This document shows, in pieces, positions 1 to 56,364 of a stretch of DNA of 56,364 nt (its first letter is position 1; each line of letters begins with the position of its first letter). A program made the translations under genes and the position numbers. Origin of the DNA: Deltaproteobacteria bacterium (GTDB lineage: Bacteria; Desulfobacterota; Binatia; UBA9968; JAJDTQ01); assembly GCA_026712905.1 (NCBI GenBank), contig JAPOPM010000159.1, positions 1 through 56,364 on the forward strand, given 5' to 3'. A model generated the notes under the pieces. That model ran no database searches and was not told the DNA's origin. It worked only from the letters and a program-made list of their open reading frames with translations.

Positions 1-94
1 ATTCCCGCGAAAGCGGGAATCCAGGGGTTGGGCGGGGTATAGCGGCATGTTCCTCGCCCCACCACCCCTGGATTCCCGCTTTCGCGGGAATGAC
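1..94. repeat. Palindromic intergenic repeat (dRS3-like core), copy 1
   Basis: Perfect 28-bp inverted repeat: positions 1-28 are the reverse complement of 64-91. Each arm contains the 20-mer ATTCCCGCGAAAGCGGGAAT, which is itself partly palindromic and fits the ATTCCC-N8-GGGAAT pattern of neisserial dRS3 repeats. The middle (29-63) is unrelated to that of the second copy near 8 kb. The element touches the window edge and may extend further left. It looks like a non-autonomous MITE/REP-type repeat; no transposase is seen. Confidence 0.85.
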
Positions 95-162
95 GATCCG
101 GGGGCGTGACAATTCAACCAGTCTTCTACGGCGCAGGCTCCTAGTGCCGGCGGAACCTGCCG

Positions 163-1131
163 CTACAGCGGATCCCGCGTTGCCGGTGCGCGCAGGAAGC
201 TCTGCCGCAGCACGTAGTCGACCTGATGTTCGGCGGCGTGGCGGCGTATCAGGGCCACGGGCGCGGACAGTGGGACCTTTCCCACGCGGTAGTCGTGCAC
301 CAGGAGCGCGAGCCGTTGCCGGCTGTCGCGGTCAAGCCGCGCGGAGAGGAAGCCCGCCAGGTGCTCCAACGCGTTGGCGTTGGTCCCCCGTGTCCCGGGC
401 TGTTTCAGCGCTTCCATGAAGGCGCTGCCGTAACGCGTGGCCACGGCCTCGGTGGCATCGTCGCCGGCTTCCGCCAGCAGGCGTCCCAGGAGGCGCAGGT
501 GCGTCTCGCTGTGCGCCAGCAAGGTGAGCTTGTGGGAGGCGTGGAAGTCCTGGAGCCGCGACATGGACGGCCCTTCGGCTTCGCACTCGCGCCACTCCCG
601 ATACGCGTGGACCCGCTCGATGAAATGCTCGCACACCGACGCGTCGTCCAGCCGGTCTTCCGCTTCCACCGGCAACAGGGGCAGGGCGTCCGTCAATGCC
701 CGCGCGAACAGGCCGCTGGCGGTACCTGGGGCGGTGGCGGGCGGCGCGTGAAGGCCGCGCGCCACGGGTGCTTCGCCCCACCGCGCGCGCACCGGGACTC
801 CATCCGGCCCGCAACTCGGCGACCCCGTCTTCAGCACGAACCCGCATACCCCGAGGCGTTCCATTTCGGCTGCCCGCCGCCGCGCATGCCGCTCCATGGT
901 CCCGCTCCAGTCCCGGCCGGAACGCTGGCCCATCATGCGCGGCGCAAGCGGGTCTCCGATGAGGTCGACGGGCTCCCGCGGCACCCCCATCCCCACTTCC
1001 ATTTCCGGACACACGGCGATGATCTCGAAGTAGTGCGACAACGTCTCGGTGACGGTTCCGTGGCGCTTGTGGCCGCCGTCGTAACGGACCCGGTGCCCCA
1101 GGAGGCAACTGCTGGCGCCGATGCGAAGCAT
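163..1131 (-). CDS. DUF523 / DUF1722 (YbgA-type) protein
   Basis: A 322-aa protein. Residues about 1-150 are a DUF523 domain (early Cys in 'SSCLLGHRVRYDG', then 'CPEMEVGMGVPREP' and 'KTGSPSCG'), the family that includes the 2-thiouracil desulfidase TudS. Residues about 190-315 are a DUF1722/YbgA domain ('FHASHKLTLLAHS', 'YRVGKVPLSAP'). The two-domain arrangement is common in bacteria. The conserved Cys residues suggest an Fe-S cluster and sulfur-removal chemistry, but the substrate is unknown. An ATG start with GGAGG about 8 nt upstream supports the chosen start. The gene is divergent from the HtrA-like gene across about 160 bp that should hold both promoters. Confidence 0.85.
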   Translation of the reverse strand: MLRIGASSCLLGHRVRYDGGHKRHGTVTETLSHYFEIIAVCPEMEVGMGVPREPVDLIGDPLAPRMMGQRSGRDWSGTMERHARRRAAEMERLGVCGFVLKTGSPSCGPDGVPVRARWGEAPVARGLHAPPATAPGTASGLFARALTDALPLLPVEAEDRLDDASVCEHFIERVHAYREWRECEAEGPSMSRLQDFHASHKLTLLAHSETHLRLLGRLLAEAGDDATEAVATRYGSAFMEALKQPGTRGTNANALEHLAGFLSARLDRDSRQRLALLVHDYRVGKVPLSAPVALIRRHAAEHQVDYVLRQSFLRAPATRDPL

Positions 1132-1293
1132 GTCTCATCCTCCATCGACAAGGCGACCGTGTCAAATTTCCCGGCCCGTGATGCGCAGCATGCGCGCAAA
1201 AAAGGGTGTAAGATGCGAACCACGCGGATGGCGCCCGCGCTCGATCCGGTGACGGGAGCGCGCATCCGACATTGGGCGCCGCGGAGGTGTCTC

Positions 1294-2280
1294 ATGAGCC
1301 AGCGGGTTATCCTTGTCGTTCTCGTCCTGTTCCTGGCGGTTCCCGCCGCGGTCCTGGGACAGGAGTTCACGGCCGAAACGCTCGACGCCGTCGTGAAGGT
1401 GCGCGCGCAGGTGCCGGCGGAGGCGCGCACGGCCCGCACCCTCGGGCCGTTGCGCGAGGGCAGCGGCGTGCTCATCGACTCCAACGGCCTCGTGCTCACC
1501 ATCGGCTACCTGATCCTGGAGGCTTCCCAGGTACAGGTCACCGACTCCGCCGGAAGGACCGTGGCGGCGGAGGTGGTGGGTTACGATCATGCCACGGGCT
1601 TCGGCCTGCTCCGCGCCTTGTCCGCGGTGGGAGGCGCGCGGCCCTTGTCGCTGGGCTTGTCGGAGAGCGTGGACAAGGGCGCGGAGGTGCTGATCCTGAG
1701 CCATGCGGAGAACGGTCCGTCAGGGCAGGGCGCCTACGTGGTCTCGCGCCGGGAGTTCGCCGGCTACTGGGAATACCTGCTGGACAAGGCGATCTTCACC
1801 GCGCCGCACCACGCCAACTTCGGCGGCGCCGCGTTGATCGATCGGAGCGGCCGATTGCTCGGCATCGGCTCGCTGCAGGTGCCGGAGGCGATCCCGGGCC
1901 AGCCCGTGCCGGGCAACATGTTCGTACCCATCGACCTGCTGAAACCGATCCTTTCGGACCTGACGGTGAAGGGTTTCACCGCCACCCGACGGCGGCCGTG
2001 GCTCGGCGCGCAAATGGAAGCGGTGGGTGGACACGTGATGGTCCGTCGTGTATCGAAGGGAGGGCCGGCGGCGCGATCGGGCCTTGAGGCCGGGCAGCTC
2101 ATCGCGGGCGTGGCCGGCGCGCCGGTGCAGGGCCTTGCGGACCTCTACCGCAAGGTCTGGGCCTTGGGCGTCCCCGGAGTCAGCGTCCCGCTCAACGTTC
2201 TCAAAGGGGTCCGGGTCGAAGAAGTGAGCGTCGTGTCCGGCGACCGCTACGACTATTTGCGATTGAATCCGAGCCATTGA
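1294..2280 (+). CDS. HtrA/DegP-like PDZ protein lacking the catalytic triad (pseudoprotease)
   Basis: A 328-aa protein with an N-terminal signal peptide (about 1-22), a trypsin-like HtrA fold (about 30-220) and one PDZ domain (about 230-320, 'PWLGAQ...GLEAGQLIAGVAG'). The framework motifs are recognisable, but all three triad positions are substituted. The 'TNNHVV' position reads 'TIGYLI' (Tyr72 for His), 'RTDLALL' reads 'ATGFGLL' (Gly102 for Asp), and 'GNSGGP' reads 'ANFGGA' (Phe176 for Ser). It is therefore predicted to be a non-proteolytic envelope protein, perhaps a chaperone or peptide sensor. The start is the ATG at 1294 because GGAGGT lies 5 nt upstream and the signal peptide begins there. 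The open frame upstream is antisense to the DUF523 gene. Confidence 0.85.
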   Translation: MSQRVILVVLVLFLAVPAAVLGQEFTAETLDAVVKVRAQVPAEARTARTLGPLREGSGVLIDSNGLVLTIGYLILEASQVQVTDSAGRTVAAEVVGYDHATGFGLLRALSAVGGARPLSLGLSESVDKGAEVLILSHAENGPSGQGAYVVSRREFAGYWEYLLDKAIFTAPHHANFGGAALIDRSGRLLGIGSLQVPEAIPGQPVPGNMFVPIDLLKPILSDLTVKGFTATRRRPWLGAQMEAVGGHVMVRRVSKGGPAARSGLEAGQLIAGVAGAPVQGLADLYRKVWALGVPGVSVPLNVLKGVRVEEVSVVSGDRYDYLRLNPSH

Positions 2281-2344
2281 GAAGCGGCGTGGTGTTCGGG
2301 ACTCGACCGGGCACGGAACATACACCCGCGTCGAGGAGAACACC

Positions 2345-3202
2345 GTGACCGCCACCGACCGCCGCCGGCAGTACCGCAAGCTGCTCCAGCACGGTGAGTG
2401 CTACTACCCCGCTTCCGTTTTCGATCCGGTATCCTTCCGGCTCGCCGAGGCCGCCGGCTTCGAGATCGCCATGCTGGCGGGCTCGACGGCCTCGGCCACG
2501 GTGCTGGCGGCGCCGGACATCGTCGTCCTCACCCTGACGGAGTTCGCGGAACAGGCGCGGCGCATCACACGCGCGGGCCGGTTGCCGTTGATGGTGGACG
2601 CGGACCACGGCTACGGCAACGCCCTGAGCGTGATGCGCACGGTGGCGGAGCTCGAAGCCGCGGGCGTGTCGGCGTTGACCATCGAGGACACGCGGCTCCC
2701 CCGGGCCTTCGGACAGGAGCGCGACGAGTTCATTTCGCTGGAAGAGTTCGCCGGCAAGGTGCGCGCGGCGGTGTCGGCGCGCACGGACCCGGAACTGGTG
2801 GTGCTGGGGCGCACCGGCGTGCTCCCGACCCAAGGCGTGGATGCCCTGGCCGAACGCGTCAAGGCGTGCGCGGCGGCTGGCGCCGACGGCGTGTTCTTCA
2901 CCGGCGTGCGGTTGCGCGAGCAGGTGGCGGCCATCCATGCCATGACGTCCCTGTCGGTGGTGCTGGGCACCACCCCGCCGGAGTTGCACGACCGGGAATT
3001 CCTGGCCGCCAACGGCGTGCGTATCGCTCTCCAGGGCCACATGCCGTTCCAGGTGGCGGTGCGCGCGCTTCAGGATGCCTACGCGCACCTGCGCGCCGGA
3101 CACCCGCCCGCCGGACTCAAGGACAAGGCCGCGTCCGCCGAGTTGATGGGGCTCGTCCTGGACCAGGACCGGTACGACGCCTGGACGGACGAGTTCTTGT
3201 AG
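2345..3202 (+). CDS. Isocitrate lyase/PEP mutase superfamily enzyme, oxaloacetate-decarboxylase-like
   Basis: A 285-aa (beta/alpha)8 enzyme of the PEP mutase/isocitrate lyase superfamily. Motifs include 'YYPASVFDPVS', 'MLAGSTAS', 'VDADHGYGNA' (Mg-binding acidic loop) and 'LTIEDTRLP'. The layout and length match the PA4872-type oxaloacetate decarboxylases more than true isocitrate lyases, which carry a KKCGH loop that is absent here. It probably cleaves or decarboxylates a 2-oxo or 2-hydroxy acid; the substrate is not provable. The start is GTG with GAGGAGAA just upstream. It sits 64 nt after the HtrA-like gene in the same direction and just ahead of an MFS transporter that may carry a related organic acid. 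Confidence 0.8.
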   Translation: MTATDRRRQYRKLLQHGECYYPASVFDPVSFRLAEAAGFEIAMLAGSTASATVLAAPDIVVLTLTEFAEQARRITRAGRLPLMVDADHGYGNALSVMRTVAELEAAGVSALTIEDTRLPRAFGQERDEFISLEEFAGKVRAAVSARTDPELVVLGRTGVLPTQGVDALAERVKACAAAGADGVFFTGVRLREQVAAIHAMTSLSVVLGTTPPELHDREFLAANGVRIALQGHMPFQVAVRALQDAYAHLRAGHPPAGLKDKAASAELMGLVLDQDRYDAWTDEFL

Positions 3203-3261
3203 CAGCCGTCCCGGACCTCAACGACGCAGCCTTTCTCGCAGGTGGCGATCAGAGTTCCCTC

Positions 3262-3279
3262 AGGAGGTAGAGGCCCATT
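3262..3279 (+). promoter_or_regulatory. Strong Shine-Dalgarno with non-standard ATT start
   Basis: AGGAGG at 3262-3267 followed, after 9 nt that include the in-frame TAG 3268-3270, by ATT at 3277-3279. This pairing decides the start of the MFS transporter gene. Rare ATT starts are known in bacteria (infC is the classic case, where weak initiation is regulatory). Confidence 0.5.
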
Positions 3280-4509
3280 CAAGATTCAACTCCCACCACG
3301 GCCCAGCGTGTCGGCCAGGTCGGCCTGGCCTTTCTGCACCTGGGTTTCAATCGCGGCATTCGCGGCACCTACGCGGTGTTCTATGTCGCTCTGCTCCATG
3401 CCTTCGGCTGGTCCCGGGGCGTCACCGCCACGGCGCTGTCCATCTCGGTGCTGGTGGAAGGGTTCTCCATGCCGCTGGCGGGCTCTCTCGTGGACCGCTG
3501 GGGCTCGCGCAAGACCCTCGTGCTGGGTGGGATTCTGCTCGCCGTGGGCCTCGGCTTCAGCGCCACGGTGACATCGCTGTGGCAACTCTACATATGGGTC
3601 GGGGTGGTCACGGCGCTGGGACTCGGGCTCATGGGCATGGTCCCCCACGTGGCCATCATCGCGCGCCAGTTCACCCGGCGCCGGGGCCTGGCCATGGGGT
3701 TGGCGTGGGCCGGGGGCGGCCTCGGCATCGCCGTGCTGCTGCCGGTGGCGCAATTCTTCGTGGACATCTGGGGTTGGCGTGTGGCCTACGTGGCCATGGG
3801 CGTGTTCGCGTTTGTCCTGGTGGTGCTGCCCTCGGGCGTGTTGATGCCGCGCGACCGGATCACACCGCGGAAGGCCGAGGCGGAGCCCGCGGCGAGGGGT
3901 GGGGAGTGGACGGTCTGGGAGGCCTTGACCAGCACCATGTTCTGGCTGCTCTTCGTGTCGCGCGTGTTCGCCAGCATGGGCAATCAGATCATCACCAACC
4001 ACCAGGTGGCGCACGCCGTGGACATCGGCTACGACGCGTTTTTCGCCGCCTCCATCCTCGGCCTCATGGGGGTATTCAGCATCTTCGGCCGGGTGCTCTT
4101 CGGGTTCCTGACCGACGTGCTGAGTCACCAGATGACCTACACGCTGGTACAGTTGGTGTCGTCGGCGGGGATACTGGCGCTGGTGGCGGCCGGCGACACC
4201 ACCCAACCCATTTTGCTCTACGCTTACGCCGCCTGTTACGGACTTGGCCAGGGCTCCCGTGCGCTGGTGCTCTCGGCCATCTCCGCGGACGTCTTCCTCG
4301 GTCGTGACTTCGGCGCCATATACGGTTACTTCACCCTGAGCATCGGCGTCGGCGGCGCGGTGGGGATATGGCTCGGCGGCTTCCTGCACGATATCTTCGG
4401 CAACTACACGATCCCGTTCATGATCGCCTTCGGCAACTTCGTGATCTCCATCGTCATGGTATGGGGCATCCGTTTCCTGAAGGGGACGCGGGAGCAGGCA
4501 TTCAGGTGA
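3277..4509 (+). CDS. MFS transporter (monocarboxylate/oxalate-formate type), probable ATT start
   Basis: A major facilitator protein of about 410 aa with about 12 hydrophobic segments and the loop-2/3 motif 'GSLVDRWGSRKTLVLGG'. The first helix ('VGLAFLHLGFNRGIRGTYAVFYVALL') begins well before the first in-frame conventional start, GTG at 3376, which would cut it. No ATG, GTG or TTG occurs in frame between the TAG at 3268 and 3376. A perfect AGGAGG (3262-3267) sits 9 nt before an in-frame ATT at 3277, so ATT is the best-supported start; CTG 3325 is an alternative. It likely imports an organic acid handled by the preceding PEP-mutase-family enzyme (inference from context). Confidence 0.8.
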   Translation: MQDSTPTTAQRVGQVGLAFLHLGFNRGIRGTYAVFYVALLHAFGWSRGVTATALSISVLVEGFSMPLAGSLVDRWGSRKTLVLGGILLAVGLGFSATVTSLWQLYIWVGVVTALGLGLMGMVPHVAIIARQFTRRRGLAMGLAWAGGGLGIAVLLPVAQFFVDIWGWRVAYVAMGVFAFVLVVLPSGVLMPRDRITPRKAEAEPAARGGEWTVWEALTSTMFWLLFVSRVFASMGNQIITNHQVAHAVDIGYDAFFAASILGLMGVFSIFGRVLFGFLTDVLSHQMTYTLVQLVSSAGILALVAAGDTTQPILLYAYAACYGLGQGSRALVLSAISADVFLGRDFGAIYGYFTLSIGVGGAVGIWLGGFLHDIFGNYTIPFMIAFGNFVISIVMVWGIRFLKGTREQAFR

Positions 4510-4529
4510 AGCGCGTGCGGTGACCACGG

Positions 4530-4985
4530 ATGTTCTACCGGTTTGAATTCGAAGCGGCGTTCTATCCTACCCTGGAGCGGCTGCCGTTCCACGTGCGCAT
4601 GAAGCTCGACGTGACGGGAATCCGAGTGTCCTTGAACACCTGGCGCGCCTTCAGCATGGAAGAGCGGTGGGTGCTGTGCCACCTGCCGGCGGACACGGAC
4701 GAGGAGCGGCGGGTGTTCGCGGCATTCCTCGACGCGCTGGCCCATGCTCGCGCCGGCGTCGAAGCCGAGCGCTGTCCGGTGCTGGATGCGGCCGCGTGGG
4801 CGGCTGCCGCCGTGCCGGAAGCGGTGGCCGCGCGCAGCGCCGCGGAATCGACGCGAGTCACCCCGGCCGAATGGAGCCGCTGGGCCGGCCACGAACGCTA
4901 CGCCCTCTACAAGACCGCCCTCTCCAAGGACCCCGAACTCTTCCAGCAGGCCCTTCAAGAGTTGCGCCTGCGGCTCTGTTCTTGA
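4530..4985 (+). CDS. NarM-like nitrate reductase-associated protein
   Basis: A 151-aa soluble protein that resembles the conserved nitrate reductase-associated family (Pfam Nitr_red_assoc, cyanobacterial NarM). It has the 'F.FEA.F...L..LP..VR.KLD..GI..SL..W..FS...R' N-terminal block, the 'LP..T..E...F..FL' middle and a C-terminal 'W.......R.ALYK' block. Assignment is from remembered family pattern, not a search. NarM is needed for assembly of a molybdenum nitrate reductase. No nitrate reductase is present here; the neighbours are a MobA-MoaD fusion, an aldehyde oxidoreductase and formate dehydrogenase, so it may serve another Mo/W enzyme. It starts 20 nt after the MFS gene stop. Confidence 0.65.
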   Translation: MFYRFEFEAAFYPTLERLPFHVRMKLDVTGIRVSLNTWRAFSMEERWVLCHLPADTDEERRVFAAFLDALAHARAGVEAERCPVLDAAAWAAAAVPEAVAARSAAESTRVTPAEWSRWAGHERYALYKTALSKDPELFQQALQELRLRLCS

Positions 4986-5074
4986 GCTTGTGCTCGTGTA
5001 TCCGTCGTGGAATCATGCAGTTGAGACCCTGGGGGAGAGGGTCTCGCGTCGGACATCGGGGCTCGCACCGTATC

Positions 5075-5986
5075 ATGAGCGTTGAATCGAACAAGGTCGG
5101 CTCGGCCGTCGTGCTGGCTGGCGGCAGGAGCAGCCGCATGGGCCGGCCCAAGGCCATGCTCCCGTTCGGGGAAGAGCCTCTGGTGACGCTCGTGATCCGC
5201 GGGCTGGCGACCTTGTTTTCGGATATCGTGCTCGTCGCCGCGCCCGGGCAGGAGTTGCCGGAACTGCCGGTGACTCTCGTGCGCGACGAGGTAGCCCATC
5301 AGGGGCCGGTGGGCGGCCTCTGCTACGGCCTTCGGGAGTGCCGGAGTGCGGCCGCGTTCGTGACTTCCTGCGACGTGCCGTTCCTCAGTCTTCCCCTGGT
5401 TTCCCACCTGGCCGCCCGGCTCCCGCGGCACGACGTGGTGGTGCCGCACTGGGAGGGGCGCCTTCAGCCGCTCCACGCGGTGTACCGGCGCTCGGTGCTG
5501 CCGTTGCTGGAGGGTCAGCTCCGGCGCGGCGAACTGCGTCCGGTCTTTCTCTACGACAAGGTGCGCACCCTCAAGCTGGAGGAGGACGAGATCCGCGTCC
5601 TGGATCCGGACGGTTCGAGCTTCTTCAACATGAACACCCCGGACGACTACGAGCGCGCCCTGGCGCGGTGGCGGGCGGCCGCGAATCCCTCGGCGCGCCC
5701 CGCCGGCGGCCGATGCGAGGTCGAGCTGTTCGGGGTCGCGCGCCTGCGCGCCGGCACGAGCCGCGTGTCCGTGGATCTCCCCGATTCGGCCACGCTGGCC
5801 CACGTATGGTCCGCGCTGGCGCGAATGCTGCCCGCGCTGGTGGGTCCGGTCCTCAACGAAGCGGCGGACGGCCTCACCGCCGGCCACGTGTGCAACCTCA
5901 ACGGCCGGGACTTCGTGCGCGACGGCAGCCGCCGGGTGGCGCCGGGAGACCGTGTCTTGCTCCTTTCCAGCGACGCCGGAGGATGA
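5075..5986 (+). CDS. MobA (molybdenum cofactor nucleotidyltransferase) fused to a MoaD/ThiS-like domain
   Basis: A 303-aa two-domain protein. Residues about 8-200 are MobA-like, with nucleotide-binding signature 'VLAGGRSSRMGRPKAMLPFG', metal-site 'SCDVPFL' and 'NMNTPDDY'. MobA attaches GMP (or CMP in relatives) to molybdopterin or tungstopterin. Residues about 215-303 are a ubiquitin-like MoaD/ThiS domain ('CEVELFGVARLRAG', 'LNGRDFVRDG', 'PGDRVLLLSS') ending exactly in Gly-Gly, as needed for C-terminal thiocarboxylation. The fusion joins the sulfur carrier used to build the dithiolene with the enzyme that finishes the cofactor. The start is the ATG at 5075, where MobA homology begins. The stop overlaps the AOR start (ATGA), indicating translational coupling. 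Confidence 0.85.
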   Translation: MSVESNKVGSAVVLAGGRSSRMGRPKAMLPFGEEPLVTLVIRGLATLFSDIVLVAAPGQELPELPVTLVRDEVAHQGPVGGLCYGLRECRSAAAFVTSCDVPFLSLPLVSHLAARLPRHDVVVPHWEGRLQPLHAVYRRSVLPLLEGQLRRGELRPVFLYDKVRTLKLEEDEIRVLDPDGSSFFNMNTPDDYERALARWRAAANPSARPAGGRCEVELFGVARLRAGTSRVSVDLPDSATLAHVWSALARMLPALVGPVLNEAADGLTAGHVCNLNGRDFVRDGSRRVAPGDRVLLLSSDAGG

Positions 5987-7791
5987 CCGTGCACGGGTTT
6001 CACGGCCGCTTCCTTCACGTGGACCTCGACTCGGGCCGTCACCGGTGGCGCGAGACCGGCGAGGAACGCCTGCGCGGCTTTGTCGGCGGCATCGGACTGG
6101 GCACCAGCCTGCTCTACGAATTCGCTCCGCCGGGCGTGGAACCCCTGGCGCCGGAGAACCCTCTCGTCTTCGCCAGCGCGCCGTTGGCGGGCACCGGGCT
6201 CACCACCACGGCCAAGTACGCGGTGGTGACGAAATCGCCCTTGACCGGTTTCATCGCGGATTCGCTCTCGTCCAGCTTCTTCGCGCTGGCGCTCAAGGCG
6301 GTCGGCGTCGACGCGCTCGTGGTCACCGGCCGGGCGCCGGAGCCCATGTACCTGTTCGTCCGGGACGGCGGCGTGGAGTTGCGCGACGCGCGCCATCTCT
6401 GGGGGAAGAGCGCGGCCGACACCGAGAACGCGGTGCGCGACGAATTGGAGGGTGCCGCGGTGCGGGTGGCGGCGGTGGGGCGGGCGGGGGAGAACCTCGT
6501 GCGCTTCGCCACCATCAGCAACGAGGGCCGGCACGCGGGCAGGGGCGGCGTGGGCGCGGTCATGGGCTCCAAGAACCTCAAGGCCATCGCCCTGTGCGGC
6601 GGCAAGCACGTTGAGGTGGCGGACCCCGAAGGCGTGGCGGCGGTCGCCGCCACCCTGCGCCAGCGCAGCCTGGGGACCCACACCGCCAAGTACCGCGAGG
6701 TGGGCACGGTGGCCAACCTGGCGGTGTTCGACCGACTCGGCGCGCTGCCGACGCGCAACTTCCAGCAGCCCACCTTCGCCGCGGCCGACGCGTTGAGCGG
6801 CGAGAGCCTGACCGAAACCAGCTTCAGCCGGCGCAACGGGTGCGCGTCCTGCACCATTCGCTGCGAGCGGCTCTTCAAGGCGTCGTCGGGCGGCGAACAG
6901 CGCATGGAGTACGAGACCCTGTTCGCCCTGGGGCCGCTGTGCGGCCTTGAGGACCGCGATGCGGTGCTGGAGGCCGCCCGCCTGTGCGACGAATACGGTC
7001 TCGACAGCATCAGCACCGGCGGCACCCTCGCCTGGGCCATGGAGTGCGCGGAGCGCGGACTCCTGCCGGAGGCCGGCAACCTGCGCTTCGGCGCGGCGCA
7101 GGCGGTGCTGGATGCGATACCTGCCATGGCGGAGCGCCGGGGGGTGGGCGCCCTTTTGGCGGACGGCTCCCGGCGCGCGGCGCTGGTCCTGGGCCACGGT
7201 TCGCTGGACTGGGCCATGCAGGTGAAGGGGTTGGAATTGCCGGGCTACGAGCCCCGGAGCCTCAAGACCATGGCCCTGGGGTTGGCGGTGAGTCCGCGCG
7301 GCGCGTGCCACAACCGCTCCGGCGCCTACGAGGCGGACTTCTCCGGCAAGGTGGACCGCCTCGACTCCGCGCCGCCCCGGGGCGCGCTGGTGGCGGCTTC
7401 GGAGGACTTCGCCGCGGCGCTGGATTCGCTGATCGTGTGCAAGTTCTTGCGCAACTGCTTCCAGGACTTCTACGCCGAAGCCGCGGACCTGCTGGCGAAG
7501 GTCACGGGCTGGGATTACAGCGCGGCCGAGCTGCGTCTGGCGGCGGAGCGCATTCACACGCTCAAGCGCTGCTTCAACGAGCGCGAGGGCTGGCAGCCCG
7601 AGGACGACGCGCTGCCGCCACGGGTGCTGACGGAATCCCTGGCGACGGGCGTGGCCCAGGGGACGCGGCTCACCCGCGACGAACTGCGCGCCATGCTCCG
7701 GGACTACTACGATGCCCGCGGGTGGGACGAGGACGGCCGCGTGTCCGAGGTCAAGCTCAAGGCGTTGGGACTGGGCAGGTGTGCTACATGA
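5983..7791 (+). CDS. Aldehyde:ferredoxin oxidoreductase (tungsten pterin enzyme)
   Basis: A 602-aa AOR-family protein, the normal length. The AOR_N domain opens the protein ('GFHGRFLHVDLDSG', 'GGIGLG', 'KSPLTGF'). The Fe4S4 ligands are present: Cys287, Cys290 and Cys294 in 'CASCTIRC' plus Cys486 in 'SLIVCKFLRNCF'. 'NEGRHAGRGGVGAVMGSKNLKAI' is the typical pterin-binding stretch. It oxidises aldehydes to acids, or runs in reverse on acids, with ferredoxin, using a tungsten bis-pterin cofactor in characterised relatives. It overlaps the MobA-MoaD gene by 4 nt, so the cofactor-maturation protein and its probable client are co-translated. The true substrate cannot be read from sequence. Confidence 0.9.
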   Translation: MTVHGFHGRFLHVDLDSGRHRWRETGEERLRGFVGGIGLGTSLLYEFAPPGVEPLAPENPLVFASAPLAGTGLTTTAKYAVVTKSPLTGFIADSLSSSFFALALKAVGVDALVVTGRAPEPMYLFVRDGGVELRDARHLWGKSAADTENAVRDELEGAAVRVAAVGRAGENLVRFATISNEGRHAGRGGVGAVMGSKNLKAIALCGGKHVEVADPEGVAAVAATLRQRSLGTHTAKYREVGTVANLAVFDRLGALPTRNFQQPTFAAADALSGESLTETSFSRRNGCASCTIRCERLFKASSGGEQRMEYETLFALGPLCGLEDRDAVLEAARLCDEYGLDSISTGGTLAWAMECAERGLLPEAGNLRFGAAQAVLDAIPAMAERRGVGALLADGSRRAALVLGHGSLDWAMQVKGLELPGYEPRSLKTMALGLAVSPRGACHNRSGAYEADFSGKVDRLDSAPPRGALVAASEDFAAALDSLIVCKFLRNCFQDFYAEAADLLAKVTGWDYSAAELRLAAERIHTLKRCFNEREGWQPEDDALPPRVLTESLATGVAQGTRLTRDELRAMLRDYYDARGWDEDGRVSEVKLKALGLGRCAT

Positions 7792-7865
7792 CGGGCGCAT
7801 TCGCCTGCTACGTCATTCCCGCTTTCCAGGCTGAGTCGAAACTGATGAGGCAACTACGTAACAGA

Positions 7866-8093
7866 ACGACATTCACGCGAAACAGGCTGTGTCAACTTCC
7901 ACTTGGCCACGACGCGGCAGCGCCACCCCGAAGAGTCATTCCCGCGAAAGCGGGAATCCAGGGGCGGTGGTGGGGAACTACAGGGGCGTTTCTCCGCCTC
8001 GCCACCCCTGGATTCCCGCTTTCGCGGGAATGACTCTTCGGGGGCTGCGTTGCTTCGGGAGTGTTGGCACAGCCTGTTGCGCGGGAATGACGT
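7866..8093. repeat. Outer imperfect inverted repeat flanking the second palindromic element
   Basis: Positions 7866-7896 and the reverse complement of 8063-8093 match at about 27 of 31 bases, sharing 'AACAGGCTGTG' and a CATTC-C/A-CGCG core like the inner element. The inner copy (7926-8043) sits between these arms. This looks like a newer repeat inserted in, or evolved within, an older and now diverged one. The whole 7792-8142 gap between AOR and the next gene is filled by this structure and repeat fragments (for example GTCATTCCCGCTTTCC near 7814); I see no gene in it. Confidence 0.65.
7926..8043. repeat. Palindromic intergenic repeat (dRS3-like core), copy 2
   Basis: Perfect 39-bp inverted repeat: 7926-7964 against 8005-8043, separated by 40 bp. 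The arms contain the same ATTCCCGCGAAAGCGGGAAT and following CCAGGGG as copy 1, extended outwards by CCCCGAAGAGTC. The DNA or RNA could form a long hairpin between the AOR and formate dehydrogenase genes, which may separate the two transcripts. No transposase or clear target-site duplication is seen. Confidence 0.85.
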
Positions 8094-8142
8094 TTCGGGG
8101 GCGTCCGGGCTCGGCGAGCCTGGACACATGAAGGAGGGCTCG

Positions 8143-8322
8143 ATGCCAAGCGATGAAACACGCCGTTTGCTGAAGGTTTTCGGCATCGCCGTGACGACGC
8201 TGGAGGACGCGGTGCGTGAAGGGGCCGCGGCGGATCGGGTGGCGCGGTCGGCGGCGGAAGCGCGCGCGCGTCTCGACGAGGCGGCGGCGCTGATCGAGCG
8301 CCTCGAGAAGGAAGGTCGGTGA
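8143..8322 (+). CDS. Small helical protein upstream of formate dehydrogenase
   Basis: A 59-aa protein, mostly charged and Ala-rich with heptad-like spacing in its C-terminal half ('ARSAAEARARLDEAAALIERLEKEG'), so probably a short helical or coiled-coil protein. I do not recognise the family. The ATG at 8143 follows AAGGAGGG (8131-8138), a strong ribosome-binding site; an in-frame ATG at 8128 would place that site inside the gene. It is the first gene after the repeat and lies 51 nt ahead of the formate dehydrogenase beta gene. It may be an accessory or small subunit of that complex, but does not look like FdsD. Confidence 0.6.
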   Translation: MPSDETRRLLKVFGIAVTTLEDAVREGAAADRVARSAAEARARLDEAAALIERLEKEGR

Positions 8323-8373
8323 GCAGGCGCGGGTCGCGCGGCTCACGGACGTCGAACCGGGAAGCCTGAGAAG

Positions 8374-10077
8374 ATGGCCGAGAAGCACGAGCCGCCGCGG
8401 CGGCGCAGGCACCCGGGGGCGGGACGGGGCCGCGGGCGGAACCGCCCGAGAGGGCGCCAGGTCGACCCGGAGGCGCTGGAGCAGGTGCGCGCGCTGCTGG
8501 GGGACCGGCCGCGTCGGCGGGACCTGCTGATCGAGTTCCTGCACGCGATTCAGGACCGCTACCATGTCCTGTCCGGCGCCCACTTGGCGGCGTTGGCGGA
8601 GGAGATGCGTCTGGCTTTGGCCGAGGTCTACGAGGTGGCGACCTTCTATGCGCACTTCGACGTGGACAGGGACGGTGCCGCGCCGCCGGCGCATCCGACC
8701 GTGCGCGTGTGCGACGGGCTGGTGTGCGAGATGATGGGCGCGCAAGGCCTCCTGGCCGACTTGCCGCGGGCGCTGGGCAACGGCGCGCGCGTGCTGCCGG
8801 CACCGTGCATGGGTGGCTGTGACCGCGCGCCCGTGGCCAGGGTGGGGCGGCGCTGCGTGGACCGCGCGACGGTGGATTCGGTGACGGCCCTGGTCCGGGG
8901 TGGAGAGACCGACCCGGTGCCACCGGCCTGCAAGGACTGCGACGCGTACATCGCGGAGGGCGGCTACACGCTCTTGAAGGAGTGCCTCGACGGCACACGG
9001 AGCCGTGAGGACGTGGTGGAGCAGGTGACGGCTTCGGGCCTTCGGGGCCTTGGCGGCGCCGGCTTCCCCACCGGGCGCAAGTGGCAGATCGTGCGCGGTT
9101 ATCCCGGGCCGCGGCTCATGACGGTCAACGCGGACGAGGGCGAGCCCGGCACCTTCAAGGACCGCTATTTCATGGAGAGCGATCCGCACCGGTTCCTGGA
9201 AGGCGTGTTGATCGCCGCCTGGGCGGTGGAAGCGGAAACGGCCTACCTCTACCTGAGGGACGAGTACGCCGAGGTCAGGGAAATCCTGTCCCGGGAACTA
9301 CCGCGGCTGCGGGAAGCAGGGTTGGTTCCGCACGTGGAGTTGGTTCCGCGACGGGGCGCCGGCGCCTACATCTGCGGCGAAGAGTCGGCCATGATCGAGA
9401 GCATCGAGGGCAAGCGCGGCCTGCCGCGGCACCGGCCGCCCTACGTGGCCGAAACGGGGCTCTTCGGCCGGCCCACGCTGGTGCAGAACGTCGAGACCCT
9501 GTACTGGGTCCGGGACATCCTCGAACAGGGGCCCGAGTGGTTCACGGCCCAGGGCCGCAACGGCGGCGCGGGCCTCCACGCCTATTCGGTGTCGGGCCGG
9601 GTGGCGCGACCCGGCGTCAAGATCGCTCCCTCCGGCATCACCGCGCGCGAGCTGATCGACGAGCACTGCGGCGGCATGGCGCCCGGTCACCGTTTCAAGG
9701 GATACCTTCCCGGCGGCGCCTCGGGCGGCCTGCTGCCGGCCTCCATGGCGGACATCCCGCTCAAGTTCGGCTCCCTGGACGACGAGGGTTGCTTCGTCGG
9801 CTCCCACGGCGTGGTGGTGTTGAGCGACCAGGACGACATCAAGGCGGTCGTGCGCAACCTCATGCGCTTTTTCAAGCACGAGAGCTGCGGCCAGTGCACA
9901 CCGTGCCGCGTGGGCACGGAGAAGGCGGTGGCGCTCATGGAGCGGCCGTCGTGGGACGAGCCCTTGCTGGCGGCCTTGGGCGCGGCCATGGCGGACGCCT
10001 CCATCTGCGGCTTGGGGCAGGCGGCGCCCAACTCGGTGCGTTGCGCCTACCGCTACTTCCGGGAGGAGTTGCCGTGA
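8374..10077 (+). CDS. NAD-linked formate dehydrogenase beta subunit (NuoE-NuoF fusion)
   Basis: A 567-aa fusion of a NuoE-like Fe2S2 domain (about 25-180; Cys pairs in 'VCDGLVC' and 'APCMGGC') and a NuoF-like domain (about 190-567). The latter has FMN/NADH-binding 'GLGGAGFPTGRKW' and 'DEGEPGTFKDR' and Fe4S4 ligands in 'ESCGQCTPCR' plus a later Cys ('ASICGLGQ'). This one-piece diaphorase, paired with a single alpha subunit, is the arrangement of the tungsten-containing FDH1 of Methylobacterium rather than the separate FdsB/FdsG type. It passes electrons between NAD(H) and the alpha subunit. The first 30 residues are Arg/Gly/Pro-rich and unusual. It overlaps the alpha gene by 4 nt (GTGA). Confidence 0.9.
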   Translation: MAEKHEPPRRRRHPGAGRGRGRNRPRGRQVDPEALEQVRALLGDRPRRRDLLIEFLHAIQDRYHVLSGAHLAALAEEMRLALAEVYEVATFYAHFDVDRDGAAPPAHPTVRVCDGLVCEMMGAQGLLADLPRALGNGARVLPAPCMGGCDRAPVARVGRRCVDRATVDSVTALVRGGETDPVPPACKDCDAYIAEGGYTLLKECLDGTRSREDVVEQVTASGLRGLGGAGFPTGRKWQIVRGYPGPRLMTVNADEGEPGTFKDRYFMESDPHRFLEGVLIAAWAVEAETAYLYLRDEYAEVREILSRELPRLREAGLVPHVELVPRRGAGAYICGEESAMIESIEGKRGLPRHRPPYVAETGLFGRPTLVQNVETLYWVRDILEQGPEWFTAQGRNGGAGLHAYSVSGRVARPGVKIAPSGITARELIDEHCGGMAPGHRFKGYLPGGASGGLLPASMADIPLKFGSLDDEGCFVGSHGVVVLSDQDDIKAVVRNLMRFFKHESCGQCTPCRVGTEKAVALMERPSWDEPLLAALGAAMADASICGLGQAAPNSVRCAYRYFREELP

Positions 10078-12821
10078 GCGAGCCCGTGCGTTTCACCCTC
10101 GACGGCCGCGAGGTGGAGGCCGCTCCCGGCGAGACCCTCTGGCAGGCGGCCGAGCGCCAAGGCACGGTGTTGCCGCACCTGTGCTACGACCCGCAGCCCG
10201 GCTACCGGCCCGACGGCAACTGCCGCGCGTGCATGGTGGAGGTGGAGGGCGAACGCGTGCTGGCGGCCTCGTGCATCCGCCGCCCGGCTCCGGGCATGAC
10301 GGTGCATACGGACAGCGAACGCGCCCGAAGCGCGCGCCGTATGGTCATGGAGCTGTTGGTGGCGGACCAGCCCTCCAGGGAGACCGCCCACGACGCCGGC
10401 TCCCGCCTGTGGCAGTGGGCCGAGCGGATGGAGGTGACGGACAGCCGCTTCCCCGCGCGTGCGGCGCCGGTTCCGGACGGCAGCCATCCGGCCATGCGCG
10501 TGGCCCTCGACGCCTGCATCCACTGCAACCTGTGCGTGCGCGCCTGCCGCGAGGTGCAGGTGAACGACGTCATCGGCATGGCCCACCGCGGCGCCGGCGC
10601 CAAGATCGTCTTCGACTTCGACGACCCCATGGGCGACAGCACCTGCGTGGCCTGCGGCGAATGCGTGCAGGCCTGTCCCACCGGCGCGCTCATGCCCGCG
10701 TCGCTGGTGGACGCGGACGGCGTGGACAAGCGCGAGGCGCTCGCCGAGGTGCCGAGCGTGTGCCCCTACTGCGGCGTGGGCTGCCAGATCGGCTATCAGG
10801 TCAAGGACAACGCCATCGCCGCGGTGCGCGGACGCCCGGGCCCGTCCAACCGCGGCCGGCTGTGCGTCAAGGGGCGTTTCGGCTTCGATTACGTCACGCA
10901 CCCGCACCGGCTCACGGTGCCGTTGATCCGCCGCGAGGATGCGCCCAAGGATGCGTCGGCGGATATCGATCCGGCCGACCCATACACCCATTTCCGCGAG
11001 GCCTCCTGGGAGGAAGCGCTGGATGCCGCGGCCGTAGGGCTGCGACAGGTCCGCGACCGGGACGGCGGCGACGCCCTGGCCGCCTACGGCTCGGCCAAGG
11101 GCTCCAACGAGGAGGCCTACCTGGTGCAGAAGCTCGTGCGCACGGGCTTCGGCACGAACAACGTGGACCACTGCACCCGGCTGTGCCATGCGTCGTCGGT
11201 GGCGGCGCTCATGGAAGGCATCGGCTCCGCCGCGGTGACCGCGCCCTTCACCGCTTGCGAGGACTCGGACGTGCTGATCGTGATCGGCGCCAACCCCACC
11301 GAGAACCACCCGGTGGCGGCCACCTACTTCAAGCAGGCCGCCAGGCGCGGCGCCGAGTTGATTGTCATGGACCCCCGGGGCCAGGCGCTGCGGCGCCACG
11401 CCACCCGGATGCTCCAGTTCAAGCCCGGCGCGGACGTGGCCCTGCTCAACGCGCTCCTCAACGTCATCATCGGGGAAGGGCTCTACGACCGGGACTACGT
11501 GGCCGCCCACACGGAAGGCTTCGAGGAACTGAAGCGGCACGTGGCGGAGTTCACGCCCGAGGCCATGGCCGAGATCTGCGGCATCGACGCCGGCACACTG
11601 CGCGCGGTGGCGCGGCTCTACGCCGGCGCCCGTGCCGCCATCATCTTCTGGGGCATGGGCATCTCGCAGCACATCCACGGCACGGACAACGCCCGCTGCC
11701 TCATCGCCTTGGCCCTGGTCACCGGTCAGGTGGGGCGACCCGGCACCGGGCTCCACCCGCTGCGCGGCCAGAACAACGTCCAAGGGGCCTCCGACGCCGG
11801 CCTCGTCCCCATGTTCTATCCGGATTACCGCTCGGTGGAACAGGAGGCCGTACGACGCCGTTTCGAGGAAGTCTGGAAGACGGCGCTGGACCCGCAACGG
11901 GGTCTTACGGTGATGGAGATCGTGGATGCCGTGCACGCGGGGTGGATCAAGGGCATGTACATCATGGGCGAGAACCCGGCCATGTCGGACCCCGATGTGC
12001 GGCACGCGCGCGAGGCCCTGGCCGGGCTTGAGCACCTGGTGGTGCAGGAGATCTTTCTGACCGAGACGGCGTTTCACGCCGACGTGGTGTTGCCGGCCTC
12101 GGCCTGGCCCGAGAAGGACGGCACCGTCACCAACAGCAACCGGCAGGTGCAGATGGGGCGGGCCGCCCTGGCACCCCCGGACGGCGTGCGGCAGGACTGG
12201 TGGATCATCCAGGAGATCGCGCGGCGCATGGGCCTCGACTGGAACTACGACGGACCGGCGGACGTCTTCGCGGAGATGAAGCTGGTGATGCCGTCCCTCG
12301 ACCACATCACCTGGGAGCGGGTGGAGCGGGAAAGCTCAGTGACCTACCCATGCCCTGCGCCGGACCGGCCCGGCATCGACGTCGTGTTCGGCGACGGCTT
12401 CCCCACCGCCAGCGGGCGGGGCAAACTGGTGCCCGTGGACATCATCCCGCCCGACGAGCAGCCCGACGAGTCGTTCCCCATGGTCCTGAGCACCGGCCGG
12501 CAACTGGAGCACTGGCACACCGGCGCCATCACGAGGCGCGCGAGCGTGCTGGACGAACTGGAGCCCGAGGCGGTGGCCAACCTCTCGCCGGCGGAGTTGC
12601 GCCGTCTCGGCGTGGCCGCCGGGGACATGGTGCGCGTCTCCACCCGCCGCGGCGTCATCGACATCAAGGCGCGCGCCGACAGCGCCGTCCCCGACGGCTG
12701 CGTGTTCATCCCGTTCTGCTTTGCCGAGGCGGCGGTGAACCTGCTGACCAACCCGGCGCTGGACCCTTACGGGAAAATTCCGGAGTATAAATTCTGTGCC
12801 GCGCGCGTGGAGCGCCTGTAG
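10074..12821 (+). CDS. Formate dehydrogenase alpha subunit (Mo/W bis-MGD, Cys type)
   Basis: A 915-aa protein. In order: a Fe2S2 domain (about 1-85; 'CYDPQPGYRPDGNCRAC'), two ferredoxin-type Fe4S4 motifs ('CIHCNLCVRAC', 'CVACGECVQAC'), the catalytic-domain Fe4S4 ('CPYCGVGC'), then the molybdopterin oxidoreductase domain and C-terminal molydopterin-binding domain ('VLSTGRQLEHWHTGAITRR'). The metal ligand is Cys in 'CTRLCHASSV', so it does not need selenocysteine. The HxxxCxxCxxxxxC cluster site found in many NuoG/FdsA proteins after the Fe2S2 domain is missing; that stretch reads 'ADQPSRETAHDAGSRLW'. It interconverts formate and CO2 with NAD via the beta subunit. GTG start overlapping the beta stop. 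Confidence 0.9.
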   Translation: MSEPVRFTLDGREVEAAPGETLWQAAERQGTVLPHLCYDPQPGYRPDGNCRACMVEVEGERVLAASCIRRPAPGMTVHTDSERARSARRMVMELLVADQPSRETAHDAGSRLWQWAERMEVTDSRFPARAAPVPDGSHPAMRVALDACIHCNLCVRACREVQVNDVIGMAHRGAGAKIVFDFDDPMGDSTCVACGECVQACPTGALMPASLVDADGVDKREALAEVPSVCPYCGVGCQIGYQVKDNAIAAVRGRPGPSNRGRLCVKGRFGFDYVTHPHRLTVPLIRREDAPKDASADIDPADPYTHFREASWEEALDAAAVGLRQVRDRDGGDALAAYGSAKGSNEEAYLVQKLVRTGFGTNNVDHCTRLCHASSVAALMEGIGSAAVTAPFTACEDSDVLIVIGANPTENHPVAATYFKQAARRGAELIVMDPRGQALRRHATRMLQFKPGADVALLNALLNVIIGEGLYDRDYVAAHTEGFEELKRHVAEFTPEAMAEICGIDAGTLRAVARLYAGARAAIIFWGMGISQHIHGTDNARCLIALALVTGQVGRPGTGLHPLRGQNNVQGASDAGLVPMFYPDYRSVEQEAVRRRFEEVWKTALDPQRGLTVMEIVDAVHAGWIKGMYIMGENPAMSDPDVRHAREALAGLEHLVVQEIFLTETAFHADVVLPASAWPEKDGTVTNSNRQVQMGRAALAPPDGVRQDWWIIQEIARRMGLDWNYDGPADVFAEMKLVMPSLDHITWERVERESSVTYPCPAPDRPGIDVVFGDGFPTASGRGKLVPVDIIPPDEQPDESFPMVLSTGRQLEHWHTGAITRRASVLDELEPEAVANLSPAELRRLGVAAGDMVRVSTRRGVIDIKARADSAVPDGCVFIPFCFAEAAVNLLTNPALDPYGKIPEYKFCAARVERL

Positions 12822-12862
12822 CGCCGCGCGCGGTCATTCAAGGGACATCGTCGCCGCCGGAA

Positions 12863-12934
12863 TCAGTATTCCAGCAACGACGCGATGGTGAGGCTGACGG
12901 CGATGGAAAAGGCAATGACGAGCCAGACTTCCAA
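12863..12934 (-). CDS. Candidate 23-aa single-helix membrane peptide
   Basis: A 23-residue ORF starting with TTG: a short polar start, then one continuous hydrophobic stretch ('WLVIAFSIAVSLTIASLL') ending in Glu-Tyr. It is not one of the longer open frames, but has two independent supports. GGAAGGAG (12941-12948) lies 6 nt upstream of the start, and a near-consensus sigma-70 promoter lies just before that. Its size and single helix resemble regulatory or structural small membrane proteins (KdpF-sized). It lies 85 nt downstream of lemA on the same strand and converges on the formate dehydrogenase operon. Function unknown; a leader peptide or small RNA is an alternative. Confidence 0.5.
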   Translation of the reverse strand: MEVWLVIAFSIAVSLTIASLLEY

Positions 12935-12966
12935 GTTGCTCTCCTTCCGCAATTGGTTCTGTCGTC

Positions 12967-12995
12967 AGTATAACCATAAAAGTTAGATGAGTCAA
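12967..12995 (-). promoter_or_regulatory. Near-consensus sigma-70 promoter upstream of the 23-aa ORF
   Basis: On the minus strand, TTGACT (12990-12995) is separated by exactly 17 bp from TATACT (12967-12972). Each hexamer differs from consensus at one position. The short stretch is markedly A+T-rich against the surrounding DNA. Transcription would start about 20-25 nt before the 23-aa ORF. Confidence 0.6.
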
Positions 12996-13019
12996 ATTTC
13001 ATGGGCCGTGTGACGTTCT

Positions 13020-13592
13020 TCAGAACGTGACCTTCGGCGTCTCCTGGGCGGCTTCCTCCACCTGGAAGTATTCCGCCTTCTCGATCCCCGCCAAGTCCGC
13101 GTAGAAGCGCCCCGGCAACTTGCGGATGAAGGTGTTGACCGCGGTGACGCTGTCGTTGAACCGCTTCCGCTCCACGGCCAGCCGGTTCTCGGTTCCCTCG
13201 AGCTGGTCCTGGAGCTTCAGGAAAGACTGGTTGGACTTGAGCTGCGGGTATTGCTCCCGCAGGACCAGCAACCGGGACAGCGCGCGCTCGAACCCGGCGG
13301 CGGCCTGAGCCTTCTGGTTGACCGAGCCGGCCTGGAAATACGCCTTGCGGGCATTGGCGACCCCCAGGAAGATCTTCTCCTCCTGCTTGGCCACTCCCTT
13401 GACCGTTTCCAACAGATTGGGGATCAGCTCGAAGCGCCGTTGGAGCTGGTTCTCCACCTGCGCCCACTGGTTCTTGACCCCCTCGTCGAGGGTGATGGCG
13501 CGGTTGTAGCCGCTGAGGACGCAGCCGCCCGCCAGCAATGCCATGCCCACCACGACCGCTAGTGCGATCAACAGAATTTTCAACGCGTTCAA
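13020..13592 (-). CDS. lemA: LemA family protein
   Basis: A 190-aa protein with an N-terminal hydrophobic segment (about 5-25) containing 'LAGGC', a possible lipobox. The typical LemA helical body follows: 'YNRAITLDEGVKNQWAQVENQLQRR', 'IPNLLETVKG' and 'NTFIRKLPGRFYADLAGI'. LemA proteins are membrane-anchored, with a long helical bundle facing outward; the function is poorly defined. The gene follows a TPM-domain gene, a pairing seen in many bacteria. The stop region contains a short interrupted palindrome (ACGTTCT-TC-AGAACGT, 13013-13028), too tight for a stable hairpin loop. Confidence 0.9.
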   Translation of the reverse strand: MNALKILLIALAVVVGMALLAGGCVLSGYNRAITLDEGVKNQWAQVENQLQRRFELIPNLLETVKGVAKQEEKIFLGVANARKAYFQAGSVNQKAQAAAGFERALSRLLVLREQYPQLKSNQSFLKLQDQLEGTENRLAVERKRFNDSVTAVNTFIRKLPGRFYADLAGIEKAEYFQVEEAAQETPKVTF

Positions 13593-13689
13593 GGCGTTTC
13601 CCCTCCCTTCAAGAGGTATGCACGATCCTTCCCGCCGTCAAGCGGGCGCCGGCCTCAAAGCGGCCGTACCCCGTTCGCCGGCGTGCAAC

Positions 13690-14532
13690 TCACCAGCCGG
13701 CGCCCCCACCGCCTCCGCCGAAGCCGCCGCCTCCGCCGAACGAACCGCCGAACCCGCCCCCGAAACCCCCGCCGAGACCGCCCCCCGACGCCCCCCAGGA
13801 CCGGGAACCGCCGCCGAGAAGGCTTCCCAGCACCGCTCCCATGAGCAAGCCGGAAGCCGCGCCGCGTCCGCCCCAGGCGGTACGATGACGCCGCCGCCTC
13901 AGAGAGCTCAAGAAAAACAGCCCTATCAGCACGGGCATCAGCGAGCCACCGATACCCGTGCCGGTGACGCGCCGGCGTTCGCCGCGGATCCGGTAGTCCG
14001 GCGCGCCGGTGAGCTTCACCCGCCCCGCGTCCGCCACCCGGTTGGCCGTGGCGACGGTGAGGGCAAACAAACCCTCGGCAAATTTTCCCGCTCTGAAGAA
14101 ATCCTGGGCCACCCGTCGCGAAGCCGTGCCCGCCCAGGAGTCGGGCAGCACTCCTTCCAGGCCGTACCCGGTGTGGACCCGTACCCTCCGTTCCTTCAGG
14201 GTCAAGGCGATGAGGGCGCCGTTGTCCTTGCCCTTGCGGCCGAGCTTCCAGGCCTCCGCGTGGCGCTGGACGAAGCCGACGAAGTCCTCGCCGTCCGTGG
14301 TCGGCACCGTCAGCACCTTGACCTGTGCCGTGGTCTTCTGCTCCAGCTCGCGCAGCCACCCCTCCATCCGGCGTTGGGTGCCGGCGTCGATGAGGTTGGC
14401 GGTGTCCACGACGTAGGCGCCGGGATCCCGGACCGTCACGGCCGCTCCGCCTGCCGACGTCAGCAACGCCGATAGAGCAAGGCATGCGAGCAGCGTCAGT
14501 CCGGGCACGAGCCGTGCCGTCCTACCACGCAT
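13690..14532 (-). CDS. TPM domain protein with Gly-rich C-terminus
   Basis: A 280-aa protein with a signal peptide or anchor (about 8-30). A TPM domain follows (about 35-165; 'VVDTANLIDAGTQRRMEGWL', 'VPTTDGEDF', 'DNGALIALTLKERRVRVHTGYGLEGVLPD'), then a second hydrophobic segment (about 197-210) and a tail of GGGF/GGG repeats ending in Gly-Ala-Gly-Trp. TPM proteins are exported and have been linked to photosystem repair in plants and to acid-phosphatase activity in some members. The Gly-rich tail after a transmembrane helix is typical of the bacterial form. It overlaps the upstream nucleotidyltransferase-like gene by 11 nt and precedes lemA in the same operon. Confidence 0.88.
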   Translation of the reverse strand: MRGRTARLVPGLTLLACLALSALLTSAGGAAVTVRDPGAYVVDTANLIDAGTQRRMEGWLRELEQKTTAQVKVLTVPTTDGEDFVGFVQRHAEAWKLGRKGKDNGALIALTLKERRVRVHTGYGLEGVLPDSWAGTASRRVAQDFFRAGKFAEGLFALTVATANRVADAGRVKLTGAPDYRIRGERRRVTGTGIGGSLMPVLIGLFFLSSLRRRRHRTAWGGRGAASGLLMGAVLGSLLGGGSRSWGASGGGLGGGFGGGFGGSFGGGGGFGGGGGGAGW

Positions 14533-15244
14533 CGACGTGAGTCCTCAGGGCGTCCACGTCCGCGTAGAGGGTCTTGAACTCCTCCCATCCGTGCTGGCTC
14601 CGTTCGTCGACGGCGCTCCGGACCCCGGGCAGTGAACGCTGGATGCCGCTCTCGATGGCCGCCACCGTGTCCAGCGCGGTCTTGGGTTCGGCGTCGCCGT
14701 GGAGCCACAGGAAACCCCGCAGCGCGCGCAGCAGTCGCTCTCCCACGTCCACCTCCACCGTGGTCAGGGCCTTGTCCCGTCCCGCGGTCGCCAGCAACGC
14801 TTGCCGCATGCCGATCTGGATGGTCTTGAGCTCCCGCTCGCACTGGTGTCTCACATCATCCGCGCGCAGAGACAGATCCTGGAAAGGGTCTTCTCCGAAC
14901 ACGCAGACGTGCCGCTGCGCGATCTCCAGGAGCTCGAGCGGGAAGGTGTCCAGGGAGGACTCGATGTATTCCGGCGTCATGATCAGCGGCGCGGCGATGC
15001 GCGCCTTCCCCAGACGCGGCCCCTGCCGCGCCAGTTTGTGCAGCATCTCCAGGTCCACCGCTCCCACCACGAAGACGCTCCGCGCCGTGTGCGACCGTGG
15101 GTTGAAGGTGCCGGCGGCGACGGCGCCGAACAGTATCAGCGACCGCGCGTTGTCCCCGGCGAGGTCCTTCAGGGTCTCGGCGTAGCGAGTGAGCGAGGCG
15201 CGCATGGATTCAGGCGCTCCTTGCAGGTTGTAGTCATCGGGCAT
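14522..15244 (-). CDS. Degenerate nucleotidyltransferase-like protein in the lemA-TPM operon
   Basis: A 240-aa soluble protein. Residues about 30-70 ('RSLILFGAVAAGTFNPRSHTARSVFVVG') resemble the start of a Pol-beta/MNT nucleotidyltransferase domain. The usual Gly-Ser is Gly-Ala, and the metal-binding Asp-x-Asp is not evident, so it is probably inactive as a transferase. The C-terminal half is helical. It is first in the operon with the TPM and lemA genes (11-nt overlap with TPM), suggesting a shared envelope role. The family assignment is tentative. Confidence 0.55.
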   Translation of the reverse strand: MPDDYNLQGAPESMRASLTRYAETLKDLAGDNARSLILFGAVAAGTFNPRSHTARSVFVVGAVDLEMLHKLARQGPRLGKARIAAPLIMTPEYIESSLDTFPLELLEIAQRHVCVFGEDPFQDLSLRADDVRHQCERELKTIQIGMRQALLATAGRDKALTTVEVDVGERLLRALRGFLWLHGDAEPKTALDTVAAIESGIQRSLPGVRSAVDERSQHGWEEFKTLYADVDALRTHVDAW

Positions 15245-15350
15245 GGGCTGCCGCCTCCGTTGAGTGAGATTCCCGTCGCTTCACTGTATCGGACAAACCG
15301 CCGTTGTGACAGGCGCCGGTTTGAATCGGTGAGCCTGCCGGGATATTTTG

Positions 15351-17123
15351 ATGAATCGACCCACAATCGAGGACAACTGCTTGACAACCACCGGCATCCG
15401 CTACGAGCCCCATGAGAAGCCTCCGGTCGTGCTCTCCCTGGGCCTCGGCCTGCAACTCGCGGTCATCAGCGCCACCGTCACCATCCTGATCCCCACGGTG
15501 GTGATGCGCGCCGCCGGCGCCGCGGAGGCTCACCTGGCATGGGCCGTGTTCGCCGCCACCTTCATCTGCGGGGCGGCCACGGTGTTGCAGACCGCCCGGT
15601 TCGGCCGTGTCGGCATGGGTCAGGCGCTCATGATGGGCAGTTCCGGGGCCTTCATCGCGGTGTGCATCACCGCGGCGGCCGAAGGCGGTCCGGCACTGCT
15701 CGCCACGCTCGTCGTGGTCGCCGCGCTCTTCCAGCTCCTGCTGTCCGCGCGGCTGTCGCTGTTCCGGCGGATCATGACGCCGGCCGTCTCGGGGACGGTC
15801 ATCATGCTGATACCCGTGACGGTGATGCCGGTCGTCTTCAAGATGCTCTCGGACGTGCCCGACGGCAGCCCGGCGGCCGCCGCGCCGGTGAGTGCCGTCG
15901 TCACGATCCTGGTGATCCTCGGCGCCTCGCTGAAGGCCACCGGGGCGCTGCGGCTGTGGGCGCCGGTCCTCGGCGTTGCCTGTGGCGCCGTGGTCGCGGC
16001 GCCCTTCGGCATCTACGACATGAGCGGTGTCGCGGCGTCGTCGTGGATCGGTCTGCCCAACGGCCAATGGCCGGGACTCGCCTTCGACTTCGGGCCGGCG
16101 TTCTGGGTGCTGCTTCCGGCGTTCCTGCTGGTGGCGCTCATCGGCTCCATCCGCACCATCAGCAGCTCCATCGCCGCCCAGCGCACGTCGTGGCGCCGGC
16201 CCCGGGCGGTGGATTTCCGCGCGGTCCAGGGCGCCGCCGCCGTGGACGGCATCGGCAACCTGGTGTCCGGCATCGCCGGCACGGTGCCGAACACCGCCTA
16301 TACCACCGCCGTGTCCGTGGCCGAGCTCACCGGCGTCGCCGCCCGCGGCCTCGGGGTGGCCGCGGGTGTCATCCTGATGGCGCTCGCATTTCTTCCCAAG
16401 GCTCTCGCCCTGGTGGTGGCGATCCCGGCTCCGGTGGTCGGCGCCTACCTGAGCGTGATCGTCGCCATGCTCTTCGTGATCGGTATGAAGATGGTCCTCC
16501 AGGATGGCATCGATTACCGCAAGGGATTGGTGGTCGGCGTCGCCTTCTGGGTTGGGGTGGGGTTCCAGCAGGGCGTGGTGTTCCCGGAATATGTTGCCGG
16601 GTTCGCGGGCGGTCTCTTCCACAACGGGATGACGGCGGGCGGTTTGACGGCCATACTCCTGAGTGCGTTCCTGGATTTGACGGAACCGCGCCGGCGGCGG
16701 ATCGAGTGCGAGCTGGACGTCGCCGGGATCCCGAAGATCCGGGAGTTTCTCTCCGATTTCACTTCCGCGAGCGGTTGGAACGCCGCCGTGGGGGACCGCC
16801 TCGCCGCCGCCGCCGAGGAGTCGTTGCTGACGCTCTTGCAACGACGCGATGCAGGCGGCGGCGAGGATGGCCGCCAGCGCCTGCGTCTGGTGGCGTACAA
16901 GCAGGACGGCGGGGCGATCCTGGAGTTCGTCGCCGCGCCCGGAGCGGAAAACCTGCAGGACAGGATGGCGCTCCTGGCCGAGCAGGCCGGCGATGTGCCC
17001 GGCGAGTCGGAGATGTCGCTGTGGTTGTTGCGCCACCTGTCGGCGTCGGTTCGCCATCAGCAATATCACGATACGGATATCCTCACAGTGCGCGTGGAAG
17101 CGCCACCCGGAGAAGATAAATGA
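15351..17123 (+). CDS. NCS2-like permease with C-terminal RsbW/HATPase-like domain
   Basis: A 590-aa protein. Residues about 30-440 are a nucleobase-ascorbate (NCS2, xanthine/uracil permease) fold with many transmembrane helices, including the half-conserved 'GTVPNTAYTTAVSVAELTGVAARG'. The family's usual Q/E-N pair before the Gly is replaced, so the cargo may not be a nucleobase. Residues about 445-590 form a soluble domain with an RsbW-type ATPase look ('AAAAEESLLTLL', 'WLLRHLSASVRHQQYHDTDILTVRVE'), but its N-box Asn is not obvious. The ATG at 15351 is chosen over the TTG at 15348. Its stop overlaps the PKS start (ATGA), so the two are translationally coupled: it may export the PKS product or sense a related cue. 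Confidence 0.75.
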   Translation: MNRPTIEDNCLTTTGIRYEPHEKPPVVLSLGLGLQLAVISATVTILIPTVVMRAAGAAEAHLAWAVFAATFICGAATVLQTARFGRVGMGQALMMGSSGAFIAVCITAAAEGGPALLATLVVVAALFQLLLSARLSLFRRIMTPAVSGTVIMLIPVTVMPVVFKMLSDVPDGSPAAAAPVSAVVTILVILGASLKATGALRLWAPVLGVACGAVVAAPFGIYDMSGVAASSWIGLPNGQWPGLAFDFGPAFWVLLPAFLLVALIGSIRTISSSIAAQRTSWRRPRAVDFRAVQGAAAVDGIGNLVSGIAGTVPNTAYTTAVSVAELTGVAARGLGVAAGVILMALAFLPKALALVVAIPAPVVGAYLSVIVAMLFVIGMKMVLQDGIDYRKGLVVGVAFWVGVGFQQGVVFPEYVAGFAGGLFHNGMTAGGLTAILLSAFLDLTEPRRRRIECELDVAGIPKIREFLSDFTSASGWNAAVGDRLAAAAEESLLTLLQRRDAGGGEDGRQRLRLVAYKQDGGAILEFVAAPGAENLQDRMALLAEQAGDVPGESEMSLWLLRHLSASVRHQQYHDTDILTVRVEAPPGEDK

Positions 17124-20100
17124 GCCGAGAGTCTTTCGATCCTTCCCCAAAGCGGGGCGCCCGCGCGCCCGTTCCGGCCGGAGAGCCCATCGCCATCGTC
17201 GGCATGGCGTGCCGGTTTCCGGGCGCGCCGGACATCGCCTCCTTCTGGCGCCTGCTGGAAGCGGGCGAGCACGCCATCACCCAGGGGGTCCCGGGGTCGG
17301 GTGTCGGGCGCATCGGCGAGCTGTTCCCGGACGCCGCGGTGCAGAGCGAAGCGTGCCGGTTCGGCGCCTTCGTCACCGACATCGACCGGTTCGACGCGGC
17401 CTTCTTTCGCATCTCGCCGGTGGAGGCGGCCCTGCTGGACCCGCAGCAGCGCATGATGCTGGAGACGAGCTGGCAGGCGCTGGAAGACGCGGGGGTGGAC
17501 CCGGAGCGGCTCAAGGGCACCCGTACGGGCGTGTACGCGGGCATCAGCAACAACGAGTACCGTGGGCTCATCCTCGGGGCCAGCGAGACCGCCGAGCCGG
17601 CCACCAGCCTCTACACGGTCACCGGTACCTCCTTCAACACGGCCATCGGCCGGGTCGCCTTCGCCCTCGGGCTGGAGGGGCCGGCCATGGCGGTGGACAC
17701 CGCCTGTTCCTCGTCGCTGGTGGCGATGCACCAGGCGGTGTCGGGTCTGCAGCGGGGCGAGGCGGACCTGGCGCTCGCCGGCGGCGTGCACGCGATCCTT
17801 TCCGGGCGGCTGTTCGAGCTGCGCGGCAACGCCGGCATGCTTGCCCCGGACGGACGCTGCAAGACTTTCGATGCCGCCGCCAACGGCTACGTGCGCGGCG
17901 AGGGTTGCGGCATCGTGGTGCTCAAGCGGCTCGCCGACGCGGAGGCGGACGGCGACCGCATCTGGGGGGTGATCCGCGCCGTGGCGGTGAACCAGGATGG
18001 CGCCAGCCCGGGCCTGACGGTGCCCAGCGGACCGGCACAGGAGCGGGTCATCGCCGACGCCCTCGCCCGGGCCGGCGTGCTGCCGTCGGACGTGGACTAC
18101 GTCGAGGCGCACGGCACGGGCACGCCGGTGGGAGATCCCATCGAGGCGGGCGCCACCGGGGCCGCCTACGGCGAGGGCCGCGATCCGGACCGTCCGCTGC
18201 TGATCGGTTCGGTGAAGACCAACGTCGGCCACCTGGAGTCCGCCGCCGGCGTGGCGGCGCTTATCAAGGTCGTGCTGTCGATGCAGCGCGGGACGATACC
18301 GAGGCATCTGAACTTCCGCGAGCCGAATCCGGAGATGGAATGGAGCCGGTTGCCCCTGCGCGTGACCGCCGAACCGACGGACTGGCCCCGCCGCCCCGGA
18401 CTCCCGCCCCTGGCCGGGATCAGCGGTTTCGGTTGGTCGGGCACCAACGCGCACGTGGTGGTGCAGGGGTACGACGCTCCGGCCGCGACCGGGCCGATGC
18501 GCTGGCCCGCGGGGCCGTCTCGGGCCATCGCCGTGCGGCAAGCCGAGGAACCCGCCGCGCCGGCGGGCCTCGAGGCGCGCCGGACCCGCCTCCTGCCGCT
18601 CTCGGGCAAGACCGAGGATGCGCTGCGGGGGCTGGCCGGGCGGTATCTGGACTGGCTCGACAAGCACGCCGGCGAGCCTTCGTCCGGGAGAGGGGCACGA
18701 GACTCCCTGCTTTCGGACATGGCGTGGACGGCGAGCGTGGGCCGGAGCCATTTCGGTCATCGCAAGGCGTTGCCATTCCGGGATGCCGCGAACCTGCGCG
18801 AGGGGCTGCGGGAGCTGGCCGGCGCCGGCGGAACCACGGCGCCGGTCGCGGACGCGCCCGCCCGAGTGGCGTTCGCCTACACCGGCCAGGCCAGCCAGTG
18901 GGTGGGCATGGGGAAGGACCTCTACGAGACCGAGCCGGTGGCCCGTGCGGTGCTGGACCGTTGCGACGCGGTGCTGCGGGAGGAGCGCGGCGTCTCGCTG
19001 CTGGACGTGATGTTCGGCCGGACCGGAGACCTGGACGACCCGGCGTGGACGCAGCCCGCCATCTATGCCCTGGAGTGCGCGCTGACCGCGCTGTGGTCGA
19101 GCCTCGGAATCCGGCCCGACGTGGTGGTGGGGCATAGCCTCGGCGAGATCGCGGCGGCGCAGGCGGCGGGGGGGTTCGGCCTCGAGGAGGGGTTGCGCTT
19201 CGCCGCCGCCCGCGGCGCGCTGATGGGAGCGCTGCCCGGCGAGGCGGCGATGGCGGCGATCTTCGCCACCGAGGAGCGGGTGGCGGAAGCGGTGGAGCAG
19301 TTGAACGCCGCCGCCGGCGGCCCCGGCGTGAGCATCGCCGCGGACAACGGCGCCAGCCAGGTGATCAGCGGATACGCGGCGGACGTGGAGGCGGTGCTGG
19401 CGCGCTTCGAGAGCGAGGACGTGCAGGTTCGGCGGCTGAGGAAGAGCCCGGCCTACCACAGCGCCGTGGTGGAGCCCGCCCTCGACGGCGTGGAAGCGGC
19501 GCTTTCGGGCGTGGCCGTCGCCGCGCCTTCGGTGGTTTTCGTCAGCACGGTGACCGGCCGGGTGACGGAGCCGGGGAAGGTGCTGGACGGTGGCTACTGG
19601 CGCCGCCAGGCGCGGGAACGGGTGGCGTTCCGGAGCGCGGTGGAGACGCTGGCGGAGCTGGGGGTGGATGCCGTGGTGGAGATCGGACCTCACGCGGTGT
19701 TGGGGCCCATCGTGTCCATGGCCTGGCCGGCGGCCCCCGTTCCGGTGCTGTCGAGCCTCAGGCGTCCGCCGCGCGACACGCCGGCGGACGAGGCCCGGGA
19801 CTCCTTCGTGGCCGCCGCGGCCGAGGCCTACGAGGCGGGGCTCCCGGTGTCGTTTGCCGGGCTTTTCGGCGGCGAGGAACGGCGCCGGATCGCCTTGCCG
19901 AACTATCCCTTCGTGCGCGAGCGCCATTGGTTCCGGGCGCCGCGCCGCCGGCGCCAAGGCGCCGGCCATCCTTTGCTCGGCAACCGGCACGAGTCCGCCA
20001 GCGGCGAGGTGACCTACGAGACCGAGGTGTTTCCCTCCGATCCCTCGTGGCTCGACGATCACCGGGTGTTCGGGCGGCTGGTGGCGCCGGGTGCGCTCTA

Positions 20101-23100
20101 CGGCGCCATGGCGGCCGCGGCATCGGCCGCGGAGGGGGCCGGTGGCGGGGTGTTGGAGGACATGCAACTCCACAATCCGCTGATCTTCTCCGAGCGCGAT
20201 AGCGGCGAAGGCGACGAAGCTGGCCGGAAGATGCAGGTGCTGCTCGACGCCGCCGGCGACACGCCGTCGCGCCGCGTCAGAATCCTGAGCCGCCCCGACG
20301 ACGGGGAGCGATGGACGCTGCACGCGGAGGCACGGGTGGCGCCGGGCGCCGGCGGTCCCAACGCCGAGGCGCGGGTGGACCTGGACAGCCTCAAGGCGGG
20401 GCTGTCGCCGGAGGACGTGCCGGCGTTCTACCGCGCCAAGGCCGAGGTGGGGATCGGCCTTGGTCCCGCGTTCCAGACGCTCAAGGCCGTGTGGTCCCGG
20501 ACCGGCGAGGCCGTGGGCGAGGTGGCGCTTCCGAAGGCCCTGGAAGGGAGCGGTCTGGACGTGCATCCGCTGCTGCTCGACGGCTGCTTCCAGGTCATGG
20601 CCGCGGCCCGCGGTCCCGCCGGGGGCGAAGGCGGCATCACCTACCTGCCGTTCGGCTGGGACCGGCTGTGGTTGAAGGGCCGGCTGCCCGAGCGGCTGGT
20701 GTGCCACGTGCGCATGCGCGAGGCGCCTTCGGGCGCGAATCCGGACTCGGAGAGCGGTGAGCCGCGGGAGGTGCTGAGCGGCGAGCTGCGGGTCTACGAG
20801 CCCGACGGCGTCCTGGTGGGCGAGTTCACGGGGTATACGGTGAAACGGGCAACGCGGGCCGCGTTGCTCGCCGCCGTGGAAGGCCTCGAAGAGCTGCTGT
20901 ACGAGATTGTGTGGCGCGACCGGCCGTTGGCGCCGGGCATGCCGGCGGCGGACTTCTTCCCGAGTCCCGCCGCCGCCCGGGGCAAGTTGTTCTCGGAGTA
21001 CATGGCGGACGAGGGCGTGGAGGCCGCGGACCGGGCGGCCCTGCTGGATGATTTGGAGCGGTTGTCGCGTTCCTATGCCCTCGCGACCCTGGACAAGCTG
21101 GGCTGGGAACGCAAGGTGGGCGCTGCGGTAGACTCGGAGGAATTGCGGCAACGGCTGGAAGTCCAGCCGGAGCACCAACGTCTGTTCCGGCGGCTGCTGG
21201 AGATGCTGGCCCGGGCGGGCGTCGTCGAGGAGACGGACGGGCGCTTCACGGTGCGGGTGGGTTCCGGGGACGCGCTGCCCGAGGAGATGCACGACGACCC
21301 GGATGCGTTCGCGGTCCGGATGCTGGGACTATACTCACACGGTACCACCGAGATCGGCCTGTTCCGGCGCTCGGCGGGCGCCCTCGCAGAGGTGTTGCGC
21401 GGCCACGCGGACCCCCTGACGCTGCTGTTCAGCAGCGGCGAGCCCACGGCGGCGGACCTGTACCTCAAGGCGCCGGCGGCGCGCGCGGCCAACCGGATGC
21501 TGGCCGATGCGGTGCGCGTGCTCGTGGCCGGTTTGCCGGAGGGACGGCGGCTGCGGGTCATCGAGGTGGGGGCGGGCACGGGCTCGGCCACCGCGTCGGT
21601 GTTGCCGGAGCTTCCGGCCGGGCGGTTCGACTACACGTACACGGACATCTCGGCGGGCTTCTTCGCGGAGGCGGAGGCGCGTTTCGGCGACGCCGGCGGC
21701 GCCATCCAGTACCGCGTGCTGGACATCGAGAAGGAGCCGCTGCCCCAGGGATTCGACCTCCACGGGTACGACCTGCTCATCGCCTCCAACGTGCTGCACG
21801 CGACGCGCTATCTTCAGGAGACGCTGGCCCACTGCCGGGACCTTCTTGCGCCGTCGGGCCAACTCCTCGCTCTCGAGAACCAGCGCGGCCAGGGTTGGCT
21901 GGATCTGACCTTCGGACAACTGGACGGCTGGTGGCGGTTCGCCGACCATTACCGGCCGCACCACGCCCTGGCCGGTCCGCCGGTGTGGCGGCAGGCTCTG
22001 GGCGACGTGGGCTTCGCCGCGGCCGACGTGCTGGGCGTGGACGAGTCGGACGCGGCCGGACCGCCGGACCGGGGCGTGGTCCTGGCTCAGGGGCCGGTGG
22101 AGGTGGCCGAGGAGCGCGGGCTGTGGGTACTGGCCGCGGACCGCGGCGGGGCGGCGGCCGAGTTGGCGGCGGCGCTGGCGGCGCGGAACCAGATGGTGGT
22201 GCTGGCGGGGGCGAAGGAGGGGAGCGACGGGCGGTCGCCGGAGGACGGCGCCGGAGTCGTGGAGAGGGCGGTTGAACCGTTGCGCCGCGAGTCGTGGGAA
22301 GCGCTCTTGCGCGGCCTCCCGAACGAGGTGCCGCTGAGCGGCGTCGTGCACTCGGCGGGCCTGGACGGTCACGGGCCGGAGGCCACCACGGACGAGATGG
22401 CCGAGGACGCGAAGCAGGCCGCGGCCGGGGCGCTGGCGCTGCTGCAAGGGGTGGTGGACTCGGACGCGGTGCCGGGCAAGGGCCTGTGGCTGTTGACCCG
22501 CGGCGCCCAGGTGCTGGAGCGGGAGAGCCGCGGAGAGCTGGCGGGCGCGCTGCTCTGGGGCATGGGCAAGGTGGTGGCCAGGGAAGCGCCCCACCTTCAG
22601 CCGCGGATGATCGACCTGGACCCGGAGGCCGCGGCGCCGCCGGAGGCGCTTGCCGAGGAGCTCCTCTACCCGGACGCCGAGACCCACGTCGCCTACCGCA
22701 GGGGCTCCCGCCGGGCGGCCCGGCTGGTGCGGGCCGGCGCGGGCATGGAGCGGCTGGCCTTGCCGGACGAGCCGGGCTGGGTAGTCTCGCCGGACCCGGG
22801 CGGCGTCCTGGAGGGGCTGGACGTGGAGCCGGTGCCGGCGCGCGCCCTGGAGCCCAGGGAAGTCCGCGTCGCGGTGGAGGCCGCCGGCCTCAACTTCTGG
22901 GACGTGTTCCGTTCCCTCGGCTTCATCCAGGAAGGGTTGCTGGGCGGCGAGATGTGCGGCCACGTTCTGGAAACGGGCTCCGAGGTAACCGCCGTCGAGC
23001 CCGGAGACCGGGTGGTGGGATTGGGGTTCGGCACCTTCACGCCGGAAGTGGTCACCCGGGAGGAGATGGTGGCGCTCGCGCCGGAGGGCATGCCGCTGAC

Positions 23101-26100
23101 GGCGCTGGCGACGCTCCCCACCGCGTTCGTGTCGGCCGCTCTCTCCTACGAGTTGGCCGAGTTGAAGGCGGGTGACCGGGTGCTGATCCACGCCGGCGCC
23201 GGCGGCGTGGGCCTCGCGGCCATCCAGTTGGCACAGGCGGCCGGGGCGGAGGGCTTCACCACCGCCAGCGCGCCCAAACAGGCCTATCTACGGTCCCTCG
23301 GCGTCACCCACGTGTTCGACAGCCGCAGCACGGCGTTCGGCAAGGAGGTCCTGGACGCTACCGGCGGCGCGGGCGTGGGCGTGGTGGTGAACAGCCTTAC
23401 CGGCGAGGGCTTCATCGACGCGAGCCTGTCCTGTCTGGCCCGCGGCGGCCGGTTCGTGGAGCTGGCCCGGCGTGACATCCTCTCCGAAGAGGAGATGGCC
23501 GCGGTGCGTCCGGACGTGGCCTATTTCATCCTGGAGCTGGACGTTCTCAAGTCGGATGACCCGGCACGGGCGGGCACGGCCCTCAACAAGGTGATGGAAC
23601 AACTGGCGGCCGGCGAGGTGCGGCCGTTGATCCACAGCCGCTGGCCATTGGCGGAGACCGGGGAGGCCATGCGCTTCATGCGTGCCGCCCGGCACGTGGG
23701 CAAGATCGTGCTGGCGGCGCCGCCCCTGGCGAACGGCGGCCTGCGGCAGGACCGCACCTACCTCGTGACCGGCGGTCTGGGCGGCATCGGCTGCGTGCTG
23801 GCCGAGTGGCTCGCGGACCGGGGCGCGGGGGCCATCGTGCTGAACGGGCGCCGGGATCCCGACCCGGCCGTGGCGGAGACCATCGCCGCCCTCCGGGCGC
23901 GCGGCGCGGCGGTGCGGGTGGAACTGGCGGACGTGACCGACGGCGCGGCTGTGGACGCCATGCTGGAGCGGATCGAACAGGACCTGCCGCCCCTCGGAGG
24001 CGTGATCCACAGCGTCGGGGTGCTGTCGGACGCCGCCCTCGGCAACCAGAACTGGGAGCGGTTCGAGGCGGTGCTGTGGCCCAAGGTGCTGGGCGCCTGG
24101 CACCTGCACCGGGCCACGGCGGACCGCGATCTGGACATGTTCGTGCTGTTCTCAAGCGTGGCCGGCGTGCTGGGCAATCCCGGCCAGGCCAACCATGCCG
24201 CGGCCAACGCGTTTCTCGACCAGCTCGCCGCCCACCGCCGGGCGCGGGGCCTTCCGGGGCAGACCATCGCCTGGGGCGCGTGGGCCGGGCTCGGCGAAGC
24301 CGAGGAACAGCGGGAGCGCATCGCCCGGCAATTGGAAGCGTCGGGTACCGGCTGGATGAGCCCGCAGCAAGGTCTTCGGGCATTCGACCGGATGGTCCGG
24401 CAGGATCCGGCCTCCGCCATGGTGGCGGCCGTGGACTGGGCGTCGTATGGCGAGGCGGTCCAGGAAACCCCGGCGTTCCTGGAGGAGCTTCTGTCCACGG
24501 ACTCCGACGGCGCCGGTGACGTCGCGGCCCTTGCGGACGATCTGCCGTCGATGCTGCGGGCGACCCCGGCCGCGGGGCGGGAAGCACTGCTCGTGTCGTT
24601 CCTGCAACAGGAAGTGCAGGCGGTGCTGCGGCTGCCGTCGGCGCCCGCCCCCACGGTGGCGTTCTTCGATCTCGGCATCGACTCGCTCATGGCGGTGGAG
24701 CTTCGGAACCGGTTGAACCGCGCGTTCGCCGGGGAGTACGTGGCTCCCAACACCGTGGTATTCGACTACCCGGACATCGCCGCGCTCGCGCACCACCTGG
24801 CCGGGGAACTGGGCGAGGCGGGCGCAGGGGCCACCGAAGTTGTGTCTGCTCCAGAGCCCCCTCCGAGGGAACGGTTGGACGACGACGGCATCGCCATCGT
24901 GGGCATGGCGTGCCGTTTCCCCGGCGCTCCGGATCTCGCCGCGTTCTGGCGCCAGCTCGAGGCGGGCACGGACGCGGTGACCGACGGACGCCCGGACCCG
25001 GGCTCCTGGGACGGCGTCGTCGGAGACCCGGCGAGCCCGGACGAATGGTCCCGGGTGGGTGGTTTCATCGAGGACATCGACAAGTTCGACGCGGCGTTCT
25101 TTCGCATCACTCCCATCGAGGCGCGGATGATGGACCCGCGGCAGCGGCTGCTGCTGGAGACGAGCTGGCACGCGCTGGAAGACGCGGGCATCGACCCGGA
25201 AACGCTCCGGGGCAGCCGCACCGGCGTGTACGCCGGGGTCAGCAACGGCGACTACCGGGACCTCGCGTTGGCCATGGGCCGCTCTCACGGATACCTGGGC
25301 ACGACCACAAGCGTGGCCACCGGGCGGGTGGCGTTCGTCCTGGGTCTCAACGGCCCCGCGGTGCCGGTGGACGTGGCGTGCGCGTCGTCGCTGGCGGCGG
25401 TGCACCAGGCGGTTTCCGCGCTGCGCCAGGGGGAGGTGGACCTGGCCCTTGTCGGCGGGGTCAACGCCATGCTGTCGCCCACGGTCACGATGTTCATGCG
25501 GGAGGCCGGCATGCTGTCCGCGAGCGGCCGCTGCCGCACCTTCGACGCCGGAGCCGACGGTTTCGTCCGGGGCGAGGGTTGCGGCATGGTGGTGCTGAAG
25601 CGGCTGAGGGAGGCGCAGGCGGACGGGGACCGGATCTGGGGCGTGGTCCGGGGATCGGCGGTGAACCAGAACGGCGCCGCCGCCGGGCTTACGGTCCCCA
25701 ACGGGCCGGCGCAGGAGCGGGTGATCGAGGATGCCCTGTCGCGGGCGGGGATCGCGCCCGCGGAGGGGGACTACCTGGAGGCACACGGCGCGGGGTCGGA
25801 CCTCGGCGATCCCATCGAGGTGAACGCCGCGGCGTCGGCCTACGGCAGGGGACGCGAGGAGGCGCGGCCCCTGCTGATGGGATCGGTGAAGACGAACATC
25901 GGCCACCTGGAATGCGCGGCGGGTGTCGCGAGCCTGATCAAGACGGTGCTGGCCATGCACCACGGCGTCATACCCAGGCATCTGCACTTCCATGAGCCGA
26001 ACCCGCACCTGGACTGGGACGATCTCCCGGTGCGCGTGGTCTCCGAGGCAACGGAATGGCCGCTTCGCCCGGACCACCCGCCGCGAGCCGGCGTCAGCGC

Positions 26101-27442
26101 TTTCGCGCTCTCGGGCACCAACGCCCACGTGGTGGTGGAGGGTTATCCTGCGCCCGATGACGCCGCGGCACCGGGCGGCGGACCCGAAGCGCCCACGGGC
26201 GCCGGACTCGTGGTCGCGTTGCCGGAGCCGCTGGGGGACCTGTCGTCCGCGGCAGGCGAGCTGGAACCCCGGAGCGTGCGGGTCCTGCCGCTCTCCGGCA
26301 AATCGCCCGGTGCGCTGCGCGAACTGGCGCGACGTTACCTGTCGTGGCTCGACGATCGCGCAGGGGAGTTTTCCTCGGACGATGGCGCCACGGCGCGGGT
26401 CCTCGCGGACATGGCGTGGACGGCGGGAGTGGGAAGGAGCCACTTCGATCACCGGGCGGGGCTCGTGTTCCACGACGTCGAGTCGTTGCGGCGGGAGTTG
26501 AAGGGGGTAGCGGATGCGGACGCTCAGCGGCGTCCGGTGGCGAAGGCGGCCTTCGTCTACGCCGGCAACGGCAGTCAGTGGGTAGGCATGGGCCGCACCC
26601 TCTACGACGTCGAGCCCGTGGTCCGCGCGGTGCTGGACCGTTGCGACGCGACGCTCGGGCAAGAGCGCGGCGGCTCCCTGCTGGAAGTGATGTTCGGCCG
26701 CTCGGGTGCGGCCGGGGACCTGGACGATCCGGTCTGGGCGCAGCCGGCGTTATATGCGCTGGAGTGTGCGTTGACGGCGCTTTGGGCGAGCGTGGGTATT
26801 CGTCCAGCCGTGGCGCTGGGGCAGGATGTGGGAGAGCTTGCGGCCGCGCAGGCGGCCGGCGTGTTCGGTCTGGAGGAGGGGCTGCGGCTGGCCGCGGCCC
26901 GAGGCGTGTTCCTGACGGAACACGGGGCGTCGGAGGCCGCTCCGGCCGCTCTGGAGGCGGCCCTCGCCGATATCGCCGTGGCGCCGCCGTCACGGGTGCT
27001 GGTGAGCGGCGTCACCGGGCGCGCGCTGGAGGCGGCCGACCTGTCCGATGGAAGCTACTGGTCCCGGCAGGCGCGCGCGCCGGCGGCATTGGGCGAGGCC
27101 GTCCCGACGCTGACGGCGCTGGAGGTGAACGTCGTCGTGGAGATAGGCCCGGACGTGGAACTGGGTCCGGCGGTCGTGCGGGAGTGGTCGCTCGCGGCCT
27201 CGGCCGCTCATGGCCCTGCGCTGGTGGCGCTGTCGAGCCTCCGGCGGCCGTCCGCTGATGCGCGGGCGGAAGCCGCCGCCGGCGGGTTCGCCGAGGCGGT
27301 GGCGGACGCCTACGCGGCAGGGATCGAGTTGGCCTTTGCCGGTCTCTTCACCGGGGAGACGCGGCACCGGATCGCGCTTCCGGTATACCCGTTCGAGCGC
27401 CGGCGCCACTGGATCGAAGCATTGAACCGGCCGGAAGAGTGA
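17120..27442 (+). CDS. Reducing, C-methylating type I PKS: KS-AT-DH-MT-ER-KR-ACP-KS-AT*
   Basis: A 3440-aa protein. KS1 about 22-450 (Cys196, His331, His371). AT1 about 583-880 (GHSLGE Ser673, His780). DH about 948-1240 (His981 in HxxxGxxxxP, Asp1154 in DxxxQ). C-methyltransferase about 1290-1660 ('VIEVGAGTGSAT'). KR structural half about 1690-1880; ER about 1890-2200 ('HAGAGGVGLAAIQLA'). KR about 2212-2450 ('GGLGGIG', catalytic-Tyr position is His2359). ACP about 2480-2570 (GIDSLM, Ser2522). KS2 about 2590-3007 (Cys2754, His2889, His2929 intact). AT* about 3130-3400: GHSLGE has become GQDVGE (Asp3236), and about 75-80 residues including the catalytic His are gone. No ACP or TE follows KS2-AT*. 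One full reducing module fits iterative synthesis of a saturated methyl-branched acyl chain. AT1 specificity motif ('PAYH') is unusual and unassigned. Confidence 0.93.
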   Translation: MSRESFDPSPKRGARAPVPAGEPIAIVGMACRFPGAPDIASFWRLLEAGEHAITQGVPGSGVGRIGELFPDAAVQSEACRFGAFVTDIDRFDAAFFRISPVEAALLDPQQRMMLETSWQALEDAGVDPERLKGTRTGVYAGISNNEYRGLILGASETAEPATSLYTVTGTSFNTAIGRVAFALGLEGPAMAVDTACSSSLVAMHQAVSGLQRGEADLALAGGVHAILSGRLFELRGNAGMLAPDGRCKTFDAAANGYVRGEGCGIVVLKRLADAEADGDRIWGVIRAVAVNQDGASPGLTVPSGPAQERVIADALARAGVLPSDVDYVEAHGTGTPVGDPIEAGATGAAYGEGRDPDRPLLIGSVKTNVGHLESAAGVAALIKVVLSMQRGTIPRHLNFREPNPEMEWSRLPLRVTAEPTDWPRRPGLPPLAGISGFGWSGTNAHVVVQGYDAPAATGPMRWPAGPSRAIAVRQAEEPAAPAGLEARRTRLLPLSGKTEDALRGLAGRYLDWLDKHAGEPSSGRGARDSLLSDMAWTASVGRSHFGHRKALPFRDAANLREGLRELAGAGGTTAPVADAPARVAFAYTGQASQWVGMGKDLYETEPVARAVLDRCDAVLREERGVSLLDVMFGRTGDLDDPAWTQPAIYALECALTALWSSLGIRPDVVVGHSLGEIAAAQAAGGFGLEEGLRFAAARGALMGALPGEAAMAAIFATEERVAEAVEQLNAAAGGPGVSIAADNGASQVISGYAADVEAVLARFESEDVQVRRLRKSPAYHSAVVEPALDGVEAALSGVAVAAPSVVFVSTVTGRVTEPGKVLDGGYWRRQARERVAFRSAVETLAELGVDAVVEIGPHAVLGPIVSMAWPAAPVPVLSSLRRPPRDTPADEARDSFVAAAAEAYEAGLPVSFAGLFGGEERRRIALPNYPFVRERHWFRAPRRRRQGAGHPLLGNRHESASGEVTYETEVFPSDPSWLDDHRVFGRLVAPGALYGAMAAAASAAEGAGGGVLEDMQLHNPLIFSERDSGEGDEAGRKMQVLLDAAGDTPSRRVRILSRPDDGERWTLHAEARVAPGAGGPNAEARVDLDSLKAGLSPEDVPAFYRAKAEVGIGLGPAFQTLKAVWSRTGEAVGEVALPKALEGSGLDVHPLLLDGCFQVMAAARGPAGGEGGITYLPFGWDRLWLKGRLPERLVCHVRMREAPSGANPDSESGEPREVLSGELRVYEPDGVLVGEFTGYTVKRATRAALLAAVEGLEELLYEIVWRDRPLAPGMPAADFFPSPAAARGKLFSEYMADEGVEAADRAALLDDLERLSRSYALATLDKLGWERKVGAAVDSEELRQRLEVQPEHQRLFRRLLEMLARAGVVEETDGRFTVRVGSGDALPEEMHDDPDAFAVRMLGLYSHGTTEIGLFRRSAGALAEVLRGHADPLTLLFSSGEPTAADLYLKAPAARAANRMLADAVRVLVAGLPEGRRLRVIEVGAGTGSATASVLPELPAGRFDYTYTDISAGFFAEAEARFGDAGGAIQYRVLDIEKEPLPQGFDLHGYDLLIASNVLHATRYLQETLAHCRDLLAPSGQLLALENQRGQGWLDLTFGQLDGWWRFADHYRPHHALAGPPVWRQALGDVGFAAADVLGVDESDAAGPPDRGVVLAQGPVEVAEERGLWVLAADRGGAAAELAAALAARNQMVVLAGAKEGSDGRSPEDGAGVVERAVEPLRRESWEALLRGLPNEVPLSGVVHSAGLDGHGPEATTDEMAEDAKQAAAGALALLQGVVDSDAVPGKGLWLLTRGAQVLERESRGELAGALLWGMGKVVAREAPHLQPRMIDLDPEAAAPPEALAEELLYPDAETHVAYRRGSRRAARLVRAGAGMERLALPDEPGWVVSPDPGGVLEGLDVEPVPARALEPREVRVAVEAAGLNFWDVFRSLGFIQEGLLGGEMCGHVLETGSEVTAVEPGDRVVGLGFGTFTPEVVTREEMVALAPEGMPLTALATLPTAFVSAALSYELAELKAGDRVLIHAGAGGVGLAAIQLAQAAGAEGFTTASAPKQAYLRSLGVTHVFDSRSTAFGKEVLDATGGAGVGVVVNSLTGEGFIDASLSCLARGGRFVELARRDILSEEEMAAVRPDVAYFILELDVLKSDDPARAGTALNKVMEQLAAGEVRPLIHSRWPLAETGEAMRFMRAARHVGKIVLAAPPLANGGLRQDRTYLVTGGLGGIGCVLAEWLADRGAGAIVLNGRRDPDPAVAETIAALRARGAAVRVELADVTDGAAVDAMLERIEQDLPPLGGVIHSVGVLSDAALGNQNWERFEAVLWPKVLGAWHLHRATADRDLDMFVLFSSVAGVLGNPGQANHAAANAFLDQLAAHRRARGLPGQTIAWGAWAGLGEAEEQRERIARQLEASGTGWMSPQQGLRAFDRMVRQDPASAMVAAVDWASYGEAVQETPAFLEELLSTDSDGAGDVAALADDLPSMLRATPAAGREALLVSFLQQEVQAVLRLPSAPAPTVAFFDLGIDSLMAVELRNRLNRAFAGEYVAPNTVVFDYPDIAALAHHLAGELGEAGAGATEVVSAPEPPPRERLDDDGIAIVGMACRFPGAPDLAAFWRQLEAGTDAVTDGRPDPGSWDGVVGDPASPDEWSRVGGFIEDIDKFDAAFFRITPIEARMMDPRQRLLLETSWHALEDAGIDPETLRGSRTGVYAGVSNGDYRDLALAMGRSHGYLGTTTSVATGRVAFVLGLNGPAVPVDVACASSLAAVHQAVSALRQGEVDLALVGGVNAMLSPTVTMFMREAGMLSASGRCRTFDAGADGFVRGEGCGMVVLKRLREAQADGDRIWGVVRGSAVNQNGAAAGLTVPNGPAQERVIEDALSRAGIAPAEGDYLEAHGAGSDLGDPIEVNAAASAYGRGREEARPLLMGSVKTNIGHLECAAGVASLIKTVLAMHHGVIPRHLHFHEPNPHLDWDDLPVRVVSEATEWPLRPDHPPRAGVSAFALSGTNAHVVVEGYPAPDDAAAPGGGPEAPTGAGLVVALPEPLGDLSSAAGELEPRSVRVLPLSGKSPGALRELARRYLSWLDDRAGEFSSDDGATARVLADMAWTAGVGRSHFDHRAGLVFHDVESLRRELKGVADADAQRRPVAKAAFVYAGNGSQWVGMGRTLYDVEPVVRAVLDRCDATLGQERGGSLLEVMFGRSGAAGDLDDPVWAQPALYALECALTALWASVGIRPAVALGQDVGELAAAQAAGVFGLEEGLRLAAARGVFLTEHGASEAAPAALEAALADIAVAPPSRVLVSGVTGRALEAADLSDGSYWSRQARAPAALGEAVPTLTALEVNVVVEIGPDVELGPAVVREWSLAASAAHGPALVALSSLRRPSADARAEAAAGGFAEAVADAYAAGIELAFAGLFTGETRHRIALPVYPFERRRHWIEALNRPEE

Positions 27443-27612
27443 ACTGGCCGGTTTTGGGAGCGCATCCGTGGACGGAGGGAGAGGGGTTTCACATCCCTTG
27501 AGCGTTGCTTGTCGACGGCGTCCTGTGGTACGAAGCGCCCATCGTGGAACGAAGGGTGCACATACTTGGCCCGTTCGGCAGGCGGGTGGATTGTTGAAAA
27601 GGAGGAACACTC

Positions 27613-27837
27613 ATGGCAGCGAGCGAAGATCGCATCAAGCAAATGTTCGAAGAAAACCTGGGCCGGCCCGCGAATCCCGACGTCAGCGCCGCTGATTCGG
27701 GCGTGTCGTCGTTGGATGCCGTCGCGTTCATCAAGGCGGTCGGCGAGTCGTTCAACGTCTCGATTCCCCCCGCGGACGCCGCGAAGTTCGCTACCTTGCG
27801 TGACTTGATCAACTACGTGGATTCCCACACTGGGTGA
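27613..27837 (+). CDS. Free-standing acyl carrier protein
   Basis: A 74-aa single ACP. Helix 2 carries 'GVSSLDAVAFI', where Ser33 before Leu-Asp is the phosphopantetheine site; the usual preceding Asp is Ser. The length and acidic composition fit a discrete type II ACP. AGGAGG ends about 8 nt before the ATG, a very strong ribosome-binding site, suggesting higher expression than the PKS. It lies 170 nt after the PKS, which ends in KS-AT* without its own ACP, so it is the natural carrier partner for that terminal KS (inference). In the 170-nt gap I see no gene and only a weak TTGCTT-N18-TACGAA promoter-like pair. Confidence 0.88.
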   Translation: MAASEDRIKQMFEENLGRPANPDVSAADSGVSSLDAVAFIKAVGESFNVSIPPADAAKFATLRDLINYVDSHTG

Positions 27838-27853
27838 AACGTCCCCAGAGACC

Positions 27854-28750
27854 GTGTGGAATGTGCCGGAGCCGCTTTCCACCCTTGACGTCCGCGTGGA
27901 CGATGACACGGTCATCGTCCTGCGGCGTCACGGTAATCCGGCAGGCCCACGGCTGGTCCTGAGCCACGGTAACGGACTCGCCATCGATCTCTACTATCCG
28001 TTCTGGTCGCTGCTGGCGGGTGATTTCGATCTGGTCGTCTACGACCTGAGAAACCACGGCTGGAACCGGGTCAGCAGGTCGGAAAGTCACAATGTCGCAA
28101 GATTCGCCCGCGACCACGACCTGCTTCTCCAGGCCATCGATGACCATTTCGGCGACAAGCCCAAGATCGGCGTCTTCCATTCCGTAGCGGCCCTGACCAC
28201 GCTCTTGTCGGCCAATCTGGGCAGCGAGTTCGCGGCGCGTGTCCTGTTCGATCCGCCCGTGTGCAAGCGCGGACTGAACTACGAGGAATTCGATGCCGCC
28301 GCCGACCGCGTGGCAGGCATGGTACGCCACCGCACACCCCGGTTCGAGAGCGAGCAACAGTTCGCCGAGCTCCTTCCCTATTTGCCGACATTCCAACGCG
28401 CCGTTCCCGGCGTGTGCGATCTCATGGCGAGGACGACCCTCCGCGAGTCGGCCGACGGAGATGGCTACGAGCTCCGCTGTCCGCGTGACTACGAAGCGCA
28501 GATTATCCAATACGCCGCGCCGTTCGCGGTGATGGTGGAGCTGGACAAGCTCCGCTCCCCGACCAAGGTCATCGGTGCCGATCCCACGTTGCCGTTCTCC
28601 TACTTGCCGACGCTGGACCTCAGTCACATGCTGACCGTCGACTACGACTTCGTGCCCGAGACGACACACTTTCTCCAACTCGAAGAACCGGAGAATTGCG
28701 TCAGCATCATGCTTGAGTTCCTGGACCGGCACGACCTCTTGAGTTCGTAG
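27854..28750 (+). CDS. Alpha/beta-hydrolase, probable product-release thioesterase of the PKS
   Basis: A 298-aa alpha/beta-hydrolase. The oxyanion-hole motif is 'LSHGNGLAIDLY'. The nucleophile elbow is 'GVFHSVAAL' (Ser110; the usual final Gly is Ala), with 'YDLRNHGWN' after strand 4. The catalytic His is probably His272 in 'VPETTHFLQLEEP'. It starts with GTG 16 nt after the ACP stop, in the same operon as the PKS, which has no thioesterase domain. It is therefore the best candidate for chain release by hydrolysis or transfer. A general esterase role cannot be excluded. Confidence 0.8.
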   Translation: MWNVPEPLSTLDVRVDDDTVIVLRRHGNPAGPRLVLSHGNGLAIDLYYPFWSLLAGDFDLVVYDLRNHGWNRVSRSESHNVARFARDHDLLLQAIDDHFGDKPKIGVFHSVAALTTLLSANLGSEFAARVLFDPPVCKRGLNYEEFDAAADRVAGMVRHRTPRFESEQQFAELLPYLPTFQRAVPGVCDLMARTTLRESADGDGYELRCPRDYEAQIIQYAAPFAVMVELDKLRSPTKVIGADPTLPFSYLPTLDLSHMLTVDYDFVPETTHFLQLEEPENCVSIMLEFLDRHDLLSS

Positions 28751-28861
28751 ACGCCAGGCTGCATATTCCACAAAGGCGCGGGTTCATCGTGCCATGCTCT
28801 CGTCGGTGGCGGCAGCCGCGAGGGGAGGCTCACCGGCATGCCGCCTTGAGCGTTCTTGGCC

Positions 28862-29458
28862 ATGCGAAACCAATTCGAAATACCCACCGTCCTGGAGGAT
28901 ACCGGCCGCGGCGAGCGCGCCTACGACCTCTACTCCCGCATGCTAAAGGACCGCATCGTCTTTCTCGTGGGGGAGATCGACGATCCGGTGGCCAACACCA
29001 TCGCGGCCCAGCTCCTTTACCTCGAGTCCGACGATCCCACTCAGGACATCTACCTGTACGTCAACTCGCCCGGCGGGCTGATCACCGCGGGGCTCGCCAT
29101 CTACGATACCATGCAGTACATCCAGGCGGACGTGGCTACGGTGTGCGTCGGCGAAGCCGCCAGCATGGGCGCGCTGCTGTTGGCCGGCGGCGCTTCGGGA
29201 AAGCGTTTTGCCTTGCCCCACGCGCGCATCATGATCCACCAGCCGCTGGGGGGTTATCGGGGATCGGCCGCGGACATCGACATCCACGCCAGGGAGATGC
29301 TGCGGGTACGCGAGGAAGTGAACCAGATACTGGTCAAACACACCGGCCAGGACCTGGAGACCATCGAGAGTGACACCCAGCGCGACCGCTACATGACCGC
29401 GCCCATGGCCCTGGAGTACCACATCATCGACGAGGTACTCGTCAAACGGTCGGCGTAA
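28862..29458 (+). CDS. clpP: ATP-dependent Clp protease proteolytic subunit
   Basis: A 198-aa ClpP of standard length. The catalytic residues are present: Ser in '[11 protein letters not shown]', His in '[11 protein letters not shown]' and Asp in 'DTQRDRYM'. It forms the 14-mer peptidase chamber that works with ClpX/ClpA, neither of which is in the window, so this may be a second, unlinked clpP. The start is the ATG at 28862; an in-frame TTG two codons earlier is possible. It stands alone: the PKS operon hydrolase ends 111 nt upstream, and the next gene converges 15 nt downstream. Confidence 0.93.
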
Positions 29459-29473
29459 ACCGGGTTCCCTGTC

Positions 29474-30583
29474 TCAGCCGAAACGGGCGGGGGAGAAGTC
29501 GGGGTCCGGGTCGGCGCCGAAGAGGAGGTTGGCGGCCAGGGAGCCCACCGCCGCGCTGGTGGTGACGCCGTGGCCGGCGAGTCCCGCCACCCAGAAGAAA
29601 CCGTCTACTTGAGGATCCCATCCGATGACGAAGCGGTTGTCGTCGCTGAACGTCCGGAGGCCCGCCCAGTAGCGCGCGATGGCGATGTCGGGGAACTTGG
29701 GATAGACGGTCGCCAGCCTCTCCGCCAGCAGCTCCATGGCGCGGATGTCGGTGGGCGGGTCGCACGGCGGCATGTCCTCCTCGTCACATGGGCACAGCAT
29801 GAGGCCGCCGGAGTTGGGCTGGAAGTAGATCTCGTCCGAGACGTTGAGGCAAAAGGGCCACTCGGGCTTGACCCAGTCGAGCGGCGGGGTCACGAACAGG
29901 TGCCGGCGCCGCGGATGGAACGCGATGGGCGCCGCTCCGGCCATCACGCCCACGGGTCCGGCCCAGGGTCCGGCCGCGTTCACCACCACGTCGGCTTCCA
30001 GGAAACCCTGATCCGTGGCGACGCCTTGTACGCGCCCGTCGTGCATGCGTATCTCGCGCACGGTTTCGCCGTAACGGATCGCCGCGCCGCCTCTCTGGGC
30101 CACCCGGAGATACCCGGAGAGCAGGGCGTTGATGTCGATGACGCCGTCCGAGGCGCACCACACGGCGCCGTCCAGGGCGCCCCCTTCGATCAGCGGCATG
30201 GCCGCCAGCGTCTTCTCGGGTGACCACAACTCGACGTCGAGGCCGCGCCCGCGCGCCAGCTCCGCGTCCCCGCACAAAGCCTCCCATTGTGCCCCGCGCC
30301 CGAGGATCAGGCATCCGATGGTGTCGTACGAGACCGGCACGGGCCAGCCGGGCGGGGGGGTGCGGATGAACTCGGCGGATTTCGCCGCCATGTTGCCGAC
30401 GGAGGGCTCGGAGAGCACCTGCCGAATGAAGCCCGCGTTGCGGCCGGACGAGTGGAAACCGGCCACGGCTTCCTGCTCCAGGATCACCATCCGCCGGGCG
30501 CCGCGGTAAGCCAGGTGGCAGGCCGTGGCCGCTCCGGCGAATCCGGCGCCGATGATCACGTATCTTGCGTCTTCGGGTCGCAT
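29474..30583 (-). CDS. FAD-dependent oxidoreductase (DAO family)
   Basis: A 369-aa flavoprotein of the D-amino-acid oxidase/glycine oxidase family. The N-terminal dinucleotide fold is 'VIIGAGFAGAATACHLA', followed by 'SSGRNAGFIRQ', 'VVNAAGPWAG' and the C-terminal FAD motif 'FFWVAGLAGHGVTTSAAVG'. It would oxidise the CN or CO bond of an amino or hydroxy acid, passing electrons to O2 or an acceptor. The substrate is not readable. It is followed in the same direction by a threonine-aldolase gene upstream on the map (72 nt gap), so amino-acid breakdown is plausible. It converges on clpP. Confidence 0.85.
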   Translation of the reverse strand: MRPEDARYVIIGAGFAGAATACHLAYRGARRMVILEQEAVAGFHSSGRNAGFIRQVLSEPSVGNMAAKSAEFIRTPPPGWPVPVSYDTIGCLILGRGAQWEALCGDAELARGRGLDVELWSPEKTLAAMPLIEGGALDGAVWCASDGVIDINALLSGYLRVAQRGGAAIRYGETVREIRMHDGRVQGVATDQGFLEADVVVNAAGPWAGPVGVMAGAAPIAFHPRRRHLFVTPPLDWVKPEWPFCLNVSDEIYFQPNSGGLMLCPCDEEDMPPCDPPTDIRAMELLAERLATVYPKFPDIAIARYWAGLRTFSDDNRFVIGWDPQVDGFFWVAGLAGHGVTTSAAVGSLAANLLFGADPDPDFSPARFG

Positions 30584-30655
30584 TGGGTCAGGGAAGCGGT
30601 GGTTCGGCGGCGCGGCACGCCGCGCTGCGTCATCGGACCGGCGGCGCGCGGCGTC

Positions 30656-31684
30656 TCAGGCCTCGCGCAACACCTCGCGGATCCGCTCGATCGCGTTGTG
30701 GATGTCGGCGGCCGAGATCTGGAGGTGCGTCACCGCGCGCAGCCAGCCGTTGCCCACGTGGTTCATGAGTACGCCCTTGCCACGCAACGCTTCCACCATG
30801 GCCGGTCCGTCGGGCGCGCGCCAATAGACCATGTTGGTGGCTGGGTCGGCGATCTCCACCTCAAGCGGCCTGCCATTGTGCATGAATTCTTCCAGGCCGT
30901 GTGCGAGGGCGGCGGCGTGGCGGTGGTCTTCCGGCAGACGCCGCCGATGCTGCCGAACTCCGTACAGCGCGGCCGCGGCCAGGAACCCTGCCTGGCGCAT
31001 GCCGCCGCCCAGGCGCTTGCGGATCTTGCGCGCGTGCGCGATGGCGTCGCGGCCGCCGGCCAGGGCGGAGCCCACGGGCGCGCCCAGGCCCTTGGAGAAG
31101 CATACCGCCACCGTGTCGAAACCCGCCGCCAGATCGCGCTCGGAATCGCCCGTGGCGGCGGCCGCGTTCCACAGCCGGGCGCCGTCGCAGTGGGTCTTGA
31201 GGCCCAATCCGCGCGCCGTCGTCACGATCCGCTGTGCCTCCCGGCAGCCCAGGGCGCGGCCGCGGCCGCGGTTATGCGTGTTCTCCACCAGGATCAGGGC
31301 GGAGGGGGACTCGTGCAGTCCGTCGGCGCGGAAGCGGCTCGTGATGGCCGCGTCGGACAGCTTTTCCTGAAACGGGATGATGTCGAACTGAACGCCGGAG
31401 AGCGCCGCCCCGGCACCGGCCTCGTAGGCGAAGGTGTGCGACCCTTCCTCGCACAGCACCGAGTCGCCCGGGTGCGTGTGGAGCCGGATGGCGATCTGGT
31501 TGGCCATGGAGCCGGACGGCGTGAACACCGCGGCCTCCTTGCCCAGGATGCCCGCCACCTCTTCCTCCAGCCGGTTGATGCTGGGATCCTCGCTGTAGAC
31601 GTCGTCCCCCACCTCGGCCGCGGTCATGGCCTTGAGCATGTCGGGTGTGGGCGTCGTAACCGTGTCGGAGCGGAGGTCGATCAT
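30656..31684 (-). CDS. ltaE: Low-specificity L-threonine aldolase
   Basis: A 342-aa PLP enzyme of the threonine aldolase family, normal length. Signatures: '[16 protein letters not shown]', '[11 protein letters not shown]', '[13 protein letters not shown]', '[10 protein letters not shown]' (PLP-interacting Asp) and the Schiff-base Lys in '[12 protein letters not shown]'. It cleaves L-threonine or L-allo-threonine to glycine and acetaldehyde. It overlaps the RodZ-like gene by 4 nt (ATGA), so the two are co-transcribed although their functions look unrelated. Acetaldehyde from this reaction is a possible substrate of the AOR elsewhere in the window (speculative). Confidence 0.9.
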
Positions 31685-32796
31685 GGGGTTGCCTGCTCGG
31701 GGCGCGGCAGCTTGTAGTTCCGGACCACCTGCCCGGACGTGCCGACGGCCGGAAGTTCTTCCTCGTTGAGGGTCAGGCGCACGCCGCCAGCGTTCCCGAA
31801 GGTGATGGTGAACCCGGTGTCGGCGGACAGCGTGGCGCTCTGACCGGGATCCAGCATGAAGTCGCGCGACGGTCTGTCGTCCACCCAGACCCGCAGCCAG
31901 GAACGGGCGTCGGCCGCGATGGTGAGGGTGTGTGTGGACGCGGCCGCGGCGCCATCGGCTTGCACCGGCTCGGTACTCGCGGTCGCGATGTCCGGTTGCG
32001 TTTGCTGGGCCGGCGGCTCGGTGCCTTCCGCTGTCTCCGAGGCCGCCGCGGTCTCTTCTGTTGCCCTCTGGCTGGCCGGCGTCTGCTCCACCGCCGGCGC
32101 CGAGGCTACCTCCCGCGGAACGTCGGTTTGAGCCGGCTCGGAGTCGGATGGTGCCGCGGAGTCGTTCGACACTGTTTCCACGGGTTCGGTAGACGGCTCG
32201 GGCACGGCCGCGGGCTCCGAGACCGCGCCGGCCAGGCTTCGCACCTGCTCGGCGCCAACAGGCGCGGTCTCGTCGGCTTCCGGTTGGAGCACCGAGTTCG
32301 GCTCGGTGCTCGGGAGAGGCGTTTGAGGGACGGCCGAGGCCGGCAAGGACGGCGTCACGGCGACTTCCCGCGCGTTGTCGGGCGGTGCCTCGACGGTCGG
32401 GCGTTCCGTAAACGTGCGTACAAGATGGAGCAGTTTCTCCAGCGTGGGATCGTAGACGTACACGCCGGCGGCGATCATCAGCAGGACGAACAGGAAGGCG
32501 ACCGTGGCCGCCTTCCTGGAACGGGGCTCCTTCGCGGGAGGCGTGGGCAAGGCGTCCGCGGCGCGGTTCTCGCGCACGAACTGGGCCGCCAGCGTCTCCA
32601 CCTCGATCTCGAGGTACGCGGCGTAGGTGCGCAGGAAGTGGACCATGTAGAGCCGGTCCGACACCAGGCGATCATTTCCGCCGCCTTCCAGGATCTCCAG
32701 GTAGTACTGCGGAATGCGCGTCGATTCCGCCGCCTGGCCCAAGGTCAGACCCTTTTGCTCTCGTGCTTCTCGGATATAGTCGGCAGTGGCGCTCAC
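31681..32796 (-). CDS. RodZ-like helix-turn-helix membrane protein (DUF4115)
   Basis: A 371-aa bitopic protein. An N-terminal HTH_25 domain (about 3-75; '[22 protein letters not shown]', 'YLEILEGG', 'FLRTYAAYL') leads to a basic stretch and one transmembrane helix (about 96-113). A long Pro/Ser/Thr/Glu-rich low-complexity spacer (about 125-290) follows, then a DUF4115 domain (about 295-365; '[27 protein letters not shown]'). In rod-shaped bacteria RodZ links MreB to the cell-wall synthesis machinery. The start is GTG. MreB is not in the window. Confidence 0.85.
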
Positions 32797-32941
32797 GAAT
32801 CTCGGGATATCGGTTGTCGGGCGCGCCCGTGCCGCTGGGTTCGTGGCTACGCGACGCGCACGGGGCCTTTCCTGTACCGAAGTTTATATAACGAAATCGC
32901 GGTCCAGGCTAGGGAACGCTCCTCCCGGCCCGGTCGAGCCG

Positions 32942-33928
32942 CTAGTTCGCGGTGTCGAAGATCGGCGCACCAGGGTAGAAGGCGACGAATCGGTCGTTCA
33001 GGATCGGGTTGTACAGGAGTTGGCGGAGTTTCCGCCCCTTGAGCTCTCCCTCAACGGCCTCGCCGCGCAGCCACGACCACAGGCTCCCGGTCTCCTTGTC
33101 GCGCAGCAGCGCGTTGCCCTGGGAGTCCTTGCGTTCCGACTGCTCGAAGGTGAGGACGCGCCCGTCCAGTTCCCGGCGCCACGCGGTGCCCGTGGCGTCG
33201 TCCGGTGAGTAGTAAACGATCACCTTGGCGCCGTTGAACTCGTCGTTGACCAGGTTTTGCCGCTCCAAGACCCCGTAGGGGTAGAGCTTGGCCTTTAGTT
33301 TCACCAGCACCGCGAGTCCCAGGATGTCGCTTTGGAAGGGACCGACGTAGGTGCCCATGAACCCGCCGCGGCGGTATCCCGGCAGCACCTGGGTAAAGGG
33401 ATAGTTCTTCTTCCAGTTGGCCCAGGTCGTCACCGTGGACGGCATGAAATCGAGCCTCTTGCCCTTGAGCGGGCCGTGTGCGGCCTCGCCGGTGACGTGA
33501 ACCCACAGCGACTCGGTTTCGCGGTCGTACATGATGAACGAGTTCTCGAAGAGTATGCCCGCGTGCCCGAAGCTCAGCACCTTGTCGTCGAGTTTGCGTC
33601 TATACACGATAGACGTTTGGCACAGCGGTCACCAGGAGACCGCGATGGGCACCCCTCCAATGGTGTCGTTGCCCAGTTCGTGGACCCCCATGATGGTGAT
33701 GGGATAGGCCTTGGCCTCGCCGTTGTGGGCCACGCCGATGATCACGTCCCGATCGAAGATGACTTCCTGTTTTTCGGCTTCCGCGGCGCTCAGCATCTTC
33801 GGGTCGTCGAAGACCGGAAACGCGTCCCGCGGCACCGCCTGGTACCCGATGGGCTGGGCCGCCGCCGTCGCCGCCAGTGCGGTCAACACGGCCGCGACCG
33901 CCCAGGCCGTCGCTGATCTTCGCAGCAT
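32942..33928 (-). CDS. DUF3179 protein with in-frame TGA: candidate selenoprotein (U100)
   Basis: Read through one TGA (33629-33631), this is a 328-aa DUF3179 protein with a signal peptide (about 1-22). Before the TGA come 'DRDVIIGVAHNGEAKAYPI' and 'GNDTIGGVPIAVSW'; after it, in the same frame, 'PLCQTSIVYRRKLDDKVLSFGHAG' and 'YDRETESLWVHVTGEA'. DUF3179 proteins normally carry 'YCPLC' at this spot, so the TGA replaces exactly the first Cys of a CxxC motif (U-P-L-C). The remaining 229 codons are intact and family-like. A hairpin of bacterial SECIS type follows the TGA. ATG at 33928 has GAGGTG 6 nt upstream. The alternative is a recent nonsense mutation (TGC to TGA). Confidence 0.7.
33597..33615 (-). 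promoter_or_regulatory. Candidate bacterial SECIS hairpin downstream of the in-frame TGA
   Basis: On the mRNA, 13 nt after the UGA, CGUCUAU (33615-33609) pairs perfectly with AUAGACG (33603-33597) around the loop CGUGU. The loop starts 20 nt after the UGA and has G at its second position. This agrees with the published bacterial SECIS pattern (stem-loop just after UGA, loop roughly 16-37 nt downstream, G within the first two loop bases). A 7-bp perfect stem placed there by chance in coding DNA is unlikely but not impossible. Confidence 0.6.
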
Positions 33929-34066
33929 GGTTTCACCTCGTCTTCCTCGTCCTGCGTTCATGGTTTGTATCGCCAAGCCCCGCGCGCGCCGGTGCCGGCC
34001 CGCTTGACCGTTCTTCTGCTTCAACTATAGCGGACGGCGCGCCGCTTCGCACGTCACGGGTGCGGG

Positions 34067-34798
34067 TCATTTCCGGCCGAAACCCAGGACCTCACCGGTG
34101 ATGTAGTCGCTGTCGCCGCATGCGAAGAATACGAACGCCGGCGCCACGGCTTCGGGGGGAACCGGGCTCGGCCGTGCCGCGGAGCCTTGAGCCTGCTCGC
34201 GGAACTCGGCGATGGCGTCGGTCATGCGGGTGTCCGCCACCGGCGAGATGCAGTTGATCTGGATGTTGTGCGGTTTCATCTCGTTGGCGACGTTGAAGGA
34301 GAGGGTGATGATGCCGCCCTTGGCGCTGGCGTAGTCGGACACTCCGGACGACGGCCGTAGCGCGGCGGGTCCGGTCAGGTTGATGATCTTGCCCGAGCGC
34401 TGGCGCTTCATGACCGGGAGCACGGCCTGCATGCCGTTGAAGGTGCCCTTGAGATGCACACTCATGGTCTCGTCCCATTGTTCCTCGGTGATGTCCTCGA
34501 AACGCGCCATCCGCAGGATGCCCGCGTTGTTCACCAGGATGTCGACGCGGCCCCAGCGCTCGACCGTTTCCGCCACCAGCGCCTCCACTTCGGCACGCCG
34601 GCTCACGTCCACCATGCGCGCGATGTTCTCCGCGCCCATGGCCGTGAGCTCGTCCCGCACCCCGTCGAGTGCCTCCCGGTCGCGCACGCCGGTGACCGCC
34701 AGGACCGCGCCCTCGCGCGCGAACTCCAGGGCCACCGCCCGGCCGATGCCGCGGCTGGCGCCGGTGACGATGGCCACCCGGCCCTCAAGCCTGCCCAT
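34067..34798 (-). CDS. Short-chain dehydrogenase/reductase family protein
   Basis: A 243-aa classical SDR. NAD(P)-binding motif 'VTGASRGIGRAVALEFA', 'NNAG' at 'ILVNNAGIL' and the YxxxK pair in 'SDYASAKGG' are present. The catalytic Ser position, 13 residues before the Tyr, is Gly ('NLTGPAALRP'), with a Thr next to it, so activity may be altered or use the Thr. The C-terminus 'DYITGEVLGFGRK' is typical. The gene's start overlaps the upstream aminotransferase by 14 nt, so the two are co-expressed. The substrate is unknown. Confidence 0.88.
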   Translation of the reverse strand: MGRLEGRVAIVTGASRGIGRAVALEFAREGAVLAVTGVRDREALDGVRDELTAMGAENIARMVDVSRRAEVEALVAETVERWGRVDILVNNAGILRMARFEDITEEQWDETMSVHLKGTFNGMQAVLPVMKRQRSGKIINLTGPAALRPSSGVSDYASAKGGIITLSFNVANEMKPHNIQINCISPVADTRMTDAIAEFREQAQGSAARPSPVPPEAVAPAFVFFACGDSDYITGEVLGFGRK

Positions 34799-36164
34799 GT
34801 GCTCCCTCGTCCCCGCGCGCCAGTTCGTTGACGGCTTGCGCCAGACTCCCGCACAGCTTCGGCAAATCCTCGCTTTCGACGCTGCAGTAGGCGAGGCGCA
34901 GCCCGTTCATGGACTCGCCTTCGAAGGGCACGGTGCCGACTCCGTACTTGTCGAGCAGGTGGTTGGCCACGTCGGTGGCCCGCAGTTCCGATTCCGGGCG
35001 CAGGCTCAGGAAGCAGAAGAAGCCTCCGTGGAACGGCTCCACCGTCAGGAGGTCGGTGTCCATGGTGTCAAGCTCGTGCTTCAGGGTGTCGTAGCGCTTC
35101 TTCAGAACCTCGAAGGCGCGGCTCCGCTGCTCCAGCAGCCGGTCCATCTGCGCCATGGCCTTGGCGGCCACGGATTGGGTCACCGTGGCACTGCTGGAGA
35201 CGAGTCCCCGGATGACGCCGCCGAACTTGTTGTCGATCTCCTCGGCGACACCCGCGCCGTCGTCCGCGGCAAGCCACTCGTCCGGACAGGCCAGGGTGAT
35301 GGTGCCCGCGCGCGCGCCATACCACAGCAGTTCCTTGGTGACGCCGTCGAGCTTCACCGGAAGCAGGTTGGGGCGCGGCCGGCACAGGTAGAAGAGGGAC
35401 GACTGCATCGCCGCCGGGTCGTACACGTAGCTTTCGTAGGCGTCGTCGAACAGCAGCACCAGGCGCTTGTCCGAGGACGCGGCGAGCCGGTCCAGTTCCG
35501 CCACGAGCTTGCGTCCCGCGCCCTCGGACGGACAGAAGCCCGTGGGGTTGTTGGGAAAGTTCAGCAGCACCACGGCGTTGTCCTGCTCGAGCCATACGCG
35601 CCGGACGGCATCGAGCAGCCCCCCGACGTTCAGGTCGCCGTCGCGGAGCAGCGGGAAGTCGGTTACGGAGAGGCCGAGGTTGCGTTCGAGGACATGGTTG
35701 TAGTTCTCCCAGCGGCGGTCGGCCACGATGACGGAGCGGCCAGGGTCCACGAACATGCGCGCGCTGATGCTGATGGCGGCGGTAATCCCGGGGGTCAGGA
35801 TCGGGGTCAGCATCTGTCGCTTGAGGCGCTCGGCTTCATCGCCGGCGCGCGCCAGGATCCATCGTTTCCACGCCGAGCGAAACGCGGGCGTGCCGGTTTC
35901 CGGCGTGTACGGGAAGATCTCCTCGGTGTCCAGCCCGCGGAAGAACGAATGGATCAGCGGCGTGCACAGCGTGATCTGGCGCTTGCCGCCCTCCGGGAAG
36001 ACCGTTCCTTCGGTGCCCCGGGCCGAGCCGATGGTGGCGTTGATCTGGGCCTTGGAGCGGGCCTTGCGGGTCCAGTAGAGAATGCCCTGCGGGTTGTAGA
36101 TCATTTTTCCGAACTCGGAGAAGAAAGCCATGGCTCCGGTCCGGTCAAGCGCGGGAAAGTTCAT
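34785..36164 (-). CDS. Class I/II PLP-dependent aminotransferase
   Basis: A 459-aa fold-type I aminotransferase. 'NFPNNPTG', 'LLFDDAYESYVYD' and the Schiff-base Lys in 'VTKELLWYGARAG' are seen, with Arg of the 'FxxGxRxG' motif. The N-terminal 80 residues ('FSEFGKMIYNPQGILYWTRKARS') are longer than in typical AspC/AlaT enzymes. The amino donor and acceptor are not predictable. It overlaps the SDR gene downstream by 14 nt and follows an aldo/keto reductase gene by 19 nt. The three could act in one pathway that converts an amino group to an alcohol via a carbonyl (inference). Confidence 0.87.
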   Translation of the reverse strand: MNFPALDRTGAMAFFSEFGKMIYNPQGILYWTRKARSKAQINATIGSARGTEGTVFPEGGKRQITLCTPLIHSFFRGLDTEEIFPYTPETGTPAFRSAWKRWILARAGDEAERLKRQMLTPILTPGITAAISISARMFVDPGRSVIVADRRWENYNHVLERNLGLSVTDFPLLRDGDLNVGGLLDAVRRVWLEQDNAVVLLNFPNNPTGFCPSEGAGRKLVAELDRLAASSDKRLVLLFDDAYESYVYDPAAMQSSLFYLCRPRPNLLPVKLDGVTKELLWYGARAGTITLACPDEWLAADDGAGVAEEIDNKFGGVIRGLVSSSATVTQSVAAKAMAQMDRLLEQRSRAFEVLKKRYDTLKHELDTMDTDLLTVEPFHGGFFCFLSLRPESELRATDVANHLLDKYGVGTVPFEGESMNGLRLAYCSVESEDLPKLCGSLAQAVNELARGDEGAHGQA

Positions 36165-36183
36165 TGAGTTCCTTGCTTCGCGG

Positions 36184-36987
36184 TCAGGCGAAGGCCCGGT
36201 CCAGCCGGGCCATGTCTTCCGCGGAAAGACGCCAGTCCGACGCGCCGCAGTTCTCGGCGGTGCGCTCGACGCTGTCGGACTTGGGGATGGCGATGACGCC
36301 CTCGTGGGCGGTACACCAGTTCAACGCGACCTGGGCGGATGTCTTGTCGTACTCGCCGGCGATCTCGTGGAGGACCTTGGCCTCCCTTGCGGCAAACATC
36401 CCGGGCCTGCCCGCAAGCCTGCCGCTGTCCAACGGCGTATAGGCGATGATCGTGACGTCGTGGCGCAGGCAATAGGGTATCAGCGTCCGCTCGATCTCGC
36501 GCCGGCGAAGATTGTAGAGAACCTGATTGGACACGATGGGGTGGTGCTTCATGGCCGCGCGGGCTTCGGCCAGCTCGTCGGTGGAGAAATTGCTGACGCC
36601 GATGTGCCGTATCCGCCCGGTATCCACCAAGGTCTCCATCGCGCCCATGGTCTCTTCGATGGGTGTGCCGCGGCTCGGCCAGTGGATCTGGTACAGGTCG
36701 ATGGTGTCGATGTCCAGCCGCCGCAGGCTCGCGTCCGCGGCGCGCAGCACCTGGTCGTGTCCCAGGTGGTCGCCGGAAACCTTGCTGGCGATGAACACCC
36801 GCTCGCGCATGCCCCGCACCGCCTCGCCCACCACGTCCTCGGTGCGGTACATCTCGGCCGTGTCGATGAGATTCGCCCCCAGCTCCACGCCGTGCCGCAA
36901 CGGCGCGACGCCACCCCGGTACTGCCAAACGCCAAGGCCGATCTCCGGTACCTGGACCTCGGTGCCTCCCAGTGGTTTCGTTATCAT
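36184..36987 (-). CDS. Aldo/keto reductase
   Basis: A 267-aa AKR with the catalytic tetrad in place: Asp and Tyr in 'LIDTAEMYRTED', Lys in 'IASKVSG' and His in 'YQIHWPSRG'. The NADPH-binding 'IPKSDSVERTAENCGA' is near the C-terminus. It reduces aldehydes or ketones with NADPH; members of this size are often methylglyoxal or 2,5-diketogluconate type reductases. It is the first of three same-direction genes (AKR, aminotransferase, SDR) with very short gaps. Confidence 0.88.
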   Translation of the reverse strand: MITKPLGGTEVQVPEIGLGVWQYRGGVAPLRHGVELGANLIDTAEMYRTEDVVGEAVRGMRERVFIASKVSGDHLGHDQVLRAADASLRRLDIDTIDLYQIHWPSRGTPIEETMGAMETLVDTGRIRHIGVSNFSTDELAEARAAMKHHPIVSNQVLYNLRRREIERTLIPYCLRHDVTIIAYTPLDSGRLAGRPGMFAAREAKVLHEIAGEYDKTSAQVALNWCTAHEGVIAIPKSDSVERTAENCGASDWRLSAEDMARLDRAFA

Positions 36988-37092
36988 GGGGTCCTTGCCA
37001 TCGAGATCGCGGAGATTCGATGCGGCTTCCGGGACGTCGGGTCCGAAGGCTCGCGGGCCGTGCCCCGGACGTCCTTGACGAACGAGTGTGGA

Positions 37093-37410
37093 TCAGGACG
37101 CGCTGCTGGAGGCGCTGTCGCCGGACGAAGGCTTGTCGGACGAAGACTTGTCGGACGACTTGCTCTCCGTGGACTTGGAGTCGGAGGAATCCTTGCTTTC
37201 GTTGGTTTCGCGCTTGTCCCCGTTGGCGCCCTTGCCGCGGCCGTAGTCGGTGATGTACCAGCCGGAGCCTTTGAGTTGAAACGACGTGTTCGAGATGAGC
37301 TTCTTGACCTCGCCCTGACAGGTCGGACACTCCTCCAACGGATCCTCCGTGATCCGCTGAGTCACCTCAAACACACCACATTCCGAACACTTGTACTCGT
37401 AAATGGGCAT
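37093..37410 (-). CDS. FmdB family zinc-ribbon protein
   Basis: A 105-aa protein. The first 45 residues are an FmdB/CxxC_CXXC_SSSS zinc ribbon ('[15 protein letters not shown]', '[13 protein letters not shown]'), followed by '[14 protein letters not shown]' and a 45-residue low-complexity tail of Ser, Asp and Lys repeats ('[18 protein letters not shown]'). FmdB was first noted next to formylmethanofuran dehydrogenase and amidase genes; function unclear, probably regulatory or chaperone-like. The start is the ATG at 37410 where homology begins. It is divergent from the acyl-CoA dehydrogenase operon. Confidence 0.88.
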
Positions 37411-37557
37411 AAGTTGGCCTCGCGCGGGTGGGTTGGAGGAAACATAGACACTGCCCCGGCGGTTGTCAATGCGGGCAGCTTGACCTCCAGACGGACGCGG
37501 GCTTATGTTACCAGCCATCTGTCATCCGGGCCGACGCAAGCAAGGAGGAGACGAGGA

Positions 37558-38727
37558 ATGGATTTCGAGCTTCCCGAAGAGATCAAGATCATCAAGAAGA
37601 CCATGCGCGATTTTGTGGACCGGGAGCTGATCCCGCTGGAGCGGGAGTTTCGCCCCGAGGGCGAGGAGATGCCCGAGGAGTTGTACAAGCCGCTCCAGGA
37701 AAAGGCCCGCGCCCTGGGGTTCTGGATGCTCGACGTGCCTGAAGAGTACGGCGGCGCCGGGCTCGACCTGCTGACGCGCTGCGTGATCCAGGAGGAGGTA
37801 TCCCGGACCATTTCCATCCCCTTCCGCAACAACCCGATCTTCGGCCCGGAGGCGCGCGGCATCCTGTTCGAGCTCAACGACGAGCAGAAGGAGCGCTACC
37901 TCTACCCCGTGCTCCGCGGCGAGAAGACCGCGTGCTTCGCCCAGACCGAACCCGACGCCGGCGGCGACCCCGCGGGCATGAAGACCCGGGCGGTGCTGGA
38001 CGGCGACCATTGGGTGCTGAACGGCACCAAGCGCTTCATCAGCAACGCGGGCTTTTCCGACTTCGCCCAGGTCATGGCTGTCACCGATCCCGAGAAGCGC
38101 GCCCGGGGCGGAATCTCCACCTTCCTCGTGGACATGGACACCCCCGGCGTGACCATCGAGCGGCGCTGGCCCACCATGATGGGCGACGCGCCGTTCCAGA
38201 TCCTCTTCGAGAACGCCCGGATACCGGCGGGCAACGTCGTGGGCGAGGTGGGGCAGGGCTTCAGGCTGGCCCAGGGCTGGCTCCAGGAGGGGCGCGTCAA
38301 GGGCCACGGCGCGCGCTGCATCGGTATCGCCGAGCGCGCGCTGGACATGATGATGGACTACTGCCAGATCCGCACCACCTTCGGGCAGCCGCTGTCGGAG
38401 CGGCAGGCCGTCCAGTTCATGGTCGCCGACTCGGTGATGGAACTGCACATGGCGCGCAACCTGGTCTACGAATGCGCCTGGCGCCACGACCGCGGCGAGG
38501 ACGTGCGCAACCTGGCGTACATGGTCAAGTGCACATGCACGGAGATGGCCAGCCGGGTGGTGGACCGCTCCATCCAGGTCCACGGCGGCATCGGCCTCAC
38601 CAAGGAGCTGCCGCTGGAGTGGTGGTACCGGCAGTTGCGCAGCATTCGCATCACCGAGGGCGCCACCGAGGTGTTGCGCTGGCGCATGGCCCAGAACCTG
38701 CTGCGCGCCCGCGCCAAGGGCCAATGA
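37558..38727 (+). CDS. Acyl-CoA dehydrogenase
   Basis: A 389-aa flavoprotein of the acyl-CoA dehydrogenase family, full length. 'FAQTEPDAGGDPAGMKTRAV' (FAD/substrate region), 'LNGTKRFISNAG', 'GRVKGHGARCIGIAERALD' and the C-terminal 'IQVHGGIGLTKELPLEWWYRQLRSIRITEGATEVLRW' are seen; the Glu in 'TEGATE' is the likely catalytic base. It introduces a double bond into an acyl-CoA and passes electrons to ETF. AAGGAGG precedes the ATG. It overlaps the next CoA-transferase gene by 4 nt, so the substrate is probably activated by that CoA-transferase. Confidence 0.92.
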   Translation: MDFELPEEIKIIKKTMRDFVDRELIPLEREFRPEGEEMPEELYKPLQEKARALGFWMLDVPEEYGGAGLDLLTRCVIQEEVSRTISIPFRNNPIFGPEARGILFELNDEQKERYLYPVLRGEKTACFAQTEPDAGGDPAGMKTRAVLDGDHWVLNGTKRFISNAGFSDFAQVMAVTDPEKRARGGISTFLVDMDTPGVTIERRWPTMMGDAPFQILFENARIPAGNVVGEVGQGFRLAQGWLQEGRVKGHGARCIGIAERALDMMMDYCQIRTTFGQPLSERQAVQFMVADSVMELHMARNLVYECAWRHDRGEDVRNLAYMVKCTCTEMASRVVDRSIQVHGGIGLTKELPLEWWYRQLRSIRITEGATEVLRWRMAQNLLRARAKGQ

Positions 38728-39920
38728 GCGGAGAGGCCCTGCTTTCCGGCTTCCGGGTCCTGGACCTTGGCACCGCCATGGGCGCCTTCTGCGGCAAGGT
38801 GCTGGCGGACCTCGGCATGGACGTGGTCAAGGTCGAGCCGCCGTCGGGGGACAGCCTCAGGACCGAGCCGCCGTTCGCCAAGGGCCAAGCCAACCGCGAG
38901 GGCAGCCTGCGCTTCGCCTACTTCAACTCCGGCAAGCGCGGCATCACCCTGGACCTGTCCCGCGACACGGGACGCAAGCTCCTGCTCGACCTCGTGGAGA
39001 AGGCGGACGTGGTCATCGACAGCCACGACCCCGGTTACCTCGACGATCTGGGAATCGGCTACGGCGAGATGGTGGCGCGCCGCCCCAAACTCGTGCTCGT
39101 GTCCATCTCGGGCTTCGGCCAGGACGGTCCCTACCGTGACTACCGCTCGCCCGACCTGGTGACCAACGCCATGGGCGGGCTGCTGTTCATCAGCGGCGAT
39201 CCGAGCATGACCCCGTGTGTGCCCCCGGGCGGCCAGTCGCACATCTACACCTGTCTCTACTCCGCCTTCGGCACCCTGCTGGCGTTGTGGCAGCGCGAGG
39301 ACAAGGGGCTGGGCGCGCATATCGACGCCTCGGTGCAGGCCAGCATGGCGCTGCACGAGCACGTGGCCTTCACCTGGTCCTCCGAGGGCCGTCTCATGAA
39401 ACGCGCCGGCAGCCAGCACCAGCACGTGGCCCCGGCCAACCTGTTCCCGTGCAAGGACGGCTGGATCTCGTTCTTCGCCACCCAGCGGCACTGGCCCATC
39501 TTCCTGGACATGTGGGAGGGGCACCCGGCGGAGCTGGACGACCCGGAGCTGCTGGACAACGGCAAGCGGCGGGCGGCCGCGGACTGGCTCAACCCCATGG
39601 TGGCGTCGTTCACCTCCCGGTTCGGCAAGGAGGAGCTGTCGGTGCTGCTCCAGAAGCACGGCCTGCCGGCGCTACCGGTGAACTCGCCGCGGGACTTCAT
39701 GGAAGACCCGCACATCGTCGAGCGCGGCTACTTCGGCACGGTGTCACACCCGGTACTGGGCGATTTCCCGCAGCCGGGCGTGCCCTTTCTGCTGGACGGC
39801 GAGCGCCGCGGCCCCCGGCCCGCGCCCATGCTGGGCCAGCACAACGGCGCGATCCTGGGCGGTGAGCTCGGGTTGAGCGAAGCCGACCTCGGCGTGCTGG
39901 CGGCGGAGGGAGTCATTTGA
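38724..39920 (+). CDS. Class III CoA-transferase subunit lacking the catalytic Asp
   Basis: A 398-aa CaiB/BaiF (formyl-CoA transferase) family protein. 'FRVLDLGTAMGAFCGKVLADLGMDVVKVEPP', 'YFNSGKRGITLDL', 'GFGQDGPY' and 'HIDASVQASMALHE' are seen. At the position of the nucleophilic Asp of this family (Asp169 in Oxalobacter Frc), this protein has His173 ('GGQSHIYTCLYS'). The adjacent gene, starting one base before this one ends, has Asp there. The two therefore look like a heteromeric CoA-transferase in which this is the non-catalytic half. The acyl-CoA dehydrogenase gene upstream overlaps by 4 nt. Confidence 0.88.
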   Translation: MSGEALLSGFRVLDLGTAMGAFCGKVLADLGMDVVKVEPPSGDSLRTEPPFAKGQANREGSLRFAYFNSGKRGITLDLSRDTGRKLLLDLVEKADVVIDSHDPGYLDDLGIGYGEMVARRPKLVLVSISGFGQDGPYRDYRSPDLVTNAMGGLLFISGDPSMTPCVPPGGQSHIYTCLYSAFGTLLALWQREDKGLGAHIDASVQASMALHEHVAFTWSSEGRLMKRAGSQHQHVAPANLFPCKDGWISFFATQRHWPIFLDMWEGHPAELDDPELLDNGKRRAAADWLNPMVASFTSRFGKEELSVLLQKHGLPALPVNSPRDFMEDPHIVERGYFGTVSHPVLGDFPQPGVPFLLDGERRGPRPAPMLGQHNGAILGGELGLSEADLGVLAAEGVI

Positions 39921-41134
39921 TGCCGATCCCGAACAGGATTCTCGAAGGCGTCCGGATCGTCTCGTTCACCACGGGCTACGCCGGTCCCTACGCGGCCCGG
40001 CTGCTGGCGCAGTACGGCGCCGAGGTCATCAAGGTGGAGTCCCACCCGGGCGGCCTCGACACCTTCCGGCATTACGGCCAAGGCAACAACGTCAACGCCG
40101 CGCCGCGCTTCATCGAGTGCAACCTGGCCATCCGGTCCATGACCGTCAATATCAAGCACGACGACGGCAAGCGCATCATCAAGGAGCTGGCGGCCAAGTC
40201 CAACGCCGTGCTGGTGAACTTCCGCCCACAGGTGCTGGGCCGGCTCGGCCTCGGCGACGACGAGCTGAGGAAGGCGAACCCGTCCATCATCATCCTGAAG
40301 CTGCCGGGACTGGGCGAGACCGGCCCCAAGAACTGGTACGGTACCTGGGGCTTCAACCTGAACGCCTTCAGCGGCATGACCTACCTGTGGAACCATCCCG
40401 GACAGGACCGCCCCATCGGCAGCCAGGGCGTCTACCCCGACCACCTGGGCTTCATCTCCGGCCCCACCATCATGATGGCCGCGCTGCTGCGCCAGCGCCT
40501 CACCGGCAAGGGCTCCATCATCGACGTGTCCCAGGGAGAGGTGACCGCCTATACGCTGGGCGTCAGCTACCTGGAATCCGCCATCAACGGCGTCGACCCC
40601 CAGCCCCGGGGAAACCAGAGCCTCACCGCCGCGCCCCACGGTTGCTACCGCTGCCAGGGCGAGGAGCGCTGGTGCGTGGTGTCGGTGACGAGCGACGACG
40701 AGTGGCGGCGCCTGTGCGGCGTCATGGGCAACGGGGCGCTTGCGGACGACCCTCGCTTCGCCACCTGCGTCGAGCGGCGCCGGAACTCCGGGGAGCTGGA
40801 CGCGGTCATGTCCGAATGGCTCGCCACCCAGACCGTCGAGGACGTCGCCCACCGGCTCCAGGCGGCCGGCGTCGCCGCCGGCGTGGTGCAGAACGGCACC
40901 GACCTGTGCCAGGACCCCCAACTCCGCCACCGCGACTACTTCCAGAAGTACGACGACTCCCCCATCGGCCCCTTCGAGGTCCCCCGCGGCGGCCTCCTCT
41001 TCAAGGACCAGCCCGAAGGAGAAATCCCGCTCACCCCGGACCTCGGCGAGCACACCGGACAGATCATGCGGGACGTGCTGGGCTACGACGAGGCGACCAT
41101 CGCCAAGTGGAAAGGGGAAGGGGTGCTGGTGTAG
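39920..41134 (+). CDS. Class III CoA-transferase, catalytic subunit
   Basis: A 404-aa CaiB/BaiF family protein with Asp174 at the catalytic position ('GVYPDHLGFISG'). Other marks: 'VRIVSFTTGYAGPYAARLLAQYGAEVIKVES', 'GLGETGP' and 'GSIIDVSQGEVTAYTLG'. It transfers CoA between acyl groups through an aspartyl-CoA thioester intermediate in characterised relatives. ATG at 39920 overlaps the previous stop by one base; an in-frame TTG immediately before is possible. Its sequence pattern ('WGFNLNAFSGMTYLWNHPG') is strongly shared with the C-terminal half of the 817-aa fusion at 53301-55754. Confidence 0.9.
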   Translation: MPIPNRILEGVRIVSFTTGYAGPYAARLLAQYGAEVIKVESHPGGLDTFRHYGQGNNVNAAPRFIECNLAIRSMTVNIKHDDGKRIIKELAAKSNAVLVNFRPQVLGRLGLGDDELRKANPSIIILKLPGLGETGPKNWYGTWGFNLNAFSGMTYLWNHPGQDRPIGSQGVYPDHLGFISGPTIMMAALLRQRLTGKGSIIDVSQGEVTAYTLGVSYLESAINGVDPQPRGNQSLTAAPHGCYRCQGEERWCVVSVTSDDEWRRLCGVMGNGALADDPRFATCVERRRNSGELDAVMSEWLATQTVEDVAHRLQAAGVAAGVVQNGTDLCQDPQLRHRDYFQKYDDSPIGPFEVPRGGLLFKDQPEGEIPLTPDLGEHTGQIMRDVLGYDEATIAKWKGEGVLV

Positions 41135-41174
41135 GATTGCCGTGTGGACTTCTGCGACAGTAAGGGATGAAGGC

Positions 41175-41792
41175 ATGACTCGGATGACCGGACCCGCCAA
41201 CGCCTCCCAGGAAGCGCTGAACACCTTGTTGCGCGATACCCTGCCGCGCCAGGGCGCCTGGAATGACGAGGGCTACTTGTGGCTCACGGACTACAGTCGG
41301 CGGTTGATCGAGTTCACGGACGGCTACATCGAGGAATTGCCCATGCCCACGTCCACGCACCAAGCCATCCTCTTGTTCCTCTATGAACTGTTCCGCGACT
41401 ACCTCAGGCCGCTAGGCGGCGTCGCGATGGTGTCCGCGCTGCGCATGCGTATCCGCGAAGGCAAGTTCCGGGAACCGGACATCCTGCTTCTGCGCCACCG
41501 CTCCGATTCGCGCTACCAGGACCGCTACTGGTTGGGTGCGGATCTGGTGGTCGAGGTCGTGAGCCCCGACGACCCGCAACGCGATTTGGTGGAGAAGCGT
41601 GCCGACTACGCCGAGGGCGGCATCCCCGAGTACTGGATCGTGGATCCCCGCGACGACACCATTACGGTGCTGGTGCTCAAGAGCGGCGCTTATGCCGAGC
41701 ACGGTGTGTTCCGTCGCGGAACCGTCGCCACCTCGCCACTGCTGGAAGGATTCACAGCCGATGTGGCCGCGGTGTTCGATGCCCCGGAGTAG
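41175..41792 (+). CDS. Uma2 family (DUF820) PD-(D/E)XK nuclease-like protein
   Basis: A 205-aa protein with the Uma2/DUF820 layout: 'YIEELPMPTSTHQ', 'REPDILLLRH', 'DLVVEVVSPDDPQRDLVEKRADYAEGGIPEYWIVDPR'. The Asp, Glu-x-(V) and Lys residues of the PD-(D/E)XK fold are all visible. Such proteins are abundant in cyanobacteria and some environmental bacteria, often in many copies; cellular role unknown. The ATG at 41175 begins 40 nt after the CoA-transferase. It converges with the methyltransferase gene across a hairpin-forming repeat. Confidence 0.88.
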   Translation: MTRMTGPANASQEALNTLLRDTLPRQGAWNDEGYLWLTDYSRRLIEFTDGYIEELPMPTSTHQAILLFLYELFRDYLRPLGGVAMVSALRMRIREGKFREPDILLLRHRSDSRYQDRYWLGADLVVEVVSPDDPQRDLVEKRADYAEGGIPEYWIVDPRDDTITVLVLKSGAYAEHGVFRRGTVATSPLLEGFTADVAAVFDAPE

Positions 41793-41807
41793 GCGGACGG
41801 GCAAGCT

Positions 41808-41869
41808 GGCATGAACCGTTCGTTCTGAGCGTAGCGCCGCGTCAGCGGCGCGAAGTCGAAGGACGGCGA
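41808..41869. repeat. REP-like sequence with hairpin between convergent genes
   Basis: The stretch reads TTCGTTCTGAGCGTAG, then a perfect 7-bp stem GCGCCGC (41834-41840) / GCGGCGC (41845-41851) around GTCA, then CGAAGTCGAAGGACG. The flanks resemble a short repeat family common in environmental genomes (TTCGTCCTGAGC...GAAGTCGAAGGACG). Lying between convergent stops, it could act as a two-way terminator, though there is no T tract. Confidence 0.6.
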
Positions 41870-41878
41870 AACCCATGG

Positions 41879-42658
41879 TCAGAGTCTTGCCGAAGACACC
41901 GCACGAGTAGGCCGCGCCACGAAGAACGCGTAGCCGTAGTAGTCCGAGTAGGCCTTCCAGACGTCTATTTCACGCTGAGTGCAGTCAGCCAGTTCCTGTG
42001 CCTCGGGGCGCCCGCGGTAATGCTTTCGGAACGCCGTCGCGTTCTGTTCGAGCGGACGGTAGTAGTCGTCCCACCACGCGGACCGGGGCAGCATGAAATG
42101 CCCGACAGTGTCGTATCCGCATGTAGCGATGGCGGTCAGAAGCGCCCCCACGTCGCGTATCGCAGGGTATTCCCCCTTCCAGAACGACACGCATTCCGCC
42201 GGCGGGTCGGGTTGGGTCCAGCAGACTTCGGAGAAGGCCACATGGCCGCCACGCGCGAGCAGGCGGCTCCAGTCACGCAGGGCGGCCTCGACGCCCGCGT
42301 TGTAGATGGCGCCCTCGCACCAGATCAGGTCGAACGAGGCGTCCGCGAAATCCAGGCGGTTCATGTCGCCGACGCGAGCCTCCAAACGGTCCGCGAGGCC
42401 GAGACGGCGCGCCTCCTCGTTCAGGATGTCGACGAACGGCGGATGGTTGTCTATGGCCACGATGCTCGCGGGGGAGTTCCGCGCCAGCACTCGCGTCTGA
42501 AGGCCGGTGCCGCAGCCGACGTCGAGTATGCGGGTGTCGGACCCGACATCCGGAACGAGGGAGAGCGCCCGGAGCGTGCTGGCGGTATCACCGGGCCCCT
42601 GGCGCGGCAGCCCGCTGAAGAGCTCGAAGAACAGGGTGGTGGTCGTGTCTTCCGGCAT
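41879..42658 (-). CDS. SAM-dependent class I methyltransferase
   Basis: A 259-aa methyltransferase with a Rossmann-type SAM site: motif I 'ILDVGCGTGLQTRVLA', acidic motif II 'IVAIDNHPPFVD', 'VGDMNRLDFADASFDLIWCEGAIYN' and 'GGHVAFSEVCW'. The C-terminal 100 residues include 'WWDDYYRPLEQ' and 'YSDYYGYAFFVARP'. The substrate is unknown; the pattern resembles small-molecule C/N/O-methyltransferases. The ATG at 42658 is chosen; a TTG three codons earlier is also in frame. It is divergent from the ornithine cyclodeaminase family gene over about 90 bp. Confidence 0.88.
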   Translation of the reverse strand: MPEDTTTTLFFELFSGLPRQGPGDTASTLRALSLVPDVGSDTRILDVGCGTGLQTRVLARNSPASIVAIDNHPPFVDILNEEARRLGLADRLEARVGDMNRLDFADASFDLIWCEGAIYNAGVEAALRDWSRLLARGGHVAFSEVCWTQPDPPAECVSFWKGEYPAIRDVGALLTAIATCGYDTVGHFMLPRSAWWDDYYRPLEQNATAFRKHYRGRPEAQELADCTQREIDVWKAYSDYYGYAFFVARPTRAVSSARL

Positions 42659-42751
42659 GGTAGTCAATCCCGTCGATCCCTGAAGACCGGGGCCGCATCG
42701 TTATACTTGTGCCTTGTCTTTCCGTGTGCCGTTGGATAGGGAGGGGAAGTC

Positions 42752-43822
42752 ATGGCGCTGTTCCTGACCAACGAGGAAGTAGAGCGGCTCGTCACCGTGG
42801 AGGACGCCATCGAGGTGCTGGAGCCCACCTTCGCCGATCTCGGCGCGGGCCGGCTGTCGAGCCGTCCGCGCACTCTCAACTACACCGGTCTGGGCGACGG
42901 CGAGTTCTACCTCTACTCCTGCATGGACGCCTCGGTGCCGCGCTACGGCGTGCACCTGATACGGATGACCTCGGAGCATCTGTCGCGCAAGGTGGTGAAG
43001 GGTTTCCCCCGGCGTTACCAGATCCCCAATCCCGCGGGCAAGTTCTCGGGCCTGATCATCATGTTCAGCATCGAGGACCACGCGCCGCTGGCGATGTTCC
43101 AGGACACGGTGCTCAACCGTACCATGATCGGAGCCACCAGCGGCATCGCCGCCAAGTATCTCAGCCGGGTCGACAGCGAGGTGATGGCGCTGCTGGGCGC
43201 CGGCTGGCTGGCGCCGACCCAGGTGATCGGCCATTGCGCGGTCCGGCCGATCCAGGAGATCCGGGTCTACTGCCCGACCGAAGAGCACAAGCTCGCGCTT
43301 TGCGAGTCAATGGAGGGACGGGTCTCCGCCAGGCTGATCCCGGTTGCCAGCACCGAAGAGGCGCTCAAGGGCGCCGACATCATCGCCTGCGCCACGAACT
43401 CCTACGAACCGGTATTCAACGGCGCCATGCTGAAGCCCGGCCACTACGTCGGCTCGCTCCAGGTCGGAGAGCTCGACGATCTCACCCACGAGACCGCCGA
43501 CACCATCACCGCGCGAGCCCGCGAACCCGCCACCATCTGGCACATGAAAACCGGCGAGACGCCCGCCGATCAGCTATGGCTGGAGCGCTGGAAGCCCCAC
43601 TGGAACCACAAGCTCAAGTTTCTGGGCGAGATCGTCGAAGGCCTCGACCAGGGACGCACCAGCGAAGATGACATCACGCTGTTCGGCGGGGTGGGGACAG
43701 GGCCTTCAAGCGGGCTGGGGCTGCAGTACATTCCGGCTTGGGTCGCTTACAACCGAGCTCGCGAGCAGGGTATCGGCTTCGAGATTCCGGATGAGCTGTT
43801 CTTGCAGGACGTGCATCCGTAA
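42752..43822 (+). CDS. Ornithine cyclodeaminase / mu-crystallin family protein
   Basis: A 356-aa NAD(P)-binding protein of the OCD/mu-crystallin family. The N-terminal lid is 'FLTNEEVERLVTVEDAIEVLEP', the mid-protein has 'TMIGATSGIAAKYLSRVDSEVMALLGAGWLAPTQV' (Rossmann motif GAGWLA, variant of GxGxxA) and the end has 'LGLQYIPAWVAYNRAREQGIG'. Family members deaminate or reduce cyclic imino acids (ornithine, alanine, ketimines). Several positions in the substrate region differ, so the exact reaction is open. The ATG follows a GGGAGGGG-like stretch (AGGGAGGGGAAGTC). Confidence 0.85.
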   Translation: MALFLTNEEVERLVTVEDAIEVLEPTFADLGAGRLSSRPRTLNYTGLGDGEFYLYSCMDASVPRYGVHLIRMTSEHLSRKVVKGFPRRYQIPNPAGKFSGLIIMFSIEDHAPLAMFQDTVLNRTMIGATSGIAAKYLSRVDSEVMALLGAGWLAPTQVIGHCAVRPIQEIRVYCPTEEHKLALCESMEGRVSARLIPVASTEEALKGADIIACATNSYEPVFNGAMLKPGHYVGSLQVGELDDLTHETADTITARAREPATIWHMKTGETPADQLWLERWKPHWNHKLKFLGEIVEGLDQGRTSEDDITLFGGVGTGPSSGLGLQYIPAWVAYNRAREQGIGFEIPDELFLQDVHP

Positions 43823-43855
43823 CGGTTAGTTTGTAGACAATACAAGGGCTTACGT

Positions 43856-43921
43856 GCGACCAATTGAAGGTTGGAGCGCGACCGATTGAAAGCCAAAGGG
43901 CGACTGATTGAAGGCCTGAAG
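43856..43921. repeat. Three tandem 22-bp direct repeats
   Basis: Three units start at 43856, 43878 and 43900 with exactly 22-bp period. The first 15 bp are nearly identical (GCGACCAATTGAAGG, GCGACCGATTGAAAG, GCGACTGATTGAAGG), and the last 7 are variable. They fill the gap between the ornithine cyclodeaminase family gene and the convergent radical SAM gene. The two-helical-turn period would present repeated protein-binding sites on one face of the DNA. Confidence 0.75.
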
Positions 43922-43946
43922 CGGGAATGGGCCTCGGACGCAGACC

Positions 43947-45341
43947 CTACCCGCTGGTCACACAGGCCTTCAACCCTTCCCGCGAACCCCGGTCCCACTC
44001 CTCTTCGTAGTTGGGCCAGTCGTTCAGGAAGAGCATGTCGTCGTAGGTGGCGTGGCCGGAGCCCCAGCGGCGCTCGGGGTGCACGGAGTCGTGGTGGGGG
44101 AAGGGGAGGCGGTACTTTTTCCAGCTCTCGTAGTAGCGGCGCATGATCTGGATGTAGAACTCCAGCGGGATGGCGGGCTGCTCGTGCTGCGAGACGAGGT
44201 CGGAGCCGGGCTCCCGGCGCCACTGGTTGAAGCGCGGGAACACGCCGTGGCGCATCAAGAAGTCGACGCCGTCGCCGGTGGACTTGACCGCGTCGGCGAC
44301 GTTGTCGAAGCCGTACGGGCGGGCCAGCTCCACGCCGCAGACGAAGTTGGGGCGGGCGTTGCCCTCGCCCAGCACCTCCACCGACTCGATCATCCAGCGC
44401 ACCCAGTTGTCCCAGCCGATGCGGCGGTTCTTGCCCGGGTTGATCCACTCGAACAGCCGCTTGTCCCAGACTTCCATGTTGGCATGGTGGCAGTCGACCC
44501 CCTCGGCGCGGTAGCGCTTCATGGTCTCCTTGTCCTTGGCGTTGGTCTGGATGTTGATGTAGCGGCGGTGGCCGCCCCACTTGAGGGCCGAGGCGTACTC
44601 CAGGTAGAAGTCGTCCTCCTCCTTGCCGTGGAGCCTCTTCAGGATGGTGCCGCCGGAGATCAGGAAGTCGATGGGCGGGGCGTAGCCCACCTCGTCGATG
44701 GCGTCCTGTTCGATGGAGCGGGCCACTTCGGCCACGTAGGCCACGGGTTTCACCGGGGTGTTGAAGGTGAAGTCCCGGGACTCCTTCATCTGGCGCACGT
44801 TGACGTTGATGTCGCAGAAGCGGCATTCCTCGTCCGGCCCCCAGTACTGGCAGTTGCGGAACACCGTGGCGAAGTAGCCGAAGGCGATGATCTCGTGGTA
44901 CTTGGTGCCGTCCTCGAAGGACCGCGTATAGTATTTCAGCGGCTTGGGGAAGCTCACGTCGCAGAGCTCGCGCCCGTCCAGCAGGAGCTTGCACTCTCCG
45001 TCGACCACGTCGATGACGTAGGGCGAATCCGGGCTCAGGGTGGTCTGGACGATGACGGGGCGCAGGCCCAGGTGCCCGTCGCGGATAGCGAACCATTCCG
45101 GCGTCCGGCGGTGCTCCTTTCGCTTCATGTCCTTCATGGACATGAGGTCGTAGGAGAACAGCCGGTAGGACTTGACCAGGGCGTCGGAGGCCAGTTCCAG
45201 GGCGGCATCCGTGAACCAGTGGCCCACCCGCAGGAGGTCCATCTTGAGGATGACCTCCCGGGGCATGTCCTCGTAGTTGCGCAGGTGCCACTCGAGGTAT
45301 TCGGTCTCGCTCGATGACGTGACGCTGTCCAGTTCGGTCAT
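43947..45341 (-). CDS. Radical SAM protein with C-x8-C-x2-C motif
   Basis: A 464-aa protein (start at ATG 45341, GAGGAG upstream). The likely Fe4S4 site is 'FRNCQYWGPDEECRFCDIN': Cys164, Cys173 and Cys176, a C-x8-C-x2-C spacing instead of CxxxCxxC. Downstream 'DFLISGGTILKRL' (GGE-like SAM motif), 'YINIQTNAKDKETMKRYRAEGVDCHHANMEVW' and 'WDNWVRWMIESVEVLGEGNARPNFVCGVE' follow a biotin-synthase-like TIM-barrel pattern. The family looks like an uncharacterised radical SAM group; the reaction is unknown. It lies downstream of an amidohydrolase gene on the same strand, across a palindromic repeat. Confidence 0.8.
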   Translation of the reverse strand: MTELDSVTSSSETEYLEWHLRNYEDMPREVILKMDLLRVGHWFTDAALELASDALVKSYRLFSYDLMSMKDMKRKEHRRTPEWFAIRDGHLGLRPVIVQTTLSPDSPYVIDVVDGECKLLLDGRELCDVSFPKPLKYYTRSFEDGTKYHEIIAFGYFATVFRNCQYWGPDEECRFCDINVNVRQMKESRDFTFNTPVKPVAYVAEVARSIEQDAIDEVGYAPPIDFLISGGTILKRLHGKEEDDFYLEYASALKWGGHRRYINIQTNAKDKETMKRYRAEGVDCHHANMEVWDKRLFEWINPGKNRRIGWDNWVRWMIESVEVLGEGNARPNFVCGVELARPYGFDNVADAVKSTGDGVDFLMRHGVFPRFNQWRREPGSDLVSQHEQPAIPLEFYIQIMRRYYESWKKYRLPFPHHDSVHPERRWGSGHATYDDMLFLNDWPNYEEEWDRGSREGLKACVTSG

Positions 45342-45398
45342 GGTCTCGTTCTCCTCGGCCCATGTCGGGTAGGAGTCCTGCCGCGCATCACAGGACAA

Positions 45399-45421
45399 AG
45401 GGGCGACCGCCGGTCGCCCCT
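45399..45421. repeat. Short palindromic repeat AGGGGCGACC-GCC-GGTCGCCCCT
   Basis: A perfect 10-bp inverted repeat around a 3-nt loop, between the amidohydrolase and radical SAM genes. It matches the general form of the GGGGCGACC...GGTCGCCCC repeats found scattered in many environmental G+C-rich genomes. As RNA it would be a stable hairpin that could attenuate transcription between the two genes or protect the upstream message. Confidence 0.75.
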
Positions 45422-45465
45422 ACACGTGCGGGATCGTTCGCCGCACATCTCCGCGGTGCCGAATC

Positions 45466-46830
45466 CTACCCCGCGTAGCGCGGCACGATGTTCGTCGGCG
45501 TGTATTCCGCCGGGGCATCGGTCACGAACAGCTCGGGCTCGATGCCGTAGAGCCGCCGCGCGTTGCCGCCCAAGAGCTTCTCCTGCACTTCCTGGGGCAC
45601 GCCGTGCTTGTCCATGTTGTCGATGGCTTCCCAGGTGTCCGAGGCGTCGTGGTGCGGCATGTCGGACGACCACAGGGCGATGTCCTCGAAGATGTCCCAC
45701 AGCCTGAGCGTGATGTCCTCGTCGCTCTCGAAGGCGATGTAGCACTGCCGGGCGAAGGTCTCCCGCGGGTCGCCGACCTTCTGCGGCGGCTTCGCCTGCT
45801 CGCGCACGAAGCGGTAGAGGTCGAGGTAGGTCTCGGCCTTCTCCAGGATCAGCGGCAGCCAGCTCGAGTTGGACTCCAGGATCGCCACCCGCAGTTTGGG
45901 GAACTTCTCCAGCCAGCCCGTGAGCATCACCACCATGGTCCAGGTCTGGGCCTCGCTGATGAAGCTCAGGGACTCGGAGCCGGGCTGCACCGAGCCCATG
46001 CTGCGCATGATGTTCTCGACGAACTGCCCCGGTGAGTATACGTAGACGTCGTGGCGGGGGAAGGGGGACCGCTGGGCGCTGCTCTTGCCTTGTGTTCCGC
46101 CCGACATGCGTTCCGCCATGGCCTCGGTGACGGCCTCGCCGCCCGACGGGAAGGTGTGCATCCCCAGGGCCAGGCCCAGCTCCTCGAACTCTCTCCACAA
46201 GGGATCGAACTCGGGAAAGGTGGGGTAGCGGTCGTTGACCAGCACGGGCCGGACCACCGCGGACTTGAAGCCCAGCTTGGCCACGCGCCGCAGCTCCTGG
46301 ACCGCGTAGTCCACGTCCTGGACCGGCAGCACGGCGCACGGGTAGAGGCGCTTGCGGTCGGCGGCGCAGTAGTCGTTGACCCAGTCGTTGTAGGCGGTGG
46401 CGCAGATGCGCGCCGCGTCCGCGTTCTTCACCAGCGGCATGCGCACGAAGGTGGACGGGAACACCATCACTTGGTCGATGCCCGACGCGTCCATGTCCTT
46501 GAGGCGCACCCGCGGGTCCCGCTGGCTGGCGTTGCGGCCGATCTCCTGGTCCCACCGGGGGTCGTCGGGGCCGATGGAGCCCAGGATCTTCTTGTTCATG
46601 CCCGGGTGCCAGCCCTGTCCCGGATAGGCGTAGGTCTTGGGGTTGCCGTAGCTCACCTGGCCGTTCACGACCATCACGAGCCGGTCCATGTCCCGGTAGA
46701 AGTGCTGCTTGGCGAACGCCCGCTGCTTCTCCGGGATGTATTCGTCCCAGACCTCCCGGGGCTCGTGGATGTGGCTGTCGCAGTCGAAGACCGGGAAGTT
46801 CTTGGTGCGCCCCTGTGCCGTATAGGCCAT
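45466..46830 (-). CDS. Amidohydrolase 2 family protein (ACMSD-like)
   Basis: A 454-aa TIM-barrel metal hydrolase. The N-terminal 'PVFDCDSHIHEP' carries the HxH-like metal site, 'MDASGIDQVMVFPS' and 'LGMHTFPSGG' supply further His, and 'ALWSSDMPHHDASDTW' gives the C-terminal Asp and His. This pattern is shared with ACMSD-type decarboxylases and aromatic-acid or lactone hydrolases. An insertion of about 40 residues ('GNPKTYAYPGQGWHPGMNKK') near the N-terminus is common in the environmental clade. AGGAG precedes the ATG. It is co-oriented with the DUF35/thiolase genes, so a role in breakdown of a CoA-linked or aromatic substrate is plausible. Confidence 0.87.
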   Translation of the reverse strand: MAYTAQGRTKNFPVFDCDSHIHEPREVWDEYIPEKQRAFAKQHFYRDMDRLVMVVNGQVSYGNPKTYAYPGQGWHPGMNKKILGSIGPDDPRWDQEIGRNASQRDPRVRLKDMDASGIDQVMVFPSTFVRMPLVKNADAARICATAYNDWVNDYCAADRKRLYPCAVLPVQDVDYAVQELRRVAKLGFKSAVVRPVLVNDRYPTFPEFDPLWREFEELGLALGMHTFPSGGEAVTEAMAERMSGGTQGKSSAQRSPFPRHDVYVYSPGQFVENIMRSMGSVQPGSESLSFISEAQTWTMVVMLTGWLEKFPKLRVAILESNSSWLPLILEKAETYLDLYRFVREQAKPPQKVGDPRETFARQCYIAFESDEDITLRLWDIFEDIALWSSDMPHHDASDTWEAIDNMDKHGVPQEVQEKLLGGNARRLYGIEPELFVTDAPAEYTPTNIVPRYAG

Positions 46831-46910
46831 CTGTCACTCCTGACGGGGTGCGGCGGCCCGCGCGTGTCCGGCGCGTGCCGGAGGGCCGCACCCAGGGTTG
46901 TGGCCGAGCT

Positions 46911-47354
46911 CTATGCGCTCGGCTTGAACTTCGGCAGCGTGTAGCCCTCGTGGTCCTCGAACACCACCTCCACCGCCATCCCCACCTTCACTTCGTCCGG
47001 CGGGATGTCGACGACGTTGCTCACGAGCCGCGGCCCCTCGTCGAGGTCCACCAGCGAGACGTTGTACGGGATCTGGTCCTGGTAGGCCGGATGCCATGCC
47101 CGGTGATAGGTGACGAAGGAGTAGACGGTGCCCTTGCCGCTCACCGACACCCACTCGTTGTCGGACGACAGGCACTTGGCGCACATGGCCTGGGGCGGGA
47201 AGTTGAAGAAGGCCCCGCAGGCGTTGCAGCGCTGCACCGTCAGCTTGTGTTCCTTGAGGTTGTCCCAGAAGGGCTGGGCCTCCACCTCCGCCAGGAACGG
47301 TTCGTTGCGCGGCGCCGCGCGTCCGCGTTTGTCATGTGCTTCCGACTTGCTCAT
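46911..47354 (-). CDS. DUF35 OB-fold / zinc-ribbon acyl-CoA-binding protein
   Basis: A 147-aa protein: an N-terminal helix ('EPFLAEVEAQPFWDNLKEHKL'), zinc ribbon ('QRCNACGAFFNFPPQAMCAKCLS') and C-terminal OB domain ('GKGTVYSFVTYHRAWHPAYQDQIPYNVSLVDLDEGPRLVSNV'). DUF35 proteins form complexes with thiolase-like partners and assist acyl-CoA binding, as in BbsA with BbsB and the archaeal thiolase/HMG-CoA synthase complex. It overlaps the thiolase-like gene by 4 nt, as expected for such a pair. Four zinc-ligand Cys residues are present. Confidence 0.92.
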   Translation of the reverse strand: MSKSEAHDKRGRAAPRNEPFLAEVEAQPFWDNLKEHKLTVQRCNACGAFFNFPPQAMCAKCLSSDNEWVSVSGKGTVYSFVTYHRAWHPAYQDQIPYNVSLVDLDEGPRLVSNVVDIPPDEVKVGMAVEVVFEDHEGYTLPKFKPSA

Positions 47355-48505
47355 TGTACCCCCAGTACGAGTGATGCGTGCATGCACAGGCTGCCGCCGT
47401 GGCCGCTGATGACGCCCGCCTTCGCGCCCTGCACTTGGCGCTCCGGTTCCACCTCGTTGCCGCGCAACTGCTTGACGCCCTCGGTGACGTGCATGATGCC
47501 CTCGAGATGGGCCTGCGACAGGAGCCCGCCGTGGGTGTTCACGGGGATCTCGCCGCCCACCTCGATGCGCCCGTCCTTGATGAAGTCCTTGCCCTCGCCC
47601 TTGCCGCAAAAGCCGTAGTCCTCGATGGTGATCAGCGTGGTGATGGTGAAGCAATCATAGAACTGCGCGAAGGCCATGTCCTTGGGGCTGAGTCCGGCCA
47701 TGCGGTAGGCTGCCTCGGACGACTTCCGGCTCCCCAAGGTGGTCAGGGTAGGCGCGTCCATGACGCTGGAGTGCGGGTGGTGCTGCCCCATGCCCAGGAC
47801 CTGGACGGGCCTCTTCGGGAGGTCCCGGGCCCGCTCCATGCTGGTCACCAGCAGTGCCGCCCCGCCGTCCGACTCCAGCGAGCAATCGAACAGGTGCAGC
47901 GGTTCCACGATCAGGCGCGAGTTCTGGTGGTCCTCGATGGTCATGGGCTTCTGCATGGTGGCGTTCTTGTTCATGCATGCGTGCTTGCGCGTGGACACGG
48001 CGATCTGTCCCAGGTCCTCGCTGGTGGTGCCGAACTCGTGCATGTGGCGCGTGGCCGCGAACGCGTGGTTGGCCACCGCGGAGAAGTGGCCCCAGGGCTG
48101 CTCCCAGTGCTCGTCGCCGCTGCGGATGGGATAACCCGGCGTGGGGTCCGGCGTCGCCCGCTTGCGCGCGTGCACGCACACCACGTAGTTGGCCATGCCC
48201 GCCTCGATGGCCATCACCGCGTTCTGGATCATGGCGATGGGCGTGGCGCCCCCGAGCGCCAGGTCGGTGGCGTAATTGGGATCGATGCCCGCCATGTGCG
48301 CCAGCCGCACCGCGTAGCTCCGGTGCGCGTCGGTCAGCGGCTGGTTGGTCAGGAGACCGTCCACTTGGGACGCGTCGATTCCGGCGTCCTCCAGGCACAG
48401 GCGGATGGCTTCGACGTGCAGTGAGTTGGTGGTGGCTTCGGGCCGCTTGCCCACCTTGGTCTCGCCCACGCCCACGACGGCGTATTTGCCCGAGATGCTC
48501 GACAT
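47351..48505 (-). CDS. Thiolase-like (SCP2-thiolase type) protein partnered with DUF35
   Basis: A 384-aa thiolase-superfamily protein of the SCP-x/lipid-transfer clade: 'YAVVGVGETKVGKRP', 'LCLEDAGIDASQVDGLL', 'FYDCFTITTLITIEDYGFC' and the C-terminal 'NTHGGLLSQAHLEGIMHV' His motif. At the nucleophilic Cys position of classical thiolases the sequence is 'LALGGATPIAM', with no Cys, as in many SCP2-thiolase-like proteins that pair with DUF35. It likely cleaves or forms a C-C bond in a CoA thioester (a retro-Claisen or aldol step). The side chain or ring substrate is unknown. Confidence 0.87.
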   Translation of the reverse strand: MSSISGKYAVVGVGETKVGKRPEATTNSLHVEAIRLCLEDAGIDASQVDGLLTNQPLTDAHRSYAVRLAHMAGIDPNYATDLALGGATPIAMIQNAVMAIEAGMANYVVCVHARKRATPDPTPGYPIRSGDEHWEQPWGHFSAVANHAFAATRHMHEFGTTSEDLGQIAVSTRKHACMNKNATMQKPMTIEDHQNSRLIVEPLHLFDCSLESDGGAALLVTSMERARDLPKRPVQVLGMGQHHPHSSVMDAPTLTTLGSRKSSEAAYRMAGLSPKDMAFAQFYDCFTITTLITIEDYGFCGKGEGKDFIKDGRIEVGGEIPVNTHGGLLSQAHLEGIMHVTEGVKQLRGNEVEPERQVQGAKAGVISGHGGSLCMHASLVLGVQ

Positions 48506-48596
48506 GCGTCTCTCCTTGTGGCGGCGGGTATGGATGGGGTTCGCCCGATCCCGGAACCCGCCCCACGGGTCTGACCGTACTCCGTTGCCTTGAGCG

Positions 48597-49634
48597 CTAT
48601 TTCTCCAGCCCCACGATCCGCCGCGCCCGGCTGATCACCTCCGGCGTCATCTGCTTCTTGATGTCGGCGATGAGATTGACCATGTACTCGGCCGGCTTGG
48701 GGTTGATCTCCAGCCGCGCCCGTTTGGCGTCGGCCAGGAACTTCGGGTCCTTCAGCGTGGCCGCGAAGGCCTTTCGCAGGATCGCCACCTTGTCGTCCGG
48801 CGTCTTGGGCAACACCGCCCAAGGGCGCAGCATGGCCGCGGGCAGCAGCAGCACCTTCATGAAGGCGACGTCCGCCGGCTTGGTAACGCGCTCGTCCAGG
48901 AACGGGATCTTGCGTGCCTCCAGCTCCGGGTGGCGCCCGCCGAGATAGGCGATGATCTTGATGGAGCCCTCATCGAGCATGGACATGCCGGTGGCCTTCA
49001 CCGAGTCCCAGCTCCATCCGGTGAGTGCGTCCACTTCCTTCTGCAGCAGCGCCGCGCGCACCGGCGCGGTGCCCTTGTACCCGGCCACGATCTTGGAGGT
49101 GGTGCCGAAGATGTCGTTCATGGCCAGCGGGATGCTGCAGGTGAGGCTGTTCCGCCCGGTGCATCCGAAGATCAGCGGGTTGGTCTTGGTGTCGAGCCAC
49201 TGGTCCATGCTCTGGATGGGCGATTCCTTGCGCACCACCACCGTTATGGGACCGGAGTTGGCCAGCCCGAGCCAGATGAACTTGGATACGTCGTAGCGGA
49301 TGTTCGGGTAGTTCAGGTACTGGGCCTGCGCCGAGTCCCAGCTCAGTTGGACGAAGGAGAGCCCATCCGGCTTGGCCACGTTGTACAGGTAGTTGGTGCC
49401 GATGAGGCCGCTGCCGCCCGGGATGTTGATGACGATGACGTTGGGTTTCCCGGGAATGTACTTGCCCAGGTGCCGCCCGAAGAGGCGCGCGTAGGTGTCG
49501 TAGCCGCCGCCCGGCTGGTGCGGCGTGATCACCTTGACCGTCTTGCCTTCGTAGAACGACTCCGCCGCGCCGGCGCTGCCGCCGGCGATCGCTACCGCCA
49601 CGATGAGCCCGATGAATATCCTTCGCAGGAACAT
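48597..49634 (-). CDS. Bug-family periplasmic solute-binding protein (tripartite tricarboxylate transporter type), copy 1
   Basis: A 345-aa exported protein with a signal peptide (about 1-22) and the Bug/TctC fold: 'FYEGKTVKVITPHQPGGGYDTYARLFGRHLGKYIPGKP', 'IPGGSGLIGTNYLYN' and 'LLPAAMLRPWAVLPKTPDDKVAILRKAF'. Proteins of this family capture small carboxylates for TctAB permeases; no TctA or TctB is in the window, so it is an orphan receptor here. ATG at 49634 is chosen because AAGGAGGG precedes it and the signal peptide starts there. It is closely similar along its whole length to the neighbouring copy 2. Confidence 0.9.
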   Translation of the reverse strand: MFLRRIFIGLIVAVAIAGGSAGAAESFYEGKTVKVITPHQPGGGYDTYARLFGRHLGKYIPGKPNVIVINIPGGSGLIGTNYLYNVAKPDGLSFVQLSWDSAQAQYLNYPNIRYDVSKFIWLGLANSGPITVVVRKESPIQSMDQWLDTKTNPLIFGCTGRNSLTCSIPLAMNDIFGTTSKIVAGYKGTAPVRAALLQKEVDALTGWSWDSVKATGMSMLDEGSIKIIAYLGGRHPELEARKIPFLDERVTKPADVAFMKVLLLPAAMLRPWAVLPKTPDDKVAILRKAFAATLKDPKFLADAKRARLEINPKPAEYMVNLIADIKKQMTPEVISRARRIVGLEK

Positions 49635-49724
49635 GCCGGTTATCCCTCCTTCGTTTCCTCTGTCCAATGATGGATGCCGCCGGCGACTCGCCCACGCCGG
49701 CGGGATCGCGCACCGTCTGTCCGA

Positions 49725-50765
49725 TTACTTCTCCAGGCCCACGATCTTCCGGGCGCGGCTCAGCACCTCCGGCGTCATCTGCGTCTTCATGTTGTTGATG
49801 AGGTCGGTCAGCCACTTGCCGCTCTTGGGGTTGATGTCCAGGCGGGTCCGCTTGGCGTCGACCAGGAACCCGGGATCCTTCAGCGTGGCATGGAACGCTT
49901 TTCGCAGTATCTCGACCCTGTCAGCCGGCGTCCCCGGCGGCACGGCCCACGGCCGCAGCATGGCCGCCGGCAGGAGCAGCACCTCCATGAAGGCGACGTC
50001 CGCGGGCTTCGTGATCCTCTCGTTCACGAACGGCACCTTGCGCTCGTCCAGCTCCGCGTGCCGGTCGAAACCGATGTACGCCATGATCTTGGCGTCCCCG
50101 TCGTCGATCATCGACATGCCGGTGGATTTCACCGAGTCCCAACTCCACCCCGTGAGCCCATCCACCTCCTTCTGCAACAGCGCGGCGCGAATGCGCGCCG
50201 TTCCCACGTAGCCGGAGACGATCTTGGAGGTGTCGCCGAAGATGTTGTTCATGGCCAGGGGGATGCTGCAGGTAAGGCTGTTGAGCGACGTGCAGCCGAA
50301 GATCAGCGGCTTCGTCTTGGGATCGAGCCACTGGTCCATGGTCTGTATCGGGGAGTCCTTCCGCACCACCGCGGTGACGGGGCCGCTGTTGGCCAGACCC
50401 AGCCAGATCATCTTGGTGACGTCATACTTGATGTCCGGGAAGCCCAGGAACTGCGCCTGCGCCACGCCCCAGCTCGGCTGGATCAGCGTAAGGCCGTCCT
50501 TCTTGCTCACGTTGTATACATAGTTGGTGCCGATGAGGCCGCTGGCTCCCGGTATGTTGACGACGATCACCTTGGGGTTGCCCGGAATGTGCTTCCCGAG
50601 GTGGCGTCCGAAGAGGCGGGAGTAGGTGTCGTAGCCGCCCCCCGGGGCGTGCACTGAAACGATCCTCACGGTCTTTTTCTCGTAGAAGGACGCCGCCGCG
50701 GCCGTGCTCGCGCACGCCAGCAGCACCGCCACGATGAGTCCGATCCATGCCACACGTCGATCCAT
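49725..50765 (-). CDS. Bug-family periplasmic solute-binding protein, copy 2
   Basis: A 346-aa exported protein, signal peptide about 1-24, with the same order of motifs as copy 1: 'FYEKKTVRIVSVHAPGGGYDTYSRLFGRHLGKHIPGNP', 'IPGASGLIGTNYVYN' and 'PLIFGCTSLNSLTCSIPLAMNNIFGDTSKI'. The two genes are adjacent and co-oriented, so they arose by tandem duplication; differences cluster near the ligand cleft (for example 'QLSWDSAQAQYLNY' against 'QPSWGVAQAQFLGF'), suggesting different ligands. It is first in the block, divergent from a CoA-transferase gene. Confidence 0.9.
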   Translation of the reverse strand: MDRRVAWIGLIVAVLLACASTAAAASFYEKKTVRIVSVHAPGGGYDTYSRLFGRHLGKHIPGNPKVIVVNIPGASGLIGTNYVYNVSKKDGLTLIQPSWGVAQAQFLGFPDIKYDVTKMIWLGLANSGPVTAVVRKDSPIQTMDQWLDPKTKPLIFGCTSLNSLTCSIPLAMNNIFGDTSKIVSGYVGTARIRAALLQKEVDGLTGWSWDSVKSTGMSMIDDGDAKIMAYIGFDRHAELDERKVPFVNERITKPADVAFMEVLLLPAAMLRPWAVPPGTPADRVEILRKAFHATLKDPGFLVDAKRTRLDINPKSGKWLTDLINNMKTQMTPEVLSRARKIVGLEK

Positions 50766-50919
50766 GATGGTTCTCCTTGTGAGGTTGAAGAGTCCTATCC
50801 TGATCGCACCGGGCTACGATAAACCAGCGGGCGGGGCATTTCAACAACGACTCGTCATCGCCGGCTTGTCCAACGGCCGCGCCCGTGATTCTATCGGAGG
50901 CGAACCCTTCGGAGGCCCC

Positions 50920-52059
50920 ATGTCCAAACCGATCCTCGACGGCGTCAAGGTCCTGGACCTGAGCCACATGTATCCGGGCACGCTGTGCACCTGGCTCCTG
51001 GCGGCCCTGGGCGCCGAGATTCTCAAGGTGGAAGGGCCTGACGCGGTGCGCTCGGGCGCGCCCTACCTCAACCAGGGCAAGAGGAGCATCACGCTCAACC
51101 TCAAGTCCGGCGCCGGACGCGAGATCGTTCACTCCCTGGCAAGGCAAGCGGACATCGTGGTGGAGGGGTTCAGGCCCGGGGTCGCGCGCCGGCTCCGGGT
51201 GGACTACGACACCTTCCGGGAACTGAACCCCAGGCTCGTCTATTGCTCCATTTCCAGTTTCGGCCAGAGCGGCCCGTCGGTGGCGTACTCCGCCCACGAC
51301 ATCAACTTCCTGGCCCTGAGCGGCATGCTCGCCATCGGCCGGGAGGCGGGCCGCCGGCCGCTGCCGCCCGCGGCCCAGGTGGCCGACGTGGCGGGCGGCG
51401 GCTACCCGGCCCTGACCGCCATCCTCGCCGCCTACATCGGTGTGTTGCGGGAAGGGGAGGGGCGCTACATCGACATCTCCATGTTCGACTGGACCCTGCT
51501 TCTGGTGGCGCGGTACCTGATGCTCGAGCCGCCGCCGCGCAGGTCGAGTCCGGAGGTCAAGCGCGAGCACGCCACCCTGGCCGGCACCGCGGCATGCTAC
51601 GATACCTACGAGGCGGCGGACGGCGGGTTCGTGTCGCTGGCGGCCCTGGGACCCGAGCAGTGGGGGGTCCTGTGCAAGGCCCTGGGGCTGGAACGGTACA
51701 CCGGGGCGGCCTTCGACCCGGAGCAGACCCCGCGCATCAAGGCGGCCATGCGCCGTACCTTCAAGACCCGTCCACGGGACGACTGGGTCGCGCTGCTCCG
51801 GGACGACCACGGCCTGTCCGTGGCGCCGGTGTACGAGCCCGAGGAAGTTCTGGGAGACCCGCACGTGCGCTTTCGCAAGACGCTGGCGCGGCGGAAGGGG
51901 ACCGGTGCCGTGGAGTTCACGCCGCCGTTCTGGTTCGCGGGCGCGCGCAAGCCCGGAGGGAAGATCTGCCGGGTGGGCCAGCACACCGGCGCCGTGCTCA
52001 AGGAACTTGGCTATACGCCCGGGGAGATCCGGGCGCTGCGCAAGGCGGGCGCCGTTTGA
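50920..52059 (+). CDS. Class III CoA-transferase (single, with catalytic Asp)
   Basis: A 379-aa CaiB/BaiF family protein. 'VKVLDLSHMYPGTLCTWLLAALGAEILKVEGPD', 'LNQGKRSITLNLKSGAGREIVHSLA', 'ISSFGQSGPSVAYSAHDINFLALSG' and Asp156 in 'AQVADVAGGGYPA' at the catalytic position. It resembles alpha-methylacyl-CoA racemases and CoA-transferases of the same fold; the two cannot be split confidently here. CGGAGG ends 6 nt before the ATG. It is followed by a citrate-synthase family gene in the same direction, 98 nt away. Confidence 0.87.
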   Translation: MSKPILDGVKVLDLSHMYPGTLCTWLLAALGAEILKVEGPDAVRSGAPYLNQGKRSITLNLKSGAGREIVHSLARQADIVVEGFRPGVARRLRVDYDTFRELNPRLVYCSISSFGQSGPSVAYSAHDINFLALSGMLAIGREAGRRPLPPAAQVADVAGGGYPALTAILAAYIGVLREGEGRYIDISMFDWTLLLVARYLMLEPPPRRSSPEVKREHATLAGTAACYDTYEAADGGFVSLAALGPEQWGVLCKALGLERYTGAAFDPEQTPRIKAAMRRTFKTRPRDDWVALLRDDHGLSVAPVYEPEEVLGDPHVRFRKTLARRKGTGAVEFTPPFWFAGARKPGGKICRVGQHTGAVLKELGYTPGEIRALRKAGAV

Positions 52060-52157
52060 CCTCGGTTGAACGCCGGTCCTTATTGAAGTAATTGTCCGAT
52101 ATCCCCTTGGAGGGGCATTCCGGGCGCCGCGGTGCGGCGCCCTCGTGGGAGGCAAGG

Positions 52158-53279
52158 ATGTCAGAGGTGAAGCCGGGGCTGGAAGGGGTGGTTGCCGGAG
52201 AGACGGCCATCTGCTCGGTCCGTCCGGAAGGCGAGTTGATCTACCGGGGCTACGACGTGCACGATCTGGCCGAGCAGGCACGCTTTGAAGAAGTGGCTTA
52301 TCTCGTGCTGCGCGGCAGGCTCCCCAACGCGGCGGAGATGGATGCGTTCGACGCGGAGTTGCGCTCGAACCGCGCGTTGCCGGCGGGCGTGGTGGAGAGC
52401 CTGAACGGGCTCCCGCCCGACGCGGTGCCCATGGACGCCCTGCGCACCGCGGTCTCGGCGCTGGCGCTGTACGATCCCGATGCCGGCGATGATTCCCACG
52501 ACGCCAACCTGAGAAAGGCGACGCGCCTCCTTGCGCGTCTGGCCACGGCGGTGGCGGCGCTGCACCGGCTCTCCCAGGGGCTGGAGGTGGTGGCGCCGGA
52601 CCCCGAGCTCAACCACGCGGCCAACTTCCTCTACATGCTGCGCGGCGAGCGGCCGGACGAGTTCGAGGCCAGGGTGCTGGAGGTGACGCTGATCCTCTAT
52701 ATGGAGCACGAGTTCAACGCCTCGACCTTCACCGCCCGGGTGATCGCCTCCACGCTGTCGGACCTCTACGGTGCGGTGGTGGGCGCCATCGCCGCCCTCA
52801 AGGGGCCGCTCCACGGCGGCGCCAACGAGAAGGCCATGGACGTGATCCTGGAGATCGGCGAGCCGGCCCGGGCCGAGGCCTGGGTGGAGGAGAGCCTGCG
52901 GCAGAAGAAGCGCGTGATGGGATTCGGCCACCGTATCTACAAGACCGCGGACTCCCGGGTGGAGGTGGCCAAGAAGTGGGGCGGCCTGCTCGGCAAGCAG
53001 CTCGACGACACGCGGTTGAGCGATATCTGCGTCAAGGTGGAGGACGTCATGCGCCGGGAGAAGAACCTCTGCCCCAACGTGGACTTCTATGCCGCGCCCA
53101 TCTACCACATGATGAAGATTCCCATCAGCCTCAACACCCCCATATTCGCCATGAGCCGGGTGGTGGGCTGGTCGGCGCACATCATCGAGCAAATCGACAA
53201 CAACCGGCTGTTCCGGCCCAATTCAAAGTACGTGGGGGCCACGGGCCTCGAATTCCAGCCGCTGGACCGGCGCGGCTGA
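52158..53279 (+). CDS. Citrate synthase / 2-methylcitrate synthase family protein
   Basis: A 373-aa type II citrate synthase. Catalytic residues: His in 'GPLHGGANEKAMD' and in 'GFGHRIYK' and Asp in 'CPNVDFYAAPIYHMM'; 'LILYMEHEFNASTFTARVIASTLSDLYGAVVGAIAAL' is conserved. It condenses oxaloacetate with acetyl-CoA or propionyl-CoA. The setting among CoA-transferases and beta-oxidation genes, and not beside TCA genes, favours an accessory (methylcitrate-like) role, but sequence alone does not decide. The ATG at 52158 follows GGGAGGCAAGG; 22 more codons upstream are open but lack homology. Confidence 0.9.
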   Translation: MSEVKPGLEGVVAGETAICSVRPEGELIYRGYDVHDLAEQARFEEVAYLVLRGRLPNAAEMDAFDAELRSNRALPAGVVESLNGLPPDAVPMDALRTAVSALALYDPDAGDDSHDANLRKATRLLARLATAVAALHRLSQGLEVVAPDPELNHAANFLYMLRGERPDEFEARVLEVTLILYMEHEFNASTFTARVIASTLSDLYGAVVGAIAALKGPLHGGANEKAMDVILEIGEPARAEAWVEESLRQKKRVMGFGHRIYKTADSRVEVAKKWGGLLGKQLDDTRLSDICVKVEDVMRREKNLCPNVDFYAAPIYHMMKIPISLNTPIFAMSRVVGWSAHIIEQIDNNRLFRPNSKYVGATGLEFQPLDRRG

Positions 53280-53300
53280 TCGGAGGACGCGGTCGGACCC

Positions 53301-55754
53301 ATGGCGGAGCCGCAAACCGCACCACAAGCGCTGGATGGCGTAAGGGTCCTGGAGCTGGCGGGTCCCGAGGGCGAGTACTGCGGCAAGCTGCTGGCCGACT
53401 TCGGCGCCGAGGTGATCAAGGTGGAGCCGCCCGGGGGCAGCCCTTCCCGCGGCGAGCCTCCGTTCAAGGACGACCGGCCGGGTTCCGAAAGCAGCCTTTC
53501 CTTCCTCTACTTCAACGCCAACAAGAAGAGCATCATCGCGGACCTCGCTACCGACGCCGGCCGGGAGCGCGTCGGGCGCCTGGCCCGGACCGCGGACGTG
53601 GTGCTGGAGAGTTCCGCGCCCGGGTCCCTCGCGGACATGGGCCTGGGACACGGGGACTTGCTCGCCGCCAACCCGCGCCTGGTCTACGCGTCCGTTACGG
53701 CGTTCGGCCAGAACGGGCCCTACAGCCGGTACCGCTGGTCCGGTCTGGTGGCCTTCGCCATGGGCGGGCTCATGTATGTCAGCGGCAAGCCGTCGTTGCC
53801 GCCGGTGAACGCGCCCGGCGCGCAGGCGTTCCTGGTGGGCTCGGCCCACGCCGCGCTGGCGATCTTGATGGCGTTGTGGCACGTGCGGCAGGGCGGCGCG
53901 GGACAGCACATCGACGTGTCGATGATGGATTGCCTGGCGGCCATGGAGAACATGGTCTCGCGTTCCGCTTCCACCGGCGTCCACCCGCGCCGGGACGGCA
54001 CCCAGCACCGCTTCGCCACCCCCGGCACGATCTATCGCTGCCGGGATGGCTTCGTGCATATCTTCGTGACCAACTCCCAGCCGGGGGCGTGGGAGCGGTT
54101 CGTGGATTGGCTGGGGCGCCCGGCGGCGCTGACGGGCGACGAGTTCGGGGACCCGGTCTATCGCCGGGCCCACGTGGCGGAGGTGGACCAGGTCGTGTCC
54201 GAGGTCCTGGCGGAGTTGCCCAAGGAAAAAGTCTACGAGGAGTTGCAGGACTGCCACATCCCCTGCGCCCCGGTGAACACGCCGCTCGAGTTCGTGCGCG
54301 ACCGCCACATCCAGTCCCGTGGCCTGGTCGTGGATACCGTCCACCCGCGATTCGGTCCCATGGAGTTTCCGGCCCGGCCCTACAAGACCGATAGCTGCCG
54401 GTTCCGGCATCACGCTCCGGCGGCGGGGGAGCACGACCGGGAGCTGCTCGATGGCGGGGAACCGACGCCGGTTCATTCGCGTCGCGCCGATCCGTGGCCG
54501 GCGCGGGACGACGACGCGCACCGCGCGTCGTCGTCCGGGGTTTCCGTGGAAAACGGCGCGCTGCCCCTGGAAGGCATTCGCGTGGCCGACTTCACCCACA
54601 TGGTCGCCGGCCCCTACGGCACCATGCAGCTCGCCTACTTCGGCGCCGAGGTGATCAAGATCGAGTCCCGGGCGCGGCCCGACACCTGGCGCATCCGCGA
54701 GGGCAACAAGGACGTGGAAGCGTCGCTGCCGTTTGCCGACCACAACCGGAACAAGCTTTCGATCACCGCCAACCTCAAGTCCGAAGAGGGCAGGGACGTG
54801 GCGCGGCGCATCATCGCCGAGAGCGACGTGGTGGTGGAAAACTTCAGCGTCGGAGTCATGGATCGCCTCGGCCTGGGCTACGAGGAGCTCAAGGCGCTGA
54901 AGCCCGACATCATCATGATCCGGCTTCAGGGGCTCGGCACCACCGGCCCCCGGAAGAACTACGTGACCTGGGGCCCCAGCCTGATGCCGTTTTCCGGCAT
55001 GACCTGGCTCTGGAACCACCCGGACGGCGGTGCGCCCGTGGGGTCGCAGACCTCTTATCCCGACTACATCGTTTCCATTCACATGGCCTTCGTGCTGATG
55101 GCGGCGCTACATCACAGGGCCAACACGGGCGAGGGGCAGTTCATCGACATCGCCCAGGGCGAGGTCACGGCATCGCTCATCGGGCCGGCGCTGCTGGACG
55201 GCCTGGTCAACGGACGCGCCACCAGGCCCGTGGGCAACCGCGGTTACGCGAGCGCTCCCCACGGCTGTTACCCGTCCCGGGGCGACGACGCGTGGTGTGC
55301 CGTCTCGGTGGCGGATGACGAGGAATGGCGCCGTTTCTGCACCGCCACCGGCCATCACGCGGCGCTCGGGGACGAGCGGTTCGCTACCGCCGACAGGAGG
55401 CTGGCCAACGCTGGGGCTCTGGATGAATTGGTGTCGGAATGGACCCGACAGCGGAGTCCGCGCGAGGTCATGGAGGCCCTCCAGGCGAGTGGTGTGACCG
55501 CCGGCATGGTGTCCGACGGCACCACCCTCGTCGCCGACCCGCACTTGCGGAGCCGCGGCTCCGTGGTCGAGCACGAGCACCCGCGCCAGGGCCGGCTCAC
55601 GCTGCCGGGCATCGTGATGAAGCTGTCCGGGACACCGGGCGAGATCCGCCGCCATGCCCCGTTGCTGGGGCAGGATACCCACGCGGTCCTGCACGGTTTG
55701 CTGGGATTGGGCGAGGAGGAGATTCGCGGCCTGGAGGCCGCCGGGGCGTTTTGA
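53301..55754 (+). CDS. Fused two-domain class III CoA-transferase
   Basis: An 817-aa protein made of two full CaiB/BaiF domains joined by an acidic/basic linker (about 385-425). The N-half (about 8-380) has 'VRVLELAGPEGEYCGKLLADFGAEVIKVEPPG' and 'GQHIDVSMMDCLAAME', and Phe177 where the catalytic Asp should be. The C-half (about 426-817) has 'IRVADFTHMVAGPYGTMQLAYFGAEVIKIES' and Asp588 ('TSYPDYIVSIHMAF') at the catalytic position. The order (inactive then active) and local motifs match the separate gene pair at 38724-41134, so this is a covalently linked version of the same heteromer. It lies 21 nt after the citrate-synthase family gene. Confidence 0.9.
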   Translation: MAEPQTAPQALDGVRVLELAGPEGEYCGKLLADFGAEVIKVEPPGGSPSRGEPPFKDDRPGSESSLSFLYFNANKKSIIADLATDAGRERVGRLARTADVVLESSAPGSLADMGLGHGDLLAANPRLVYASVTAFGQNGPYSRYRWSGLVAFAMGGLMYVSGKPSLPPVNAPGAQAFLVGSAHAALAILMALWHVRQGGAGQHIDVSMMDCLAAMENMVSRSASTGVHPRRDGTQHRFATPGTIYRCRDGFVHIFVTNSQPGAWERFVDWLGRPAALTGDEFGDPVYRRAHVAEVDQVVSEVLAELPKEKVYEELQDCHIPCAPVNTPLEFVRDRHIQSRGLVVDTVHPRFGPMEFPARPYKTDSCRFRHHAPAAGEHDRELLDGGEPTPVHSRRADPWPARDDDAHRASSSGVSVENGALPLEGIRVADFTHMVAGPYGTMQLAYFGAEVIKIESRARPDTWRIREGNKDVEASLPFADHNRNKLSITANLKSEEGRDVARRIIAESDVVVENFSVGVMDRLGLGYEELKALKPDIIMIRLQGLGTTGPRKNYVTWGPSLMPFSGMTWLWNHPDGGAPVGSQTSYPDYIVSIHMAFVLMAALHHRANTGEGQFIDIAQGEVTASLIGPALLDGLVNGRATRPVGNRGYASAPHGCYPSRGDDAWCAVSVADDEEWRRFCTATGHHAALGDERFATADRRLANAGALDELVSEWTRQRSPREVMEALQASGVTAGMVSDGTTLVADPHLRSRGSVVEHEHPRQGRLTLPGIVMKLSGTPGEIRRHAPLLGQDTHAVLHGLLGLGEEEIRGLEAAGAF

Positions 55755-55827
55755 GCACGGACGGCCGGGAATGACCCGAAGCGCCCGGGGAATGACGGAT
55801 TCGACGTGGAGAGGAGCAAGCAACGAC

Positions 55828-56364
55828 ATGGACTATGAAGCCATCATATTCGAGAAGAAGCACGGCATTGCCTACGTGACCCTGAACCGTCCGGAAGTGC
55901 TGAATGCGCGCAACCGGCGCATGCGCGAGGATCTCATCCATGCGGTTACGGCCATCCGGGCGGACCCGGAGGTGCGGGTGGTGATTCTTACCGGCGCGGG
56001 GGAGCGGTCGTTCTCGGCCGGTCGTGACCTTAAGGAAGCGGCGCAGGAAAAGGTCGGCGTGGTGGCGGCGCGGCAGGCGAAGATGGAGATCAGCGACACC
56101 GAGATGATCGCGCGGCTCAACAAGCCGGTGATCGCGGCCATCAATGGATTCGCCCTGGGCGGCGGCTGCGAGCTGGCGCTGGCCTGCGACATCCGGGTGG
56201 CGGTGGAAGGGGCCAAGGTGGGACTCCCGGAAGTCTCCCGCGGCATGATCCCCGGCAGCGGCGGCACCCAGCGCCTGTCGCGGGTGGTGGGGCTCGGCAA
56301 GGCGCTGGAGCTGATCCTCACGGGCAGCGTGATCGACGCGGAGGAAGCCTGCCGCATCGGTCTG
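55828..56364 (+). CDS. Enoyl-CoA hydratase/isomerase family protein (3' end outside window)
   Basis: The first 179 codons of a crotonase-fold protein. 'IAYVTLNRPEVLNARNRRM', 'ILTGAGERSFSAGRDLKEAA' (first oxyanion-hole segment), 'NKPVIAAINGFALGGGCELALACDIRVA' (second) and 'GLPEVSRGMIPGSGGTQRLSRVVG' carrying the catalytic Glu region are seen. It hydrates enoyl-CoA made by an acyl-CoA dehydrogenase such as that at 37.5 kb. GAGAGGAG lies about 9 nt before the ATG. The gap after the fused CoA-transferase contains short GGGAATGAC fragments related to the palindromic repeat family. Confidence 0.9.
   Translation, partial: MDYEAIIFEKKHGIAYVTLNRPEVLNARNRRMREDLIHAVTAIRADPEVRVVILTGAGERSFSAGRDLKEAAQEKVGVVAARQAKMEISDTEMIARLNKPVIAAINGFALGGGCELALACDIRVAVEGAKVGLPEVSRGMIPGSGGTQRLSRVVGLGKALELILTGSVIDAEEACRIGL

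Follow-up and report, generated by a model that had tools for sequence, protein, structure and literature searches.

An in-frame UGA in a DUF3179 gene of Candidatus Binatia that is very probably read as selenocysteine

A conserved reading frame interrupted by a single TGA may be a broken gene or a gene in which that codon is read as selenocysteine (Sec), and the DUF3179 gene discussed here raises this question directly. It lies in a window of 56,364 nucleotides (contig JAPOPM010000159.1 of assembly GCA_026712905.1), the whole stretch of DNA that was analysed, which comes from a Candidatus Binatia MAG of 4.8 Mb that is 98.9% complete; among named records, MAGs of Candidatus Binatia and Deltaproteobacteria come closest. 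Genes of this type are usually annotated as two fragments or as pseudogenes, and their proteins are thereby lost from databases. An entry reading “DUF3179 domain-containing protein, PF11376, UxxC/T”, credited to Zhang and Gladyshev 2007 (Olavius algarvensis Delta symbiont), stands among the predicted selenoproteins in published lists (PMC9312934, PMC13188914), so the window gene is a new member of a family already predicted to contain selenoproteins. Drawing on the reading frame, its relatives, the Sec machinery of the genome and the RNA downstream of the TGA, we put the probability that this is an intact selenoprotein gene, with UGA 100 decoded as Sec, at roughly 95%.

The reading frame across the UGA codon

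The TGA at codon 100 is the sole in-frame stop before the terminal TAG of the gene (Table 1), and from this codon, which stands in the context VSW-U-PLCQT, 228 residues run to the TAG. The sequence AGGTG can be read five bases upstream of the start. The Pfam family DUF3179 (PF11376) matches the protein across the UGA (3.4e-68, 230.6 bits against a gathering score of 27) and covers both halves of it, with the TGA falling within the first of two matched stretches and aligning with the family’s invariant Cys; a search of NCBIfam with the same protein matched no family. The earlier note, made from the letters of the window alone, had placed a lone in-frame TGA at the first Cys position of DUF3179 proteins and had described coding in the same frame for 228 residues free of other stops. 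Both statements are borne out.

Table 1. Features of the DUF3179 locus in window coordinates.
Feature	Position	Strand	Remarks
Putative Sec-encoding DUF3179 gene, 328 aa + stop	32942..33928	(-)	Predicted Sec at codon 100; single TGA shared by ten genus copies
UGA codon, predicted to specify selenocysteine	33629..33631	(-)	Aligned with TGC/TGT of Cys homologues
Candidate bacterial SECIS apical hairpin	33597..33615	(-)	7-bp stem, loop CGUGU, 13 nt after UGA
Probable N-terminal export signal (MLRRSATAWAVAAVLTALAATAAAQ)	33854..33928	(-)	Sequence read by eye; model helix 6-19
First DUF3179 half, residues 28-186, with Sec100	33371..33847	(-)	Rieske/NirD-like predicted fold
Second DUF3179 half, residues 194-328	32945..33349	(-)	Rieske/NirD-like predicted fold; matching place without Cys/Sec

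Sec/Cys exchange among relatives and the Sec machinery

DUF3179 matches occur in 46 of the 193 related genomes searched, and the viral contigs searched held no relative of the gene. Each of the ten genus copies found (84-100% identical) contains a single TGA, which stands at codon 100 in the copies that were read, and none of the unrelated extra stops that the earlier note had named as the sign of a decaying gene. The same column holds TGA in SAR324 (64-68% identity), in members of the same order and of the same class and in two Planctomycetota, and it holds TGC or TGT in other relatives as well as in Bacteroidota, Pseudomonadota, a Chloroflexota and a haloarchaeon, so that the exchange of Cys and Sec suggested as a check is found among the homologues. 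In one genome (G009) Sec and Cys copies occur side by side. On a tree of 45 DUF3179 proteins, which has long branches and for which the Sec column was kept in the alignment, 4 changes between Sec and Cys are required, and well-supported branches force at least 2 of them; such apparently repeated Sec/Cys changes in DUF3179 evolution are new here.

The codons after the TGA are under purifying selection, with dN/dS values of 0.08-0.16 over 228 codons between the window gene and four genus members. A useful contrast to the intact TGA genes is the decayed copy in genome G066 (L075), in which Tyr occupies the Cys/Sec column and two unrelated stops occur elsewhere, in a genome that yielded no selA, no selB above the cut-off and no tRNA-Sec. 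A pseudogene, cut by a recent TGA mutation and with its remainder decaying, would account for the two fragments that mechanical ORF calling yields at this locus, but it is extremely improbable given that ten genus copies and members of distant phyla share this TGA and have no other stops, and given the low dN/dS after the TGA and the different appearance of the truly decayed G066 copy.

The MAG that carries the window gene also encodes the means of inserting Sec: selA (578 bits), selB (381 bits) and selD (370 bits) follow one another in this order on contig C102, while a tRNA-Sec with anticodon TCA, tRNA-Sec(UCA), scores 73 bits. The earlier note had staked its proposal on the presence of selA, selB, selD and selC in this genome, and the proposal survives. 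Since selA is above the cut-off in 43 of the 46 genomes with a DUF3179 homologue, co-occurrence is by itself a weak test in this set. One exception speaks against Sec decoding: genome G010, which is scored 100% complete and carries a TGA form (L040), showed no selA, selB or tRNA-Sec above the cut-off, which is likely a binning loss. The selD gene of the window’s own genome (L087 2224-3348 (-), on contig C102) is likewise interrupted in frame by a TGA close to its start, in the context AAGUAAKLG. SelD is thus probably a selenoprotein, which brings the apparent Sec genes of this genome to at least two.

The candidate SECIS hairpin

In the RNA downstream of the UGA, nucleotides 33615-33609 pair with 33603-33597 in seven perfect pairs around a loop (33608-33604) whose second position is G. 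The earlier note had pointed to this hairpin, its spacing and its loop G, and comparison upholds it, in that the helix covaries in 26 Sec loci and the compensatory stem changes proposed as a check are present. For this comparison 26 distinct Sec windows were aligned without gaps, and stem columns 17-23 were set against columns 29-35. The helix is paired in 85.7% of cells (70.1 ± 1.8 in shuffles), 28 cells are changed on both sides (8.0 ± 2.2 in shuffles) and the covariation is 0.442 (0.168 in shuffles), with 0/500 shuffles as high in each case. When the partner is slid by 1-3 columns only 23-48% of cells pair, and the 19 Cys homologues pair at 42.9% in the same columns, equal to shuffles; because relatedness inflates covariation counts, it is these slid and Cys controls that carry the argument. 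The stem arms of the Sec loci include CGUCUAU/AUAGACG, CGGCGAU/AUCGCCG, CGGUUGU/ACAACCG, CGGGAGU/ACUCCCG and UGUCCGU/ACGGACG, and G-U stands at loop positions 2-3 in all Sec loci but L080 and L081. The helix is identical in the window and in SAR324 (L061) despite a dS of about 1.3-1.7 in the surrounding sequence, and a search with model R1 matched the hairpin once within the window. In L042 and L082 we read a possible helix with a bulged A, and L082 was so folded computationally. The two UTLC forms L080 and L081 (genomes G037 and G083) have TGA at the column and lack the helix of the other Sec loci; their SECIS, if any, must differ, and they too count against the Sec reading.

Folding energy alone is unremarkable, and the support for a SECIS comes from comparison and conservation. 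By minimum free energy a 66-nt segment (z = +0.44) takes a different fold, so that the hairpin is not the minimum-energy structure, and the ensemble pair probability of the helix is 0.53. The hairpin (dG -5.8 kcal/mol) becomes the preferred fold if the 12 nt that follow the UGA, which the ribosome would cover, are excluded. It also agrees with the published model of bacterial SECIS elements, which places a G at one of the first two apical loop positions and the loop 16-37 nt from the UGA (PMC13188914), the loop here lying 20 nt from the UGA with G at position 2. Rfam gave no match in the window at the gathering score, a miRNA match around the gene at a loose Rfam threshold was dismissed as chance, and RNAalifold on alignment A1 returned no consensus structure, the named helix being tested directly instead. 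Like the SECIS of E. coli fdhF, the candidate is a stem-loop that closely follows the UGA and carries G and U in its apical loop. The loop GGUCU of L069 and L079 resembles that of fdhF; the fdhF helix has a bulged U, whereas the genus of the window has a perfect 7-bp helix without a bulge.

The window protein shares with the listed DUF3179 selenoproteins the Pfam family, the Sec-for-Cys position and the motif (U-P-L-C here). It differs from them in that the members shown here come from Candidatus Binatia, SAR324 and Planctomycetota and bring SECIS covariation, new here, which gives strong comparative support to a family known as a prediction only.

The putative SECIS also seems to leave its mark on the protein. 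Codon 109 straddles the junction between the loop and the 3′ arm of the stem, and residue 109 is Tyr (24), His (1) or Cys (1) and never Phe in the Sec forms, as against Phe in 18 of the 19 Cys forms. Tyr would be used rather than Phe because a middle purine is needed to pair with the U or C of column 23, and this Tyr/Phe switch, new here, is thus probably tied to the SECIS. L080 and L081 have Tyr although they lack the helix, so a chemical reason for Tyr may also exist.

In the mechanism we propose, the ribosome would read UGA 100 as selenocysteine using tRNA-Sec(UCA), which SelB, bound to the hairpin that begins 13 nt downstream, would deliver; such decoding is supported at the level of sequence comparison. 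Reading of the UGA as Trp or another standard amino acid, at a recoded or leaky stop, would suit the hydrophobic and aromatic context (VSW before the UGA), but we consider it scarcely credible: wherever an intact homologue lacks the TGA it has Cys at this column and never Trp, a tRNA-Sec with anticodon TCA and a SelB system are present, the helix matches SECIS rules, and the neighbouring genes for an FAD oxidoreductase (29474-30583) and a lyase (30656-31684) end in ordinary UGA stops.

Predicted fold and possible function

With Sec taken as the residue at position 100, the question becomes what it does. The AlphaFold2 model is confident (pLDDT 88.6 for the full length and 94.2 for the first half alone) and predicts two similar beta-rich halves, with Sec100 closing strand 93-100. 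The best PDB structural matches of both halves are Rieske and NirD-type domains (3c0d, 4aiv, 1fqt). Foldseek gives them probabilities of 0.98 with the isolated first half and 0.93 with the full length, at E-values above 0.1, and VIA puts the full-length match on the second half. The VIA Z values are 7.8 and 8.7 over 94-96 residues, a level that a shared general arrangement can produce by itself; the near-uniform lists of Rieske and NirD matches argue for a real likeness. DUF3179 proteins differ from these domains in being duplicated, in having no CxH...CxxH ligand motif anywhere in their alignment and in the lack of significant sequence similarity: compared as a profile with 13 Rieske domains encoded in this genome, they gave no significant match (probability 3%, P 0.014). 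A sequence search of the PDB gave nothing meaningful. A shared ligand position was considered and set aside: the profile put Sec100 on the first Rieske Cys, and the structural alignment ranges leave little room for it. The confident model with both halves predicted to be Rieske/NirD-like is new here and is the first structural lead on DUF3179, a family without known function. We offer only tentatively, as something rather less than an even chance, that DUF3179 proteins consist of two Rieske folds in tandem, without a cluster, the first of which gained a catalytic Cys/Sec and so became the scaffold of a selenol enzyme. We know of no other Rieske fold that carries selenocysteine, and none of the papers in the library searched joins the two.

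Of 45 homologues, 32 have Cys at position +3 after Cys/Sec100, 10 have Thr and 3 have Val, with Thr and Val also present in some Sec forms; this variation argues that Cys/Sec100 alone is essential. The earlier note’s description of Sec in a CxxC redox motif therefore stands for the window protein, which has UPLC, and does not extend to the family, in which the two-Cys spacing is not conserved and Thr or Val often takes the place of the second Cys. Two Planctomycetota loci (L069 and L074) are UPLV Sec forms, with neither Cys nor Thr at +3, and so fall outside the “UxxC/T” of the reviews (PMC9312934, PMC13188914). Invariant residues in the same half as Sec100 include H68, H83 and D88.

The N-terminus resembles an export signal, seemingly so in several relatives when judged by eye, and the product is probably exported. 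On balance we favor a periplasmic selenol redox protein, in which Sec100 would attack or reduce a substrate, Cys103, where present, would resolve the selenenylsulfide, relatives with Thr or Val at +3 would need an outside thiol, and Sec100 may have the invariant His83 as its partner. It is less likely, at perhaps the level of a serious outsider, that Sec is inserted into a non-redox protein in which Sec/Cys100 binds a metal or small ligand together with His83 or other residues. The unconserved second Cys, with which a dithiol redox cycle would not be general, and the use of the Rieske-like fold as a metal-cluster scaffold in many known members speak for such binding, but there is no obvious conserved ligand set beyond Cys/Sec100, His68, His83 and some acids, and Sec rarely serves structural metal binding. 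The occurrence of Sec and Cys forms, in G009 within one genome, offers a workable system in which to ask what Sec adds.

Members of the genus retain RodZ-like or SDR genes beside the DUF3179 gene, and outside the genus the neighbours are a sigma factor, PhoD, an epimerase, an ABC transporter and NUDIX; as the neighbours differ outside the genus, the context gives no function. A scan of the window for other TGA-interrupted frames gave off-frame noise among those listed, in GC-rich DNA. Elsewhere in the window (17120-27442 (+)) lies a polyketide synthase frame of 3440 residues with KS, AT, DH, methyltransferase, ER, KR, ACP and a second KS.
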